NCBI GenBank assembly: GCA_017399005.1
Contig: JAFQEO010000002.1
Coordinates: 1-64,000 of the forward strand
Direction: 5' to 3'
Length of the DNA stretch: 64,000 bases
Source of the DNA: Peptococcaceae bacterium
GTDB lineage: Bacteria; Bacillota; Peptococcia; Peptococcales; Peptococcaceae
Numbering within the stretch: the first letter of the stretch is position 1; each line of letters starts with the position of its first letter. Positions 1 to 64,000 of this stretch are shown in pieces. A model generated the notes under the pieces. That model was not told the origin of the DNA. It ran no database searches and worked only from the letters and a program-made list of their open reading frames with translations. A program made the translations under genes and the position numbers.

Positions 1-1
1 C

Positions 2-1291
2 AATATCTATGAACCGGCACCGGCTATTGGCGACAATATCAGCATTACTGCCCGCAAAATTCTGCAGGGTCGTGACTGGAAACACAGTGATGTGTTTGTC
101 ATCCAGATGGAATATGACCAGGGCAATGGCAGCTGGATTGATTATGGCAAACGGATTATTGATTATGATGTATACGATGATTCGTCTGCAAGGGTGGATT
201 TCAATGATATTATCGAAGATATGCCGTTTGATAAAGTCGGGGAATATCATTTCCGGTTAAGCGAAGTGAAACCGGAACATCCGCTGGAATATATGACTTA
301 TGATGATACGGTTTATGAATTTGCAGTTACCGTAGGCGATGAGGATATGGACGGCAGTCTGGAAATTCAGAATGTTGCAGCGGTAGTGGATGAAGATGAA
401 ACAGAAGAAACAGATTTTGTAAGGGCAACAGAAGACGATTACCGGATTAATGTAGCCTTCACCAATATCTATGATAAACCTGGTGATGACCCGGATGACC
501 CAGATGATCCGGATACTCCGGACGATCCGGTAGACCCTGATAAGCCAGGAGAGGATGAAGGCGATACACCACAGGGCGGCAAAGTACCGGCAGCATTAAA
601 CGGTGACGACCATGTTGCGTATGTATTCGGTTATCCGGATGGTACCGTACGTCCAGAGCGTGAAATCACCAGAGCGGAAGTGGCAACTATCTTCTATCGT
701 CTGCTGAAAGATGATGTAAGAGAACAGTACCGGACTGACACCTGCAGCTTCAGCGATGTAAAACGCGGTGCATGGTATGATACCGAGGTGGCTACTATGG
801 CCAATATGGGTATCATTGGCGGTTATCCGGACGGCACCTTTAAACCGGATGCTCCAATTACCAGAGCGGAATTTACTGCAATGGCATCCAGATTTGATAA
901 ACAGGGCGTAACCGATGAAGTTATCTTCCAGGATATCGAAGGACACTGGGCAGAACTGGCGATCGAACTGTCGGCAAATAATAACTGGGTAATGGGTTAT
1001 GAAGATGGCACCTTCCGTCCGGACAGAAATATCAGCCGTGCGGAAGCAATGGCAATTATGAACCGTATCCTGTGCCGCCAGCCGGAAACACTGGAAGACC
1101 TGCATCCGGATATGATTCACTGGCCGGATAATGATGATACCGGAATGTGGTATTATGTAACGGTTCAGGAAGCAACCAACGGCCATGAATACGAATGGAA
1201 AGACGAAAAACATGAAACATGGACTGAACTGAAGAATACAAAAGAGAAAGAAAGTTTCTTAGAGCGGTTCCTGAAATGGTTCCGGTCGTAA
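2..1291 (+). CDS. SLH-anchored surface protein with pilin-type domain, 5' end outside window
   Basis: The frame is open from base 2, so this is the C-terminal 429 residues of a larger protein. The first part (to about nt 470) resembles a Spy0128/FctA-type pilin isopeptide domain: it begins near the usual 'TARK' lysine segment, has the 'YHFRLSEV' strand with its glutamate, and ends in 'FTNIYDKP', which holds the usual terminal Asn. A Pro/Asp-rich linker (nt 475-580) leads into three SLH repeats recognised by 'GYPDGTVRPEREITRAEVA', 'GYPDGTFKPDAPITRAEF' and 'GYEDGTFRPDRNISRAEA'. SLH repeats bind pyruvylated secondary cell-wall polymers, so the protein should sit on the cell surface. The last 25 residues are charged. 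A strong terminator follows. The neighbouring giant adhesin uses a sortase-type anchor instead. Confidence 0.85.
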   Translation, partial: NIYEPAPAIGDNISITARKILQGRDWKHSDVFVIQMEYDQGNGSWIDYGKRIIDYDVYDDSSARVDFNDIIEDMPFDKVGEYHFRLSEVKPEHPLEYMTYDDTVYEFAVTVGDEDMDGSLEIQNVAAVVDEDETEETDFVRATEDDYRINVAFTNIYDKPGDDPDDPDDPDTPDDPVDPDKPGEDEGDTPQGGKVPAALNGDDHVAYVFGYPDGTVRPEREITRAEVATIFYRLLKDDVREQYRTDTCSFSDVKRGAWYDTEVATMANMGIIGGYPDGTFKPDAPITRAEFTAMASRFDKQGVTDEVIFQDIEGHWAELAIELSANNNWVMGYEDGTFRPDRNISRAEAMAIMNRILCRQPETLEDLHPDMIHWPDNDDTGMWYYVTVQEATNGHEYEWKDEKHETWTELKNTKEKESFLERFLKWFRS

Positions 1292-1344
1292 GAGCTTTCC
1301 GTATGGGGTATTGTATTACCAGGTTACAATGAAATAAAAGTTTA

Positions 1345-1380
1345 AGAGGCCGGGACAAAAATTTTGTCCCGGCCTCTTTT
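1345..1380 (+). terminator. Intrinsic terminator of the SLH gene
   Basis: AGAGGCCGGGACAAAA and its exact complement form a 16-bp stem with almost no loop, followed by TTTT. It lies 54 nt after the stop codon. Confidence 0.9.
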
Positions 1381-1420
1381 CATGTGTCTGAAATATATAC
1401 CGCAGGGGGCGGCGCTCGGA

Positions 1421-1464
1421 TATTTCGAAGGGTCTCTATCCCCCAAAGATATATTGTCGAAATA
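1421..1464. repeat. Small inverted repeat in the 1292-1826 gap
   Basis: TATTTCGA (1421-1428) is repeated inverted as TCGAAATA (1457-1464). It lies between the SLH terminator and the transposase remnant and could mark an old element end. No other signal was recognised at 1381-1490. Confidence 0.35.
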
Positions 1465-1559
1465 ACAGTTAATTTCTGGGAATATTTTTGTTGTCAGATG
1501 GAAGTACACGATATATAATTGGAATTATAAGGAATATACATAAAGGTGATTTCGGGGGG

Positions 1560-1733
1560 GTGTTGGAAAAAACGGTGCGTAAGCCAAATCGGTTGAGGGA
1601 ATATAATTACAGTCAGGACGGTATATATTTTATAACCATATGCACGCAAAACCGTGAGCATGTTTTATCGGAGATTGTCATAACAGGTGTAGGGGACGGG
1701 TTTCCCGTCCCGCTGAGGTATCCGTCCATATGA
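1560..1733 (+). pseudogene. Truncated RAYT (REP-associated Y1 transposase) remnant
   Basis: Translation from GTG 1560 gives 'RKPNRLREYNYSQDGIYF' then 'ITICTQNREHVLSEIV', the N-terminal signature of REP-associated tyrosine transposases (Y1_Tnp family). Family members are usually 150-250 residues and carry a later HUH motif and catalytic Tyr. Here the frame stops after about 57 residues and the HUH and Tyr segments are absent, so it is a decayed fragment. Its last codons run through a REP-like palindrome. No intact copy is in the window. The short open frame before GTG 1560 (from 1488) has no recognisable content. Confidence 0.7.
1693..1711. repeat. REP-like perfect palindrome
   Basis: GGGACGGG-TTT-CCCGTCCC is a perfect 8-bp stem with a 3-nt loop. 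The ten bases TAGGGGACGG at its left side (1690-1699) recur at 1756-1765, followed there by a second GC hairpin (GGCGC...GCGCC, about 1770-1787). This fits REP or REPIN debris next to a RAYT remnant. Confidence 0.55.
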
Positions 1734-1826
1734 TATAATGATATATGAAGAAATATAGGGGACGGCGTCGGCGCAGAAAAACGCGCCAGTTCGACGTACC
1801 GCAAGTATTTTGGTGAGGTGAATATT

Positions 1827-2771
1827 ATGATATTTGACGGTCATTCGGATATCTTATACGGAATAAACCGGTGGCGGCAGCGGGGAGAGACGCATGTGTT
1901 TCAGCGCCGGTATCTGCCGTGGTTTCAGCGGAGCGGGATAGAAGGCGGTATTTTTGTATTGTGGGTAAATCCGGAGAATGGGCTTCCGGCTTCGGTGCAG
2001 ATTCAGCAGCAGATACAGGCTCTGCAGAGCGAATTGCAGGAAGGTGCTGATAATCTGCTGATGCTGCGCACGGCTGAGGATTTGGAAGAAGCAATGTTAT
2101 TGCAGAAAATATATTTTATACTGGGTGCCGAAGGGCTGGACGGCTATGTGCAGGATGCAACCTGTATCGACTGGCTGTATGAGCAAGGTGTGCGTCATGT
2201 TGGTCTGACATGGAATCATGCCAATGGATTTGCAGGCGGTGTATATTCGGACAACGGCCTTACAGAGGAAGGAATGCGCGCGGTGAAAAACATAAACCAG
2301 AAGAAGATGTTGCTGGATGTATCGCATCTGAACGATAAATCACTGCGGGATGCGCTGCGTATAGCAGACGGGCCTGTTATTGCATCGCACAGCAACAGCC
2401 GCCGGTTATGCGATGTGCCGCGTAATCTGACCGATGATCAGATAAAAGCCATTGCATCTACGGGCGGTGTTGTCGGAATCAATTCGCATCCGCCGTTCGT
2501 GCATACAGAGAAAGAAAAACAGAATCTGGAGCACCTGGCCAATCATTTGATTCACATGGCGGAACTGGCTGGTACGGAACATATCGGTTTTGGTTTTGAT
2601 CTGAACTACTGGGATGACAGTGCTAATGCGGAAGGGATGGAGGAACTAAAGCAGTATGGTCAGGCGGTACCGTTTTTACACTATTTAAAACAGCGAGGCT
2701 TTTCCGGGCCGGAACTGCGGCAGATCAGCAGAGATAATTTTCTGCGGATGATGCAGTATGCAGTGGTATAA
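1827..2771 (+). CDS. Membrane dipeptidase family (peptidase M19)
   Basis: A 314-residue zinc dipeptidase of the renal-dipeptidase (M19) family, which hydrolyses dipeptides and often accepts D-residues. The metal-binding 'DGHSD' is at residues 4-8. 'GAEGLDG' supplies the bridging glutamate, 'LTWNHANGFAGG' and 'ASHSNSR' carry the later histidines, and 'GFGFDLNYWD' matches the family's C-terminal aspartate segment. Length is normal for bacterial members. ATG 1827 is preferred because TGAGGTG lies 6 nt upstream; an upstream in-frame GTG (1818) overlaps that site. A TATAAT at 1734 may drive it. The gene ends 55 nt before yabP, so it may be co-transcribed with the sporulation block, but a functional link is unproven. 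Confidence 0.88.
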   Translation: MIFDGHSDILYGINRWRQRGETHVFQRRYLPWFQRSGIEGGIFVLWVNPENGLPASVQIQQQIQALQSELQEGADNLLMLRTAEDLEEAMLLQKIYFILGAEGLDGYVQDATCIDWLYEQGVRHVGLTWNHANGFAGGVYSDNGLTEEGMRAVKNINQKKMLLDVSHLNDKSLRDALRIADGPVIASHSNSRRLCDVPRNLTDDQIKAIASTGGVVGINSHPPFVHTEKEKQNLEHLANHLIHMAELAGTEHIGFGFDLNYWDDSANAEGMEELKQYGQAVPFLHYLKQRGFSGPELRQISRDNFLRMMQYAVV

Positions 2772-2826
2772 ATCAGGCTGGGGCTGCATAGAGTATAGCA
2801 TTCACGAAAAAAGGAAGGCGATTTCT

Positions 2827-3126
2827 ATGCAGGAGCAGGAAAAACAGAAACCGGCTGCGCTGGAGCTGATTGAACGGCAGGCTATGCGTCTCAGTGGTGT
2901 TCAGAATGTGGATGTGTTTGATGAGGAAAAAATTGTGCTGCAGACAGAACTGGGCAAACTGGAAATCCGGGGACAGCATTTGAATGTAACCAGTCTGGAT
3001 GTGGAAAACGGGAATCTGCAGGTGGATGGTCTAATTGACAGTTTTGTTTATCTGGAGGAGAAAGCAAAACGCAACGGTAGAGGCGGCAGTAAAAAAGGCG
3101 GTATACTGTCCCGTATGTTTTCATGA
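2827..3126 (+). CDS. yabP: Sporulation protein YabP
   Basis: A 99-residue YabP family protein, made in the mother cell and needed for spore-coat or cortex maturation in model Bacilli and Clostridia. Diagnostic segments are 'LSGVQNVDVFDEEKIVLQT', 'LEIRGQHLNVTSLDVENG' and 'LQVDGLIDSFVYLEE', the usual YabP order. The tail is basic and glycine-rich. The start is ATG 2827, with an aaGGAAGG site upstream; the longer open frame reaches back into the dipeptidase end and is not favoured. The stop overlaps the yabQ start by 4 nt (ATGA), showing translational coupling. The gene order yabP-yabQ-divIC-S1 matches that of Bacillus subtilis. Confidence 0.9.
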   Translation: MQEQEKQKPAALELIERQAMRLSGVQNVDVFDEEKIVLQTELGKLEIRGQHLNVTSLDVENGNLQVDGLIDSFVYLEEKAKRNGRGGSKKGGILSRMFS

Positions 3127-3608
3127 ATCAGCCTGCAGTCAGTCAGCAGCTCTGGCAGATTGTTCAGATGGCACTGTGCGGCTGGCTGATTATGTTAACA
3201 ACTCATCAGAAATCGGTGCTGGCAGTTATAGGACGATGGAAATATCGGCAGAGGATTGCGGGGGACTTTCTGTTTTGTATGTGCTGGGCCGTGATGCTGT
3301 GGCTGGTGTTTCTTCAGGTAAGCGGGGGGCTGGTGCGGTATTATATTGTTCTGGGGCTGGCTGGCGGTGCTGCCGTGTATCAGTTTTTTTGCCGCAGACA
3401 TCTGGAAGGTATCTGTAAATTTGCTGCTAGACGGATTCTGTTTATCTGGCGCTGGTGTTTGTGGCTTGTAAAAATCCCGTGGAAGATTTTCAGACGGGGT
3501 TTGTACTGCCCTTTTGTAAAAATTATAAAGAAATTTGTGCCGACGAAGCAGGAATTTGATGGTACGGAAGAAAATTTTTTAGAAAATGAAAATTATTTTT
3601 CAAGTTGA
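3123..3608 (+). CDS. yabQ: Spore cortex biosynthesis membrane protein YabQ
   Basis: A 161-residue integral membrane protein in the yabQ position, overlapping yabP by 4 nt. Hydrophobic stretches near residues 15-33, 46-66 and 69-88, with an aromatic segment near 103-120, fit the YabQ topology of several N-terminal spans and a basic cytoplasmic tail. In B. subtilis YabQ is inserted in the outer forespore membrane and is required for cortex formation. The tail here ends acidic and Asn-rich. Identification rests on topology and synteny more than on strong motifs. Confidence 0.8.
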   Translation: MNQPAVSQQLWQIVQMALCGWLIMLTTHQKSVLAVIGRWKYRQRIAGDFLFCMCWAVMLWLVFLQVSGGLVRYYIVLGLAGGAAVYQFFCRRHLEGICKFAARRILFIWRWCLWLVKIPWKIFRRGLYCPFVKIIKKFVPTKQEFDGTEENFLENENYFSS

Positions 3609-3670
3609 TATAGCATTTAAAAATGTTTTATTATATAATATATGCTGTAAAAACATGCGGTGGTGATTGT

Positions 3671-3967
3671 ATGGCCAAAAAGAAAGTGAAAAAAGTGAAT
3701 ACCAGAAAAGCAGTCATTTTACTGGTCGGGTTGTATGTTGTCTGTAATCTGATTTTTGGCGCCACCAGTATTGTGGATTTGAAAATGCAGCAGAGTCAGC
3801 TGTCGCAGGAACTGGATGCAGCTTATATCGAACAGGTGGAGCTGCAGGCAGAGCTGGATTATATGAGCAGTGAGGATGCCGTGGAAAAAATCGCCCGTGA
3901 AAAACTGGGGCTGGTAAAAGACGGTGAAATTCTGATTCGGCATGTAGATACCAGTCAGGCACAATAA
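3671..3967 (+). CDS. divIC: Septum formation initiator DivIC/FtsB family
   Basis: A 98-residue bitopic protein: a very basic cytoplasmic N-terminus (MAKKKVKKVNTRK), one membrane span at about residues 15-35, then a coiled coil ('LKMQQSQLSQELDAAYIEQ' onward) and the family ending 'DAVEKIAREKLGLVKDGEILI'. DivIC/FtsB proteins join FtsL and DivIB/FtsQ in the divisome and help activate septal peptidoglycan synthesis. The start is ATG 3671, with GGTGGTG upstream. It lies between yabQ and the S1-domain gene, as in many Firmicutes. Confidence 0.9.
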   Translation: MAKKKVKKVNTRKAVILLVGLYVVCNLIFGATSIVDLKMQQSQLSQELDAAYIEQVELQAELDYMSSEDAVEKIAREKLGLVKDGEILIRHVDTSQAQ

Positions 3968-4029
3968 AGTATCATGTTTTAGAGTATGTCAGAAGACATA
4001 AATAATAATTGGGGAGGCAGTTTGTTCGC

Positions 4030-4389
4030 ATGTCCATCAGTAAAGGGCAAATTTTAGAGGGAACCGTAACAGGTATTACAAAATTTGGAGCATTTATTGA
4101 ACTTAGCACAGGTGAGACCGGTCTGGTTCATATCTCTGAAGTCGCAGACACATATGTAAACGACGTTAACGAATTTTTAAAGGTGAAAGATGCTGTAAAA
4201 GTAAAGGTCATCCACATTGACGAAAACGGTAAAATCGGATTATCCATTCGTCAGGCAAAAGAAAGACCAAAACAGCCAACAGTTTCCTTTGAAGACCGTC
4301 TGGCCCGTTTTATGAAAGATAGCGATGAAAAGCTGGCTTCTTTAAACAAAAATATGAATAACAAACGGAAAAGCGGCAACAGATATTAA
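4030..4389 (+). CDS. yabR: S1-domain RNA-binding protein (YabR-like)
   Basis: A 119-residue protein made of one S1 RNA-binding fold at residues 1-75. It shows 'GQILEGTVTGITKFGAFIEL', 'TGLVHISEVADTYV' and 'VKVKVIHIDENGKIGLSI', all classical S1 strands. The rest is a charged tail. It resembles B. subtilis YabR, which has the same position after divIC. Role: probably RNA or ribosome binding; not established. ATG 4030 is the only reasonable start in frame; a GGGGAGGC ribosome site lies about 12 nt upstream, slightly far. A terminator follows directly. Confidence 0.85.
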   Translation: MSISKGQILEGTVTGITKFGAFIELSTGETGLVHISEVADTYVNDVNEFLKVKDAVKVKVIHIDENGKIGLSIRQAKERPKQPTVSFEDRLARFMKDSDEKLASLNKNMNNKRKSGNRY

Positions 4390-4396
4390 AAGACAG

Positions 4397-4425
4397 GCGG
4401 TGTGCATAAAGTACACCGCTTTTTT
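4397..4425 (+). terminator. Intrinsic terminator after the yabP-S1 block
   Basis: GCGGTGT and ACACCGC form a 7-bp stem around a 9-nt loop, followed by TTTTTT. Confidence 0.9.
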
Positions 4426-4491
4426 GTTATTTTGCAACATGGTTTGAGTCTGCCCGATGACCACTGCATTTGACCGAATTCCGACTATAGA

Positions 4492-4576
4492 TGGACACGA
4501 TTTTCTCTGTTCAGGAGTATGACGGACGGCGCATGCGCCAGTCCGAAAATACTGAACAGAGAAAAGCTAGTGTCCA
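4492..4576. repeat. Long imperfect hairpin in front of ppx
   Basis: Outer arms TGGACAC (4492-4498) and GTGTCCA (4570-4576) pair perfectly. Next TTTTCTCTGTTCAG (4501-4514) pairs with its exact complement at 4552-4565. The centre contains GGAC/GTCC around GGCGC-AT-GCGCC. No T-tract follows. Bases 4477-4501, running into the left arm, recur with 22 of 25 identities at 44993-45017, inside another long hairpin. Confidence 0.75.
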
Positions 4577-4649
4577 CTGTATGGAGAGAGAGGAAAATTA
4601 CAGTGCTCATCCGGCAGACGAAACAGAGAAAAAACAGGGAGGAATATTT

Positions 4650-5519
4650 ATGCGTAAAGCAGTGATTGATATGGGAACCAACAGCACTCGTCTAGCAATC
4701 GGCGAAATGATGGACGGAAAAATGCAGATTGTATATACCCAGGTGGCGGAAACACGGCTGGGAGAAGGTATGGGCAATGAACGGGTGATTCAGCCTGTGC
4801 CGTTGGAACGCAATGTAGAAACAGTAAAACGGTTTGCACAGACAGCTCAGCTGCTGAATGCCTATGATTTACGGGTGACTGCCACCAGCGCAGTGCGGGA
4901 TGCCGTAAATCAGGATGAGGTAAAACAGGTTATCAGCAAAGCGGCAGGTGTGCAGATGGAAATTCTGCCTGGTGCTGTGGAGGCACAGCTCAGTTATCTG
5001 GGTGCCAGCGGGGATTTTCGGCATCTGAACCGTCCGCTGGCCGTGCTGGATATTGGCGGCGGCAGCACCGAACTAGTATATCCCGTGGAAGACGGTGTGC
5101 ATGGGGCCAGCGTAAATGTGGGCGCTGTGCGTCTGCTGGAGCATCCGGAGCTGCGCAGTGAAACAGCACAGATGCTGGCTGGTTTAAAAGAGGCATCGCT
5201 GCCGGAAAACTGTGCGTTGATTGCGGTAGGCGGCACCAATACCTGCCTGATGGCAATGGAACTGGGCCTGGAAAAATACGATGGCAAACGGATTCACGGA
5301 CAGATTATGACAAAAGAACGGGTGGATTACTGGTGCGATAAACTGATGAATATGACCCAGCAGGAACGGGAACAGATTCCGGGCATGAAAGCCAAACGGG
5401 CAGATATTATGCCGTACGGTGTACTGATTCTGCAGAAAACTATGGAAATGCTGGAAGTACCCGAAGTGATTATCAGCGATAAAGGACTGGTATACGGATT
5501 ATTATTATCTGCATTTTAA
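4650..5519 (+). CDS. Ppx/GppA-family phosphatase
   Basis: A 289-residue member of the exopolyphosphatase/guanosine pentaphosphatase family, with an ASKHA (actin-like) fold. The phosphate-1 loop is 'AVIDMGTNSTRLAI' at residues 4-17, the central acidic loop is in 'LRVTATSAVRDA', and the phosphate-2 loop is 'LAVLDIGGGSTELVY' near 130-144. 'LIAVGGTNTCL' and 'RADIMPYGVLIL' complete the pattern. It corresponds to the short form without the C-terminal HD domain. ATG 4650 follows GGGAGGAAT; the longer open frame runs through a hairpin and is rejected. It probably degrades polyphosphate or pppGpp; the substrate cannot be read from sequence. It sits between the sporulation block and spoIIE, with a long hairpin in its leader. 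Confidence 0.88.
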   Translation: MRKAVIDMGTNSTRLAIGEMMDGKMQIVYTQVAETRLGEGMGNERVIQPVPLERNVETVKRFAQTAQLLNAYDLRVTATSAVRDAVNQDEVKQVISKAAGVQMEILPGAVEAQLSYLGASGDFRHLNRPLAVLDIGGGSTELVYPVEDGVHGASVNVGAVRLLEHPELRSETAQMLAGLKEASLPENCALIAVGGTNTCLMAMELGLEKYDGKRIHGQIMTKERVDYWCDKLMNMTQQEREQIPGMKAKRADIMPYGVLILQKTMEMLEVPEVIISDKGLVYGLLLSAF

Positions 5520-5581
5520 GGAGGCATAAAACTTTCATGTGTCCAGTATAAATGAAGAAATGGACAATGGAGGTGTTTGGG

Positions 5582-6592
5582 GTGCAGAGTAAAAATCTGA
5601 CCTGTATGTGGAATGATGTGGCACTGCTGACCGACCAGCGAGCCTGTACCTTTTTATGCAAAGCAATGCTGATGCTTTCAGAGGAGGAGGCTGCCAGCCT
5701 GCAGCATGATACACAGCAGATTCAGTTAAAAGAATGGAAACGGCAGTCGAGTGTGGAAGAATATCCGTATCTGACTGGCAGTGCAACGCTGGAGATTGCG
5801 TGCAGTCATTTGACGGGTGAACAAAAATTGTTTCTGGCAGAACTGCCGCTGAGCGGCAGGGTGAAGTATCCGATAACAATAAAAGAGGATGCCCGCCTGC
5901 TTTACAGCAGTGGCCGGTTTGCGGATACCAGCCTGCTGATTGAATTTGTACTGCAGATTCCGCAGGAGCTTCACTTGAAGCGCACACAGGTGATTGCAGG
6001 CCAGTTTGATATGGAGGAATTGCTGGAACTGCCGGAACCATGGCCGGACTGTGCAGAAGTGCTGACAACAGCAGCTGTTGCGGAGGTGCAGAACTGCACT
6101 GTAAATCAGCAGAAACTGCTGGTGGAAGGGCAGTATCTGCTGACAGTCGTATATGCCGATGAAACACAGCGGGGTGAATGCCTGTTTGCCTGGCAGCAGC
6201 ATCGGCCATTACAATGGGCCATTCCAGTACCGGCCGGGCTGCAGGACTTGACTGGTGTGCAGCCCTATTACCAGAGCCTGGCGGTACAACTGCTGGATAC
6301 CCGGCGGATTCAGCTGACAGGAAGCGGCGTAGTTTGCACACTGCCTGACGATAGCACAGCATTGCAGCAGGAAGAATGGATTGTCGAAACAGACGATGAA
6401 GAGGAAAAAAGAAAAACGGATAGTTTTGCAGAACAGAAAGTGCAAAGCAGCCCCTCTGTGATAAACAGCAGAGGCTCCCGCAGAGCTAATCTGTCACGCT
6501 ATATGCGGGACTTAAACGGAATGGGGCAGAGCCCTACATCGGTTCGTAATTTTGAAATCGGTCAGGAACCGGAAGAAACAGAAAAGATTTAA
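5582..6592 (+). CDS. Possible SPOCS-domain (DUF3794-like) sporulation-associated protein
   Basis: A 336-residue protein without a signal peptide or membrane span. Two sheet-rich units (about residues 20-130 and 150-255) each contain a segment of the form 'LLVEGQYLLTVVYAD...GECLFAW' followed by an ordered hydrophobic strand. This resembles the DUF3794/SPOCS domains of SipL and related spore-coat proteins. The last 80 residues are charged and Ser-rich and lack a recognisable LysM. GTG 5582 is favoured because GGAGGT lies 7 nt upstream; the ATG at 5552 has no such site. It lies between ppx and the spoIIE-type gene, which supports a sporulation role. The family call is an inference at fold level. 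Confidence 0.45.
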   Translation: MQSKNLTCMWNDVALLTDQRACTFLCKAMLMLSEEEAASLQHDTQQIQLKEWKRQSSVEEYPYLTGSATLEIACSHLTGEQKLFLAELPLSGRVKYPITIKEDARLLYSSGRFADTSLLIEFVLQIPQELHLKRTQVIAGQFDMEELLELPEPWPDCAEVLTTAAVAEVQNCTVNQQKLLVEGQYLLTVVYADETQRGECLFAWQQHRPLQWAIPVPAGLQDLTGVQPYYQSLAVQLLDTRRIQLTGSGVVCTLPDDSTALQQEEWIVETDDEEEKRKTDSFAEQKVQSSPSVINSRGSRRANLSRYMRDLNGMGQSPTSVRNFEIGQEPEETEKI

Positions 6593-6747
6593 ACGATGCC
6601 GCTATGGAACAGTGATTCTATGGCGGCATTTGTTTTGCATTTATTCGCATTGAAAAAAATTTTTGCAGCTCTCTCAAACCGACAATTTTCACGGCGCCAA
6701 TGGAGTATGATTGTGGTATATGGATTTTTCCGGATGGAGGAATGAAT

Positions 6748-7881
6748 GTGAAAAAATTGGGAAAAACAAGGCTGCACCAGCTGGGAAGCAGCTTTATAGA
6801 ACTTGGAAATGCGGTACAGCAGATGGAACTACAGCTGCCGCAACAGCAGGAGGAGACGGGAAAACAGCTGTATCACAAAGTATATCAGCAGGTGTGCCGG
6901 TTCTGCTCCAAGAAAAGCTGGTGCTGGGAGGAAGAACAGGCATATACCATAGAATCGCTGGCTAGCGCCTGTAACATACTGGAAGAACGGGGGCTCAGCA
7001 GCGAAACATCATTTTCCAGCCGGTTTCAGGGGCGGTGCTATCGCACCGGACAGCTGGAGATTGTGCTGCTGAATCAGATGGAGCAGTACCGGCAGCAGCA
7101 GAGCCAGCTGCAGATTATGCAGGAAAACCGGGATAACATTGCCCATCAGTTGTTTTTGCTGGGCGAACAGATGCAGCAGATGCGGGAACCTCTGAACGAA
7201 GATGGTTCTTTCAGGAGGCTGCTGGTGGGACATGCCTCCGGAAAGAAGGAACAGGTATCCGGTGACAGCTGGGGTGTGCAGGAACTGGAAGATGGCCGTA
7301 TGGTGCAGATACTTTGTGACGGTATGGGCAGCGGTGAACTTGCCATGCAGCAGAGCCGACTGGCTGTACAGCTTCTGCAGACTATGCTGACTGGCGGGCT
7401 GAGTGTGCGGCTATCACTGAATATTATCAATACGATTCTGTCCTTTCAGTACGGCGGTGTACGGTTCAGTACCATGGACGTTGCTGTGTGGAATCCGAAT
7501 CACAATAAACTAGAGCTGTACAAATACGGTTCAGCACCGTCCTTTATACGAAAAGGACGACATGTAACCGTGTATGATGGCGAATCACTGCCAGTGGGAA
7601 TTCTGCCCAGAGTAGAAGCCACTCTGCTGGAACATGAAATTGCAGAAGGCGATCTGCTTGTAATGATGAGTGATGGTCTGTATGAACTGAACAGCGACGG
7701 ATTCCAGTGGGAGAATATTATCCGATGTATGCCAACGGCCAACCCTCAGCTGGTGGCTGAATATCTGATGGCCATTGCCACCAGCCGCATTCGAAGCAAC
7801 CAGAAAAAAGAAGCTGCCCTGCATCCTGATACCGCACTGCGCATTGATGATATGACCGTGCTGGTAAGCCGGCTGGTGTAA
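6748..7881 (+). CDS. spoIIE: SpoIIE-type PP2C phosphatase lacking the membrane domain
   Basis: A 377-residue protein aligning with the middle and C-terminal part of SpoIIE. The C-terminal PP2C phosphatase shows 'QILCDGMGSGELA', 'FSTMDVAVWNP', 'LVMMSDGLYELN' and 'LRIDDMTVLVSRLV', with the Asp residues that hold the manganese ions. Residues 1-150 include a cysteine cluster 'CRFCSKKSWCW' and coiled coil, as in the central SpoIIE region. Normal SpoIIE (about 800 residues) starts with ten membrane spans; none are here. The start is GTG 6748, with GGATGGAGG upstream. SpoIIE dephosphorylates SpoIIAA to release sigma-F in the forespore. A soluble form could not use the septal membrane anchor. A bidirectional-looking terminator follows. 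Confidence 0.85.
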   Translation: MKKLGKTRLHQLGSSFIELGNAVQQMELQLPQQQEETGKQLYHKVYQQVCRFCSKKSWCWEEEQAYTIESLASACNILEERGLSSETSFSSRFQGRCYRTGQLEIVLLNQMEQYRQQQSQLQIMQENRDNIAHQLFLLGEQMQQMREPLNEDGSFRRLLVGHASGKKEQVSGDSWGVQELEDGRMVQILCDGMGSGELAMQQSRLAVQLLQTMLTGGLSVRLSLNIINTILSFQYGGVRFSTMDVAVWNPNHNKLELYKYGSAPSFIRKGRHVTVYDGESLPVGILPRVEATLLEHEIAEGDLLVMMSDGLYELNSDGFQWENIIRCMPTANPQLVAEYLMAIATSRIRSNQKKEAALHPDTALRIDDMTVLVSRLV

Positions 7882-7904
7882 GAGAAGATTATAAAAATAC
7901 CTTA

Positions 7905-7940
7905 AACAGAGAAGTGAGATTTTTCACTTCTCTGTTTTTT
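7905..7940 (+). terminator. Intrinsic terminator after spoIIE
   Basis: AACAGAGAAGTGA pairs with TCACTTCTCTGTT, followed by TTTT. Confidence 0.92.
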
Positions 7941-8507
7941 ACTGTACTGAATAGAGTTTTTAACAGATACAGTTATAAAAAAAGAAAAAAGGGGTAAGTA
8001 ATAAATATTCTTTGCGACAATATCTACTAACATGGTAGGAAAATAGAATAGAAAATTGCACTGAAAATGTAGACAAAAAGAGGATTTTTTTGTAAAATTA
8101 CTGTAGAAATGCTGTCTGGTTTTTTGAACCAGACTAGCGTGGAGCACAAAGAATATACAAAACTATCGTAAAACATTAAAAAACCGTATGCCCAATGAAT
8201 TGACACAGCGGAACAATGTTTTGGGAAAAATCATTATTCGGTTGTGCGAAATACGAAATTATTCTGGAAAGGAGGGAAGCTTTTATCGCATATAGTATTT
8301 TTGGATACGGCCAGCGATAGATTACAGGCAAACAGAGGCTGCCTAAGTCCTAAACGAGTGTTAGCAGCTTGTGAAAGTTTACCGCTCAGGCAGGAAGCTA
8401 TCTGGCAGGTAATGTATCCGGTAGTGTGCAGAAACACGATATGGGGGAAAGCGAGTGTCAGAAAAATAAAATCATTTTATAAAAATAAAACAGGGGGGGG
8501 AGGATCT
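7941..8507 (+). other. Gene-free leader region of the giant adhesin
   Basis: Between the spoIIE terminator and the adhesin start there are 567 bases without a convincing gene. 7941-8200 is AT-rich and nothing was recognised. The 8244-8507 part is open in the adhesin frame but has no signal-peptide or domain character, and a correct signal peptide begins at 8508. It is best read as a long 5' untranslated leader. Confidence 0.5.
8303..8419 (+). ncRNA. Candidate structured leader RNA, class unknown
   Basis: GGATAC (8303-8308) plus ATTAC (8321-8325) can pair with GTAATGTATCC (8409-8419), closing a domain of about 115 nt. Inside, CTAA/TTAG and AGGCTGC/GCAGCTT offer further stems. It does not match the riboswitch consensus patterns remembered for c-di-GMP-I, c-di-GMP-II, cobalamin, SAM or purine. 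It could be a regulatory leader of the adhesin or a chance fold. Confidence 0.35.
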
Positions 8508-11500
8508 ATGAATAAAAGATCACAACAACGTAAATTAACAGCATGGCTGATTTTACTCACCTTCTTATTTACCAGCATTATGCCGACCAATATCGGCAGC
8601 TGGAACAGCACGGCGGAGGCAGCAACATATGATACTGCAACGAACACGATTACTTTAACTGTTGGGGAAAGTTATACGTTGGATGCTTCCGATAAGTTTC
8701 CATCAACCAAGAGTTACAGTACGAACTATGGTACTCGCTCTTTTGAAAGAGGAAATACTTCCTGGAATAGTGACGACAGCAATATCGCTACTGTTAGCCG
8801 TACAGGATTAACTACAACCATTACCGGCTTAACAGCAGGTACTACTGAAATCACAGCATCTACGGTGTATAGCCGCTATTACTCTACTCGTACAGAAACC
8901 AGTACCTGGTATGTACGGGTTGTGGCTGCTACGGAACAAGAACAGCCAATGGGTACTGATCAGATTGACCTGACCAAGACTGCAACAGACAAAGATAAAA
9001 ATGCCAATGGCGAACAGATTTTTGACATTGCGTTAACGGTGCAGGGTGCAACTGTTCATGAAAAAAAACTGTTGGATGTTGTATTGATTCTGGATAACTC
9101 AGACAGTATGACAAGCAGTCTGATTACTGCAACAGAAAACGCTGCAAAAACATTCGTGGATACAATTTTCAGTAATGAAAATATTGATGCCCGTATAGCA
9201 GTTGTCCGTTACGGTACAACTGCGGCAGCGCGAGATTTTGCAACTAACAACAGCTGGGATACCTATGGTACTCGCTATGGCATTGAACATTATTCTAATA
9301 GCCAAAATTTGATTAACGGTGCCATTGAAGCTTTAGACGGTAGCGGTGGATCTACAAACACAGAAGGTGCATTTCTGGTTGCTAATAATCTGGCACAGAA
9401 CAAGCGTACCGGCGCGGAACATATCACCGTGTTTATGACCGATGGTGTTCCAACACAACATTATAATAATCAGAATGGCACTAGTGGTGGGAGTAGTTAT
9501 ACCAGTCTGTCTGACTATAACGAAGCTTTATCTGCAGCTATTGCATTGAGTGAAAATTCTGTTGTTTACAATGTTGCTTTAACAGCCGGCTTGGCACGGT
9601 ATCCTTATGATAACTTAATCGAAGGAAAATTCATGTCGCAACCGCCTTACCCGATGACACAGGACAGTAACAGCGATCGTCGTACTCCACAGTTCAGTAG
9701 TACACCATCTACAAGTTATGCGAAGGCATATTATAATATTGCATCTTCGAATGCAAATGCTATTGCTACCGAAATGGCTAAAGTATATGCTGACATTGCT
9801 ACTGAAGCTATGAATCTGGCAACAGGGAAAGTAGTGGATGTAATTCCAGCTGATTTTGCTCTGACGGATGTTGAAAAACTGAAAGCAGATGCTTTAGCAG
9901 CAGGATATGGAATTACAGTGACACCGAATGCTGATGGTACAACAACAGTTGAATTTACCGGTGTTGAAGCAAAAGACACACCAACTGTTCTGCCTGTATT
10001 TGAAGTAAAATACACAGGTAACGGTTATGGTGCAGTCTATACCAACATGGAAGCGACCTATGAAGGTACTCTGTATAATGATGAGCCATTTGAAAAAGCG
10101 TTTCCAAAACCGGTTGCTGGTGTTCATCCAAAAACAGTGGATGATACAGACACAGCGCTGGTAAATGAAACTATTCTGATTGATGTTGCATATAACGATC
10201 CGTTTAACCAGCTGGTAGTTCCAGGGTATACAGTATCGGATTATACAATTATTATTACAGATGCAAATGGTATCCCATTAGAGTATACTGATGCAGCCCA
10301 TCAGTTTACAGCAGTTGCAAAAGACGGGAAAGTGGAATTTGTTTCTTCTACTGATACTACAAAGGAATTTTACTATGTAGTTAAGGCGAACATTACACAA
10401 ACTGGTGAAAACTTTGCAATCAACGGAAAAACAGAACTGGTGAGCCGTCCAACAAAGGTTACGGTTACATTAGTTCCAACAATTAACATTGCAGTAGAAA
10501 AAGTATGGAAGGCTCCAGCAGGAACTTCTTATCCAAGTATTACTGTAAATCTTCTGCAGGATGGAGAAGTTTATGAGTCGGTTGTTTTACCTGCTGGTAC
10601 AACAACCTATACATTTACCAATCTGCCTGCAAAAACTACTGATTTGCAGCATGTTTATCAGTACACAGTAACAGAAAATGCAGTTGCAGGATATGTAACC
10701 GCTATCAACCCTTCTGATACTGCAAATGCTGCTAAATATGAAATTACAAACACTATTACCGGTACTATGGATATTACAGGCACTAAAACCTGGCATGACG
10801 GTGGCAAACTGCATAACAATGCGAATGAAGTTACTCTGATTCTTGAGAGAAACGTCAATGGCGGTGTTTATGAAACTGTTACTGTTAATCCATACTGGAG
10901 CGGTAACAATTATCGCTATGTTAATCTGCCAATGTATGATGGTGAAGGAAATCTGTATAACTATCTGGTAACAGAAAGTGCTATTGCTGGTTACAAATCT
11001 GTGAAAGATGGAAATAACTTCATCAATACAGAGCTGATTGATATCAGCGGTACAAAAACATGGATTGAAACAGAAGAAGACAAGAATATTGTGCATGACA
11101 ATGCCACTGAAATTGTTCTGACTCTGTCTCGTACTAGTGCAGATGGTACACAGACTGATATCCTCGCAGATGTGAAACCGGAATGGAACGGTGCTGTATA
11201 TGCATTTAAAAATCTTGAAAAGTATGACAGCAAGGGTGGTCTGTACAATTACAAAGTAAGTGAACAGATTATCCATCAGCCAGGAAATCCATATTATCAG
11301 ACTGTAATCACAGGTTTTGATATTACAAACAAAAGTGAAGATATCAAAAATGTAACCACAGAACTGCGCGGCCAGAAAATCTGGGTTGACGGTGGTAAAA
11401 CACATAACAATGCAGATGAAGTAAATCTGATTCTGGAAAGAAAACATACTCAGACAGACGGTACAGAAAGTGCGTGGGAAACTGTTGCAATCACAAACGG

Positions 11501-14500
11501 TATAAGTATGCATTGGGATGGTAATGTATTCCATTATGAAGGATTACCAAAATATCATCCTGATTGTGGCGGTCTATATGATTATCGCGTAAGGGAAAAC
11601 GGGGTCATCAATAATGAGCTTACAATCAATAACGTAACTTATGTTGTAACCCAGAATGGCAATACTATTACCAATACGATTAAACAGGAACCAGTAACCA
11701 TTAGCGGTAACAAAACATGGATTGATGATGGTAATAAAAACAATACTCGTCCATCCAGCATCACAGTGAATTTGTTAGAAAATGGTTCGAAAGTACAGGA
11801 ACAGACTGTAACCGCAGATATGAACTGGGCCTATGCGTTTCGCGATCTGCCAAAATATGATGCGGCAGGCTACGAAATCACCTATACTGTGACAGAGAAT
11901 CCGGTCAACGGCTATGACACAGTAATTGATGGTTATAATATTAAAAACACTATCAAACAGGAATATATTTCTATCAGCGGAACAAAAACATGGATTGACG
12001 GAAATAATAAATCTAATAGCCGTCCATCCAGCATTATAGTTAATCTGTTAGCGAACGGCAAAGAAGTGAAAGATGTAACAGTTAAACCGAATACAGATGG
12101 TGATTGGGAATATACTTTCAAAGATTTACCGAAGTATGACGAAAACGGTGCGATTATCACTTATGCTGTGACAGAAGATGCTGTAAAAGGGTACACAATG
12201 GCTATTACAGGTTATGACATTGCCAACAGCATTACAGATCCACAGGATGTGGAAGTGGCTGGTGAAAAAATCTGGATTGACGGTAATAACCAAAATGGTG
12301 AACGTCCGGAAAGTATCATTATTCGTCTGTTTGCAGATGGAAAAGACACAGGGAAATATGTAACTGTAACCGCTGCGGACAACTGGAAATGGAAATTTAC
12401 CAGTCTAGATAAATATGATGCATACGGATTTGAAATTCTTTACTCTGTAAAAGAAGATGCGGTAAATGGTTATATTACCGAATATCATACTGACGATTAC
12501 GATGTAGTGAACAGATTGGATGATTTTTATAAGCCAACTGAAGTACTCGGTACAAAAGTATGGGTAGACGGGAATATCACGCATAATAATGCAGAAGCAT
12601 TAACGCTGATTCTGCAGAGAACTATCGATGGAAAAATATGGACGACCGTAGATAACGCTCGTTATGTATGGCGCGATAATGATTTCCACTATCACAATCT
12701 GGCAAAATATGATGCAAACGGTTATCTGTACCAGTATCGTGTACTGGAAGACGGTGTTGTGAATGGAGCAATCACTGTAAACGGTATCGATTATATTGCT
12801 GATTCCTTTGTAGCTGATGCAAGTAATAGTTATACACTTAAAAACAGTGTAAAACAGGAACAAATCACTGTTACAGGTACAAAAATCTGGCAGGATAGCG
12901 TTGACAGAAATCACGACAATGCATCTGAGTTGACATTAACATTAACAAGAACCAGCGATAAACCAGGCGCCGAGCCAGAAACCGTTAATGCGAAAGTTAC
13001 ATGGAAAGGTGATACCTATTCCTTCAGTGGATTAGATAAATATGATGCCGAAGGTTATGTATATGCTTACAACGTAGCAGAAGCAGGCGTTGTAAATGGG
13101 GAAATCACAATCAATGTAAATGGGGAAGATGTACGTTATCAGGTGACACAAAACGGTAATGATGTTATCAATACAGAACTGATTACTATCGAAGGTAAGA
13201 AAATCTGGGATGATGATAATAACCGTGATGGCAAACGTCCTTCTACAGTAACAATCTGGTTATGGGCAAATCAGGTAAAACAGACATCTGCAACTGCCAA
13301 TGAGGCAGGGGAATGGGGATACAGATTTGAAAATCTTCCTGCGTATGTAAACGGTCACAAAGTGGTATACACAGTGACAGAAGAAGCTGTACCTGGATAT
13401 ACATCGCAGACAGTTAATGGATATGACGTTAAAAATACCTATGCTCCTGCAATGGTAGATATTCATGTGCAGAAAACATGGGAAGACGCAGATAATCAGG
13501 ATGGTATTCGACCTAAGAGCATTAGAGTTATGCTTCTTGCAAACGGGAAAACTGTTGATGAAGCAACTTTAATGGACAGAAATAACTGGTATCACCACTT
13601 TACCAACCTGCCGAAAAATGAAAACGGTGTTCCAATCGTTTATACCGTTCAGGAAGCGGCATTACCAGCAGATTCCGGTTATGTACTGAAAGATATGCAT
13701 CAGGAGATTAATGGCGTATGGCATATTATTAATGCGCATGCACCTGAAACTGTTGATATTGTCGGTACAAAAACATGGGATGATGCGAACAATCAGGATG
13801 GGAAACGTCCGGTAAGTGTTACAATTAATCTGCTGGCTGACGGTAAAATCGTTGCAAGTGATACTGTAACAGCCGTTAACGACTGGAGTTACAGTTTTGA
13901 CGATTATCCAAAATATGCAGCTGGTGAAATCGGTCGTGCAATTGTGTATACCATCAGTGAAGATCCTGTAGCCGGGTATACAACAAAAGTTAACGGCTAT
14001 AATGTAACAAACAGTTACAAGCCTGAAACAACAGAAGCAACTGTACAAAAAGTCTGGGATGATGCTGATAATCAGGATGGTAAACGGCCTGCTGAATTAA
14101 AAGTGACTTTAAGCAATGGCAAAGAGGTAATTCTAAACAAAGCAAATGGCTGGAAAGCAACCGTAAGTAATCTGCCAATGTATAAAGATGGAAAAGTTAT
14201 CAATTATACATGGACAGAAGCTTCTGTAAATGGTTACACTCTGACAGAAACTGTAACAAACGGTACTGTTACAACTCTGACAAACACACATACTCCTGAA
14301 ATAGTAAATATTCCAATTACAAAAGTATGGAATGACAATAATAATCAGGATGGCAAACGTCCAGATGCGATTACTCTGCAGTTATATGCGGACGGAGTGA
14401 AAGTGAATAACGCTCAAATCACACTGGATACTGAATTAGATGGCGTAGTTAATGATACTGATAAAAACGGTAATACAATCTGGTCGTATGTATGGAAAGA

Positions 14501-17500
14501 TTTAGACAAATACAATAATGGCAAGGAAATTGTATATCGTGTCCGTGAAGTAAATCCATCTAATAATGCTGTTGTTACAAATGGTCATCAGCTTGGCGAA
14601 TACACTGTAAATTATGTAAGAGCCAATGATGGGGCTATTACCATCACCAACAGCTATGTACCGGAAACCATTACTGTGAAAATGCAGAAAGCATGGAATG
14701 ATAATAATAACCAGGATGGCAGCAGACCACATGAAATTTATGTGAACCTGTTAGCAGATGGTGTTGTTGTTACTTCTGATGCCTCTGGCAATGCTGTCGG
14801 TAATGTAGCTGGATTCCCTGGTGTTCATAAAGTAGATCAAAGTACTGAATGGGCAAAAGCTATAGCTAATTTACCAGTATATAATAATGGTAGACAGATT
14901 GAATACACATGGGGCGAACTCCAGAAACAAACCAGTCAGACTGGAGAAGCTATTTATGTAAATGCTACGGACGGCAAAGTTATCTTTAAAAATGCGGATA
15001 ATAAAACATTTATTTATGATTTTGCATATATCGATAACGGGATTGGTAAAGATGGAATCCATCATGCAACCATTACCAATACTTATGAACCGGAAACTGT
15101 AAAAGTTGTAGTGAATAAAACATGGGTAGTTCCTGCAGGTGAAAACAATGTAACACTTCCTGTTGACGGAGATGTTAAAGTAACACTGCTGAAAAATAAT
15201 AATGCTGTGGCTGGTGAGACAAAAGGATTTGAATGGAAAGAACAACCACAGAATCCTGTTAACGGTCCGGCGAAGTTTGAAAGCAAAACTATCGTATGGG
15301 AAGATCTCCCACGATATGAAAACGGTGTAGAAATTGTATGGGATGTGGCAGAAAAACTTGATAAACATGCTAATGAATATGTAATTAGCGAACATGTTAC
15401 GAAAGAAGTTGTAAATGGTGTTTATACTATTACAATTGATCTGACAAATACCTATGATTTAACACACCGCAGTTTGTTGGTGAACAAAATCTGGGAAGAT
15501 AACGATAATCAAGATGGCAAACGTCCAAACGAAATTACTGTTCAGCTGTATTACAAGACAGATAACGGTAACGAATGGATTGCCGTTCCAGACAATAACG
15601 CTCCAACAGATACACCAAACAGCACGGAATTGACAGCTAGTAATAAAGCGGATTTCTTCTCTACTGTTGACGGTAATGTACAGTTGACAGCGGCTGTAGG
15701 CAGAGCAAGCAATCTGGAATGGGGTTATATCTGGGACAACCTGCCTCAGTATCTGAACCACACTCAGCAGGGCGGTACTGAAATTACTTATAAAGTAGTG
15801 GAAGATATTCCTGCTGGCTATGATAGTGATCCAAATGATGGTGATAACATCATTAAGGTAGACGAGGTTATCGAAGATGTAGCAGAAGGTACATGGGCAT
15901 TGAGCTTAACCAACTATCATGAAGTCGAAGAAACCAGTATTACAGTGCATAAGGTTTGGGCAGACAATAATAATCAGGACGGTAAGCGCCCTGAAACAGT
16001 AACTGTTCGACTGTATGCAAATGGTGTTTCTCCGTATGAAACAGCACCAGAACAGTATAAAGATAAATATCAGACTACTTTGAGTGCAGCGGATTACTGG
16101 AAATACACCTTTACAGAGTTGCCTAAATACCACAACGGTCAGAAAATTATATGGACTGTTCGTGAAATGTATAAAGACAATCATGTAAGACCAGGCGGTA
16201 CTGTAGAAAATGGTTATGTGGTAGCGTATGATGTTGCTGATGAGACAGCGAATAGTATTACAAAAGGCGATTTGATTATCACAAATACCTATATACCAGA
16301 AACCATTTCGATTCCAGTAACAAAAATCTGGAATGATGCGGACAACCAAGATGGTATTCGACCTGAAACAGTAACTGTTAAACTGTTTGCGAATGGTGTT
16401 GAAGTTGAAACACTGACAATCGGTGTCGATAACGATGAAGTTCTTGTTGACGGTAAAAACCAGTGGACAGCTTCTTTCACAAATCTGCCGAAATATGCAG
16501 ATGGCGAAGAAATTGTTTATACTATTACTGAAGACGAGGTAGATGGCTATACTGCTTTAATTGATGGTTTTGAAATCACCAATACTCATATGCCAGAAGA
16601 AACTGAAGCAACTGTTAAGAAGGTATGGGATGACGCAGATAATCAGGACGGCAAACGTCCAGATAGTCTGACTGTTACTCTGAGCAACGGTACAGAGGTA
16701 ACTCTGAGCGAAGCAAATGACTGGAGTGCTACTGTAGATGATCTGCCAGTATATGAAGCTGGTCAGAAAATCGAATACACCTGGACAGAAGGTGACATGC
16801 CGGATGGTTATGAACTGACAGATACAAGTGTAAATGGCACAGTGACAACATTGACCAACAGTTACGCAACAGAAACTGTAAAAGTATCCGGTGAAAAAAC
16901 CTGGATTGATGGTAACAATGCAGAAGGGACTCGTCCTGAAAGTATTACTGTAAATCTGTTTGCAGGCAGTGAATTTGTTAAGAGTGTTGATGTGACAGCC
17001 GCAGATAACTGGTCATACAGCTTCACAGATTTACCAAAATTTGCAGATGGTGAGGAAATCAGATACACCATCAGTGAAAATGAAGTAGCTGGCTATGATA
17101 CTACTTATAGTGGTGATTATGGCTACGATATTACAAACATCATTAAACAGCAGCATGTAGAAGTGTTTGGTGAAAAAATCTGGGATGCTCCAGAGGATCT
17201 GGAAGTACCAGTAGCTGAAATTACGATTAAGCTGTTCCGTGATGGTGTGGAAGCAGATACTGCTACAGTAACTGCTGAAGATGGTTGGACTTATGCATTT
17301 ACCGGTCTGGATAAATATGATTTAACAGATGGTCATGTATATGAATATACCGTGGAAGAAGTAACTGTAGTAGATGGCTTTGATGCAGAAGTTGTACAGA
17401 TTGACGATTATCACTTTGATATCATCAACACTTATGACAGAAGCGGTACTACTGAAGTATCCGTACAGAAAGTATGGGATTTCAATGGTATGGATGTAAC

Positions 17501-19154
17501 AAGTCCATCGGCAATCACCGTAGAACTCTATCAGAACGATGTTCTGCACAGTAGAGTAAATATCAGTGAGGATGATGGCTGGGCTCTGACCTTCAAAGAT
17601 TTACCGAAATATGATGCAAATCATAAAGCGTTTATCTATGAAGTGAAAGAAGTTCCTGTAAATGGCTATGACAGTGCTGTAACTGGTAACATGACAGATG
17701 GTTTTGTTATCACAAATACTCTGCAGTTAGGTGCGCCAGGCAGCATCTCTGTAACAAAAGAAGTTACGGGTGATAAAGCTCCTGTGAATGCAGAATTTAA
17801 ATTTGAACTGCATGTACAGCTTCATCCGGAAGGCAGCAATATGCTGTTTAACTTACGGGATGAATTGACTTTAGAGGATGCAGCAACTGCTCTGAACGAT
17901 GCGATTGATGAGGCGGAAAACAGCGTTATGCTGGTAACTTCTCCTTCTCAGTACGCATTCTATCTGACCGAACAGAATGACGGTGAAAGTCAGGCTGTTA
18001 TGGCTCTGGAATTTAATCATACAAGTCCGTCTGCAATTCTCTTTGAAGAGAACGGCCCGGTAGTAACACCTGCCGATGTAACAACAGACAGTATGTATGA
18101 ATGGATTAGCAATGTGACCAGTGATGTAGTAGCAGATATTCATGATTTGAGTATGGAATATCCGGAACTGGATGTACACGAGTTACTGGCTATGCTGAAA
18201 CTGGGTCTGGATGAAGAAGACGGTTTTGCTCTGGCGCTGGATTACGATGCAGTATGGAATCTGATTACAGCTGCTCGTGCATACAATGCATTAGAGGTGC
18301 CGGAAGCAGTGGTAACGACGACTCCGTCTGCACTGAAAATCTTCATGAACGGCTCTACAACCCCATGTGCACTGGAATGGGATGAAGATGGTTACTGGAA
18401 AGTAGCATTCAAACTTGCACATGGCGATACTGCTTACTTTGATATTGAAGCAACTACCGGCAGTGCAATAGATTATCGTATTGTGGAAATTCTGGATGAA
18501 GTAACACAGAAAAACTACAAAGAAACAGAAATCTATGATGCAGCAACAGACGAATTATTAAAAGATAATAGTCGTGTATACGGTTTTGTGGATTATGAAG
18601 ATGGCATGCAATACCTGTTCCTGAATATTTATGATGATAATGGCGGCGGTGGCGGCGGAGATGTAACACATTACATTGAACGCACCGTTACAAAAGTCTG
18701 GAAAGGCGACATTGTAAATGACCGTCCTGACTTTATCACAGTAGAAATTCTGAAAAACGGTGAAGTTTATGAAACCGTAATTCTGAATGCAGATAACAAT
18801 TGGCAGTATGAATGGACTACTGTAAATGATGGCACAGACTGGGATGTAAGAGAAATCAACGTTCCGGAAGGTTATGAATCCAGTATGACTGTAGATAATA
18901 ACCGTCACTGGACCATCACAAATACCAGAATTCCAAACGATCCTGATAAACCAGGACCAGATCCAACAGATAACCCAGGCGAAGAAGAAAAACCTGGCAC
19001 TGAGGAACCTGGAACTCCGGTAGAACCTGTAACTCCAGAACCAGATTTAGGCGATGCGCCAAAAACTGGAGACAGCAGCAATGCAGTAGCATATGTAATG
19101 CTGATGTTGTTTGCAATGGCTGGTTTAATTGTTACCAGAAGAAAACTGAACTAG
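8508..19154 (+). CDS. Giant cell-wall adhesin: VWA domain, about 24 Cna-B repeats, sortase-type anchor
   Basis: A 3548-residue secreted protein. Residues 1-39 are a signal peptide (basic start, 'WLILLTFLFTS', cut near 'AEAA'). Residues 45-140 resemble an Ig-like BIG2 domain. A VWA domain at about 185-430 keeps the metal-site motif as 'DNSDS' and 'FMTDGVP'. From about 660 to 3075 come roughly 23 Cna-B domains of 75-150 residues, each with a 'TKxW' lysine, a 'VTE'-like glutamate and an 'NT' asparagine, the residues expected to form an internal isopeptide bond. A pilin-like insert (3078-3384) and one more Cna-B follow. A Pro-rich wall spanner leads to 'APKTGD' (near 3515), a membrane span and 'RRKLN'. 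ATG 8508 follows GGGGAGGATCT. It probably acts as an extended adhesin or stalk; the ligand is unknown. No sortase is in the window. Confidence 0.9.
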   Translation: MNKRSQQRKLTAWLILLTFLFTSIMPTNIGSWNSTAEAATYDTATNTITLTVGESYTLDASDKFPSTKSYSTNYGTRSFERGNTSWNSDDSNIATVSRTGLTTTITGLTAGTTEITASTVYSRYYSTRTETSTWYVRVVAATEQEQPMGTDQIDLTKTATDKDKNANGEQIFDIALTVQGATVHEKKLLDVVLILDNSDSMTSSLITATENAAKTFVDTIFSNENIDARIAVVRYGTTAAARDFATNNSWDTYGTRYGIEHYSNSQNLINGAIEALDGSGGSTNTEGAFLVANNLAQNKRTGAEHITVFMTDGVPTQHYNNQNGTSGGSSYTSLSDYNEALSAAIALSENSVVYNVALTAGLARYPYDNLIEGKFMSQPPYPMTQDSNSDRRTPQFSSTPSTSYAKAYYNIASSNANAIATEMAKVYADIATEAMNLATGKVVDVIPADFALTDVEKLKADALAAGYGITVTPNADGTTTVEFTGVEAKDTPTVLPVFEVKYTGNGYGAVYTNMEATYEGTLYNDEPFEKAFPKPVAGVHPKTVDDTDTALVNETILIDVAYNDPFNQLVVPGYTVSDYTIIITDANGIPLEYTDAAHQFTAVAKDGKVEFVSSTDTTKEFYYVVKANITQTGENFAINGKTELVSRPTKVTVTLVPTINIAVEKVWKAPAGTSYPSITVNLLQDGEVYESVVLPAGTTTYTFTNLPAKTTDLQHVYQYTVTENAVAGYVTAINPSDTANAAKYEITNTITGTMDITGTKTWHDGGKLHNNANEVTLILERNVNGGVYETVTVNPYWSGNNYRYVNLPMYDGEGNLYNYLVTESAIAGYKSVKDGNNFINTELIDISGTKTWIETEEDKNIVHDNATEIVLTLSRTSADGTQTDILADVKPEWNGAVYAFKNLEKYDSKGGLYNYKVSEQIIHQPGNPYYQTVITGFDITNKSEDIKNVTTELRGQKIWVDGGKTHNNADEVNLILERKHTQTDGTESAWETVAITNGISMHWDGNVFHYEGLPKYHPDCGGLYDYRVRENGVINNELTINNVTYVVTQNGNTITNTIKQEPVTISGNKTWIDDGNKNNTRPSSITVNLLENGSKVQEQTVTADMNWAYAFRDLPKYDAAGYEITYTVTENPVNGYDTVIDGYNIKNTIKQEYISISGTKTWIDGNNKSNSRPSSIIVNLLANGKEVKDVTVKPNTDGDWEYTFKDLPKYDENGAIITYAVTEDAVKGYTMAITGYDIANSITDPQDVEVAGEKIWIDGNNQNGERPESIIIRLFADGKDTGKYVTVTAADNWKWKFTSLDKYDAYGFEILYSVKEDAVNGYITEYHTDDYDVVNRLDDFYKPTEVLGTKVWVDGNITHNNAEALTLILQRTIDGKIWTTVDNARYVWRDNDFHYHNLAKYDANGYLYQYRVLEDGVVNGAITVNGIDYIADSFVADASNSYTLKNSVKQEQITVTGTKIWQDSVDRNHDNASELTLTLTRTSDKPGAEPETVNAKVTWKGDTYSFSGLDKYDAEGYVYAYNVAEAGVVNGEITINVNGEDVRYQVTQNGNDVINTELITIEGKKIWDDDNNRDGKRPSTVTIWLWANQVKQTSATANEAGEWGYRFENLPAYVNGHKVVYTVTEEAVPGYTSQTVNGYDVKNTYAPAMVDIHVQKTWEDADNQDGIRPKSIRVMLLANGKTVDEATLMDRNNWYHHFTNLPKNENGVPIVYTVQEAALPADSGYVLKDMHQEINGVWHIINAHAPETVDIVGTKTWDDANNQDGKRPVSVTINLLADGKIVASDTVTAVNDWSYSFDDYPKYAAGEIGRAIVYTISEDPVAGYTTKVNGYNVTNSYKPETTEATVQKVWDDADNQDGKRPAELKVTLSNGKEVILNKANGWKATVSNLPMYKDGKVINYTWTEASVNGYTLTETVTNGTVTTLTNTHTPEIVNIPITKVWNDNNNQDGKRPDAITLQLYADGVKVNNAQITLDTELDGVVNDTDKNGNTIWSYVWKDLDKYNNGKEIVYRVREVNPSNNAVVTNGHQLGEYTVNYVRANDGAITITNSYVPETITVKMQKAWNDNNNQDGSRPHEIYVNLLADGVVVTSDASGNAVGNVAGFPGVHKVDQSTEWAKAIANLPVYNNGRQIEYTWGELQKQTSQTGEAIYVNATDGKVIFKNADNKTFIYDFAYIDNGIGKDGIHHATITNTYEPETVKVVVNKTWVVPAGENNVTLPVDGDVKVTLLKNNNAVAGETKGFEWKEQPQNPVNGPAKFESKTIVWEDLPRYENGVEIVWDVAEKLDKHANEYVISEHVTKEVVNGVYTITIDLTNTYDLTHRSLLVNKIWEDNDNQDGKRPNEITVQLYYKTDNGNEWIAVPDNNAPTDTPNSTELTASNKADFFSTVDGNVQLTAAVGRASNLEWGYIWDNLPQYLNHTQQGGTEITYKVVEDIPAGYDSDPNDGDNIIKVDEVIEDVAEGTWALSLTNYHEVEETSITVHKVWADNNNQDGKRPETVTVRLYANGVSPYETAPEQYKDKYQTTLSAADYWKYTFTELPKYHNGQKIIWTVREMYKDNHVRPGGTVENGYVVAYDVADETANSITKGDLIITNTYIPETISIPVTKIWNDADNQDGIRPETVTVKLFANGVEVETLTIGVDNDEVLVDGKNQWTASFTNLPKYADGEEIVYTITEDEVDGYTALIDGFEITNTHMPEETEATVKKVWDDADNQDGKRPDSLTVTLSNGTEVTLSEANDWSATVDDLPVYEAGQKIEYTWTEGDMPDGYELTDTSVNGTVTTLTNSYATETVKVSGEKTWIDGNNAEGTRPESITVNLFAGSEFVKSVDVTAADNWSYSFTDLPKFADGEEIRYTISENEVAGYDTTYSGDYGYDITNIIKQQHVEVFGEKIWDAPEDLEVPVAEITIKLFRDGVEADTATVTAEDGWTYAFTGLDKYDLTDGHVYEYTVEEVTVVDGFDAEVVQIDDYHFDIINTYDRSGTTEVSVQKVWDFNGMDVTSPSAITVELYQNDVLHSRVNISEDDGWALTFKDLPKYDANHKAFIYEVKEVPVNGYDSAVTGNMTDGFVITNTLQLGAPGSISVTKEVTGDKAPVNAEFKFELHVQLHPEGSNMLFNLRDELTLEDAATALNDAIDEAENSVMLVTSPSQYAFYLTEQNDGESQAVMALEFNHTSPSAILFEENGPVVTPADVTTDSMYEWISNVTSDVVADIHDLSMEYPELDVHELLAMLKLGLDEEDGFALALDYDAVWNLITAARAYNALEVPEAVVTTTPSALKIFMNGSTTPCALEWDEDGYWKVAFKLAHGDTAYFDIEATTGSAIDYRIVEILDEVTQKNYKETEIYDAATDELLKDNSRVYGFVDYEDGMQYLFLNIYDDNGGGGGGDVTHYIERTVTKVWKGDIVNDRPDFITVEILKNGEVYETVILNADNNWQYEWTTVNDGTDWDVREINVPEGYESSMTVDNNRHWTITNTRIPNDPDKPGPDPTDNPGEEEKPGTEEPGTPVEPVTPEPDLGDAPKTGDSSNAVAYVMLMLFAMAGLIVTRRKLN

Positions 19155-19255
19155 ATTTGTTAAATGATTCAGCGAGTTTAGTGAATGTGATTGAAAAATA
19201 TGCTGATAATTCTTTCTGAGAATCCAGCATAGGAAACAATTGAAGATGCATAATG

Positions 19256-19297
19256 AACCACCGGAATGGAAAAAAACTATCTGTTCCGGTGGTTTTT
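19256..19297 (+). terminator. Intrinsic terminator of the giant adhesin
   Basis: AACCACCGGAA pairs with TTCCGGTGGTT, followed by TTT. It lies about 100 nt after the stop. Confidence 0.9.
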
Positions 19298-19360
19298 ATG
19301 TTGAGAAGAATTCACCACAATTTCTTAACATTATTATCAAAAAATTTTTGAAAAAATCCA

Positions 19361-19389
19361 TTGATTTTATGGGCTAATCGTATTATACT
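19361..19389 (+). promoter_or_regulatory. Sigma-A promoter of the hrcA-dnaK operon
   Basis: TTGATT (19361-19366), a 17-nt spacer and TATACT (19384-19389), directly upstream of the CIRCE element. Confidence 0.85.
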
Positions 19390-19397
19390 ATTCACTG

Positions 19398-19424
19398 TTA
19401 GCACTCGAATAAAAAGAGTGCTAA
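19398..19424. promoter_or_regulatory. CIRCE operator (HrcA binding site)
   Basis: TTAGCACTC-N9-GAGTGCTAA is a perfect match to the CIRCE inverted repeat. Its position just after the -10 box means bound HrcA would block the start of transcription; heat release would derepress the five-gene operon. Confidence 0.97.
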
Positions 19425-19450
19425 CAAAAACTCGGAAAGAGGTGGAGAAC

Positions 19451-20482
19451 ATGGAAATGGACAGCCGGAAGCAAAAAATCCTGGAGGCGGTTGTGCTGGA
19501 TTATATTGAAACTGCTGAACCGGTAGGTTCCAGAACCATCTCCAAGAAATATAATCTAGGTGTCAGTTCGGCGACGATTCGCAATGAAATGGCGGACCTG
19601 GAGGAAATGGGTCTGATTGAACAGCCGCATACGTCGGCAGGGCGTGTACCGTCCAATGCAGGGTATCGTTATTATGTGGACTATCTGATGAGCCAGAGCG
19701 ATATTCAGGAGGAAGCGAAACAGCTGATTCAGCAGGCGGTGAAAGATAAACAGCAACAGGTTAGTGATGTGCTGCGGGATTCGATGAAAATGCTGGCGGA
19801 AGTAACCAACTGTACTACGGTAATGATGCTGGACGACAGTAAAGGCTCTACGCTGCAACTTCTGCAGCTTCTGCTGGTGGAACCGGGCAAGGCTCTGATG
19901 GTGATTATCACTGAAGGGGACAAAATTGAAAATCGCTTTTTAGAGATTCCGGAATCCATGACAAAAGAGGATTTGGATTTAGTATCTATGATGATTAACC
20001 AGAACCTCCGTGGCCTGAAAGTGGATGACTGGCAGCGCAACATTCTGGAAAATATTTTTCAGAATCTGACTCGTCAGCGTCAGGTTGTGGATTGTGCATT
20101 AGAAATGTTATCTTCTATCTTGAATGTGCAGGGCAAAGATAAAAAGATTTATCTGGACGGCGGTCTGAATATGCTGTCGCAGCCTGAGTTCAAGGATGTG
20201 AATAAAGTAAAAAATCTGCTGCAGTCGCTGGAACAGCAGGAAGTATTAAGCCAGCTGATGGAAGGTGACACCGAAACCGGTATTACGGTAAAAATCGGGT
20301 CTGAAACGGGGCTGGATGAAGTTAAGGATTGCAGTGTGATTGTAGCAAGTTATAAAGTCAAAGGGGAAACCGTTGGGAAAGTAGGTCTGATTGGGCCAAC
20401 ACGAATGGATTATGCTACTGCGGTGTCGATGCTGAATACCATGGCGCAGACACTGGAGGAGGCTTACCAGGAAAATGAGTAA
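19451..20482 (+). CDS. hrcA: Heat-inducible transcription repressor HrcA
   Basis: A 343-residue HrcA, the repressor that binds CIRCE and is kept active by a chaperonin. The winged-helix N-terminus shows 'ETAEPVGSRTISKKYNLGVS', 'SATIRNEMADLEEMGLIEQP' and 'HTSAGRVPSNAGYRYYVDYL'. The C-terminal part has the usual 'GPTRMDYATAVSMLNTMAQ' ending. ATG 19451 follows GAGGTGGAGAAC; the longer frame would read through the promoter and CIRCE. It is the first gene of the operon and overlaps the next gene's leader. In most Firmicutes the partner is GroEL; here the operon carries a group III chaperonin instead, so that protein may be the chaperone that matures HrcA (inference). Confidence 0.96.
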   Translation: MEMDSRKQKILEAVVLDYIETAEPVGSRTISKKYNLGVSSATIRNEMADLEEMGLIEQPHTSAGRVPSNAGYRYYVDYLMSQSDIQEEAKQLIQQAVKDKQQQVSDVLRDSMKMLAEVTNCTTVMMLDDSKGSTLQLLQLLLVEPGKALMVIITEGDKIENRFLEIPESMTKEDLDLVSMMINQNLRGLKVDDWQRNILENIFQNLTRQRQVVDCALEMLSSILNVQGKDKKIYLDGGLNMLSQPEFKDVNKVKNLLQSLEQQEVLSQLMEGDTETGITVKIGSETGLDEVKDCSVIVASYKVKGETVGKVGLIGPTRMDYATAVSMLNTMAQTLEEAYQENE

Positions 20483-20493
20483 TGGAGGCAGCC

Positions 20494-22017
20494 ATGAGTG
20501 AGCAGCGGGAACAGAAATTTGATTTAATCGAGAATAACACCAATGCGGTGCGTGCGGTAATGACAGCAGTGGAAAGCACTATCGGTCCAAAAGGGCTGGA
20601 TACCATGCTGGTGGATCAGGCAGGTAATGTGGTAATTACCAATGACGGTGTAACCATTCTGAATCTGATGGAAGTCAGCCATCCGGTGGCTCGTATGTTA
20701 ATCCATTCGATTAACGCACAGCAGGATGCGGTTGGTGACGGCACCACAACAGCGGCTCTGATGGCTGGTGAGATGGTGATAACCGGGCTGGAGCAGGTGA
20801 AGAAAGGAGTGCCCGTGGCACAGGTATTAACCGGCTTGCGGTACGGTGTAAAAGAAGCCTGCCGTCTGATGGAGCGGGAAGCTGTTCTTGTAGGTAGCCT
20901 GGATACCGGCCAGCTGTATAATATCGCTTATGTAGCAGGCAGGGAGGATACATCCATTGCATCGCTAATTATGGAAGGTGCCAGACTGATAGGGCAGGAA
21001 AAACTTCTGGATTCCGGTTTCCGGTTTTCGCAGCAGGTGCATGCGGTGGAGGGTGCCGACAGTGAAGTGCTGAACGGCGTATATATCACCAAAGAGCGCC
21101 TGACACGGCAGATGCCTCTGGAACTGCAGGGCGACCTCAAAGTGATGGTGCTGGATGATGCACTTGAACAGGAGGAACTGAATAGTAGTGCACTGGCAAC
21201 AGAAAGTGGATTTCAGCAGTATCTGGTGTTAAAAGAAGAGTTCAAAACCAATATACAGAAATTAATCAGCACCGGTGTGCAGGCAGTATTTGCGGATCGG
21301 GGCGTTGATGACGCAGCAGCGGAAATGCTGGAAGAAGCCGGGGTCCTGGTTGTGGCCAGAGTGCCTCACCGGGAACTGGAGGAACTGGCAGAACACTGCG
21401 GTGCTAAGATGTTAAAACGCACAAGTCTGCAGAAATCAGCTGAGGAACTGAAAAAACAGTTCGGAACGGCATCCAATATTATAGGCAGTGAGAAACTGCA
21501 CAGCATTAAGGTGCTAGGTGGCAGAGGCAAAGCTATGGCTACCATTCTAGTGGGTGCAACCACCGGTGAAGTGGTCGGCGAGAAAGAACGCATTGCAAAG
21601 GATGCAGCAGCTAGTGTGCAGTCGGCATTACAGCGCGGGCTGGTGGCTGGCGGCGGTGCCGCAGAACTGGCTGTGGCAAGACAGTTGGAGCAGAATAAAA
21701 ATGCACTGTCTGGTATGGCGGTATTTGGTGCAGACTGTGTAATCGCAGCACTGAAAAAACCGTTTATGCAGATTGTAACCAATGCTGGGTTTAATCCTCT
21801 GGAAAAACTGGGTGATGTGCACAGAGCACAGGAACTGCAGCAGAATACACATCTCAGTATCAACTGTGATACCGGACGAATTGATGATTTATACATTTCG
21901 GGGGTTGTAGACCCGCTATATGTAAAGCTGCACGGGCTGAAAACAGCTGGGGAAGTGGCCGAGGCGATTCTGCGAATTAACATTATTGTAAAGAAAAAAG
22001 AATATCAGCAAATATAG
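20494..22017 (+). CDS. Group III (archaeal-like) chaperonin
   Basis: A 507-residue ring chaperonin of the thermosome type rather than GroEL. The ATP site shows 'STIGPKGLDTMLVD' (near 28-41), 'VVITNDGVTIL' and 'AVGDGTTTAALMAGEM' (79-94). Later 'VGATTGEVVGEKERIAKDA' and 'GLVAGGGAAELAVARQ' match the second equatorial half. No GroES gene accompanies it, as expected for a ring with a built-in lid. Bacterial group III chaperonins were described in a subset of Firmicutes (for example Carboxydothermus) inside the dnaK operon, which is the arrangement here. The start is taken as ATG 20494, behind GGAGG; an ATG at 20482 overlaps the hrcA stop. It should assist folding of cytosolic proteins under HrcA/CIRCE control. 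Confidence 0.9.
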   Translation: MSEQREQKFDLIENNTNAVRAVMTAVESTIGPKGLDTMLVDQAGNVVITNDGVTILNLMEVSHPVARMLIHSINAQQDAVGDGTTTAALMAGEMVITGLEQVKKGVPVAQVLTGLRYGVKEACRLMEREAVLVGSLDTGQLYNIAYVAGREDTSIASLIMEGARLIGQEKLLDSGFRFSQQVHAVEGADSEVLNGVYITKERLTRQMPLELQGDLKVMVLDDALEQEELNSSALATESGFQQYLVLKEEFKTNIQKLISTGVQAVFADRGVDDAAAEMLEEAGVLVVARVPHRELEELAEHCGAKMLKRTSLQKSAEELKKQFGTASNIIGSEKLHSIKVLGGRGKAMATILVGATTGEVVGEKERIAKDAAASVQSALQRGLVAGGGAAELAVARQLEQNKNALSGMAVFGADCVIAALKKPFMQIVTNAGFNPLEKLGDVHRAQELQQNTHLSINCDTGRIDDLYISGVVDPLYVKLHGLKTAGEVAEAILRINIIVKKKEYQQI

Positions 22018-22055
22018 AAAGATATCATAGCAAATAAAGGAGTGTGACTCATCAC

Positions 22056-22598
22056 ATGACAGAACAGGAAAAAGAAATCCTGGAGGAAGAACTGGCAGAA
22101 GATGTACAGGAAGAAACCGTTGAAGAAACTGCGGAAGAACAGGAAGAAGCTCTGGACCCTGAAAAACTGGCTGCTGATCTGGCAGAATTAAATCAGCGTT
22201 TTCTGCGAACTGCTGCAGACTTTGAAAACTATAAACGCCGCACCGCACAGGAAAAAGATGATCTGCTGAAATACAGCAATGCAAAACTGATGGGAGAACT
22301 ACTGCCGGTACTGGATAATTTCCAGTTGGCGCTGAAAAGCCCGGCAGAAAGCCAGGAAGCGCAGAATGTGGTAAAAGGTGTGGAAATGATTTACCGCCAG
22401 ATGGTGCAGACCCTGGAACAGGCAGGCATGGCAAAAATTGAAGCAGTTGGCCAGCCGTTTGATCCAAATCTGCATGAAGCTATCATGCAGGTGGACGATG
22501 ACACAGTGCCGGAAGATACCGTAGTGGAAGAACTGCGTGCCGGTTATATGCTAAAAGAACGGGTAATCCGTCCAAGTATGGTTAAAGTATCTAAATAA
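22056..22598 (+). CDS. grpE: Nucleotide exchange factor GrpE
   Basis: A 180-residue GrpE, which releases ADP from DnaK. A very acidic N-terminal tail and coiled coil (to about residue 75, 'RFLRTAADFENYKRRTAQEKDDL') precede the beta domain, with 'GQPFDPNLHEAIMQVDDD' and the ending 'GYMLKERVIRPSMVKV'. ATG 22056 is chosen; AAAGGAG lies 13 nt upstream, while the alternative GTG 22044 is too near that site. It lies between the chaperonin and dnaK on the same strand. Confidence 0.95.
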   Translation: MTEQEKEILEEELAEDVQEETVEETAEEQEEALDPEKLAADLAELNQRFLRTAADFENYKRRTAQEKDDLLKYSNAKLMGELLPVLDNFQLALKSPAESQEAQNVVKGVEMIYRQMVQTLEQAGMAKIEAVGQPFDPNLHEAIMQVDDDTVPEDTVVEELRAGYMLKERVIRPSMVKVSK

Positions 22599-22648
22599 TT
22601 ATAGAAACACAGAACACATTGTGAAAAATTTTAGGAGGAAGATTTAAA

Positions 22649-24460
22649 ATGGGAAAAGTAATCGGGATTGACTTAGGGACAACAAACTCTTGCGTAGCAG
22701 TAATGGAAGGCGGCGAACCAGTTGTAATTCCTAACAGCGAAGGGAACCGTACAACAGCATCTGTACTGGGTATTTCCAAAGCAGGGGAACGTCTGGTAGG
22801 TCAGGTTGCAAAACGTCAGGCAATCACAAACCCAGATAACACTGTAAGTTCTATTAAACGTCATATGGGGACTGACTACAAAGTAACCGTAGCAGGCACC
22901 GCTTATACACCACAGGAAATTTCCGCTATGATTCTGCAGAAACTGAAAGCAGACGCAGAAGCATATCTGGGTGAGGCTGTAACAGAAGCAGTTATCACTG
23001 TACCAGCTTACTTTACAGACAGCCAGCGTCAGGCTACCAAAGATGCAGGTAAAATTGCAGGTTTAAATGTACTGCGTATCATCAACGAACCAACCGCAGC
23101 ATCTCTGGCTTACGGCATGGACAAAGAGGACGACCAGACTGTATTAGTATTCGACCTGGGCGGCGGTACTTTCGACGTTTCCATTCTGGAACTGGGCGAT
23201 GGGATTTTCGAAGTAAAAGCAACCAGCGGTAACAACCGTCTGGGCGGCGATGACTTTGATGAAAAAGTAATCGACTGGATGCTGGTAGAATTCAAAAAAG
23301 AAACCGGTATCGATCTGGCAAACGATAAAACTGCAATGCAGCGTTTAAAAGAAGCTGCTGAAAAAGCAAAAATCGAGCTGTCCACAGTAACCAGCTCCAA
23401 CATCAACCTGCCATTCATCACTATGAATGAAAACGGTCCTCAGCATCTGGACTTAACTTTAACCAGAGCAAAATTTAACGAATTAACAGCTGACCTGGTT
23501 GAAAAAACAATGGGTCCAACTCGTCAGGCTCTGAAAGATGCAGGTTTATCTGCAAACGATATTCATAAAGTTATTCTGGTTGGCGGTTCCAGCCGTATTC
23601 CAGCAGTACAGGAAGCAATCAAAAATCTGCTGGGCAAAGAACCATTCAAAGGTATCAACCCCGATGAATGTGTAGCAATTGGTGCTGCAATTCAGGGCGG
23701 TGTATTAGCCGGCGAAGTAAAAGACGTAGTATTACTGGACGTAACACCACTGTCCTTAGGGATTGAAACACTGGGTGGTGTATTTACAAAAATCGTAGAA
23801 CGCAATACCACAATTCCAGTATCCCGCCAGCAGGTATTTACAACTGCAGCTGACAACCAGACATCCACCGACATTCATGTACTGCAGGGTGAACGTGAAA
23901 TGGCACAGTACAACAAAACTCTGGGCCGCTTCACACTGATGGATATTCCACCAGCTCCACGTGGTATTCCACAGATTGAAGTTAAATTCGATATCGACGC
24001 AAACGGTATCGTAAACGTATCTGCAAAAGACCTGGGCACTGGCAAAGAACAGAGAATCACAATCAAATCCAGCAGCGGTCTGAGTGATGCAGAAATCGAT
24101 CAGATGATTAAAGATGCAGAAATGAACGCAGAAGCAGATAAAAAACGTAAGGAAGAAGTAGATATCCGCAACAATGCTGATGCTATGGTATTCCAGGTAG
24201 AAAAAACCCTGAAAGACATGGGCGACAAAGTAGATGCTGCTGAAGTAGCAGATATCAACAAGGCTAAAGATGAATTGAAAGCTGCTCTGGAAGGCAATGA
24301 CACTGCTGAAATTAAAGCTAAAACCGAAGCTCTGCAGGATGTTCTGTACAAAATGACCGAAAAAATGTACGCAGCTGCACAGCAGGCACAGGCTGATATG
24401 GGCGGTCAGTCTGCACCGCAGGAAGACGGCGTATACGACGCAGAATACAAAGAAGTTTAA
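22649..24460 (+). CDS. dnaK: Molecular chaperone DnaK (Hsp70)
   Basis: A 603-residue Hsp70. The nucleotide domain begins '[19 protein letters not shown]', with '[14 protein letters not shown]', '[15 protein letters not shown]' and '[12 protein letters not shown]'. The substrate domain starts after '[18 protein letters not shown]' and ends 'EYKEV', equivalent to the EEVD-like bacterial tail. As in other Gram-positive DnaK proteins, the long insertion seen in Proteobacteria is missing from the first lobe. TTAGGAGGAAGA precedes ATG. It works with GrpE and DnaJ encoded beside it. A 135-nt gap with a hairpin separates it from dnaJ. Confidence 0.98.
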
Positions 24461-24497
24461 TCAGACGTATAATTGCATAAAAGCAGATAGTATATCC

Positions 24498-24566
24498 TGC
24501 TGAGGAAAAGCGCAGGGGAGCTGCCGGTTAGCACCGCAGTTCCGGATGCGCTTTTCTGTGCAGAAG
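24498..24566 (+). repeat. Hairpin between dnaK and dnaJ
   Basis: GAAAAGCGCA and TGCGCTTTTC form a 10-bp outer stem, extended by CTGC/GCAG. An inner GC-rich stem (AGCTGCCGG with CCGCAGTT) fills the loop. There is no T-tract, so it is more likely an RNA stability or processing element than a terminator. Confidence 0.5.
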
Positions 24567-24595
24567 GAACGAGATTGAATAGAGGAGGACCAGTC

Positions 24596-25792
24596 GTGGC
24601 AAAGCGCGATTATTATGAGGTACTCGGCGTAGAAAAAAACGCCAGCGATGATGAACTGAAAAAAGCCTACCGGAAACTGGCCAGACAATATCATCCTGAT
24701 GTAAATCCGGATAACAAAGAAGCAGAAGAAAAATTTAAAGAAATCAATGAAGCATACGAAACCCTGTCCGACTCCACCAAACGCGAACAGTATGACCGGT
24801 TTGGTCATGACGGCCCTGGCGGTTTTGGCGGCGGAGCAGGCGGTTTCGGTGGATTTGGCGGCCAGGATTTCGGCGGTATGAATGATATTTTTGACATGTT
24901 CTTTGGCGGCGGTTTCGGCGGCGGTCAGCAGCAGAGAGGACCGCGCAAAGGTTCTGACCTGCGCTATGACCTGACCATCGATTTTGAAGAAGCTGTATTT
25001 GGTACTGAGAAGACCATCACTCTGCCAAAATGGGAAAACTGCAGTACCTGTCAGGGTTCTGGTGCAAAACCTGGCACCAGCCCGACAACCTGTACCCAGT
25101 GTAACGGTACCGGGCAGATTTTCACCATGCAGAGAACACCGTTTGGGCAGATGCAGACTGCAAAAGTGTGCCCGACCTGCGGTGGTACTGGTCAGATGAT
25201 TAAAGACCCATGCCCGGAATGTAACGGGAAAGGGAAAAAACGTGTTAACAAAAAAATTGAAATCAAAGTTCCAGCCGGTGTGGATGTGGGTTCCCGTCTG
25301 CGCATGAGTGGTGAAGGTGACCCTGGGGAACAGGGTGGCCCGAACGGCGATTTATATATCTACATCAATGTACGCAGTCATCCGGTATTCATCCGTGATG
25401 AGGATGACATCTACATGGAACAGGAGATCAATATTGCCCAGGCAGCGTTAGGTGCCGATATTCAGGTGCAGACTCTGGAAGGTAATGTAACTCTTACCAT
25501 TCCAGCCGGTGTACAGAGCGGTGCCAAATTCCGCATGAAGGGTAAAGGTGTAAAAAATATTAAAGGTTACGGCAAAGGCGACCAGTACGTAACCATCAAA
25601 GTGGTAACACCAAAAAATCTGACTGCCGAACAGCGTGATTTACTGCAGCAGCTGTCTGCAACCTTTCAGACTGTAGAGCCCGTTGATAACAGTGCAAAAG
25701 ACAGCAAAAAAAAAGAAGAAAAAAACGAAAAAAATAAAGGTTTCTTCGGTAAAATGAAGGAAGCGGTCGAAGATTTATTCGATGAAGACTAA
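24596..25792 (+). CDS. dnaJ: Co-chaperone DnaJ (Hsp40)
   Basis: A 398-residue class I DnaJ. The J domain has the HPD motif in '[10 protein letters not shown]'. A Gly/Phe-rich region ('[20 protein letters not shown]') follows, then four zinc-binding repeats: 'CSTCQGSG', 'CTQCNGTG', 'CPTCGGTG', 'CPECNGKG'. The C-terminal substrate-binding domains come next, ending in a Lys/Glu-rich tail. It stimulates DnaK ATPase and delivers substrates. GTG 24596 follows GAGGAGGACCAGTC and gives the usual '[11 protein letters not shown]' start; an upstream ATG adds six residues before it. A terminator closes the operon. Confidence 0.97.
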
Positions 25793-25811
25793 TCTGTAAA
25801 AAAAGCAGACT

Positions 25812-25845
25812 ATCAGGTACATCTTATGATGTACCTGATTTTTTT
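25812..25845 (+). terminator. Terminator of the hrcA-dnaJ operon
   Basis: ATCAGGTACATC pairs with GATGTACCTGAT, followed by a run of seven T. Confidence 0.95.
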
Positions 25846-25973
25846 GTAAATTCATGCTGAAAAAGCGATGCGCCTACTTTTTTTTTCACAGAAAAATTGC
25901 TATAATATAATGATTAGTGAAACCATATGAGAAATGACCATAGATAAAAAATTATGGAGGGAGTCTGCGGGAT

Positions 25974-27500
25974 ATGAAAGTAGGGTTTGATGCGAAAAAG
26001 TATCTGGAGGAGCAGTCCAAATATATTCTGGAACGTGTAAACGATTACGATAAGCTCTATCTGGAATTCGGTGGAAAACTGCTGGGTGATTATCATGCCA
26101 AGCGTGTACTGCCGGGTTTTGACGAGGATGCAAAGATTAAACTGCTGCACAAACTGAAAGATAAAGTAGAAATTATTATCTGTGTATATGCAGGCGATAT
26201 TGAACGAAACAAAATTCGCGGGGACTTCGGGATTACTTATGATATGGATGTTATGCGTCTAATTGATGATCTGCGTGCGTGGGAACTGGAAGTAAACAGT
26301 GTGGTAATTACCCGCTATAATCATCAGCCGGCAGCGCAGGTGTTTATTAACAAACTGGAACGCAGAGGCATCAAAGTATACAAACATCAGGCAACCAAAG
26401 GCTATCCGGTGGATGTTAATACCATCGTAAGCGAGGAAGGCTACGGCCAGAATCCATATATCGAAACTACCAAACCGATTGTGGTAGTGACTGCACCAGG
26501 TCCTGGCAGCGGTAAACTGGCAACATGTCTGAGCCAGCTGTATCATGAGAATACACGCGGTAAAACTGCCGGCTATTCTAAGTTTGAAACTTTCCCTGTA
26601 TGGAATGTACCGCTGAAACACCCGCTGAACATTGCATATGAGGCAGCTACGGCCGATTTAAAAGATGTAAACATGATTGACTCGTTTCATATGGATGCTT
26701 ATGGTGAGGTCGCAACCAACTATAACCGTGATATTGAGGCATTCCCTGTGGTAAAACGTATTATTGAGCGTATTACCGGACAGGAGGCAATTTATAAATC
26801 TCCGACTGATATGGGTGTAAACCGGGTTGGTTTCGGTATTGTGGATGATGAAGTGGTAAAAGAAGCATCACGTCAGGAAGTAATCCGCCGCTATTTCAAA
26901 ACAGCTTGCGAATACAAAAAAGGCTATGTAGATTACGCTACATTTGAACGTGTTCGTCTGATTATGGAGGAACTGGGGCTGCAGCCGTTTGACCGCAAAG
27001 TGGTGGAACCAGCCTGCAATGCGGCGCATGAAATGGAACGCCGTCTGGCGCAGAACGGACAGACCGAGAAAAACCATATCTGTTCTGCAGTTGCCATTGA
27101 ACTGGAAGATGGCACCGTGGTAACCGGCAAAACATCGGAACTGATGACTGCGACTGCTGCAGCTATGCTCAATGCGATTAAAGTGATGGCGCATGTTGCA
27201 GATGAAATTCATCTGATGTCGCCGGTGATTCTGGAACCAATCCGCAAGTTGAAATCAGATACACTGGGAAGTCAGAATCCTGCCTTAAACTGTGAAGAAA
27301 TGCTGATTGCGCTGACAATCTGTGCAGCTACCAATCCAATGGCTCAGGTCTGCTTAGACCATCTAAGCGGCTTAAAAGGCTGTCAGGCACATTCTACCAC
27401 TATTCTGAGCAGAAGTGACGAGGAATGTCTGCGTAAACTGGGCGTGGATGTTACCTGCGCGGCAGAATATCCATCGGACAACCTGTATTATAATAACTAG
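25974..27500 (+). CDS. DUF1846 family protein
   Basis: A 508-residue protein matching the DUF1846 family widespread in Firmicutes, function unknown. Recognisable parts are the start '[20 protein letters not shown]', the glycine-rich '[23 protein letters not shown]' near residue 165, which resembles a phosphate-binding loop, and '[18 protein letters not shown]'. Length equals that of the family. It has no signal peptide or membrane span. A TATAAT at about 25903 and a GGAGGGAG ribosome site fit single-gene expression between two terminators. Confidence 0.9.
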
Positions 27501-27506
27501 AAAAAC

Positions 27507-27541
27507 AAAATCCGCTGTATGGTATATACAGCGGATTTTTT
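27507..27541. terminator. Bidirectional terminator
   Basis: AAAATCCGCTGTA pairs with TACAGCGGATTTT; the A- and T-runs allow it to serve the DUF1846 gene and the convergent thioredoxin gene. Confidence 0.9.
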
Positions 27542-27542
27542 A

Positions 27543-27869
27543 CTATTTTCCCATCATGGTACGGTCGATTAAAAATTCGATTTCTTCGTATTCGCGCAGA
27601 CCGGTGAATTTGTTTGTAACCTGACCGTCACGGTAGAACTGAACGGTCGGTGTTCCCTGCAGGCGCATTTCTTTGTATAATTCTTCTTCTGCAATAGCGT
27701 CTACATAATAAAACTGAAATGGCTGTCCTGTATAGCCTTCGGCAATTTCCTCGATTAATGGATGCAGTTCCTGGCAGATTGGACATCCTTCTTTTACATA
27801 CAGAACCAGACAGGTCTGTTTCTCATTCAACACATACTGTTCATATGTCTGCTTTGTTAAAGCTTCCAT
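27543..27869 (-). CDS. Thioredoxin-like protein with CPIC active site
   Basis: A 108-residue single-domain thioredoxin fold. The redox motif is C29-P-I-C32 ('YVKEGCPICQELHP') rather than the usual CGPC, and the cis-proline loop is in 'MRLQGTPTVQFYRDGQ'. The altered dipeptide between the cysteines normally shifts the redox potential, so it may prefer other substrates than TrxA. It is cytosolic. GAGGTGACG precedes the ATG. The gene stands alone, convergent with the DUF1846 gene. Confidence 0.88.
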   Translation of the reverse strand: MEALTKQTYEQYVLNEKQTCLVLYVKEGCPICQELHPLIEEIAEGYTGQPFQFYYVDAIAEEELYKEMRLQGTPTVQFYRDGQVTNKFTGLREYEEIEFLIDRTMMGK

Positions 27870-28044
27870 AAAGACGTCACCTCAAATTAAACATATTTTT
27901 ATTATCATAGCATGATTCTGGGATAAAATACAAGTACTCTGCACATTTTCTTTTCTTTTTTATGCTGTTTTTGCTATAATATAATAATATCAGAATCAAA
28001 TGAAAAGCTCGGCAGAATGGCTGCCCGGAAGGCGAGGAATCTGT

Positions 28045-28596
28045 ATGAAATGGCTGAATCATTTTAAAACTATCACCCATCATAAAAAGCTGGTGATGGA
28101 GCACTGTTTTAAAGTTGGATTGTATTATCAGGGGATAACGCACGATTTATCCAAATTTTCTCCGGTGGAGTTTCTGGCAGGTGCCCGGTATTTTCAGGGA
28201 AACCGAAGCCCAAATGAGGCAGAACGAGCGGCAAAAGGGTACAGTTCTGCCTGGCTGCATCATAAAGGGCGAAATAAACACCATCTGGAATACTGGATTG
28301 ACTATAGCCCGGAAGGAAACCATCATTTGACCGGTAATCGCATGCCGGAGCGATATGTGGCAGAAATGTTCTGCGACCGTGTTGCGGCCAGCAAAACCTA
28401 TCGGAAAGAGCTGTATACCGATAGTGACCCCTATGATTATTATGAGAAATCCAAATCGGCGTATCTGATGCATCCGGAAACGCAGGAACTTCTGGAACAG
28501 TTGCTTCTCATGCTGAAGGAGAAAGGCGAAGATGCTGTATTTCGCTATATAAAACGAACTGTTTTACGAAAAAGATGGAGAAAATCAACAGATTAG
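28045..28596 (+). CDS. DUF5662 family protein
   Basis: A 183-residue protein matching the DUF5662 family of Firmicutes. It has many histidines: 'ITHHKKLVMEHCFKVGLY', 'GITHDLSKFSPVEF', 'SAWLHHKGRNKHHLEYWID'. The HD pair in 'GITHDLSKF' and the repeated HH motifs suggest a metal-dependent HD-like fold, but no activity is known. The start is ATG 28045, behind GGCGAGGAATCTGT; the open frame 15 codons longer lacks a site. A TATAAT near 27977 lies upstream. Confidence 0.75.
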   Translation: MKWLNHFKTITHHKKLVMEHCFKVGLYYQGITHDLSKFSPVEFLAGARYFQGNRSPNEAERAAKGYSSAWLHHKGRNKHHLEYWIDYSPEGNHHLTGNRMPERYVAEMFCDRVAASKTYRKELYTDSDPYDYYEKSKSAYLMHPETQELLEQLLLMLKEKGEDAVFRYIKRTVLRKRWRKSTD

Positions 28597-28598
28597 CA

Positions 28599-28646
28599 TT
28601 GACTGATTTAGTTTGATACTATAGAATGTTACTATAAGTCATAGTA
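28599..28646 (+). promoter_or_regulatory. Promoter and operator of the BlaI-type repressor
   Basis: TTGACT (28599-28604), 17-nt spacer and TAGAAT (28622-28627) form a sigma-A promoter. The dyad TACTATAAGTCATAGTA (28630-28646) follows at the expected transcription start. BlaI/MecI operators are TACA/TGTA-type dyads; this TACTA/TAGTA version is a plausible autoregulatory site. Confidence 0.65.
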
Positions 28647-28693
28647 GACGATATTATAAAAGAAAATGTAGCAATGTTGAAGGAGTTGTATTT

Positions 28694-29077
28694 ATGGAAA
28701 ACTTAAAACGTTTACCGGACAGTGAATTGAAATTGATGATGATTATCTGGGATGCAGGGGAGCCAGTTGCTTCTCCATATATTCTGGAAAAATTGGTTGG
28801 TCAGAAAACATGGGCAAAAACAACCGTATTGAACTTCCTGTCCCGTCTGGTGGATCGTGGATTCCTGACCACTGAAAAAAGAGGTCGTTTCCACTTCTTC
28901 TCTCCAGCAGTATCGAAAGAAGATTACCTGCAGATGGAAAGCGTATCCTTCCTGGAAAGAGTACACCAGAATTCCTGGAAAAGCCTGGTTGCATCTCTGT
29001 ATGACGGTAAAGGAATCAGCGCTGATGAATTAGCAGAACTGCGTCAGTACGTAGACCAGATTGCAAACCAGAAATAA
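28694..29077 (+). CDS. BlaI/MecI/CopY-family transcriptional repressor
   Basis: A 127-residue penicillinase-repressor family protein. The winged helix-turn-helix runs from 'LPDSELKLMMIIWDAGEPV' through 'WAKTTVLNFLSRLVDRGFLTTEKRGR'; the C-terminal half supplies the dimerisation helices. Family members control beta-lactamase, penicillin-binding protein or copper genes, usually beside a BlaR1-type sensor protease. Neither a sensor nor a target gene adjoins this copy, so its regulon is elsewhere. AAGGAGTTG precedes ATG. A dyad at its own promoter suggests autoregulation. Confidence 0.88.
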   Translation: MENLKRLPDSELKLMMIIWDAGEPVASPYILEKLVGQKTWAKTTVLNFLSRLVDRGFLTTEKRGRFHFFSPAVSKEDYLQMESVSFLERVHQNSWKSLVASLYDGKGISADELAELRQYVDQIANQK

Positions 29078-29103
29078 GAGTTGAATTTGTCAGCTTCAGA
29101 AGC

Positions 29104-29224
29104 GTTTTTATCTGTTGCGGGCAGTGATGCTGGTTCGACAGAGAATGTCGTGTCCGGCAATGGGCAAATCGCTGACTGCTGCAGATGGAACATAGAAGCG
29201 CAATAAAAACACAGACAGATAAAC
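29104..29224. repeat. Long imperfect hairpin between blaI-type gene and gpr
   Basis: GTTTTTATCTGT (29104-29115) can pair with ACAGATAAAC (29215-29224); inside, GCAGT...GAT faces ATC...ACTGCTGC, and the tip is CGACA-GAGAA-TGTCG. Total span about 120 nt. Confidence 0.45.
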
Positions 29225-29241
29225 GATTCAGAATAATGATG

Positions 29242-29279
29242 AACAGAGCTGCTGCATATGAAAAACAGCTCTGTTTTTA
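29242..29279 (+). terminator. Terminator after the BlaI-type gene
   Basis: AACAGAGCTG pairs with CAGCTCTGTT, followed by a T-run. It lies between two convergent genes. Confidence 0.85.
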
Positions 29280-29309
29280 TTTTATCTGAAAACAGGAATG
29301 GTTACTGCA

Positions 29310-30311
29310 TCAGAAAAAATTAGCAGCGAAGTCTTCGTTCATGTCAGGATGTAGTGTTCTTGTAATAGCCCTTGCGATAATTGTGCTGCAGTTCTGCACA
29401 AGGTCGTCAATTTCTTTTGGAGTGACTTCCATATTGTGCTGGCAGGGTTCCAGTGCATACTGCATAAGATTGCGGACAGTAGGCTCCGGCAGTTCTTTCA
29501 GCATACGGCTGAGCTGAGGGCGCTGATGCAGCTGTTCCCAGAAGCTTTCCAGAACCTGATGGGCAATGATACGGGCTTTGACAACCGTCGGGATTCCTAT
29601 AGAGATAACGGGAACTCCCATTGTTTCTTTGTTGATTCCGGAACGCTGGTTTCCAACTCCGGCGCCGGGCGAAATACCAGTATTACTGATTTGAATCGTA
29701 GTGCCGATGCGGCTGATATCACCGGCAGCCAGTGCGTCAATAACAAGAATCAGCTCCGGCTTTATCTGTTTTGCGGCACTTCGTATGATATCGGCGGATT
29801 CTATGCCGGTCATGCCGAGCACACCGGGGGCGATAGTGGCAACCGGACGCACACCTTCCAGAATTTCATCTGGCACTTTGCCGTAAAGGTGACGAGTTGC
29901 CATCAGCTGGCTGATAACACGAGGACCCAGCGCATCAGGTGTGGATTTCCAGTTTCCAAGCCCGGCGACCAGAACAGGAGCTTCCAGGGAAGAAAGTGTT
30001 ATAAATTTTTTTAGATGTTTCGTCACCAGATTGCTGACAGATTCCAGGATACCATGGTGGTTGACGGCCAGTTCTTTACAGTGGATGGTGACGTAGATAC
30101 CCTCGGGTTTCTGCATAATGCGGCTTCCCTGACTGTTTAAAACAGTAACGGTGTGTACCGTAGCAATATCTTCAACTTCTTCGGTCAGACGCACACCGGG
30201 AATTTCACCGCCGCGGTCTCCCCGCAGCAGATCGTGAGCTTCCAGCGCCAGTTCCGGGAGCATGCCCCACTGCTGATATAGTGAAAATTTTGTTTCAGCG
30301 GATTTATCCAT
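29310..30311 (-). CDS. gpr: Germination protease GPR
   Basis: A 333-residue GPR endopeptidase, which degrades small acid-soluble spore proteins during germination and is made as a zymogen in the forespore. Family segments are 'LALEAHDLLRGDRGGEIPGV', 'PVLVAGLGNWKSTPDALGPR', 'PGVLGMTGIESADII', 'LVIDALAAGDISRIGTTIQI' and 'NTGISPGAGVGNQRSGIN'. Length is normal, with a short propeptide region. AAAGGAGGCCG precedes the ATG. Its presence shows that the lineage makes, or recently made, true spores. The 270-nt upstream region holds a possible hairpin (about 30395-30460) and no gene; a sigma-G promoter could not be assigned with confidence. Confidence 0.96.
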   Translation of the reverse strand: MDKSAETKFSLYQQWGMLPELALEAHDLLRGDRGGEIPGVRLTEEVEDIATVHTVTVLNSQGSRIMQKPEGIYVTIHCKELAVNHHGILESVSNLVTKHLKKFITLSSLEAPVLVAGLGNWKSTPDALGPRVISQLMATRHLYGKVPDEILEGVRPVATIAPGVLGMTGIESADIIRSAAKQIKPELILVIDALAAGDISRIGTTIQISNTGISPGAGVGNQRSGINKETMGVPVISIGIPTVVKARIIAHQVLESFWEQLHQRPQLSRMLKELPEPTVRNLMQYALEPCQHNMEVTPKEIDDLVQNCSTIIARAITRTLHPDMNEDFAANFF

Positions 30312-30583
30312 ATAATCGGCCTCCTTTTCTTACTGGTGATAGTTTTATCGGAAACAGGGAAACTATACAAAAGCCTTTTTAACATAAAAATGCAGACAAA
30401 AAGACCGCCGCCGTTACAGAGCGAGGGAAAACTCTGCGAAAACAGCAACAGTCTTTTGCGGAAGGGTGGAGCATTGGATTTTGTCGTGCAATGTTAGTAT
30501 GGAAAAAACAATGCGTATTATGTCCGATAAAATCTGTGCAATCTGCTAAATTGTGTTATAATATAAAATGAGGTGATTTAATA

Positions 30584-31156
30584 GTGCGCATTATTGCAGG
30601 ACATAACCGGGGACGCAAGCTGAAAAGTGTACCGGGCATGAAAACAAGACCCACTGCCGACCGTGTAAAAGAGGCAGTGTTCAGTTCAATCGATGGATTA
30701 TTATACGGCTGCCGGTTTCTGGATGTCTTTGGCGGCACAGGCAGTATTTCACTGGAAGCGGTGAGCCGTGGTGCTGAGGAAGCAGTGATTCTGGAAAAAG
30801 ATGCCGACGCCTTAAAAGTGATTCAGGAAAATATTACTGCCTGCGGGCAGCAGCAGCGCTGCCGTGTGATGCGTGGCGATTCACTTTCGTCTCTGAATGC
30901 ACTGGGGCACCAGGGAAAACAGTTTGATCTGATTTATGTAGACCCGCCTTATCAGAGCGGTTTATATGAAACTGTGCTGCAGAAAATTGCGTCGGAAAAT
31001 CTGCTGGCGAAGGATGGCATGATTCTGCTGGAATGTGCAAAAAATACTTCCCTTTCAGTGGAAAATAGTATATTCTTTATATATAAAGAAAAAAATTATG
31101 GCGATACTCGTGTCGTCTATATGAAATATAAAGATATCGAGGAGGATACACCGTGA
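30584..31156 (+). CDS. rsmD: 16S rRNA (guanine966-N2)-methyltransferase RsmD
   Basis: A 190-residue Rossmann-fold methyltransferase. The start 'MRIIAGHNRGRKLKSVPG' and 'TRPTADRVKEAVFSSI' are typical of RsmD. The SAM-binding loop is 'FLDVFGGTGSISLEA', and the catalytic motif is 'DPPY' in 'DLIYVDPPYQSG'. It methylates G966 of 16S rRNA during 30S assembly. Translation begins at GTG 30584 with AGGTGATTT upstream; a TATAAT at about 30557 serves as -10. The stop overlaps the next start by 4 nt (GTGA). Confidence 0.94.
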   Translation: MRIIAGHNRGRKLKSVPGMKTRPTADRVKEAVFSSIDGLLYGCRFLDVFGGTGSISLEAVSRGAEEAVILEKDADALKVIQENITACGQQQRCRVMRGDSLSSLNALGHQGKQFDLIYVDPPYQSGLYETVLQKIASENLLAKDGMILLECAKNTSLSVENSIFFIYKEKNYGDTRVVYMKYKDIEEDTP

Positions 31157-31620
31157 GTATTTATAATTTATTAGACCAGCTGGAAAGCACAATTGAAGGA
31201 AGCAAACGCGCATTTATGCAGAACGACAAAATCATTATCAGCCCGGATGAACTGTATCAGCTGATTGACCAGATTCGTTCCAGCGTACCGGATGACATCC
31301 GCGATGCACAGTGGGTAAAAAAAGAAGAAGAACAGATTAAGAAAAAAGCGCAGGAAGATTACGAACGTATTATCGAAGAAGCACATTTGCGTGCACAGGA
31401 TCTGGTATGCGAAACCGAAATCTATCGTCTGGCGGAAATCCGTGTAAAAGAAATGCTGGATGAAGCAAATCAGGCAGCACATGACATTACTCTGGGTGCA
31501 TTTAACTATGCCAACGATATTATGGAAAAAATCGAAAAACAGCTGCAGATTTACTATGATGTAGTGCAGGACGGTAAAGATGAAATCCAGAAATCTCTGG
31601 ATGCTCTGAATCAGGAATAA
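31153..31620 (+). CDS. Coiled-coil protein of unknown function
   Basis: A 155-residue, highly charged protein, translationally coupled to rsmD. After a short globular start ('YNLLDQLESTIEGSKRAF'), residues 50-150 are nearly all helical with heptad spacing ('KKEEEQIKKKAQEDYERIIE', 'IRVKEMLDEANQAAHDI'). It has no membrane span and no nucleotide-binding loop. Proteins like this next to rsmD in Clostridia are often labelled ATPase, but no ATPase motif is visible. A DivIVA-like or ATP-synthase-stalk-like coiled coil is the nearest description. A terminator follows. Confidence 0.7.
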   Translation: MSIYNLLDQLESTIEGSKRAFMQNDKIIISPDELYQLIDQIRSSVPDDIRDAQWVKKEEEQIKKKAQEDYERIIEEAHLRAQDLVCETEIYRLAEIRVKEMLDEANQAAHDITLGAFNYANDIMEKIEKQLQIYYDVVQDGKDEIQKSLDALNQE

Positions 31621-31648
31621 AACAGAACAGGAGATTCTGTTACAGAAA

Positions 31649-31680
31649 ACAGATGCAGCGATTCGAGGCATCTGTTTTTT
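31649..31680 (+). terminator. Terminator after the coiled-coil gene
   Basis: ACAGATGC pairs with GCATCTGT, followed by TTTTT. Confidence 0.88.
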
Positions 31681-31769
31681 GATACTGTTCATCGGACAGC
31701 GTGATATGCTATAATAATAAGGAAAAGCTTGTAAAAATCACAGAGCACGAGCAGGAGTGAAGAAATCGT

Positions 31770-32780
31770 ATGAAAATTGCTTTAGACGCTATGGGCGGGG
31801 ATTATGCTCCGAAAGAGATTGTGCTGGGCGGCTTGCAGGCCCTGCAGGAGTACGATTATATTGAAAAATTATATCTGGTAGGTCAGATTGATAAAATTGA
31901 AGCGGTTCTAGCGGAACAGAGCAGTCTGGATCGCAGTAAAATTGAACTGGTGGAAGCTACCGAGGTAATTGAGATGGAAGACCATCCGGCCAATGCATAT
32001 CGCCGGAAAAAAGATGCTTCTATCACAGTGGCAACCCGGCTGGTAAAAGAGGGCACTGCAGATGCGGTTGTATCGGCGGGTAGTACAGGCGGTCAGATGG
32101 TGGCGGCGCTGTTTGGGCTGGGACGCATTAAAGGCGTAAAACGTCCGGCTATCGGCTGTGTGATTCCAACCATGACCGGTGGCAAACTGCTGGTGGATTC
32201 CGGTGCCAATACCAATGTAGATGTGGAAAATCTGGTGCAGTTTGCGCAGATGGGAAGCATTTATATGCAGTGTGTAGGCGGAATTGAGAGCCCAAAAGTC
32301 GGGCTGATTAACAACGGCGCAGAGGAAACAAAAGGCAGTGAGCTGACTCAGGAAACTTATCAGAAACTGAAAGAACTGGATAATATTAATTTTATCGGCA
32401 ATATTGAAGGCCGCGATGTACCTGCCGGTGCTGCCGATGTTATGACCTGTGACGGGTTTACCGGCAATGTGGTGCTGAAAACCATGGAAGGCATGGCAAA
32501 GGTTATCATGACTATGCTGGAAGCCGAGGTAAAAGCCTCGCTGCGCTGTACTGTGGGGGCTGGCCTGATGAAACCGGCGCTGCGCGGCTTAAAACGCAAA
32601 ATGGATTACGCCGAATACGGCGGAGCGCCTCTGCTGGGGGTAAACGGTGTTAGTGTTGTGTGTCACGGCAGTTCCAAAGCAAAAGCTATTTACAAAGCCA
32701 TTGATATCGCTTATCATTGTTGTGAAAGCAATTTTGTGGAAAAAATAAAAGGAAATTTTGAGAAGAGCATCGAAGACTAA
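31770..32780 (+). CDS. plsX: Phosphate acyltransferase PlsX
   Basis: A 336-residue PlsX, which converts acyl-ACP to acyl phosphate for phospholipid synthesis at the membrane surface. It begins '[20 protein letters not shown]' and shows '[20 protein letters not shown]' and '[20 protein letters not shown]', all standard. GCAGGAGTGAAGAA precedes ATG, and TATAAT lies at about 31711. It is followed 38 nt later by acpP, the usual pairing. The fapR and fab genes that often adjoin it are missing here. Confidence 0.97.
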
Positions 32781-32818
32781 TAACAGTAATGCTCCATAGA
32801 CGGAAGGAGGTGACGGGG

Positions 32819-33049
32819 ATGGACTATTTCAAAAAAATCAGAGAAATCGTTGCGGAACAGTTAGGGATTGATGCAGAAACAATCACACTGGAAACAACTT
32901 TTAATGATCTGGATGCCGATTCCCTGGACGTAGTTGAGGTAATTATGGCGCTGGAGGATGAATTCGGGATTCAGATTCCGGATGAAGTTGCTGAAAAAAT
33001 CAAAAATATCGGCGCTGTTGTTGATTATGTCAGCGAAAATGCACAGTAA
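32819..33049 (+). CDS. acpP: Acyl carrier protein
   Basis: A 76-residue ACP. The phosphopantetheine serine is S35 in '[19 protein letters not shown]', and helix II-III '[21 protein letters not shown]' is standard. The protein is acidic, as expected. The start ATG 32819 follows GGAAGGAGGTGACGGGG, an excellent site. It should be co-transcribed with plsX. The 270 nt after it, before the oxidoreductase gene, contain no gene or clear terminator. Confidence 0.97.
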
Positions 33050-33321
33050 GGGTGCAATAAACAGGAAATACAAAGCGAATATAGGAGGCTGTCCTGACAC
33101 TGTAAAGTTTTGCGGAACGGGACGGCCTTTTGTTGTATCTGTATGTACCGATATAGGTGGTGCCTATAGTAAAGCAAGGGAAACCGGTATTATGATTTCT
33201 CTTCTGAAAACGATAAAATAAAAGAGAAAACGATATAATTACAGATACAGACGATTTTGCGCAAAACAGCAATGCGGAATCGGCAAAATGTACATAAAAT
33301 TTTATTGCGGGGGTGAACGCT

Positions 33322-35259
33322 GTGACAACCACATACGGTGGCTACATGGGTCGCATTCTGGATATTAATCTGACAACACAGGAAGTGAAGGAATATCCTT
33401 TTTCTGACCGGGAACGGGAATTATATATCGGCGGTAAAACTATGGCGGCAAAAATTCTGGCTGACCATCTGACCGGAAACGAAACAGCGTTTTCCGAGGA
33501 TAATCTGCTGGTCGTTTCCACCGGTCCGATGACCGGGTCTGGAGCACCGAGTTCCAGCCGGTTTAATATTTCTACACTGTCTCCGCAGACTGGTTATCTG
33601 ACATCTTCTAACTGTGGCGGTAATTTTGGCTATTATCTAAAAAAAGCCGGGCTGGATGCTATCGTTCTGCACGGCAGAAGCGATACACCGGTATGGCTGG
33701 AAATCAGCAATGGCAAGGTGCAGTTTCATGCAGCCGATGATTTATGGGGTATGAAAACTTCAGAGACGCAGGCAACTCTGGACGAAAAATTAAAACTGCC
33801 AAACGGTCGGGTTCGTAAAAACGGGAAAATCTGCATCGGCCCTGCCGGAGAAAACAAGGTGCTGTATGCCGGAATTGTGTCCAATGAACGCGTGGCGGGA
33901 CGCGGTGGTACCGGTGCTGTACTGGGCTGGATGAATGTGAAGGCAGTCTGTGCCAGCGGGAATCAGGAAGTCAAAGTCATTGAAAAGGAAAAAATGATAA
34001 ACCACACGCAGAAATGGTTCCGCTATTTGCGCAAACATCCGCTGACCGGGCAACAGCTCCCGTATATGGGTACGGCTGGGCTGGTAAGTTCTATGCAGAT
34101 GCGTGGTTTGCTGTCTACCAGAAATTACAGTGCCGGTCAGTTTGACGATTTTGAAAAAGTAAGCGGTGAGCGTTTAGCCGAAGAATATAACATTGTGAAT
34201 AAAGGCTGTCTGACCTGTCCGATTCGCTGTGCCCGCACTGTGGAAGTGAACGGTAAACATGTAAAAGGGCCGGAACTGGAAACACTGGTGCTTCTGGGCA
34301 GTAATCTGGCAAATAACAATCTGGAAGCTATTCTGCGCTGGAACTATGAACTGGACGAACTGGGCATGGATACCATTTCCACTGCTAATACCATTGCCTA
34401 TGCTATGGAAGCAAACGAAAAAGGTCTATGGAATAATGGATTATCCTTTGCAGATACAGAAAACCTGTCTGCTGTTTTTGAAAAAATTGCTCACAGGGAA
34501 GGCATCGGCGATGAACTGGCGCAGGGCAGTAAACGATTATCAGAACAATACGGCGGTAAGGATTTTGCCATTCACGCAAAGGGCATGGAACTGGCAGCCT
34601 ATGAGCCGCGCAAAGCGGCAGGGCTGGGTCTGGGTTATGCGGTCAGTAACCGGGGCGGCTGTCATTTAAACGGTGGCTATCTGGTTATTGTAGAAGGGCT
34701 GGGACTGTATGCCAACCCTACCACCTGGCATGGAAAAGCTGATTTAACTATGATGTTTCAGAATCTGATGGAAATGATTTCTGCATCGGGGCAGTGCCTG
34801 TTTACCAGCTATGCCATGTTTCCACAGCTGCTTTTAAATCATCCCAACAGCTGGTATGCCCGCCTGGTCAATACGGTAATTCCGTATTGTGGCGGAGTGG
34901 TCCGCATTTTAAATAAATTCCCGCAGATTGCTGCAATTCATCTGCCGGTTTTCCATCACACAAAGGCCTTTGAATATGTGACCGGGATGAAAATGCCCTT
35001 TGGCAGATATCTGCGCTGCGGGGAACGGGGGTATAATCTGGAACGTGAAGTAAACCGCCGGTTTGGTGTAAATGCCGGGAAAGATGCTCTGCCGAAACGC
35101 CTGACCGATGTGCTGCAGGATGCTGCTGACCCGACATCAAAAGTTCCTCTGGCGAAACTGAAAAAAGTATATTATCGTGCAAGAGGATGGGATAAAAATG
35201 GCTTGCCAACGAAACGGCTTCTGAAAAAGCTGGAAATCGAGGAGAACAGTCATGTATAA
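33322..35259 (+). CDS. Aldehyde:ferredoxin oxidoreductase family (tungsten enzyme)
   Basis: A 645-residue AOR family protein. The N-terminal domain starts 'GGYMGRILDINLTTQEVKEY' and has 'GPMTGSGAPSSSRFNISTLS', typical of the pterin-binding part. The [4Fe-4S] ligands are C295, C298 and C302 in 'GCLTCPIRCARTVEV', with the fourth Cys near 566 in 'RCGERGYNLEREVNRRFG'. Such enzymes bind a tungsten bispyranopterin and oxidise aldehydes (or reduce acids) with ferredoxin. GTG 33322 is favoured, 7 nt behind GGGGG; GTG 33313 also exists. It overlaps a MoaD-like gene and is followed by a ferredoxin, so the three form one operon. The exact substrate is unknown. Confidence 0.92.
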   Translation: MTTTYGGYMGRILDINLTTQEVKEYPFSDRERELYIGGKTMAAKILADHLTGNETAFSEDNLLVVSTGPMTGSGAPSSSRFNISTLSPQTGYLTSSNCGGNFGYYLKKAGLDAIVLHGRSDTPVWLEISNGKVQFHAADDLWGMKTSETQATLDEKLKLPNGRVRKNGKICIGPAGENKVLYAGIVSNERVAGRGGTGAVLGWMNVKAVCASGNQEVKVIEKEKMINHTQKWFRYLRKHPLTGQQLPYMGTAGLVSSMQMRGLLSTRNYSAGQFDDFEKVSGERLAEEYNIVNKGCLTCPIRCARTVEVNGKHVKGPELETLVLLGSNLANNNLEAILRWNYELDELGMDTISTANTIAYAMEANEKGLWNNGLSFADTENLSAVFEKIAHREGIGDELAQGSKRLSEQYGGKDFAIHAKGMELAAYEPRKAAGLGLGYAVSNRGGCHLNGGYLVIVEGLGLYANPTTWHGKADLTMMFQNLMEMISASGQCLFTSYAMFPQLLLNHPNSWYARLVNTVIPYCGGVVRILNKFPQIAAIHLPVFHHTKAFEYVTGMKMPFGRYLRCGERGYNLEREVNRRFGVNAGKDALPKRLTDVLQDAADPTSKVPLAKLKKVYYRARGWDKNGLPTKRLLKKLEIEENSHV

Positions 35260-35485
35260 GGTGCAGCTTTTGGGTATTGTACGCCTGAAAACAGGTGTAG
35301 CATCGCTGGAACTGGACGAGAAGCAGGTAACTACATTGCATGATTTAAAAGGAATGCTGCCAGGAATCAGCCGCAAAGAAGCGGATGATCTGCTGGTACT
35401 GATAAATGGCGGTAAAGCAAAGAAACATTATCGTTTTAAAAACGGAGATACGGTTGTATTTTTGTCACCGGCGGGAGGAGGCTGA
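35252..35485 (+). CDS. MoaD/ThiS-like sulfur carrier protein
   Basis: A 77-residue ubiquitin-like protein with the required C-terminal di-glycine ('VVFLSPAGGG', with one extra Gly). 'LVLINGGKAKKHYRFKNGD' matches the MoaD pattern where strand 4 precedes the C-terminal tail. MoaD gives sulfur to the dithiolene of molybdopterin and tungstopterin. It overlaps the AOR gene by 8 nt, so a role in supplying or matching the cofactor of that enzyme is likely. No moaE or moeB is in the window. Confidence 0.85.
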   Translation: MYKVQLLGIVRLKTGVASLELDEKQVTTLHDLKGMLPGISRKEADDLLVLINGGKAKKHYRFKNGDTVVFLSPAGGG

Positions 35486-35489
35486 TACT

Positions 35490-35741
35490 ATGACAGAGCA
35501 GAATAAAAATGAATTGAAAAAGAAAAAATGGCCTGTCATCAACCAGAAAGAATGTGCCGGATGTTCTGTCTGTGTCGAAGCCTGTCCAATGGAGTGTCTG
35601 CGGATTGGGATGCCGAAATTTCGCGGCGATATTCATACTACGGCAGAACTGGCAAAACCAGATTGCTGCATAGGTTGTGGAATCTGTGCCCAAAATTGTC
35701 CGATCCGAGCCATTGTGATGACAGAAAAAAACGACAAATGA
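35490..35741 (+). CDS. 2[4Fe-4S] ferredoxin
   Basis: An 83-residue ferredoxin with two cluster motifs: 'CAGCSVCVEACP' and 'CIGCGICAQNCP'. A basic N-terminal stretch of about 15 residues comes first. The start is ATG 35490, behind GGAGGAGGCTG; the open frame starting earlier overlaps the MoaD-like gene. It lies 4 nt after the MoaD-like stop and is probably the electron partner or dedicated small subunit of the AOR. A strong terminator follows. Confidence 0.93.
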   Translation: MTEQNKNELKKKKWPVINQKECAGCSVCVEACPMECLRIGMPKFRGDIHTTAELAKPDCCIGCGICAQNCPIRAIVMTEKNDK

Positions 35742-35769
35742 AAAACAAATATCAAATAGAAAGATAGTG

Positions 35770-35819
35770 GCTGCTGCAGTATGCGGGAAGAGATTTTCGA
35801 ATACTGCGGCAGCTTTTTT
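35770..35819 (+). terminator. Terminator of the AOR-MoaD-ferredoxin operon
   Basis: GCTGCTGCAGTAT pairs (one bulge or mismatch) with ATACTGCGGCAGC, followed by TTTTTT. Confidence 0.9.
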
Positions 35820-35831
35820 CATGCTGTTCGC

Positions 35832-35873
35832 TTGTTATTATAATATAATATGCTATAATAGAACATATCTTCT
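35832..35873 (+). promoter_or_regulatory. uvrB promoter with possible LexA box
   Basis: TTGTTA, 16-nt spacer and TATAAT (35854-35859) form the promoter. AGAACATATCTTCT (35860-35873) follows at once; it matches the Gram-positive SOS pattern GAAC-N4-GTTC with one deviation. LexA control of uvrBA is known in Bacillus subtilis. Confidence 0.5.
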
Positions 35874-36014
35874 GTTTTAGGTGTGATTCTGTGGAGAACA
35901 GCGTTTAATCAATCGGAAAAACAGGTATTTTATTAGAGTAAAGAAAACAATACATACATTCCAGACAGAATTGATTCTGCAAAAGATTCTGATATGATGA
36001 TTGGAGATGGCGCT

Positions 36015-37985
36015 ATGCCTGATTTTAAACTGGTTTCTGAATATAAACCGACCGGTGACCAGCCGAAGGCGATTGCAGGGCTGGTTGACGGCCTGGATTC
36101 GGGATATCCGAAGCAGATTATGCTGGGGGTTACCGGTTCGGGGAAAACTTTTACCATGGCAAATATTATCGCAGAGGCTAACCGGCCTGCGCTGGTGATT
36201 GCACATAATAAAACGCTGGCGGCACAGCTGTATAGTGAGTTTAAGGAATTCTTTCCGGAGAATGCGGTAGAGTATTTTGTGTCCTACTATGATTACTATC
36301 AGCCGGAGGCCTATGTGGCATCTACTGATACCTATATTGAAAAAGACGCGCAGATTAACGAGGAAATTGAGAAGATGCGCCACTCGGCTACTGCATCGCT
36401 GCTGGAACGACGTGATGTGATTATTGTTGCCAGCGTGTCCTGTATTTATGGTCTGGGTTCGCCGGAAGAATACCGGGAACAGACGCTGTCGCTGCGTGTG
36501 GGGTTAAATTATGACCGTGACGAGATTCTGCGCAAGCTGGTGGAAATCCAGTATGAGCGTAACGATGTGAATTTCCATCGCGGTACCTTCCGGGTAAGAG
36601 GTGACATTATTGAAATTTTGCCGGCCAATGCCAGCGAACGGGCTATCCGGGTGGAAATGTTTGGAGATGAAGTAGACCGCATTGCTGAGATTGATGTGGT
36701 TACCGGTCATGTGCTGGGGCTGCGCAACCATGTAAGTATTTATCCGAATACTCATTATGCTACCGATCCGGAATATATGGATACTGCTATTGCGGCCATC
36801 GAGGAAGAAATGGAGCAGCAGGTGGCATATTTTAAATCACAGAATAAGTTAATTGAGGCACAGCGCATTGAACAGCGTACTCGCTATGACATGGAAATGC
36901 TGCGGGAAGTAGGTTTCTGTACCGGTGTGGAAAACTATTCCCGTCCGCTGGCAGGCAGAGAGCCGGGTTCTACACCGAATACACTGCTGGATTTCTTTCC
37001 GGAGGATTTCATTACCTTTATTGATGAATCTCATGTATCGGTATCGCAGATTGGCGGTATGTACGCTGGTGACCGTTCCAGAAAAGAGAATCTGGTAAAT
37101 TTCGGATTCCGTCTGCCGTCAGCGCTGGATAACCGGCCGCTGCGGTTTGACGAGTTTGAACAGAAAACCGGTCAGACAATCTATGTCAGTGCCACACCAG
37201 GGCCGTATGAAAGGGAACACAGCCAGCAGATTGTAGAACAGATTATTCGCCCGACCGGTCTGGTCGATCCGGAAGTAGAAGTTCGCCCGGTGCAGAATCA
37301 GATTGACGATTTGCTGGAGGAAATTCGCATTCGTGCGGAGAAAGACCAGCGTGTACTGGTAACTACGCTGACAAAAAAAATGGCGGAAGATCTGACAGAT
37401 TATCTGAAAAGCGTTGGTGTGCGTGTGCGGTATCTGCACTCGGAAGTAAAAACCATTGAACGTATGGAGATTTTGCGTGATTTGCGCCAGGGCGAGTTTG
37501 ATGTGCTGGTAGGTATTAACCTGCTGCGTGAGGGGCTGGATTTACCGGAAGTGTCGCTGGTGGCAATTCTGGATGCCGATAAAGAGGGCTTCCTGCGCTC
37601 GGAGACATCCATGATTCAGACCATTGGTCGCGCGGCTCGAAATGCCGAGGGCAAGGTTATTATGTACGGTGATACCATTACTGGTTCTATGCGGAAAGCC
37701 ATCGATGAGACGGAACGCCGCCGGGAACTGCAGATGCGATATAATAAGGAACATGGTATCACGCCGAAAACTGTTCAGAAAAATATCCGGGCTGTCATTG
37801 AGGCAACTATGGTGGCCGAGGAGACGGAAGATTATATAGCAGTGAAACCGAAACTTTCTGCAAAAGAACGGGAAAAACGGATTCGCATACTGGAAAAGGA
37901 AATGAAAGCTGCGGCAAAAGCACTGGAATTCGAAAAAGCTGCCGCGCTGCGTGACGAAATCCGTCAGTTGCGGGAGGAAGAATAA
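36015..37985 (+). CDS. uvrB: Excinuclease ABC subunit B
   Basis: A 656-residue UvrB, the damage-verifying helicase-like subunit of nucleotide excision repair. The Walker A motif is 'GVTGSGKT' (38-45), and the beta-hairpin that clamps DNA starts at '[11 protein letters not shown]'. Helicase motifs continue through '[16 protein letters not shown]' and '[21 protein letters not shown]'. The C-terminal UVR motif, which binds UvrC, is '[19 protein letters not shown]'. ATG 36015 follows TTGGAGATGG. The 140-nt leader has no gene. uvrA follows 94 nt later; a CGGTTG/CAACCG hairpin inside a GCAGG/CCTGC stem lies between. Confidence 0.98.
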
Positions 37986-38079
37986 AGTATCAGATATAAT
38001 TGCAGGGACGGTTGGCCACAACCGCCCGAAATAAGAATCCTGCAAATTATGTTCTGAATGTTTATAGAGAGGAATTTAT

Positions 38080-40944
38080 ATGAGTCAGAATAAAGTGATA
38101 AAAATTCAGGGTGCCCGTGTGCACAATCTGAAAAATATAGATATTGAGCTGCCTCGCGATAAGTTTATTGTGATGACAGGTTTAAGCGGTTCGGGAAAAT
38201 CGTCGCTGGCTTTTGACACCATCTATGCCGAAGGGCAGCGGCGCTATATGGAGTCGCTGTCATCTTATGCCCGTATGTTTCTGGGTCAGATGGACAAGCC
38301 GGATGTAGACTACATCGAGGGGCTGTCACCGGCGGTTTCCATTGATCAGAAGACAACCAGCCGCAATCCCCGTTCTACCGTAGGGACTGTTACCGAGATT
38401 TATGATTATCTGCGCCTTCTGTTTGCCCGTGTAGGGACACCGCACTGCCCAAAATGCGGCAAACCAATCAGTCAGCAGACGGTAGAGCAGATGGTAGATC
38501 AGGTGATGACCTATCCGGAACGCACAAAAATTCAGGTTATGTCACCAATCGCCAGAGGAAAGAAGGGCGAGTACCAGAAAACGTTTGAACAGCTGAAAAA
38601 AAGCGGCTATGTGCGTGTTCGCGTGGATGGCGAGATGCGGGAGCTGGAAGAGGAAATCAAGCTGGAGAAAAATAAAAAGCATAACATCGAAGTAGTGATT
38701 GACCGCATTATTCTGAAGGAAGGCATTGAAAGTCGTCTGGCAGATTCGCTGGAGACTGCGCTGAAACTGTCTGACGGACTGGTGTTAATCGATGTAATGG
38801 AGCATGAGGAACTGATTTTGAGTTCCAATTTTGCATGTATCGATTGCGGCATCAGCGTTGGGGAAATCAATCCGCGTATGTTTTCTTTTAATAATCCGTA
38901 CGGGGCCTGCCCTGCCTGTGACGGGTTAGGCAGCAAGATGGAGCTGGATTTAGGTCTGGTAATTCCCGATGATACATTGTCGATTAACGGCGGGGCACTG
39001 GCACCGTGGAGCAAGGGTGGTATCAGCAACTACTACGCTATGTTACTGGGCGCTCTGGCAGAAAAATACGGTTTGGATTTAAATAAACCGTGGAAGGAAC
39101 TGAGCGAGGAACATCAGAAACTGGTGCTGTACGGCGCTGCAGCGGATGAACGCTTCCACTTTAACTATATCAATCTGTTCGGCGAAGAAAAGGTGCACAC
39201 TGGCAAATATGAAGGTGTGATTCCAAATCTGGAACGTCGCTATCGAGACAGTACCTCCGACTGGGTGCGCGAGGAAATTGAAACCTACATGACCGAAAAT
39301 GCCTGTGTGGTATGTAAAGGAAAACGCCTGAAACCGGAAGTGCTGGCGGTAAAAGTGGGCGGATATAATATTGCCGAGGTTACTGATATGACCATTCTGG
39401 AAGCTGCCGATTTTTTTGAACATCTGCAACTGACCGAGCGACAGCAGTTGATTGGTCACCAGATTTTAAAAGAGATTAAAGCCCGTCTTAATTTCCTGGT
39501 GAATGTGGGGCTGGATTATCTGACATTAAGTCGTGCGGCTGGTACATTATCCGGCGGCGAGGCACAGCGTATCCGTCTGGCTACACAGATTGGTTCCGGG
39601 CTGGTAGGTGTGCTGTATGTACTGGATGAACCGAGTATCGGGTTGCATCAACGTGATAATGCCCGCCTGATTGAATCGCTGGAACATTTGCGCAATCTGG
39701 GCAATACGCTGATTGTGGTAGAACATGATGAAGATACTATGTATGCTGCTGATTACATTGTAGATATCGGGCCGGGTGCCGGTCTGGAGGGTGGTCAGGT
39801 TGTGGCTTCCGGTACTCTGGAGGAAATTAAGGCAAATGAAAATTCCATTACCGGGCTGTATCTGTCCGGCAAACGGCAGATTCCGATTCCACCGGTGCGC
39901 AGAGTGCCGTCGGAGGATAAGTGGCTGACCATTCAGGGTGCTGCGGAAAATAATCTGAAAAACATTGACGTGAAGATTCCGCTTGGTGTATTCACCTGCG
40001 TAACCGGGGTGTCTGGTTCGGGGAAAAGCTCTCTGATTAACGAGATTCTCTATAAGGCGCTGACACGCAGCCTGTATAAAAATGCTAAAATGCATCCGGG
40101 GAAACACAAAGCTATTCAGGGGCTGGAACATATCGATAAAGTTATCAATATCGATCAGTCGCCAATCGGGCGTACACCGCGCTCAAACCCTGCTACTTAT
40201 ACCGGTGTGTTTGACAGCATCCGGGAATTGTTTGCTCAGACACAGGATGCAAAAATGCGCGGCTACAAAGCGGGGCGGTTTAGCTTTAACATCAAGGGAG
40301 GTCGCTGTGAGGCATGCAGCGGTGACGGTATTATCAAAATTGAGATGCACTTCCTGTCGGATGTGTATGTGCCTTGTGAAGTGTGCAAAGGCAGACGATA
40401 CAACCGTGAGACGCTGGAAGTTCGCTACAAAGGCAAAAATATTGCCGATGTACTGGACATGACCGTAAACCAGGCGGTGGAATTCTTTGAAGCCATTCCA
40501 AAAATCTATCGCAAACTGAAAACTCTGCAGGATGTGGGGCTTGGCTATGTAAAACTGGGGCAGCCGGCAACAACTTTGTCTGGCGGTGAGGCGCAGCGTG
40601 TAAAACTGGCTACGGAGCTTTCCCGCAGAAGCACCGGAAAAACATTGTATATTCTGGATGAGCCGACCACAGGGCTGCATATTGCTGATATCCATAAACT
40701 GCTGGAAGTGTTGAACCGTCTTGTAACCGACGGCGACAGCGTTCTGGTAATTGAACACAACATGGATGTAATCAAGTCGGCTGATTATATTATTGATCTG
40801 GGACCGGAAGGCGGCAAGGGGGGCGGCCGGATTGTGGCCACTGGAACACCGGAGGATGTTATCCAGGTGGAAGAATCCTACACCGGGCAGTTCCTGAAAA
40901 AATTTATGGACCGTCAGTTAAATGGCCCTGCACCGGAACAGTAA
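38080..40944 (+). CDS. uvrA: Excinuclease ABC subunit A
   Basis: A 954-residue UvrA, the damage-sensing dimeric ABC ATPase. Walker A motifs are '[13 protein letters not shown]' and '[13 protein letters not shown]'. ABC signatures are '[16 protein letters not shown]' and '[16 protein letters not shown]'. Zinc-binding cysteines occur in '[20 protein letters not shown]' with 'CPACDGLG', and in '[17 protein letters not shown]' with 'CEVCKGRRY'. AGAGAGGAATTT precedes ATG. It is probably co-transcribed with uvrB. No uvrC is present in the window. Confidence 0.98.
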
Positions 40945-40989
40945 ACCTACAGTGCAGCGCAGAAAGCGCATAGAGAATAAAGAAACTGC

Positions 40990-41018
40990 TTGCATTTTAG
41001 CGTCTGTTTTGCTATAAT
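40990..41018 (+). promoter_or_regulatory. Promoter of the pheST T-box transcript
   Basis: TTGCAT, a 17-nt spacer and TATAAT: a near-consensus sigma-A promoter placed about 25 nt before the T-box stem I. Confidence 0.85.
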
Positions 41019-41034
41019 ATCTGGAAGTAAAATA

Positions 41035-41290
41035 ATTTGCGTTGATGAGGAGCCGTCATGGATAGGCAGTCAAAGAGAGCGGGGTCACTGGCTGAAAGCC
41101 CTGTACTGTTAAAAATGAACGGGTTCGCCTCGGAGCTTTCCGGCTGAAGTCCTGCAGTGTACTGTGAGGATGTGTAAGCGGAACGTATGCCGGCGTTAAC
41201 GGTTTTGAGAGTGCCGGGCTGTAATACAGCCGGCGAATTAGGGTGGTACCGCGAAATCAGACCTTCGTCCCTTTGTGACGGAGGTCTTTT
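41035..41290 (+). ncRNA. T-box leader of pheST
   Basis: The T-box sequence AGGGTGGTACCGCG is at 41240-41253. It is followed by the terminator GACCTTCGTC/GACGGAGGTC (41260-41286) and TTTT. The antiterminator is formed by the T-box bulge and preceding bases. Upstream, a long stem I region carries a candidate TTC (Phe) specifier in 'GGGTTCGCC'. Uncharged tRNA-Phe should stabilise the antiterminator and switch on pheST. Confidence 0.93.
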
Positions 41291-41353
41291 GTTTTGCCTG
41301 GCTCCGGGAAGATTACGAAAGCCGGGAGCTGTATTTTGAAGGAGGTTACAATT

Positions 41354-42376
41354 GTGCGTGACGAATTGATTAAAATCAAAGAGGCTGCTGTACAGGCTTT
41401 AGAAGAAGCTACCAGTATGGATTACCTCAACGAACAGAAAGTCCGTTTCCTGGGTAAAAAAGGGGAACTGACCACCATTCTGAAAGGGATGGGCAAATTA
41501 AGTGCAGAAGAACGTCCGGTAGTTGGCCAGCTGGCTAATGAAGTGCGTGACGAAATCAACCAGGTTCTGGACCGCAAAATGGCGGAAGTAAAAACTGCAC
41601 TGCAGGAAGCAAAACTGGCTTCTGAAACACTGGATGTTACCTTACCTGGCCGTGCTGTAAACCACGGTACAAAACATCCAATCACCAAAGTTATCGACGA
41701 AGCAAAACAGATTTTCCTGGGCTTAGGCTTTGAAGTGGCAGAAGGTCCTGAAATCGAAAGCGACTATTATAACTTTGAGGCGCTGAACCTGCCGAAAGAT
41801 CACCCTGCCCGCGATATGCAGGATACCTTCTATATCAATCCTGAAATTGTTCTGCGCACCCAGACATCCGGCGTACAGGTACACAGCATGGAGGAAAAAC
41901 AGGGTGCCCTGCCTGTTAAAGTTATCTGCCCTGGTAAAGTATACCGTAAAGACGATGACGCAACTCACTCTCCAATGTTCCACCAGATTGAAGGTCTGCT
42001 GGTAGATAAAAATATCCGCATGAGCGACCTGAACGGCTTACTGCTGTCCTTCTGCCAGGAAATGTTCGGCAAAGACACAAAAATCCGTATGCGTCCAAGC
42101 TACTTCCCGTTTACAGAACCTAGCGTGGAAATTGATATCTCCTGCTGCATGTGCCACGGCGAAGGTTGCCGTATGTGCTCCAACACCGGCTGGCTGGAAA
42201 TTCTGGGTGCCGGTATGGTTCATCCAAATGTACTGCGTGCCGGTGGCTATGATCCGGAAGAAGTGAGCGGTTTTGCATTTGGTTTAGGTGTGGAACGTAT
42301 CGCTATGCTGAAATACGGGATTAACGACTTACGTCTGATGTACGAAAACGATCTGCGTTTTCTGCGTCAGTTTTAA
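41354..42376 (+). CDS. pheS: Phenylalanyl-tRNA synthetase alpha subunit
   Basis: A 340-residue PheRS alpha chain. The coiled-coil N-terminus (about 1-85) binds tRNA. The class II catalytic core includes motif 2 around '[21 protein letters not shown]' and motif 3 '[20 protein letters not shown]'. '[13 protein letters not shown]' and a cysteine-rich '[20 protein letters not shown]' segment are also family features. Translation starts at GTG 41354, 7 nt after GGAGGT; the open frame extending upstream runs into the T-box terminator. It is followed by pheT after 15 nt. Confidence 0.97.
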
Positions 42377-42391
42377 TGGGAGGTAGAAGCA

Positions 42392-44821
42392 ATGCAGGTT
42401 TCTTATAACTGGTTAAAAGAATATGTAGATATTGAGTTAACAGCTGACCAGCTGGCAGAAGTAATGACAAGAGCCGGTGTGGCTGTAGAGCATGTTATCC
42501 CTACCAATAAAGGGGTAAGCGGTGTTATCGCAGCACTGGTGCTGGACAAAACTCCAGTGCCTGACACTCATCTGAATCTGTGCCATGTAACCACCGACGG
42601 TGAAAACAATATTCAGGTTGTATGCGGTGCGCCAAATGTGGCTGCAGGTCAGAAAATTCCTTTCGCTACCGTTGGCGCTGAACTGCCTGGCGGCGTGAAA
42701 ATCAAAAAAGCAAAACTGCGTGGTGTAGAATCCAACGGGATGATTTGCTCCGCAAAAGAACTGGGTATCGATCCGGAACAGATTCCGCCGGAACAGAAAG
42801 ACGGGATTCTGGTACTGCCGGAAGATACCGTACTGGGTACTCCAATCACTGAAATTTTAGGTTTAGATGACTATATTCTGGAACTGGATTTAACACCAAA
42901 CCGTTCCGACTGCCTGAGCGTTCTGAACATCGCAAAAGAAATTGGTGCTTTATTAGGAAAAGAAGTGCGTCTGCCTCAGCCGGAATTTACTGCGGATAAT
43001 GATGACATTAACAATCTGATGAATGTATCCATCGAAGCACCGGAACTGTGCCACCGTTATGCCGGCAAAATGATTCGCGGCATCAAAGTACAGCCATCTC
43101 CATTCTGGTTGCAGCATCGCTTACAGTGTGCAGGTATGCGTCCAATCAACAACATTGTTGACGTAACCAACTATGTTATGATGGAATACGGCCAGCCTTT
43201 GCATGCATTCGATTATCATGAACTGGCAGACCATAAAATCAATGTGCGTACTGCTGCTGCCGATGAAAAAATTGTGACACTGGACAGTCAGGAACGTCAG
43301 CTGAAAGACGACATGCTGTTAATTTGTGACGGTGCAAGAGCTGTTGCGGTTGCCGGGGTTATGGGCGGTGAAAATACCGAAGTAACCGACGCTACTGTAG
43401 ATGTGTTTATTGAATCCGCATACTTCCAGCCGACAAGCGTACGCCGTACCTCCACCAGACTGGGGCTGCGTTCTGAAGCATCCATTCGCTTTGAAAAAGG
43501 TATCAACATGGAAACTGTACTGACTGCTGCAGAACGTGCTGCACAGCTGATGCAGATGACCGGCGGCGGTGTTGTGGTTGGCGGTGCTGTTGATAACTAT
43601 CCGACAAAACACGAAGCGGTTACCATCGAACTGCAGCTGGCAAAAGTAAATGCGCTGCTGGGTACCGATATTTCCGATGAAAAAATCAAAGAAATTCTGA
43701 CAAGCTTAAACTTTAACATTGTAAGCGACAATGGTGCTGCAATTGTAGTGGAAGTGCCAGGCTACCGTCCAGACTGCTCCATTCCGGAAGATTTAATCGA
43801 AGAAGTAGCTCGCGTATATGGTTATGATACCATTCCACAGACCCTGCCATACGGCACATCCGGCCGCGGCACTCTGACACCTGCGCAGAAACTGCGTGAT
43901 GTTCTGATTAACAAACTGGCTGGTTTAGGCCTGTGCGAAGTTATGAACTACAGCTTCATCAATAAAAACAACGATGAAAAACTGGGTTATCCAGCTGATG
44001 ATATTCGCCGCAACAGCGTTCCGATTCTGAATCCGCTGTCCGAAGAACAGGGCCATATGCGTACCAGCATTGTGCCTGGTTTGATGAAAACCGTTCTGTT
44101 TAACCACAATCATCGCAACGACGATATTGCTATCTTCGAGCTGGGTAAAATCTACCTGCTGGAAGGCGAACTGAAACCAGATACTCTGGCAAACGAAAAA
44201 TGGACACTGGGCATTGCCATGAAAGGCAAATCCCTGACAACATGGAAACAGTCCGGTATCAACTACGATTTCTTCTACCTGAAAGGTGTAATCGAAGAAC
44301 TGATGGAAGAACTGAAAATCGCAGATGTGGATTATGTTCCATGCAAAGATAACAGCATCTACCATCCAGGCCGTGCTGCATATCTGTACGTAAACGGTCA
44401 GAAAGCCGGTGTATTCGGCGAACTGCATCCAACCATCGCTGACAACTACGGAGTGGAAGATCGCGTATATCTGGCAGAAACCGATGTAGATGTTCTGGTA
44501 GAAGTGGGCTCCACGAATATTCAGGTAAAACCTCTGCCTAAATTCCCTGCATCTACCCGTGACATGGCTGTGGTAGTAGCAGAAACCGTTGCTGCATCCG
44601 ATCTGGAAAAAGCAATCCGCGGTGCAGGCAGTGAACTGCTGGATGATGTGAAAATCTTCGACGTTTACCAGGGCGGCCAGATTGCAGAAGGCCATAAGAG
44701 CATCGCATTTGCTCTGACCTTCCAGGCAGACCGCACCCTGACTGTAGAAGAAGTAAGTGCCGAATACGATAAAATCTTTGCAGTGCTGGAAGAGAAATTC
44801 AACGCAACTGTACGCGCATAA
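42392..44821 (+). CDS. pheT: Phenylalanyl-tRNA synthetase beta subunit
   Basis: An 809-residue full-length beta subunit. The EMAP/tRNA-binding domain (about 40-150), B3/4 editing domain (near 210-390), B5 domain and catalytic-like core (about 480-680) appear in order. The anticodon-binding FDX domain ends the protein ('KFPASTRDMAVVVAE' onward). It works as an alpha2-beta2 enzyme with PheS and edits Tyr-tRNA-Phe. GGGAGGTAGAAGCA precedes ATG. The gene shows strong codon bias, typical of a highly expressed gene. Confidence 0.98.
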   Translation: MQVSYNWLKEYVDIELTADQLAEVMTRAGVAVEHVIPTNKGVSGVIAALVLDKTPVPDTHLNLCHVTTDGENNIQVVCGAPNVAAGQKIPFATVGAELPGGVKIKKAKLRGVESNGMICSAKELGIDPEQIPPEQKDGILVLPEDTVLGTPITEILGLDDYILELDLTPNRSDCLSVLNIAKEIGALLGKEVRLPQPEFTADNDDINNLMNVSIEAPELCHRYAGKMIRGIKVQPSPFWLQHRLQCAGMRPINNIVDVTNYVMMEYGQPLHAFDYHELADHKINVRTAAADEKIVTLDSQERQLKDDMLLICDGARAVAVAGVMGGENTEVTDATVDVFIESAYFQPTSVRRTSTRLGLRSEASIRFEKGINMETVLTAAERAAQLMQMTGGGVVVGGAVDNYPTKHEAVTIELQLAKVNALLGTDISDEKIKEILTSLNFNIVSDNGAAIVVEVPGYRPDCSIPEDLIEEVARVYGYDTIPQTLPYGTSGRGTLTPAQKLRDVLINKLAGLGLCEVMNYSFINKNNDEKLGYPADDIRRNSVPILNPLSEEQGHMRTSIVPGLMKTVLFNHNHRNDDIAIFELGKIYLLEGELKPDTLANEKWTLGIAMKGKSLTTWKQSGINYDFFYLKGVIEELMEELKIADVDYVPCKDNSIYHPGRAAYLYVNGQKAGVFGELHPTIADNYGVEDRVYLAETDVDVLVEVGSTNIQVKPLPKFPASTRDMAVVVAETVAASDLEKAIRGAGSELLDDVKIFDVYQGGQIAEGHKSIAFALTFQADRTLTVEEVSAEYDKIFAVLEEKFNATVRA

Positions 44822-44839
44822 AGAGAACGGGTGATTTTC

Positions 44840-44928
44840 ATTGTGGCTGTGTTGTTTTTAAATTTTCTCACCTTACGTACTACAGAGGTATGCATCTCTC
44901 GAATTTTTAAAAGCTGCCTTGCCACAAT
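44840..44928. repeat. Long imperfect hairpin after pheT
   Basis: ATTGTGGC (44840-44847) pairs with GCCACAAT (44921-44928). TTTTAAATTTTC faces GAATTTTTAAAA further in, and the tip has AGAG/CTCT. There is no T-tract on the plus strand. It may end or stabilise the pheST transcript. Confidence 0.55.
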
Positions 44929-44970
44929 AAAAAATTATCGTCATCTCTGGTGAAAAATAATTAATATAAA

Positions 44971-45075
44971 AGCCGCAGAGTGTATTTCCCCAAATTCCGA
45001 CTGCAGATGAACACGATATGTACTGTACATATGCGGAGGGATTAGGGAAATGATACTCTGTGGCTTGTTTTTTTT
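44971..45075 (+). terminator. Unusually long terminator-like hairpin upstream of trpB
   Basis: AGCCGCAGAGTGTATTTCCC (44971-44990) pairs imperfectly with the segment at 45045-45065, followed by a run of eight T. The loop side carries a perfect palindrome ATATGTAC-T-GTACATAT (45016-45032) and the 25-nt segment (44993-45017) shared with the hairpin before ppx. Confidence 0.7.
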
Positions 45076-45113
45076 GTATTCTGAATTCATACCAATTATT
45101 TGTACTTTCAGAA

Positions 45114-45142
45114 TTGACATCTGTCCATAGAAAATGCATAAT
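45114..45142 (+). promoter_or_regulatory. trpB promoter
   Basis: TTGACA, 17-nt spacer and CATAAT. A 10-bp palindrome ATTAGCTAAC lies just downstream, near the expected start of transcription. Confidence 0.8.
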
Positions 45143-45177
45143 ATTAGCTAACACAAAAAACGAGGGGGAGATTACTT

Positions 45178-46395
45178 ATGAAATTCAACGGCGTTGATTT
45201 TGATACTTATTTAAAAGACTATCCAAATCAGGAAGGGTTTTACGGCAGATATGGCGGCTCCTATGTTTCAGCAGAACTGCAGAAGGCTATGGAAGAAATC
45301 ACAGAAGCCTACTACACCATCGCCAAATCCAGCAAGTTTATCAGCGAGTTGCGCCGCATCCGCAAGGAGTTTCAGGGGCGTCCAACACCGATTTCCCATC
45401 TGGAACGGCTGAGCAATTCTCTGGGGAATGTGCAGCTGTATGCAAAACGTGAGGATTTAAACCACACCGGCGCTCATAAATTAAACCATTGTATGGGTGA
45501 AGCGCTGCTGGCAAAATATATGGGTAAGAAAAAAGTAATTGCAGAAACCGGTGCAGGGCAGCACGGGGTGGCTCTGGCTACTGCTGCGGCATATTTCGGT
45601 CTGCAGTGCGATATTTACATGGGTGCTGTTGATATTAAAAAACAGGCACCGAATGTAGCCAGAATGAAAATTCTGGGTGCCAATGTTATTGAGGTAACAC
45701 ACGGGCTGGCAACCTTAAAAGAAGCGGTAGACGCTGCTTTCGATGCCTATGTGCAGGAACATGAAGACAGCATTTACTGCATCGGTTCCGTACTGGGGCC
45801 GCATCCGTTCCCGATGATGGTGCGTGAGTTCCAGAGTGTTATCGGTATCGAGGCAAGAGAACAGTTTACCGGCATGACAGGCGAACTGCCGGATGCCATC
45901 GTGGCATGTGTGGGCGGCGGTTCCAATGCTATGGGCTTCTTTGCAGGTTTCCTGAACGACCCGGTAGATATTTACGGTATTGAACCGCTGGGCAGAGGTC
46001 CGAAACTGGGTGACCATGCGGCAAGTCTGGCGTATGGTACAGAAGGGATTATGCATGGTTTCAACAGCATTATGCTGAAAGATGAAAACGGTGAACCGGC
46101 TCCGGTTTATTCGGTAGCCAGCGGTCTGGACTATCCGTCTTCCGGTCCGGAACATGCTTTCCTGCATGACCTGGGCAGAGTAAAATACGACATGGTGAAC
46201 GACGAGGATACCATCGATGCATTCTTCAAACTGTCTCGCCTGGAAGGGATTATCCCTGCCATTGAAAGTGCTCATGCCGTTGCGTATGCTATGAAACTGG
46301 CAAAAGAAATGAAACGCGGTTCTATTTTAATCAATCTGTCCGGCCGCGGTGACAAAGATATGGACTACGTGCTGGAAAACTTTGGCATGCGTTAA
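45178..46395 (+). CDS. trpB: Tryptophan synthase beta subunit, stand-alone
   Basis: A 405-residue TrpB, the PLP enzyme joining indole and serine to make tryptophan. The start '[20 protein letters not shown]' and '[19 protein letters not shown]' are typical; the PLP lysine is K101. '[20 protein letters not shown]', '[13 protein letters not shown]' and '[11 protein letters not shown]' complete the active site. The family usually has HKxNN after the lysine; here it is HKLNH. No trpA or other trp gene adjoins it, so indole salvage rather than full synthesis is plausible. ACGAGGGGGAG precedes ATG. It has its own promoter. Confidence 0.95.
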
Positions 46396-46464
46396 TTTCT
46401 GTACTGTGAAATGTATGATATTAACAGAATCAATAGATTGTAAAAATTTTTCTTTTCGGATATC

Positions 46465-46493
46465 TTGCAATCACTTCTGTGATATGCTATCAT
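46465..46493 (+). promoter_or_regulatory. 6S RNA promoter
   Basis: TTGCAA, 17-nt spacer and TATCAT, ending about 7 nt before the predicted 5' end of the RNA. Confidence 0.75.
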
Positions 46494-46499
46494 AAAAAC

Positions 46500-46690
46500 A
46501 GGTTAAAACCTCCCTGCTAGGTGCGTAAATGCCTGGTATGTTTTTACCAACACTTTCTATAAGGGAATCTGATTCTCTGTTGTGGGACTTGATGCCGGGT
46601 ATGTTTAGTCGGAACGATGAATACAACAGGAAGATACCCACCTGCACATGCAGGTTCAAACGCTGGGTATTACGGCTGTGTGGGGGTACA
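46500..46690 (+). ncRNA. ssrS: 6S RNA
   Basis: A region of about 190 nt, framed by its own promoter and terminator, with the 3'-half signature of 6S RNA: 'CCCACCTGC' pairing with 'GCAGGTTCAAACGCTGGGT', then 'ATTACGGC'. The terminal stem is formed by 'CCTCCCTG' near the 5' end and 'GTGGGGG' at the 3' end. 6S RNA mimics an open promoter and binds the main sigma-factor form of RNA polymerase in stationary phase. Exact ends are estimates. Confidence 0.85.
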
Positions 46691-46693
46691 TAA

Positions 46694-46727
46694 AGACCGA
46701 CCGGGAAAACTGGTCGGTCTTTTATTA
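46694..46727 (+). terminator. 6S RNA terminator
   Basis: AGACCGACC pairs with GGTCGGTCT, followed by TTTATTATTTTTT. Some read-through into the chromate transporter genes is possible, as no other promoter is evident for them. Confidence 0.9.
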
Positions 46728-46750
46728 TTTTTTGTTAAGGAGGAGTCATC

Positions 46751-47323
46751 GTGCAGGAATTATGGAAGCTGTTCTGGATTTTTTTTCGAATTGGCGCTTT
46801 TACCTTTGGCGGCGGTTATGTGATGATTCCCATTATACAGCATGAAATCTGTGAAAAACATAAGCTGATTGAGGAACAGGAATTGTCGGAGCTGCTGGTG
46901 ATTGCCCAGTCGCTGCCGGGGATGATGGCGGTTAACGCAGCAACAGCAGTAGGATTTCAGCGAAAAGGCAAAATCGGAGGCGTTGTGTGTGCCCTGGGTG
47001 TAGCGCTGCCATCGTTTCTGATTATTGTATTTTTAGCAAATCTGATTCTTCGTTATAGCAGTAACCCTCATGTAATGGGTGCATTTCAGTGGGTACGGGC
47101 AGTTGTGGTAGGCATGATTGCAGCTGCAGCAGTGAAGATGGGAAAACCGTGCCTGAAAAACAGAATGCAGATGGTTCTGGTGGCTGTGGCGCTGGCACTG
47201 GCCATTGTGGATGTGCATCCAGTTGTGCTGATTCTGGGCGGTGCGTTGGCCGGTTATCTGATGACACAGAATCGCCGGAATAATGCTGCCGAAAAGACGG
47301 CGAAAGAAGGTGACCGTGAATGA
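46751..47323 (+). CDS. chrA: Chromate transporter, first half-protein (ChrA family)
   Basis: A 190-residue short-chain CHR protein. It begins 'LWKLFWIFFRIGAFTFGGGY', the family hallmark (FxxGxxxFGGG), with 'IAQSLPGMMAVNAATAVGFQ' and about five to six membrane spans. Short CHR proteins work in pairs of opposite topology; the second member follows with a 4-nt overlap. The family exports chromate or, more generally, carries anions; the natural substrate here is unknown. Translation starts at GTG 46751 after AAGGAGGAG. It lies directly behind the 6S RNA. Confidence 0.9.
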   Translation: MQELWKLFWIFFRIGAFTFGGGYVMIPIIQHEICEKHKLIEEQELSELLVIAQSLPGMMAVNAATAVGFQRKGKIGGVVCALGVALPSFLIIVFLANLILRYSSNPHVMGAFQWVRAVVVGMIAAAAVKMGKPCLKNRMQMVLVAVALALAIVDVHPVVLILGGALAGYLMTQNRRNNAAEKTAKEGDRE

Positions 47324-47871
47324 TTTCGTTATATCTGGAGCTGTTTTTTGTATTTGCTATGATTGGCTTGTTTTGTTTTGGCGGTGGTTACGGTATACTG
47401 CCTTTTATTCAGGGCGAAGTAATCGGCAGAGAATGGATGACCGTGCAGGAATTTATCAATGTTATTGCGGTATCGGAAAGCACACCGGGGCCGCTGGGTA
47501 TTAATGTGGCAACTTATGTAGGCTTTAAAATGGGGGGAATTGCCGGGGCGGTATGTTCCACTACAGGGCTGATGATGCCGGCATTCTTTCTGGTGATGCT
47601 GGTAACACGGCTTCTGCTTACCGAAAAAGGCGGACGACTGTGGAAACGGTTTACCATGGGCATCCGGCCTGTGGTAGTAGGGCTGATTTTCTATGCAGCC
47701 TGGTCAATCGCCGGAACCGTGCTGGTACAGACCGGTGCAGCCGGTATCCGACTGGACTGGCTGGGGATTCTGCTGGCGGTTATCGGTTTTTTAAGTGTGC
47801 ATAAATTCAAGCTGCATCCGGTGCTGCTAATTGGCACTGCTGCTATGCTGGGCGCATTGTTTGGCGGATAA
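47320..47871 (+). CDS. chrA: Chromate transporter, second half-protein (ChrA family)
   Basis: A 183-residue short-chain CHR protein, coupled to the previous gene by an ATGA overlap. Hallmarks are 'FFVFAMIGLFCFGGGYGILP', 'VIAVSESTPGPLGINVATYV' and 'TGLMMPAFFLVMLVTRLLL'. About six membrane spans are visible. The two genes together equal one long-chain ChrA (about 400 residues) and should form a heterodimeric transporter. Confidence 0.9.
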   Translation: MISLYLELFFVFAMIGLFCFGGGYGILPFIQGEVIGREWMTVQEFINVIAVSESTPGPLGINVATYVGFKMGGIAGAVCSTTGLMMPAFFLVMLVTRLLLTEKGGRLWKRFTMGIRPVVVGLIFYAAWSIAGTVLVQTGAAGIRLDWLGILLAVIGFLSVHKFKLHPVLLIGTAAMLGALFGG

Positions 47872-47876
47872 TTTGT

Positions 47877-47917
47877 TTGACAATTCTTTTTGGATGTAGT
47901 AGTATATTAACATACTA
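47877..47917 (+). promoter_or_regulatory. yerC promoter overlapped by an 18-bp palindrome
   Basis: TTGACA (47877-47882), 17-nt spacer and TAGTAT (47900-47905). The -10 box is the left half of TAGTATATTAACATACTA (47900-47917), a palindrome with one mismatched pair. A bound repressor would block the promoter. The TrpR-family product of the next gene is an obvious candidate. Confidence 0.75.
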
Positions 47918-47946
47918 AAGCGTTACAGGCAGAAAGGGTGCAGGGT

Positions 47947-48246
47947 ATGTATCAGAGTAAACTGGAAGATGAACAGATTGACGGTCTGTTTGAGGCAATG
48001 CAGCAGCTGAAAACCAGAGAGGACTTTTACCGGTTCTTCGAAGATATCTCCACCGTGTCGGAAATCAAAGCACTGGCACAGCGTATGGAGGTAGCAAAAA
48101 TGCTGGATGAAGACAAAACCTACACCGAGATTGCCAGCAAAACCGGTGCAAGTACCGCCACCATCAGCCGCGTAAAACGCTGCCTGAACTATGGTGCCGA
48201 CGGTTACCGCCTGGTACTGGAGCGTATGAAAGAGAATAAAGAATAA
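47947..48246 (+). CDS. yerC: TrpR-related regulator YerC/YecD
   Basis: A 99-residue all-helical protein of the YerC/YecD family, related to the tryptophan repressor. The helix-turn-helix is 'KTYTEIASKTGASTATISRV' with 'KRCLNYGADGYRLVLER' after it. In Firmicutes these proteins are conserved but little characterised. ATG 47947 is chosen, after AAAGGGTGCAGGGT; a GTG at 47938 overlaps that site. A palindrome at its own promoter suggests autoregulation. Confidence 0.9.
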   Translation: MYQSKLEDEQIDGLFEAMQQLKTREDFYRFFEDISTVSEIKALAQRMEVAKMLDEDKTYTEIASKTGASTATISRVKRCLNYGADGYRLVLERMKENKE

Positions 48247-48250
48247 AAGT

Positions 48251-48286
48251 AAAGCAGTTATCAGGCAATTCTGGTAACTGCTTTTT
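48251..48286 (+). terminator. yerC terminator
   Basis: AAAGCAGTTA pairs with TAACTGCTTT, followed by TT. Confidence 0.88.
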
Positions 48287-48329
48287 AGAAAAAGTTTTTT
48301 AAAATTTAAAACTTTTTTTCGAAAAAGTG

Positions 48330-48358
48330 TTGACACTTTGTAATAAAGATGTTATTAT
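48330..48358 (+). promoter_or_regulatory. Promoter of the tRNA cluster
   Basis: TTGACA, 17-nt spacer and TATTAT. An AT-rich inverted repeat (about 48290-48318) lies upstream and could act as an UP-like element. Confidence 0.85.
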
Positions 48359-48396
48359 ATCAAAGTCGCCTGACGGTGACGGAAATGAATGAATGT

Positions 48397-48470
48397 GGCA
48401 TGTTGGAGAAGGGGCTTAACTCACCAGCCTTTCACGCTGGCATTCACGGGTTCGAATCCCGTACATGTCA
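48397..48470 (+). tRNA. tRNA-Glu (UUC)
   Basis: Acceptor arms GGCATGT and ACATGTC with discriminator A. The anticodon loop CTTTCAC gives UUC. The T-arm is ACGGGTTCGAATCCCGT. CCA is not encoded. Confidence 0.95.
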
Positions 48471-48478
48471 TTCATTTT

Positions 48479-48551
48479 GGGAGTTTAGCTCAGCTGGGAG
48501 AGCGTCTGCCTTACAAGCAGGATGTCGGCGGTTCGATCCCGTCAACTCCCA
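48479..48551 (+). tRNA. tRNA-Val (UAC)
   Basis: Acceptor arms GGGAGTT and AACTCCC. The anticodon loop CTTACAA gives UAC. CCA is not encoded. Eight bases separate it from tRNA-Glu. Confidence 0.96.
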
Positions 48552-48561
48552 TTTTTTTTAT

Positions 48562-48634
48562 GCCGGTGTAGCTCAATTGGCAGAGCAGCTGATTTGTAAT
48601 CAGCAGGTCGCGGGTTCGAGTCCCATCACCGGCT
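48562..48634 (+). tRNA. tRNA-Thr (UGU)
   Basis: Acceptor arms GCCGGTG and CACCGGC with discriminator T. The anticodon loop TTTGTAA gives UGU. The T-stem (GCGGG with CCCAT) has one C-A mismatch. CCA is not encoded. Confidence 0.94.
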
Positions 48635-48641
48635 TGCAATG

Positions 48642-48671
48642 AAGACAATCTCAATCGAGGTTGTCTTTTTT
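48642..48671 (+). terminator. tRNA cluster terminator
   Basis: AAGACAA...TTGTCTT with an inner CTC/GAG pair, followed by a T-run. Confidence 0.85.
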
Positions 48672-48706
48672 GTTTTTCCGGAAAAGTAAAAATACCCGAC
48701 AAAACA

Positions 48707-48735
48707 GGGCAGCTTCGGAAGAGGCTGTCTTTTTT
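48707..48735 (+). terminator. Repeated GGAA-loop terminator, copy 1
   Basis: GGCAGCTTC-GGAA-GAGGCTGTC forms a 9-bp stem (with G-T pairs) closed by a GNRA-type loop, followed by TTTTT. Near-identical copies are at 50478 and 53292. Confidence 0.8.
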
Positions 48736-48828
48736 GTTCTGCCAAAATGCAAACAGCGCTTTATTGCAGTACAAACTGTGATAAAGCGCTGTTTTTTGTA
48801 AGTTTCCGCCTTTTATATAGATATAGAC

Positions 48829-49071
48829 TTAATCAAACTCTAACAGTTTCGATGGCGGCACCTGGAGTGCTTCCGAAATAGCGAACAGTGTTGCCAGTGA
48901 AATCCCTACGGACATGTTCGGTGCCTCCACCTGGCTGAGAAAACCGACAGATATCCCTGCTTTTTCAGCTAATTGTTCCTGTGTCATAGCTCTTTGACGG
49001 CGCACATATCCAATTTTTAACCCTACGGCAATAAATTCATCTTTATATTTTGACATATTATCATTTTTCAT
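48829..49071 (-). CDS. Xre-family transcriptional regulator
   Basis: An 80-residue protein that is nearly all one HTH_3 (Cro/CI-type) domain: 'GLKIGYVRRQRAMTQEQLAE', 'KAGISVGFLSQVEAP' and 'LATLFAISEALQVPPSKLLE'. ATG 49071 is preferred, with GGGTGAT four bases before it; an upstream GTG would lie within that site. It lies opposite to a plus-strand promoter carrying the inverted repeat ACTAG-N7-CTAGT, a reasonable operator. Its targets are probably the adjacent membrane-protein genes (inference). Confidence 0.9.
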   Translation of the reverse strand: MKNDNMSKYKDEFIAVGLKIGYVRRQRAMTQEQLAEKAGISVGFLSQVEAPNMSVGISLATLFAISEALQVPPSKLLEFD

Positions 49072-49099
49072 GGACATCACCCAATTATATTTTATGGAC

Positions 49100-49154
49100 T
49101 TGTGAATGCAAATAACACATGGTATAATATAGTGAACACTAGCTATAAACTAGT
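49100..49154 (+). promoter_or_regulatory. Plus-strand promoter with possible Xre operator
   Basis: TTGTGA (49100-49105), 17-nt spacer and TATAAT (49123-49128). ACTAG (49138-49142) and CTAGT (49150-49154) form an inverted repeat at the expected start. The following 240 nt, up to 49393, hold no supported gene; a second -10-like TGGTATAAT occurs near 49343. Confidence 0.65.
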
Positions 49155-49393
49155 AAAATAAAAGTACAAGTAAGTAAAAACTAAATTAAAACAGAAAATG
49201 TGAGAGAAATGTGAAAATAACATTACGGTGGCAGTTCTAGTAGCGATTATGGGGATACATCCGGTTGCTGAAACTTTTTTTGTGCCAATTATACAGTTTA
49301 ATTGTTAATTTTACATTGGCGCTGTATGTTGTTTTGCAGTATGGTATAATGGTCGCCACGCAGATAATTATACATCAGGGGGAGCAGTTGTAT

Positions 49394-49840
49394 ATGACAG
49401 AGGAGAAAAAGCTCATTGGATTTCATATGGCATTATTAATCGTTTGCGCGATATGCAGAATTTTCTGTCAGATGAATATGCAGGAATGGTATTATCGTTA
49501 TCAGTATAGTGAATTGTATATGGTTGGTTTAATGTTTGCCAGACCGTTATTTTATTATGCAGCAGGTTTCCTGGTAGTTTATTTGTTAGCAAAAAACATG
49601 TTTCGTAATGATTTGCAGCTGCCATACAGAGAATTTGGCATTACAGCCGCAATTTTTCTGGTTGTGTATACACTGATGATGCTGCTGATTGTGACAAATA
49701 TTTTGCTGGATACGGCTATGCTGGGCAAAGTACACTATTTTGCAATGATAGCATTTCTGGATTATTACTGGCTTTTGTGTATTCCTGGAATACTGCTGGG
49801 CCTGGCTGCAGAAAAACGGTGGGAGAATATGGCTGTATAA
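49394..49840 (+). CDS. Unknown membrane protein (four spans)
   Basis: A 148-residue protein not recognised. Four hydrophobic segments lie at about residues 10-28, 41-66, 78-103 and 114-138. A charged start (MTEEKKL) and a basic/acidic end (AAEKRWENMAV) flank them. ATG 49394 follows GGGGAGCAG; the longer open frame upstream has no such site. It is 25 nt before another membrane-protein gene and probably in one operon with it. The composition is low in GC and rich in Leu, Ile, Met and Tyr. Confidence 0.65.
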   Translation: MTEEKKLIGFHMALLIVCAICRIFCQMNMQEWYYRYQYSELYMVGLMFARPLFYYAAGFLVVYLLAKNMFRNDLQLPYREFGITAAIFLVVYTLMMLLIVTNILLDTAMLGKVHYFAMIAFLDYYWLLCIPGILLGLAAEKRWENMAV

Positions 49841-49865
49841 TAAAAACGGGTTGAGGTGATAGTCG

Positions 49866-50462
49866 ATGTCATATATTTTATTTGGATATCTTCTGGTATT
49901 TCTTAATATCAGAATCAATGGATTTGATATTATGCCTGATTTTATAGGATATTTGCTGATTTTTGCAGGGGTAAATAAATTTAGAGAACGAAACAGTTAT
50001 TTCAGCAAAGCACGTTTCTGGGCATTGTTTATGGGTGTGGTTGCTTTTAGTGATTTATTGCATCTGGAAATAATCACAATTGAAAGTGAACTCTTTATGA
50101 TGCTCTTAGTATTTGTGAGTGTGTTTTTTACGGTAATTCCATTGTACCTGATGTATGTAATTACCCGGGGCATAGCGGAACTGGAATGGGAAACAGGGGC
50201 TTATCTGGGTGAAGATAAGCTGATGCAGGCATGGAAAATCAATGCCATTGCAACATTTCTGCTTTGTATACTGACAGCTCCGCTGACAGGAATCTTTCAT
50301 ATCGACTCAGGGATGATATTTTTGATGACAGTACTGATGGTGTGTATTTTGTTAGTGAATATTGCGTGGGTAATCTGCTTTTATAGATGTAAGAAACGAT
50401 ACGATGCCGCAGAGGCAGAAATGACTGCGCAGCAGAATGAGAATGATGTGCTGGCAGATTAA
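49866..50462 (+). CDS. Conserved-looking membrane protein of unknown function
   Basis: A 198-residue membrane protein with about five spans. The start 'GYLLVFLNIRINGFDIMPDF' followed by 'IGYLLIFAGVNKFRERNSYF' resembles a group of uncharacterised gut-Clostridia membrane proteins; no named domain was recognised. The C-terminus is polar and acidic. It follows the previous membrane gene by 25 nt, with TTGAGGTGATAG as the ribosome site. A GGAA-loop terminator comes right after it. Confidence 0.65.
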   Translation: MSYILFGYLLVFLNIRINGFDIMPDFIGYLLIFAGVNKFRERNSYFSKARFWALFMGVVAFSDLLHLEIITIESELFMMLLVFVSVFFTVIPLYLMYVITRGIAELEWETGAYLGEDKLMQAWKINAIATFLLCILTAPLTGIFHIDSGMIFLMTVLMVCILLVNIAWVICFYRCKKRYDAAEAEMTAQQNENDVLAD

Positions 50463-50477
50463 AAAACAAGACAAACA

Positions 50478-50505
50478 GGGCAGCTTCGGAAGAGGCTGCG
50501 TTTTT
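50478..50505 (+). terminator. Repeated GGAA-loop terminator, copy 2
   Basis: GGCAGCTTC-GGAA-GAGGCTGC followed by a T-run. It matches the copies at 48707 and 53292 except for one base near the stem base. Confidence 0.85.
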
Positions 50506-50619
50506 GTGTTATTTATGTAGTATTTTTGCTTTTTTATACACTAGAAATACAGTTGTCAGGATTATATGCTATAATAAATTAATTGCCAAAATGTAGAAAG
50601 GTCAGGTGAGATAAAACAC

Positions 50620-51363
50620 ATGATAAAAATTGCAATTTGTGATGATATACGGGAACAGTGTGATGAAATAAAAACGATTTGGGAGCAATCTGTGGATTGT
50701 AATTTTGCTTACGAGTTACAGATATTTCTGTCGGCAGAGGATTTGCTGCAGTCATATGCACAAGGAATGCGATACGACTTGCTTGTGCTGGATATCAAGA
50801 TGAATGATATCAATGGAATGGAAGCGGCAAAACAGATTCGGCAGATGGATTGCGATGTGAAGATTATTTTTCTGACAGCATATGACCAGTATATGCGGGA
50901 TGCTTTTGATGTGTCAGCCATGCATTATCTGGACAAGCCTGTAGATGCTGTGAAACTAAAAACATTGTTCCGTCAGGTGATACGAGCATATCAGGATGCG
51001 CATTATGCAGTGCATATTCCGGTAATCAATGCAGACGGAATGGAAGAAACCGTAAAGCTATTTACCTCAGAAATTATGTATTGTGAAAGCTACAATCGCA
51101 AGGTGACGGTTCGGCTGACTTCTGGTGAAGTATATATTACCAGACTGAAACTTGGGCAGTTAGAGCAGGAACTGCGTTCCAGAAATTTTGTGCGGATTCA
51201 TATGAGCTTTCTGGTGAATATCAAATATATGCGCAGAATTAATCGGCAGCAGGTTGTGCTGAAATATCAGGAGCGAGAATACACACTGCCTGTTTCCAGA
51301 AAACAGAAGGATTTTGTGGAACAGGTTTTTCTGGATTATCGGACGGGAGATTATAAGCCATGA
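50620..51363 (+). CDS. LytTR-family response regulator
   Basis: A 247-residue AgrA-like regulator. The receiver domain (1-120) has the acidic pair D8-D9 ('AICDDIREQ'), phospho-acceptor D58 ('DLLVLDIKMNDINGMEAAK') and the conserved lysine in 'MHYLDKPVDAVK'. The LytTR DNA-binding domain (about 130-240) shows 'IMYCESYNRKVTVRLTSGEV' and 'FVRIHMSFLVNIKYMRRINR'. It overlaps the downstream sensor kinase by 4 nt. A -10 TATAAT sits near 50571. Such pairs often respond to secreted peptides, but no AgrB or AgrD was found. Confidence 0.93.
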   Translation: MIKIAICDDIREQCDEIKTIWEQSVDCNFAYELQIFLSAEDLLQSYAQGMRYDLLVLDIKMNDINGMEAAKQIRQMDCDVKIIFLTAYDQYMRDAFDVSAMHYLDKPVDAVKLKTLFRQVIRAYQDAHYAVHIPVINADGMEETVKLFTSEIMYCESYNRKVTVRLTSGEVYITRLKLGQLEQELRSRNFVRIHMSFLVNIKYMRRINRQQVVLKYQEREYTLPVSRKQKDFVEQVFLDYRTGDYKP

Positions 51364-52646
51364 TAAGAATCGCAATAGATGCAATTTGTGTTATTGTTGA
51401 AATACTTCTGGCCAGATATCTGTTTCAGGCATTTTTAGGGGAATGCAGACTGGATAAACGAAAAGAATGCATTTTATATATCATAGCCGGAGTTGTTAAT
51501 ATGGCATATTCAAGTGCACCTATTACAGTAACGGAGCGAATGTGTTTGTCTTTCTTGAATTTTACTGTCGTAGCACAGTTTTATCGAGCTGGTTTTTTAT
51601 TAAAAATGTTTTTTGTGGCGTTGAATCATGGGATTAACCTGAGTTGTGAGTTTTTCTCCGGTGCAATATTAACACTGCTGTATAGTGGTATGGTATTAAA
51701 AATGAATTCGCCGGAGTTGCATAATTATGTTCAAGGCGTATTTATATCAAAATCAATGGTGACGGGAATCATGTTTTTTATTGTATCATTCAAGAAACAG
51801 AATGATTACTATGGAAGACCAGGGTTGTTGTGTGTGTATATGATTCTGCCGATTGTCACTACTGTATGTCTGTGTCAGTTAGGATATGCGACAGAACTTT
51901 TGCAGACAGAAACAGCATATGCCAGATATTTGTTTGTTTCCTGTGCAATGATAGCTACCAATATTGCATTGTTTTTTTTACTTGACCGGCAGATGCGTAT
52001 GGAGAAAATCAGGTGGCAATTAAAAATGGCAGAGCTTCGTGAAAGTATGCAGCAGGAGTATTATTCAACGCTGATTGAGCGGGATATAGAAGTAAGCAGC
52101 ATCAAACATGATATGCAGAATCATCTGCAGTTTCTGAAATATAAGGCGGAAAACAATGATATAGAAACAGTAAAAACCTATATTGATTCCCTGATAGAGA
52201 TTCTGCCGCAGAATAAAATGCACTATACTAATCAGAAAACAATTAATACGATTCTAAGTATCAAAGCGAAAGCAGCCAGAGAAAAAGAAATTACGCTGGA
52301 CGTTTCTGTGCCGAAAGAGATAGATAATCTGGAGATATCCGATATGGATTTAGTGGTTCTGCTGGCTAATTGTCTGGACAATGCCATTGAAGCCGTAGAA
52401 CGGATGGCAGATAATAAAATAATTCGGCTTGTGATTTATGACCAGGAAGATGGAATTTCTATCTATATTGAGAACCCGTATTTGAAAACAGAGAAAAATA
52501 AATTGTTTGTAACATCGAAAGCAAATAAACAGGAGCACGGATATGGTCTTCATAATATCCGGCGCACGGTTGAAAAATATTCTGGCATTTTCCGTATCGA
52601 ATCGGAAGAACAGAAATTCAAAGTGAAAATTTTTTTACCAAAGTAA
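51360..52646 (+). CDS. GHKL-type sensor histidine kinase (AgrC-like)
   Basis: A 428-residue kinase. Residues 1-215 contain about six membrane spans with no large outside domain. A coiled linker leads to the phospho-acceptor histidine in 'VSSIKHDMQNHLQFLKYKAE'. The ATPase has the N-box 'LANCLDNAIEAVERM' and the G-box 'HGYGLHNIRRTVEKYSG', a GHKL pattern shared with AgrC, ComD and VirS. It is translationally coupled to the LytTR regulator and forms a two-component system with it. The signal may be a peptide or a membrane cue; nothing in the sequence decides this. Confidence 0.92.
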   Translation: MIRIAIDAICVIVEILLARYLFQAFLGECRLDKRKECILYIIAGVVNMAYSSAPITVTERMCLSFLNFTVVAQFYRAGFLLKMFFVALNHGINLSCEFFSGAILTLLYSGMVLKMNSPELHNYVQGVFISKSMVTGIMFFIVSFKKQNDYYGRPGLLCVYMILPIVTTVCLCQLGYATELLQTETAYARYLFVSCAMIATNIALFFLLDRQMRMEKIRWQLKMAELRESMQQEYYSTLIERDIEVSSIKHDMQNHLQFLKYKAENNDIETVKTYIDSLIEILPQNKMHYTNQKTINTILSIKAKAAREKEITLDVSVPKEIDNLEISDMDLVVLLANCLDNAIEAVERMADNKIIRLVIYDQEDGISIYIENPYLKTEKNKLFVTSKANKQEHGYGLHNIRRTVEKYSGIFRIESEEQKFKVKIFLPK

Positions 52647-52799
52647 ATGTATATGGTGCTCTATTGCAATGGAAACATTGCAGCAGGGCGTTTGTTTTCA
52701 GGCTGATTATACATTTTAAGTACTAATTGTGCATCGAAATTCCGTAGAATAGCAGTGCATAAAAGTACAGAATTATATTTGCAAAAAGGGGTGCAGCGT

Positions 52800-53282
52800 A
52801 TGAAATCAAAAATCAAATGGCTTGTCTTGTTGCTTATTGTAATTGCAATTGCAATATTGCCCGAGATTTTGTTTGAATTTTTTGGACAATCGGGAGAAGC
52901 CTTTGCTGGTTATCTGGCAGAATGTATGATCTGGATTGGCATTGGAGCTTTAGCGGTTTTATTATGGACATTTACGTTCCTGACCACTGTTTTACCAGAG
53001 TTAATCTTTGTACAAGGCCACTGGACATTTTTGTTTATTATGTTTTTCTGTTTTATGGTGGCATTTTTACTGAGCTGGAAGTTGCCGAAATCTAGCCGTC
53101 CATTGTCGAGGCTATGGCCGCTTATTTGCTTTATGATGGGAATGGCATATAAAGATGCGCTGTATGTTCATCAGGGAAGCAGCAGTTATATCTGGTGGGG
53201 CAGTTATCTGGCAGATGCTTTTGCAATTTGTTTGCTCCCGGCCTTGATTGGGCTTCTGGCTGGAAATTTGTTGAGAAGATAA
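52800..53282 (+). CDS. Unknown membrane protein
   Basis: A 160-residue protein with about five hydrophobic spans, not recognised. It opens with a basic stretch and a long span ('KWLVLLLIVIAIAILPEIL'). The start ATG 52800 follows AAAAAGGGGTGCAGCGT. It lies 153 nt behind the sensor kinase and ends in the third copy of the GGAA-loop terminator. It may be a target or partner of the two-component system, on position only. Confidence 0.6.
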   Translation: MKSKIKWLVLLLIVIAIAILPEILFEFFGQSGEAFAGYLAECMIWIGIGALAVLLWTFTFLTTVLPELIFVQGHWTFLFIMFFCFMVAFLLSWKLPKSSRPLSRLWPLICFMMGMAYKDALYVHQGSSSYIWWGSYLADAFAICLLPALIGLLAGNLLRR

Positions 53283-53291
53283 AATGAGTGA

Positions 53292-53320
53292 GGGCAGCTT
53301 CGGAAGAGGCTGTCTTTTTT
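53292..53320 (+). terminator. Repeated GGAA-loop terminator, copy 3
   Basis: GGCAGCTTC-GGAA-GAGGCTGTC followed by TTTTT, identical over the hairpin to copy 1. Confidence 0.85.
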
Positions 53321-53366
53321 GTATGTCCGATTCTTTTTTATGGTATCTATAACGCTGATTCTGCTG

Positions 53367-53394
53367 TTGCAAGCGGAATGAAAGGTGATATAAT
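53367..53394 (+). promoter_or_regulatory. Promoter of the trk operon
   Basis: TTGCAA, 16-nt spacer and TATAAT, about 58 nt before the trkA start. Confidence 0.75.
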
Positions 53395-53451
53395 ATAACC
53401 AACTATGACCATTAGATGAATCCCAGGCTGGGGAATCAGGAGGATACCATC

Positions 53452-54798
53452 ATGAGAGCTGTGATTATTGGTGCTGGTAAAATTGGATATAACATTGCAG
53501 AAACGCTGTCGAACGAGGGGCATGATGTTTATGTCATCGAAAAGGATGAGGAGCGTAAACAGATTGTGGAGGAAAACCTGGATGTGCAGGTGATGATGGG
53601 CAACGGGGCAGATTCCCGTCTGCTGGAAAGTATCGATATCGAGGGTGCGGATCTGCTGATTGCGGTAACAGAAAACGATGAGCTGAACATGATGTCCTGT
53701 ATGCTGGCGGGGCAGTATGGTGTGAAAAAAACAGTTGCCCGTGTGCGTAAGCCGGAGTACGATCGCAACAACAAGCTGGCAAGCAATCCGGCGCTGAATA
53801 TTGACCTGATGATTAATCCGGAGCGTGTTGCGGCAGCGGAGATTGCCAAAATTATTTCGGTGCCGGAAGCGGTGGATGTAAACTATTATGCCAAAGGCAA
53901 AATTACTCTGCTGGAACTTTTAATCGAAGCAGGCAATTCTTCCATTGGATATGCGCTGAAAGATTTGCGCGGAAAGCATCAGTTTCTGGTTGCGGCAATC
54001 TATCGTGACGGAAGCCTGATTATTCCGCGAGGCGATGATAAAATTATGCAGGGTGACCGTGTATTTTTAATCGGCCGTACAGACCAGATGCGGGAAGTCG
54101 AAAAGGTGCTGGGGTTCCAGCGCCGTACGATTCGTTCGGTAATGCTGATGGGCGGTAGCCGTGTGGCGTTTTATCTGGCACAGCTGCTGGAAAAACGAGG
54201 CCTGGAAGTCAAGATTATTGAAAAAGATTATAAACACTGCAAACACCTGGCAGGGCAGCTGGATGAAGCCATTATTTTAAATGGTGACGGCAGTGATATT
54301 GACCTGCTGCAGGATGAAGGGGTGCAGGATACGGACCTGTTTGTTGCGTTAACCGAGGATGATAAGCTGAATATTCTGGTGTCGCTGATGGCCAAACGGC
54401 TTGGTGCGAAAAAGATTATTGCCCAGGTACGTCGGTCGGACTATATGCCGTTAATCGAGGCGGTTGGCATTGATATCGCCATCAGTCCCCGCCTGCTGAC
54501 GGCGGAGGCGGTACTGCGATTTGTACGAAACAGCGAATTCTTATCCATCAGCGTATTGGAAAAAGGCTCTGCCGAAGTATACGAAATTATTGTAAATGCT
54601 CATATGAAACGGCTGATTAACAAGCCGATTAAAGATTTAGGGCTGCCGAAAGGTATCCTGATTGGTGCCATGTTCCGCAATAACGATGCGGTGATTCCTT
54701 CCGGGAATGACGTGTTGATGCCGGGTGACCGTATTATTATTTTTGCGGCGGCGGCTGTGGTTCGTAAGGTGGAGTATTTCCTGCGACAGGAGGCATAA
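53452..54798 (+). CDS. trkA: Trk potassium uptake regulatory subunit TrkA
   Basis: A 448-residue peripheral protein with two RCK units in tandem. Each has a Rossmann NAD-binding loop: 'AVIIGAGKIGYNIAETLSNE' near the start and 'VMLMGGSRVAFYLAQLLEKR' near 235. A TrkA_C domain follows each one ('ITLLELLIEAGNSSIG', 'MKRLINKPIKDLGLPKGI'). It gates the TrkH channel in response to nucleotides. ATG 53452 follows TCAGGAGGATACCATC; an ATG 12 codons upstream has no site. Three nt separate it from trkH, so the genes are one operon. Confidence 0.95.
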   Translation: MRAVIIGAGKIGYNIAETLSNEGHDVYVIEKDEERKQIVEENLDVQVMMGNGADSRLLESIDIEGADLLIAVTENDELNMMSCMLAGQYGVKKTVARVRKPEYDRNNKLASNPALNIDLMINPERVAAAEIAKIISVPEAVDVNYYAKGKITLLELLIEAGNSSIGYALKDLRGKHQFLVAAIYRDGSLIIPRGDDKIMQGDRVFLIGRTDQMREVEKVLGFQRRTIRSVMLMGGSRVAFYLAQLLEKRGLEVKIIEKDYKHCKHLAGQLDEAIILNGDGSDIDLLQDEGVQDTDLFVALTEDDKLNILVSLMAKRLGAKKIIAQVRRSDYMPLIEAVGIDIAISPRLLTAEAVLRFVRNSEFLSISVLEKGSAEVYEIIVNAHMKRLINKPIKDLGLPKGILIGAMFRNNDAVIPSGNDVLMPGDRIIIFAAAAVVRKVEYFLRQEA

Positions 54799-54801
54799 AG
54801 C

Positions 54802-56328
54802 ATGCGACAGAGTTATGTGTTAAGCAATATCGGCAGTTTGCTGGTGATTGTAGGTGCGGCTATGCTGCTGCCGATGGCGGCAGGGCTGTATTACCACGAG
54901 GCCGAATTTGCCGATTTTGGGCGCATGGCGTCAGTAACGGTGCTGGCGGGGCTTGGCCTTCATGAACTGACACGGCTGAAAACACGCAAACGCATCAGCC
55001 TGCGTGAGGGGTATGCGCTGGTAACCTACGGCTGGATTGTGGTAACACTGTTTGCCATGGTGCCGTATCTGCTGACCGGAACCTTTGATAATATCACAGA
55101 TGCATTTTTTGAAACCATGTCGGGTTTGACGACGGTAGGGGCCTCGGTGCTGGATAATATTGAAGGAACACCGCAGTGTGTACTGCTGTGGCGCAGTATG
55201 ACCCACTGGCTGGGCGGCATGGGGATTCTGGTGCTGTTTGTGGCCTTGATGGCCGGGCACGGCACTGGTGCCATGCAGATTTTTAAAGCGGAATCCTCCG
55301 GCCCGGTACAAAGTAAGCTTGAGCCTCGAATTTTAGAAACTGCCCGTGTGCTGTGGGGGATCTATATGCTGACAACTGTGCTTGTAACTGCTTTGTATTG
55401 TATCGCAGGTATGGGACTGTTTGATGCAGTAAATCACGGGTTTTCGGTTATATCTACCGGTGGTTTTTCCACAAAAGTGCTCAGTATCGGCCATTATGAT
55501 AATGCGTTGATTGACTGGGTGACCATATTTTCCATGTTTATCGCCGGGATTAACTATTCGCTGTATTTCCATGCCCTTCGCACACGCAGCCTGCGCTGTT
55601 TTGTGCAAAGTCTGGAACTGAAGGTATATCTGGTGGTAGCAGTGCTGGCAACCGGGGCGGTTCTGTGGTTTATTGCGCCGGATTATAGCGGTAATCTGCC
55701 GCTGGCATTTCGTCATGCGGCTTTTCAGGTGGTATCCATTTTAACTACCACCGGTTTTATTACCTGTGACTTTGAACAGTGGGCACTGCCGGCGCAGTTT
55801 ATTCTGATACTGCTGATGCTGTGCGGGGCCTGTGCCGGTTCTACCACCGGCGGGATTAAAATTGACCGTCATGTCATTCTGGCACAGAAGGCGGTGCAGG
55901 AGATTCGCCGTTTTCTGCATCCTCGTATGGTGACACGCCTCAAATCCAATAATCAGCTGGTGGATGATGACGTGGTGCTGAGTGTGATGACATTCTTTTA
56001 TATTTATCTGTTTCTGATTGCAGCAGGCACCTATCTGGTATGTATGCTGGGCGGTGAAATGCTTGATTCGCTGACAGCGGTAATGAGCTGTTTAGGCGGT
56101 GTGGGGCCTGCGCTGGGTGCCTGGGGGCCGATGGAGTCTTATTCCAGTGCATCAGCGGGAGCCAAATGGATTCTGAGTATATTAATGCTTTTAGGCCGTC
56201 TGGAAATCTATACGGTGCTGGTGTTGTTCCGTTCTCCGCTGCAGAAACGCAGACAGGAAAAAAATGCTATGCCGCTGGAAGCGTTTGAAGAAAACGCCAT
56301 TCTGGAACCAATGGTAAGGGAGAAATAA
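54802..56328 (+). CDS. trkH: Trk potassium channel subunit TrkH, first copy
   Basis: A 508-residue membrane protein with the four pore-loop repeats of the SKT family. Selectivity-filter glycines occur in 'MSGLTTVGASVLDN', 'VISTGGFSTKV', 'ILTTTGFITCDFE' and 'CLGGVGPALGAWG'. 'SMTHWLGGMGILVLFVALM' and 'CGACAGSTTGGIKIDRH' are also typical. It imports potassium with TrkA. It starts 3 nt after trkA, and the second trkH begins with the very next codon after its stop. Confidence 0.95.
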   Translation: MRQSYVLSNIGSLLVIVGAAMLLPMAAGLYYHEAEFADFGRMASVTVLAGLGLHELTRLKTRKRISLREGYALVTYGWIVVTLFAMVPYLLTGTFDNITDAFFETMSGLTTVGASVLDNIEGTPQCVLLWRSMTHWLGGMGILVLFVALMAGHGTGAMQIFKAESSGPVQSKLEPRILETARVLWGIYMLTTVLVTALYCIAGMGLFDAVNHGFSVISTGGFSTKVLSIGHYDNALIDWVTIFSMFIAGINYSLYFHALRTRSLRCFVQSLELKVYLVVAVLATGAVLWFIAPDYSGNLPLAFRHAAFQVVSILTTTGFITCDFEQWALPAQFILILLMLCGACAGSTTGGIKIDRHVILAQKAVQEIRRFLHPRMVTRLKSNNQLVDDDVVLSVMTFFYIYLFLIAAGTYLVCMLGGEMLDSLTAVMSCLGGVGPALGAWGPMESYSSASAGAKWILSILMLLGRLEIYTVLVLFRSPLQKRRQEKNAMPLEAFEENAILEPMVREK

Positions 56329-57837
56329 ATGAAGAAACAACGAAAAGGAAATGCGGTCTGGCATAATGTAGGCAAATTGCTGATGATTGTGGCTTTCAGT
56401 ATGGTATTTCCGCTCATGACAGCTGCGTTTTACCGGGAAACCTGCGGATGGGTATTTCTGCTGATGCTGCCGGTAACAATGGGGCTTGGCTGGTTTCTGG
56501 TGCAGGTGTTTCGCCCTGCACAGAAAGAAGTACATCTGCAGGTGCGTGACGGCGCCGCCATTGTAACTTACGGATGGATTCTGGCTGCGCTTCTGGGGAT
56601 GCTTCCCTATCTGCTGGCTGGTACCTTTGATAATGCGGCGGATGCGTTTTTTGAAGCCATGTCCGGCTTTGCAACGGTAGGTGCATCGGTGCTGGATGAT
56701 ATTGAAGGGGCACCTCGGGCCATCCTGATGTGGCGCAGTGTAACCCACTGGCTGGGCGGTATGGGGATTATCGTGCTGTTTGTGGCGCTTCTGGCCAATC
56801 TGGGTGCCAATGCCATGCAGATTTTCAAGGCAGAGGCGGCAGGGCCGGTAAAAGACAAGCTGCATCCTAAAATTGCCGACAGTGCCCGAAGCTTATGGAA
56901 ACTATATATTTTTAATACGATGATTACCTTTCTGCTCATGCTCTTGTGCGGTATGAATGTGTTTGATGCGGTCAATCACGCCTTTTCCATTGTGGCAACC
57001 GGCGGGTTTTCTACACGGAATCTCAGTATCGGCTCCTATGGAAGCCCGCTTCTGGAATGGGTCATTGCATTCTGTATGTATATGGCCGGTGTCAACTATA
57101 CGCTTTTATATTTAACATTCCGCAACCGTTCGCTGAAATTTTTCTGGAAAAGCCGAGAGTTCAAGGTATATACCGCTGTGATGCTGCTGGCGATTCTACT
57201 GATAACAGTGGATATTCTGCCGCAGTACGGCTATGATGTGATGACAGCGGTGCGGCACAGCGCCTTTCATGTGGCATCTGTTCTGACAACGACCGGCTTT
57301 GTATGCGCTGACTACGAACTGTGGGTTCCGGCGGCTCAAATTCTGCTTGTGCTGCTGATGTTTTCCGGTGCCTGTGCCGGTTCTACCACCTGCGGGTTTA
57401 AGATTGACCGGCATATTATTCTGGTGCAGCAGGCACGTATGGAAGTACAGCGGTTTTTGCATCCCCGTTTAGTGCGTACGCTGAAATCCAGTGAAAAAAA
57501 TCTGCCGGAACAGACGCTTCACAGTGTTACCACATTCTTTTATCTGTTTATGGTTATTGTGCTGGTTTCTACGCTGCTGCTTTGCTGCATGGGGCTGGAT
57601 TTCATCAGTGCGTTAACCTGTGCCTTATCCTGCCTGGGCGGTGTTGGCCCGGCACTTGGCACACTTGGACCGATTGAATCGTTTTCGTCAGCGCCGACTG
57701 CGGCCAAATGGCTGTGCAGTGCGTTGATGCTGATTGGCCGTCTGGAAATCTATACAGTGCTGGCAGTATTCTGGCCGGCAAAACATCGCCATATCTGGTA
57801 TAAAAAACTGCCGGTATACGGTGATTATGACGAATAA
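56329..57837 (+). CDS. trkH: Trk potassium channel subunit TrkH, second copy
   Basis: A 502-residue TrkH paralogue immediately following the first. It keeps the four filter loops: 'MSGFATVGASVLDD', 'IVATGGFSTRN', 'VLTTTGFVCADYE' and 'CLGGVGPALGTLG'. One visible change is 'GACAGSTTCGFKIDRH', where the first copy and most relatives have TTGG. The two proteins are clearly related over their whole length, which suggests tandem duplication with later divergence. They may form homomers with different properties or a mixed dimer, sharing one TrkA. Confidence 0.94.
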   Translation: MKKQRKGNAVWHNVGKLLMIVAFSMVFPLMTAAFYRETCGWVFLLMLPVTMGLGWFLVQVFRPAQKEVHLQVRDGAAIVTYGWILAALLGMLPYLLAGTFDNAADAFFEAMSGFATVGASVLDDIEGAPRAILMWRSVTHWLGGMGIIVLFVALLANLGANAMQIFKAEAAGPVKDKLHPKIADSARSLWKLYIFNTMITFLLMLLCGMNVFDAVNHAFSIVATGGFSTRNLSIGSYGSPLLEWVIAFCMYMAGVNYTLLYLTFRNRSLKFFWKSREFKVYTAVMLLAILLITVDILPQYGYDVMTAVRHSAFHVASVLTTTGFVCADYELWVPAAQILLVLLMFSGACAGSTTCGFKIDRHIILVQQARMEVQRFLHPRLVRTLKSSEKNLPEQTLHSVTTFFYLFMVIVLVSTLLLCCMGLDFISALTCALSCLGGVGPALGTLGPIESFSSAPTAAKWLCSALMLIGRLEIYTVLAVFWPAKHRHIWYKKLPVYGDYDE

Positions 57838-57890
57838 AGCCCGGTGGTCTGTCTCATGCTAATCCCGACAACGGAAACGGAGGGATTGAT

Positions 57891-58409
57891 ATGCTGCGAC
57901 GAACCGGGCAGGTTTTTTTGCTGTACAGTTTTCTTGGCTGGCTGCTGGAAGGGCTGTTTAATCTGGTAAAAGAGGGTACCTTTCAGAAGCCCAATTTTCT
58001 GCACGGGCCGGTAAAACCTATGTACGGCTTTGCAGGTGTGTTGCTGAACGGCAGTTATCGCTATGACAGAAAACATTTTGGATGGTACAGCTGCCTTCTG
58101 CCTCTGCTGGTGGAATATATCAGCAGCTGGTGGCTGGAAACGCGCTATCGGCTGAAATTCTGGGATTACAGCCGGGAACCGCTGCAGATGGATGGCCGTA
58201 TCTGTTTAAAATTTGCGCTGTGCTGGATGCTTCTGGCGCAGCTTGTGGTGCATCTGGTGCAGCCGGTGCTGAATCTGCTGCTGCGCATTACAGGCCGATT
58301 TTCTGTGTGGAGCGGGCTGTTTCAGTTATTTTTTACCGACTGCCTTGTTACCATGCATCAGCGCCGCAGACAGTGCAGAACGGGGCATCGTGTAAAACGA
58401 CTGGCATAA
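57891..58409 (+). CDS. Putative ABC-transporter-type IV membrane protein (CmpB family)
   Basis: A 172-residue membrane protein of the ABC_trans_CmpB family (Pfam PF06541 as remembered). Family features are the start 'VFLLYSFLGWLLEGLFNLVK', 'NFLHGPVKPMYGFAGVLL', 'LLVEYISSWWLETRYRLKFW' and 'DYSREPLQMDGRICLKFALC'. There are four to five spans and a basic tail. Despite the family title no ATP-binding partner is known, and the function is open. It follows the trk genes by 53 nt and ends with a terminator. Confidence 0.8.
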   Translation: MLRRTGQVFLLYSFLGWLLEGLFNLVKEGTFQKPNFLHGPVKPMYGFAGVLLNGSYRYDRKHFGWYSCLLPLLVEYISSWWLETRYRLKFWDYSREPLQMDGRICLKFALCWMLLAQLVVHLVQPVLNLLLRITGRFSVWSGLFQLFFTDCLVTMHQRRRQCRTGHRVKRLA

Positions 58410-58412
58410 GAA

Positions 58413-58441
58413 CAGGGCGATGAAAACCGCCCTGCATTTTT
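58413..58441 (+). terminator. Terminator after the CmpB-family gene
   Basis: CAGGGCG pairs with CGCCCTG around an 8-nt loop, followed by CATTTTTA. The ATG at 58420 falls inside it, which argues against that codon as a start for the next gene. Confidence 0.85.
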
Positions 58442-58503
58442 ATAGAACTTTTATAAAAACATTACAGAAACGGTTGGGGCAATTTAGAGAGCAGGTGAAT
58501 ATT

Positions 58504-59058
58504 GTGGCTGATTATACAAACTGGATGAAACGATGTGTATATCGTAACGGTGAAGGGGAAGAACCTGTTCTGTATCAGGGCATGGGGCCTGGCAATACAT
58601 CGTTTATATTTTATGGGGTGTCGGGACTGGATGAAACAGAACTGGCAGATTGCTTTGCCCGTCACGGCGGAAAATACGGGCAGCGTGTGGAATGGATGTA
58701 TCAGAAGCGCGGCCAGGTGCTGGTGAGCAAATTTCAGAGCGGTGTGGATGAAAACACGCTGGTGCTGGAAGGCATTGGAGCCGGAGCCGATGATGTACGT
58801 TTTGACGACGGCGATTTAATGGAAATTGTGGTGAAATCGGCAAAACTGCAGTCCGTTATCGATATTCTGGATTTAGAGGATATTCCCCTGGTATGGGCCG
58901 GAAACATTCTGGTACCGCGGGATCTGATACCGGTACAAGATGACGAAACCATCACACAGATTCTGAGCTTTCTGGACGAGATGACAGCCAATCCGGGTAT
59001 TGTGAATCTGACGGCAGATTTCTGGATTCTGGACGAGAAACTGGAACGATTTGTATAA
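58504..59058 (+). CDS. Divergent YebC/TACO1-like protein without N-terminal domain
   Basis: A 184-residue protein related to domains 2 and 3 of YebC. Compare 'LYQGMGPGNTSFIFYGVSGL' with the YebC YEGYGPGG segment, 'CFARHGGKYGQRVEWMYQKR' with the FxKHGGNLG...SVxWMF segment, and 'GAGADDVRFDDGDLMEIV' with the EAGAEDV segment. The end 'LSFLDEMTANPGIVNLTADF' also fits. The usual first domain (MSGHSKWxxIKH) is missing. YebC proteins act in translation or regulation, including relief of ribosome stalling. GTG 58504 is chosen; the longer frame starts inside a terminator. The role of this short form is unknown. Confidence 0.7.
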   Translation: MADYTNWMKRCVYRNGEGEEPVLYQGMGPGNTSFIFYGVSGLDETELADCFARHGGKYGQRVEWMYQKRGQVLVSKFQSGVDENTLVLEGIGAGADDVRFDDGDLMEIVVKSAKLQSVIDILDLEDIPLVWAGNILVPRDLIPVQDDETITQILSFLDEMTANPGIVNLTADFWILDEKLERFV

Positions 59059-59092
59059 AAACAGAGAAATGTGGACATAGTAATCAGGAACC

Positions 59093-59719
59093 ATGAATTT
59101 ACAGAATGGAATGATGACTATGGAAACACCGTATAAAAAAACATTTTATCTGGCAATGGCCTGTGTACTCTTTGTGTGCTCGGCAGCCATGGGGTTTCTG
59201 CTGAACGAAGTGTACGAGAACCATTATAATCTGCCGGAACAGCCCATTGTATCTGCCGATATCGAGCCGCAGAAGCCGCGCAGTTTTCAGTGGGAGGAGC
59301 GGCATGAACTTTGTGAACGGTATCAGCTGGACTGTGAAGCAATCAGCCAGCCTGGCGATGCGGCAACCGAGGCTATGCTGCTGGAGTTGTCGCTCAGTGA
59401 ACTGTTGAACCGTTACCCCATTCCTGAATGGAGTATTACCGAGGATGACGATAATGTAGTTACCATCTGCCGCAATGTGAGGGGTCTGTGCGAAAAGCAC
59501 CAGAAGATGTACCATCTGGGCATCAACGAGAGCGGGCAGTATCTGGCGGTTTATTTTGGCCCTGGCACAGTTGGAACCGACGGAGGAGCCTTTCTGGTAA
59601 CCGATGTGCCTGTGGACAGGCTCAGCGCAGAACAGCGAATGGAACTGGATGCCGGAGCGTACGAATATACCTCGCAGGATGACCTTATTGCCATGCTGGA
59701 TAATCTGAGCGAGTTGTAA
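59093..59719 (+). CDS. BofC-like C-terminal-domain protein, membrane-anchored
   Basis: A 208-residue protein with one N-terminal membrane span ('FYLAMACVLFVCSAAMGFLL', about residues 18-37), a spacer, and a domain that resembles the BofC C-terminal domain: 'VTICRNVRGLCEKHQKMYHL', 'GINESGQYLAVYFGPG' and 'LSAEQRMELDAGAYEYTSQD'. BofC is a forespore protein that restrains SpoIVB signalling to sigma-K in Bacillus. ATG 59093 is used, but ATG codons at 59111, 59114 and 59120 are also possible. The domain call is by pattern and moderate in strength. Confidence 0.6.
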   Translation: MNLQNGMMTMETPYKKTFYLAMACVLFVCSAAMGFLLNEVYENHYNLPEQPIVSADIEPQKPRSFQWEERHELCERYQLDCEAISQPGDAATEAMLLELSLSELLNRYPIPEWSITEDDDNVVTICRNVRGLCEKHQKMYHLGINESGQYLAVYFGPGTVGTDGGAFLVTDVPVDRLSAEQRMELDAGAYEYTSQDDLIAMLDNLSEL

Positions 59720-59740
59720 AAATTCTGTTAAAACAAAATA

Positions 59741-59792
59741 AATAAGAAAAGCGAGGAAATTTTCAGCGGAAAGTATCCTTGCTTTTCTTATT
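59741..59792. terminator. Bidirectional terminator between the BofC-like gene and the toxin gene
   Basis: AATAAGAAAAGC pairs with GCTTTTCTTATT, with further inner pairing (GAGGA/TCCTTG). It serves two convergent genes. Confidence 0.8.
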
Positions 59793-59814
59793 CATGATTG
59801 GTGAATTGTATACT

Positions 59815-60144
59815 CTATAAACCATGTTTTTTTACACGGGCGGATGCCAGTTCGTATACTTCGTCATCTGCTCGTGCCCCGATGATAACAATCAGTAATG
59901 CATCCTCCTGACGGATTAACTGATATACGATACGCAGCCCTGCCCCACGCAGTTTTATTTTCAGAAAACCGGCAAGGTTAGAAGTGTTTTTGTTTCCAAG
60001 TGGTTTTCCGTAACCGCCTTCTGATTCGGGCAGTGGGTTTTGACTGACTTTCTGAATGGCTTTACGCACTAAAATTTTCTGACTGCCGTCGAGTTTGCGA
60101 AAATCTTCTAATGCTTCCGGTAGATAGGATACAGACCAGTTCAT
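59815..60144 (-). CDS. RelE/ParE-superfamily toxin
   Basis: A 109-residue toxin of the RelE/ParE fold: 'VSYLPEALEDFRKLDGSQKI', 'NPLPESEGGYGKPLGNKNTS' and 'LRGAGLRIVYQLIRQEDALL'. RelE-type members cut mRNA on the ribosome; ParE-type members poison gyrase. The sequence does not decide which, though the 'YGKPLGN...LKIKLRGAGLRIVYQL' pattern is common to mRNA interferases. It overlaps its antitoxin gene by 4 nt, with the antitoxin first, as usual. Confidence 0.88.
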   Translation of the reverse strand: MNWSVSYLPEALEDFRKLDGSQKILVRKAIQKVSQNPLPESEGGYGKPLGNKNTSNLAGFLKIKLRGAGLRIVYQLIRQEDALLIVIIGARADDEVYELASARVKKHGL

Positions 60145-60464
60145 TCAAACTCCACCTCGTCTGTATCCGCATAATCAGCAGGGGTGAAACCGAATTCTTT
60201 GTCCATCTGCTCCTGCGTAATGAGTAAAGATGGATCAAAGTGCTGCATACGTTTGGCTGCTGTTGCCAGAAGACGTGCATCATTGACTTCATCAAGCAGG
60301 CAGATGTATTCTTCGGGTGAAAGCAGAACACATTCTGCGGTATTGTTTTTCATAACGACTTTTGGACCGGAATGTTTTACCTCTTCAAATATTTTTCCAG
60401 CCAGACCTCTGTTAAATAAAGAAATAGAAACGGTATTTTCAATTGCACTTCGGATATTGCTCAT
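60141..60464 (-). CDS. Phd/YefM-family antitoxin
   Basis: A 107-residue antitoxin. The N-terminal part (about 1-60) fits the Phd/YefM fold: 'ISLFNRGLAGKIFEEVKHSG', 'KVVMKNNTAECVLLSPEEY'. The rest is an acidic tail that wraps the toxin, ending 'YADTDEVEFE'. Antitoxin and complex normally repress their own promoter. On the minus strand TTGACA, a 17-nt spacer and TACACT lie upstream, with a perfect palindrome overlapping the -35 box. The gene is separate from any mobile-element signature. Confidence 0.87.
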   Translation of the reverse strand: MSNIRSAIENTVSISLFNRGLAGKIFEEVKHSGPKVVMKNNTAECVLLSPEEYICLLDEVNDARLLATAAKRMQHFDPSLLITQEQMDKEFGFTPADYADTDEVEFE

Positions 60465-60515
60465 GAAGTATCATCTCCCTTCATATTTAGTGTATATAGT
60501 ATCGATAAAAATGTC

Positions 60516-60539
60516 AATAAATTTACTGATAAATTTATT
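60516..60539. promoter_or_regulatory. Palindromic operator at the type II toxin-antitoxin promoter
   Basis: AATAAATTTA-CTGA-TAAATTTATT is a perfect 10-bp inverted repeat. On the minus strand it runs into the -35 TTGACA of the antitoxin promoter, the usual place for an antitoxin autoregulation site. Confidence 0.7.
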
Positions 60540-60689
60540 CTGAGTGTTTTTCAGCAATAGTACTGTTATCGAAGGATTCCCTTGTTATACAATTTTTCTT
60601 CTGATTTACAGCAGGTTTTTCTTGCATAATGACAAATTGGTGGTATGATAAGGGCAGAGGCTAAAAACAATGACCAGGAGGTTTTCATC

Positions 60690-61139
60690 ATGGCAGTAAA
60701 ACAGATTTCCGTATTTTTAGAAACCACCACCGACGGGCTGATGCAGTTTACAAAAGTGCTGCAGGAGAACAACATTGATATTCGCGCATTTTCCATTGCA
60801 GAGGCGCCGGATTTCAGTATTGCCCGGGTAATTGTAGATGATTTTGAAAGCACCAAAGAGGCGCTGGGCAAAGCCGGTTATGTGACTTCGGTAACCACCG
60901 TTCTGGCAGTTGGGGTTCCGGACCGTGCAGGCGGATTGTATGAAGTGTTGAACAGCTTTACCGCCGCCGGTGTCAATGTAAAATATACGTATGCGTTTAC
61001 AGGCCGGGAAAAAGGTATGGCGTATCGTGCATTCCGTGTAGACGATGAAGCAAAAGCGATTGCAGCTCTGCAGCAGAATGATTTCCTGATTATCCATCAG
61101 GAGGATTTGCAGTGTTCCGACGAAAAAGGCTGCCTCTAA
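60690..61139 (+). CDS. Tandem ACT-domain protein
   Basis: A 149-residue protein consisting of two ACT domains. The first is 'KQISVFLETTTDGLMQFTKV' through about residue 68, the second starts at 'TTVLAVGVPDRAGGLYEVLN'. ACT pairs like this bind amino acids and regulate metabolism or transcription. The tail is Cys-containing and polar ('DLQCSDEKGCL'). The start ATG 60690 follows CAGGAGGTTTTCATC. A promoter (TTGCAT, 16 nt, TATGAT) lies at about 60622-60649. It stands alone between terminators, so the ligand cannot be guessed from context. Confidence 0.85.
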   Translation: MAVKQISVFLETTTDGLMQFTKVLQENNIDIRAFSIAEAPDFSIARVIVDDFESTKEALGKAGYVTSVTTVLAVGVPDRAGGLYEVLNSFTAAGVNVKYTYAFTGREKGMAYRAFRVDDEAKAIAALQQNDFLIIHQEDLQCSDEKGCL

Positions 61140-61174
61140 TTCATGAATAAACTATGAAATAAAATATCTGCATA

Positions 61175-61214
61175 AAAAATACTGCTTCCTGAACCAACAG
61201 GAGGCAGTATTTTT
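61175..61214. terminator. Bidirectional terminator between ACT gene and alcohol dehydrogenase
   Basis: AAAAATACTGC pairs with GCAGTATTTTT, with inner CTTCCTG/CAGGAG pairing; A- and T-runs on both sides. Confidence 0.9.
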
Positions 61215-61218
61215 GTGT

Positions 61219-62394
61219 TTAATAGGCTTTTTTATAGATTTCCAGCACATCGGTCCAGTGCAGAGGCACAACGCCGTGAATGGTGTCGCCGCCTTTTGGC
61301 GCATTTTTTGCCATGGTTTCCAGCATGTCTTCCGGAATGTTCAGTTCCCGCAATGTCATCGGGATATCCAGCGATGCAAAAAATTCGCTGGTTTTTGCAA
61401 TCGCTGCTCTGGCGATGTCCCATTTATCAGCGGTTCTGTCAAGATGCCATACATTCCAGCCGTATTCGGCAAACATCTGCACAGTATCATCGTTCAGGAT
61501 GTATTCCATCCATACCGGTGTCAGAATAGCAAGGCCTACACCGTGTGTCACATCAAAATAAGCGCTGAGGGCATGTTCCATGGCATGAACGCTCCATGGA
61601 GTTGTTTTGCCGTTTTTCAGAAGGCCGTTGATTGCCTGGCTGGATGCCCACATCAGATTTGCGCGAGCCTCGTAGTTGTCTGGCTCTTTCATGGCAATCG
61701 GTGCATAGTGAATACAGGTTTGCAGAATCCCTTCTGCTAAACGGTTAATCAGATATGCCCCGTCATTTAATGTAAAGTAGCTTTCAAATACATGGCTCAT
61801 AATATCAGCGGTACCGGCAGCTGTCTGGCTGGCAGGCACTGTATAGGTGAATGTCGGGTCAAGAATCGAGAACTTTGGAATAAACAGCGGAGAACCTGTG
61901 CCGTATTTCAGGTTTAAATCGGTATTGGTGATAACTGCCATCGGGTCCATCTCCGAACCGGTAGCCGACAGTGTCAGCACTACACCTAACGGCAGAGCCG
62001 ATGTGCAGAGTTTGCTGTCCAGCACAATATCCCACGGATTGCCGTTATAATGAACCGAACCGGCAATTACTTTGGCACAGTCAATGCTGCTGCCGCCACC
62101 CACAGCCAGAATCAGCTCAATATTGTGTTCCCGGCATAGTTCCACACCGCGCACAACGGTTGTTAAATGCGGATTTGGCTCCACACCGGCCAGTTCCCAG
62201 TGGGAGATATGTTCCTCTGCAAAGATATCCATAATTTTCTGATACAGGCCGTTTCGTTTAATGCTTCCGCCGCCGTATACCAGCAGCACCCGGCTGCCGA
62301 ACCGTTTCATCTGCGGTGCCAGCTGTGCCAGCTGTCCTTCCCCGAAAAACAGATCTACCGGCATATGATAATGAAAATTCTTCATAAAACTCAC
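61219..62394 (-). CDS. Iron-containing alcohol dehydrogenase (butanol dehydrogenase type)
   Basis: A 391-residue group III alcohol dehydrogenase, closest in pattern to NADH/NADPH butanol dehydrogenases and YqhD. The cofactor part has 'VLLVYGGGSIKRNGLYQKI' and 'LILAVGGGSSIDCAKVIAG'. Metal ligands are expected in 'AAGTADIMSHVFESYF' and 'WSVHAMEHALSAYFDVTHGVG', where an Asp and three His bind the metal. It reduces aldehydes to alcohols. GAGGAGTGAGTTTT precedes ATG. A promoter with TATACT as -10 lies at about 62421-62426 on the minus strand. Confidence 0.93.
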   Translation of the reverse strand: MSFMKNFHYHMPVDLFFGEGQLAQLAPQMKRFGSRVLLVYGGGSIKRNGLYQKIMDIFAEEHISHWELAGVEPNPHLTTVVRGVELCREHNIELILAVGGGSSIDCAKVIAGSVHYNGNPWDIVLDSKLCTSALPLGVVLTLSATGSEMDPMAVITNTDLNLKYGTGSPLFIPKFSILDPTFTYTVPASQTAAGTADIMSHVFESYFTLNDGAYLINRLAEGILQTCIHYAPIAMKEPDNYEARANLMWASSQAINGLLKNGKTTPWSVHAMEHALSAYFDVTHGVGLAILTPVWMEYILNDDTVQMFAEYGWNVWHLDRTADKWDIARAAIAKTSEFFASLDIPMTLRELNIPEDMLETMAKNAPKGGDTIHGVVPLHWTDVLEIYKKAY

Positions 62395-62509
62395 TCCTCT
62401 GCGTGTTTGCTTTCTACAGTTAGTATAGCAGAAAAAAATATATTTGTGGAGGTTCCATGAGGGGATTTTTTGTATGATATCTGGATTTATATTCCAGAAA
62501 CCATCTGTG

Positions 62510-62538
62510 TTGACATTGTACAGCTGCAGCCGTATAAT
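62510..62538 (+). promoter_or_regulatory. Promoter of the type I antitoxin RNA
   Basis: TTGACA, 17-nt spacer and TATAAT: a perfect consensus sigma-A promoter with no open reading frame after it. Confidence 0.9.
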
Positions 62539-62545
62539 AAATATA

Positions 62546-62653
62546 GAAAAAGAGTTGCCCGTAATAACTGACGGTTTCTCTTTTAACTAAAAACAAACAA
62601 TGGTATCAACGATAACACCGCTGTCCTCGGCCAAAAGTACAGGCGGTGTTTTT
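62546..62653 (+). ncRNA. Candidate type I antitoxin RNA
   Basis: About 108 nt from the promoter start to a terminator (AACACCGC.TGT with ACAGGCGGTGTT, then TTTTT, 62614-62653). It begins with a stem region GAGTTGCC...CGGTTTCTC (62552-62580). Its 3' end stops 19 nt before the stop codon of a 26-codon toxin ORF transcribed from the other strand, so an extended toxin mRNA would be complementary to it. Confidence 0.7.
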
Positions 62654-62671
62654 CGTTTGTCCAAAAACAAA

Positions 62672-62752
62672 CTACTTTTTGAAGATACCACTGAGAAATT
62701 CGTAAATTGTGATGATAGATGCTAATACTGTTAATGCTGTTACGAAATCCAT
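62672..62752 (-). CDS. Small hydrophobic peptide, candidate type I toxin
   Basis: A 26-residue ORF: starts MDFVTALTVL, continues as an uninterrupted hydrophobic segment, and ends GIFKK. One membrane span with a basic end is the typical layout of Fst, TxpA and BsrG-type toxins, which damage membranes; it is not a clear match to any named family. GGAGG stands 8 nt before the ATG, a strong site. The gene has its own consensus promoter and an antisense RNA gene facing it. It is shorter than the usual cut-off for ORF calling, so it is easily missed. Confidence 0.75.
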   Translation of the reverse strand: MDFVTALTVLASIITIYEFLSGIFKK

Positions 62753-62849
62753 TGGTATCCCTCCTCGCAAATTAGTCTGCGTTCAAGTGAGACGCAGCTG
62801 AGATTTGTTTAGAGAAACCGCCATTACCATCCAGGCAACTCATGATGGC

Positions 62850-62878
62850 AGTATAACATAAAACGAACAAATGTTCAA
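62850..62878 (-). promoter_or_regulatory. Promoter of the type I toxin mRNA
   Basis: On the minus strand TTGAAC (62878-62873), 17-nt spacer and TATACT (62855-62850). The mRNA would start near 62843 with GAGTTGCC...CGGTTTCTCT, the same sequence pattern that opens the antitoxin RNA. The 90-nt leader has a CTGCGT/ACGCAG stem just before the ribosome site. Confidence 0.85.
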
Positions 62879-62919
62879 TAGGTTTTGAATGTTGAAAATA
62901 AAAAGAGTAAGATTTCTCT

Positions 62920-62955
62920 GGCCTCTGCGGAATTTTTCTACCGAGGTTTTTGTGT
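62920..62955 (+). terminator. Weak terminator-like hairpin
   Basis: CCTC..CGG and CCGAGG can pair with a bulge, followed by TTTTTG. No plus-strand gene lies directly upstream, so its use is unclear. Confidence 0.35.
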
Positions 62956-62969
62956 TAGAGAAAAATATT

Positions 62970-62997
62970 TTGAAATATGGTAAACTGTTTCTATAAT
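62970..62997 (+). promoter_or_regulatory. Promoter of the ECF sigma-factor gene
   Basis: TTGAAA, 16-nt spacer and TATAAT. The leader to the start codon is about 70 nt. Confidence 0.7.
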
Positions 62998-63072
62998 TTT
63001 TTTCAGAATTTTGTCAGAAATCCGTGACTTTGGTGGATATAGAATATAGAAAGAGTTTTCGAGGTGATGCCG

Positions 63073-63606
63073 TTGAATATATTAGCGCTATGTCTTGCCA
63101 TGATAGAGGATGAATCACAGCAGCATAAATTTGAGCAGCTGTATCATCGCTACCGTGGTTTAATGTATCATTGTGCAGAAGCACTTCTGCATGATTCCCA
63201 TCTGGCAGAAGATGCCGTCAATATTGCGTTTATGCAGATTGCACGAAATATGGACAGCGTTGGGGATGTGGATTCAAAACGAACAAAGCAGCTGATGGTG
63301 ACTGCAGTAGAACGAAAAGCGATGACCTTATATGCACGGCAGAATCGGGAATATCAGCACACCATGTCCATGGAAGAGGTGGGCGAAGTGACAGTGACAA
63401 ACGAACATGAGAATGAGAAGCAGTATTTGCTTGAAGAAGCCATTTTAAAATTACCGCTGGAGTATCAGCAGGTGATTCTTTTGAAATATTCGAGAGAATA
63501 CAGCAGTAAAGAAATTGCAGCGATTCTGGAATATAGTGTATCAAAAGTGGATCAGTTACTGAGCAGAGGACGGCGCCAGCTTCGCAAGATGCTGAAGGAG
63601 GTATGA
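63073..63606 (+). CDS. ECF-type RNA polymerase sigma factor
   Basis: A 177-residue sigma-70-family protein with region 2 ('FEQLYHRYRGLMYHCAEALL' and 'SHLAEDAVNIAFMQIARNMD') and region 4 ('LKLPLEYQQVILLKYSREYS', 'SKEIAAILEYSVSKVDQLLS'). TTG 73 of this segment (63073) is the likely start, 6 nt behind GAGGTG; GTG 63064 and ATG 63067 are within or too near that site. It is followed after 4 nt by a membrane protein that is probably its anti-sigma factor. The regulon cannot be read from this window. Confidence 0.9.
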   Translation: MNILALCLAMIEDESQQHKFEQLYHRYRGLMYHCAEALLHDSHLAEDAVNIAFMQIARNMDSVGDVDSKRTKQLMVTAVERKAMTLYARQNREYQHTMSMEEVGEVTVTNEHENEKQYLLEEAILKLPLEYQQVILLKYSREYSSKEIAAILEYSVSKVDQLLSRGRRQLRKMLKEV

Positions 63607-63610
63607 CGGG

Positions 63611-64000
63611 ATGAAATTTACAGAAGAACAGCTGAGAATTGCAGCAAAACGGGCAGATGACCGGATGTTTGCGCAGCTGCCTGATGAGGCTGTCTGTATA
63701 GCCTATACGTTTTCGGAAACCTTTGAACAGAATATGGCTCAGTTAATCGAACAGGTAAAGGCAGACAGGATTGCTCCTGTGAAAGTGCCTATGGGTTGGC
63801 GGTACTATACCCGTAACGGCCTGGTAGCAGTGCTGTTATGTTTTATGTTATCATGCATTGCTATGCCCGATATCGTGCTGGCAGGTTATCAGAAACTGGT
63901 GGAAGTCATTGAAACAGTCGTAACCGAATACACCGAATATCGTTATCATTCCAGCGAAACAGCCGATGCAGAATTTGTTCCAGTGACATTTGGGTGGTTG
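63611..64000 (+). CDS. Probable anti-sigma or DUF4367-type membrane protein, 3' end outside window
   Basis: The first 130 residues of a protein that runs off the window. Residues 1-70 are soluble and charged (MKFTEEQLRIAAKRADDRMF). A membrane span lies at about 76-96 ('GLVAVLLCFMLSCIAMPDIV'). The outside part starts 'LAGYQKLVEVIETVVTEYTE' and reaches 'EFVPVTFGWL', which resembles the opening of DUF4367 domains in Clostridia. Position 4 nt after a sigma-factor gene supports a regulatory partner role. ATG 63611 follows GGAGGTATGACGGG. Confidence 0.7.
   Translation, partial: MKFTEEQLRIAAKRADDRMFAQLPDEAVCIAYTFSETFEQNMAQLIEQVKADRIAPVKVPMGWRYYTRNGLVAVLLCFMLSCIAMPDIVLAGYQKLVEVIETVVTEYTEYRYHSSETADAEFVPVTFGWL

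Follow-up and report, generated by a model that had tools for sequence, protein, structure and literature searches.

The gene between hrcA and grpE in the window, the 64,000-nucleotide stretch of Peptococcaceae DNA analysed here, encodes a genuine archaeal-like Group III chaperonin within a CIRCE/HrcA dnaK operon. We consider it very probable that this protein is a GroES-independent, HrcA-regulated extra chaperonin beside GroELS, with HrcA feedback running mainly via GroEL/GroES. The arrangement has been known since 2010 and is common in the phylum, and the window gene is a further member. The preliminary description of this DNA had placed a thermosome-type chaperonin with the motifs GPKGLD and GDGTTTA between hrcA and grpE of such an operon, and the motifs, NCBIfam models and gene order all agree with it. 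The parts follow one another on the forward strand in the order CIRCE, hrcA, chaperonin gene, grpE, dnaK and dnaJ, followed by a terminator-like hairpin:

19361 to 19389, + strand: predicted sigma-A-type promoter, TTGATT-17-TATACT, from a consensus scan, just 5' of CIRCE, with only 9 of 12 matches, which taken alone say nothing of function
19398 to 19424, + strand: CIRCE operator, TTAGCACTC-N9-GAGTGCTAA, a perfect copy and the sole match in the window
19451 to 20482, + strand: hrcA, heat-inducible transcriptional repressor (NCBIfam TIGR00331, 5.8e-104)
20494 to 22017, + strand: Group III (thermosome-like) chaperonin, 507 aa (NCBIfam, alignment, tree, structure model)
22044 to 22598, + strand: grpE (NF010738, 2.9e-55)
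22649 to 24460, + strand: dnaK (NF001413, 1.4e-294; TIGR02350, 2.6e-283)
24575 to 25792, + strand: dnaJ (TIGR02349, 1.8e-144)
25812 to 25839, + strand: terminator-like hairpin of 12 pairs followed by T6, 3' of dnaJ

Even with three mismatches permitted, only 0.03 CIRCE matches are expected in the window by chance. The start of hrcA is more likely the ATG at 19451, because the start in the open reading frame list (TTG at 19361) would include CIRCE, and the true dnaJ start is probably slightly downstream of the listed 24575. The chaperonin reading frame spans 20482 to 22017 and offers an alternative ATG at 20482 which overlaps the hrcA stop (TAATG), but the start at 20494 given in the preliminary description is the better one, because GGAGG at 20485–20489 precedes that ATG and related proteins are alignable from there. 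The operon probably ends at the hairpin. The heat-shock genes are directly preceded, at 8244–19154, by the gene for a repetitive protein of surface type (3636 aa), which has a von Willebrand-like region, numerous mutually similar repeats resembling Cna B-type domains and, at its C terminus, an anchor-like tail. A GPR spore protease gene at 29310–30311 on the reverse strand (TIGR01441, 1.3e-103) points, by its sequence match, to spore-forming ancestry of this apparently gut-associated lineage.

The best NCBIfam models for the chaperonin were those of the archaeal thermosome (2e-81, under those models' cut-offs); the GroEL models scored much worse (1.4e-36). Assignment to GroEL (Group I) fails both on score, with 126 bits for TIGR02348 against a cut-off of 582, and on context, with no groES beside the chaperonin gene. 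Among natural proteins of solved structure, Ch-CPN came closest (5x9u, 7.7e-122, versus 3.3e-60 for the best natural thermosome), and the top fold matches of a predicted structure (pLDDT 87) were 5x9v and 5x9u, two crystal structures of Ch-CPN that cover its closed and open states (43% identity, TM 0.84–0.90). In both sequence and fold the protein resembles Ch-CPN more than it does Group I or II chaperonins, which places it in Group III. The key residues named for Ch-CPN are R155, D373, L237, F243, Y246 and F253 (PMC5635000). The first two correspond to R154 and D374 in the window protein, which are invariant in 18 sequences and are the putative ATP hydrolysis residues, and the remaining four to L238, F244, Y247 and F254, the putative lid tip. 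The lid region is present in the predicted structure, giving a built-in lid with a conserved hydrophobic tip, and the nucleotide-sensing loop is missing, six residues being absent relative to Mm-Cpn in the alignment and R154, the counterpart of Arg155, standing in its stead, as in Group III. Members of this class are further marked by double rings, eight subunits to the ring, that hydrolyse ATP and refold proteins, an assembly that the window protein would be expected to share. In a tree of 44 chaperonins, the phylogenetic check proposed in the preliminary description, the window protein separated from GroEL at 100/100 and nested in a bacterial, family-specific clade; Group III as a single branch had only 63/72 support in that tree, in which Ch-CPN was long-branched.

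Whether GroELS is also encoded elsewhere in the genome had been left as a question, and it is. On contig 8 the genome (2.41 Mb, 99.8% complete) encodes another chaperonin, preceded by groES; this groES-groEL pair is intact, and a perfect CIRCE lies 5' of groES. The search for further CIRCE sites yielded one more perfect copy outside the window, the third in the genome, just upstream of htpG (Hsp90; G000 contig 23, L006 1-1527). With perfect copies at all three loci, the dnaK-chaperonin, groE and htpG genes therefore appear to form an HrcA regulon, and Hsp90 appears, on the strength of its operator sequence, to belong to that regulon in this lineage. CIRCE was likewise found upstream of htpG in G002, G007 and G019 (L198, L203 and L189). 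The earlier statement that the chaperonin has no GroES partner is right in that none adjoins it and none is its own, but groES-groEL is present elsewhere under its own CIRCE. The wording "instead of GroEL" is similarly correct in that the protein is not GroEL, but misleading, because hrcA-grpE-dnaK operons ordinarily contain no chaperonin, and the chaperonin here is an addition to the operon.

In a sample of 398 phylum genomes, each at least 97% complete, a Group III chaperonin was present in 112, and all 112 carriers encoded both GroES and HrcA. GroES was missing from three and HrcA from five of the 398, with no carriers among them. The Group III protein thus comes on top of GroEL and does not replace it, nor is it rare; the window's class alone has the gene in 23 of 31 genomes (at least 90% complete). 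That such chaperonins occur in this operon in Firmicutes, as the preliminary description held, is known (PMC5635000, PMC5904260). Gene context is strongly conserved among 80 named contigs with a Group III gene: hrcA directly precedes it in 77 of the 77 with upstream DNA, grpE comes next in 76 of 80, and of the 75 in which the CIRCE site is in range, 72 have a perfect copy. A variant operon, hrcA-chaperonin-dnaJ without grpE and dnaK, was observed in four genomes (L099 4812-8727, L125 814-4836, L066 and L070), which encode dnaK elsewhere (grpE nearby in three of the four) and also have groES-groEL with a CIRCE-like site. A further genome, G019 (L019, L057, L189; 96% complete), has the Group III chaperonin and HrcA, with CIRCE at hrcA and htpG only; GroEL and a groE-linked CIRCE were looked for and not detected in this assembly. 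As all 112 more complete carriers have GroES, this absence is probably an assembly gap, and it would otherwise be a natural test case. The closest records that carry a name include uncultured Peptococcaceae sampled from the cecum of water buffalo, the colon of dairy cattle and the rectum of sheep, hence the branch is probably gut-dwelling. The window gene belongs to a fast-evolving, frequently lost branch, apparently of animal gut origin.

Gene loss is seen within the window's own genus, where two genomes (G002 and G007) lack the chaperonin gene. In both, only a short spacer separates hrcA from grpE, and neither CIRCE nor HrcA is damaged. In G007 a further CIRCE accompanies a short piece of hrcA, and the assembly may contain two strains; the clean hrcA-grpE junction was seen independently in G002. 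Presence and absence plotted on an HrcA tree of 41 genomes required at least six changes, and two further losses were found in families f35 and f63. One apparent chaperonin-less genome (G152) was rejected and excluded from the losses, the gene lying at a contig end. Disrupted Group III copies (L204, L206 and L178) were also observed, with one internal stop each in G192 and G227 and a frame break in G059, their sequences suggesting decay in progress or sequencing errors. The repeated loss of the gene with HrcA and CIRCE kept means that, by gene content, it is dispensable for HrcA/CIRCE control, and contradicts an obligatory role in HrcA feedback.

The proposal that this chaperonin sets HrcA feedback, made in the preliminary description, has gene order as its sole support and fared poorly against these losses, the GroELS under CIRCE in the same genome and the constant company of GroES. 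If HrcA depended on the chaperonin, its re-adaptation would be expected after loss, and we therefore compared evolutionary rates of HrcA with those of its operon neighbours GrpE and DnaK on fixed trees in nine loss lineages, leaving out G008 with its frame-broken DnaK. HrcA was faster than its neighbours in seven of the nine (ratio 1.2–4.2 in those; p = 0.13, Wilcoxon, n = 9), and carrier-carrier controls scattered equally wide (0.5–2.7). Among the papers searched, none tested a Group III chaperonin on HrcA. It is conceivable, though unlikely, that the Group III chaperonin aids HrcA maturation or feedback alongside GroELS, so that two distantly related chaperonins would titrate one repressor and HrcA would have to adjust to GroEL alone once the gene was lost. 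We see only a slim chance that HrcA feedback is sensed chiefly by the Group III chaperonin, which would keep HrcA folded and active and, by cotranscription with hrcA, close the loop on its own operon. Its invariant position right after hrcA, even where grpE and dnaK are gone, would suit such a sensor, as would the tendency of HrcA to outpace GrpE and DnaK after loss, by up to 4.2-fold. However, that trend is not significant, two genomes of the same genus and further lineages lack the gene while keeping HrcA and CIRCE sites, perfect ones in G002 and G007, and GroES accompanies the chaperonin wherever it occurs in the phylum sample.

That this gut lineage recently acquired a thermosome gene from archaea was suggested by the best NCBIfam models, but is refuted and highly improbable: identity to archaeal proteins is only about 30%, versus mostly 50–62% to other Bacillota outside its genus, the operon position is the same across the phylum, and the chaperonin nests in its own family in the tree. 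A much older transfer, at the root of Group III, may nevertheless have occurred (PMC5635000, PMC12696368). Replacement of GroEL, with GroELS absent or decaying, could draw on the missing neighbouring groES and on G019, but has practically no standing given GroES in every one of the 112 carriers, and is refuted for the window genome by its intact groES-groEL with CIRCE.

The reading we prefer remains that of an extra chaperonin under shared HrcA control. By analogy with Ch-CPN, the window protein would be a self-lidded ATPase forming double rings. The hrcA promoter would give a single transcript of hrcA, the chaperonin gene, grpE, dnaK and dnaJ, which HrcA would repress at one CIRCE until heat or protein damage relieved the repression, as described in the HrcA/CIRCE literature. 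The chaperonin would then add a GroES-independent folding chamber beside ordinary GroEL/GroES under the same repressor, and DnaK/DnaJ may feed clients into it. GroE modulates HrcA in Bacillus subtilis (PMC8957991), and feedback here most likely runs through GroEL/GroES in the same way, with the Group III chaperonin an auxiliary modulator at most. Although the result is otherwise expected, Group III chaperonins, known mostly from extreme environments, are hereby extended to relatives that apparently live in the gut. The clean recent losses within one genus also provide natural pairs in which to study the role of the chaperonin and whether HrcA responds to its absence.

Our results agree with reports of dnaK operons that contain a Group III gene in genomes with a separate groE operon, both HrcA-regulated (PMC5635000, PMC5220055, PMC5904260); PMC5904260, citing Techtmann and Robb 2010, places both GroEL and the Group III chaperonin of Firmicutes under HrcA. 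Ch-CPN of Carboxydothermus hydrogenoformans (PDB 5X9U/5X9V; PMC5635000) shares with the window protein its fold, lid and ATPase residues, about 43% identity, the absent nucleotide-sensing loop and a gene in the dnaK operon, but comes from a thermophile and sits on a long branch, whereas the window protein comes from an apparently gut-living member of the Peptococcaceae and from a branch of the family that evolves fast. The Group III proteins of Desulforamulus, Pelotomaculum, Heliobacterium, Propionispora and Thermincola are about 52–56% identical to the window protein and have the same order, CIRCE-hrcA-chaperonin-grpE-dnaK-dnaJ, but with a longer spacer between hrcA and the chaperonin gene, where the window genes overlap or nearly touch. 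Bacillus subtilis resembles the window genome in that its dnaK and groE operons are both governed by HrcA and CIRCE (PMC8957991); its dnaK operon, however, has no chaperonin, and the window genome also has CIRCE at htpG. The archaeal thermosome (Group II) has the same overall fold and built-in lid, but is only about 30% identical, possesses the nucleotide-sensing loop and is encoded outside a dnaK operon.
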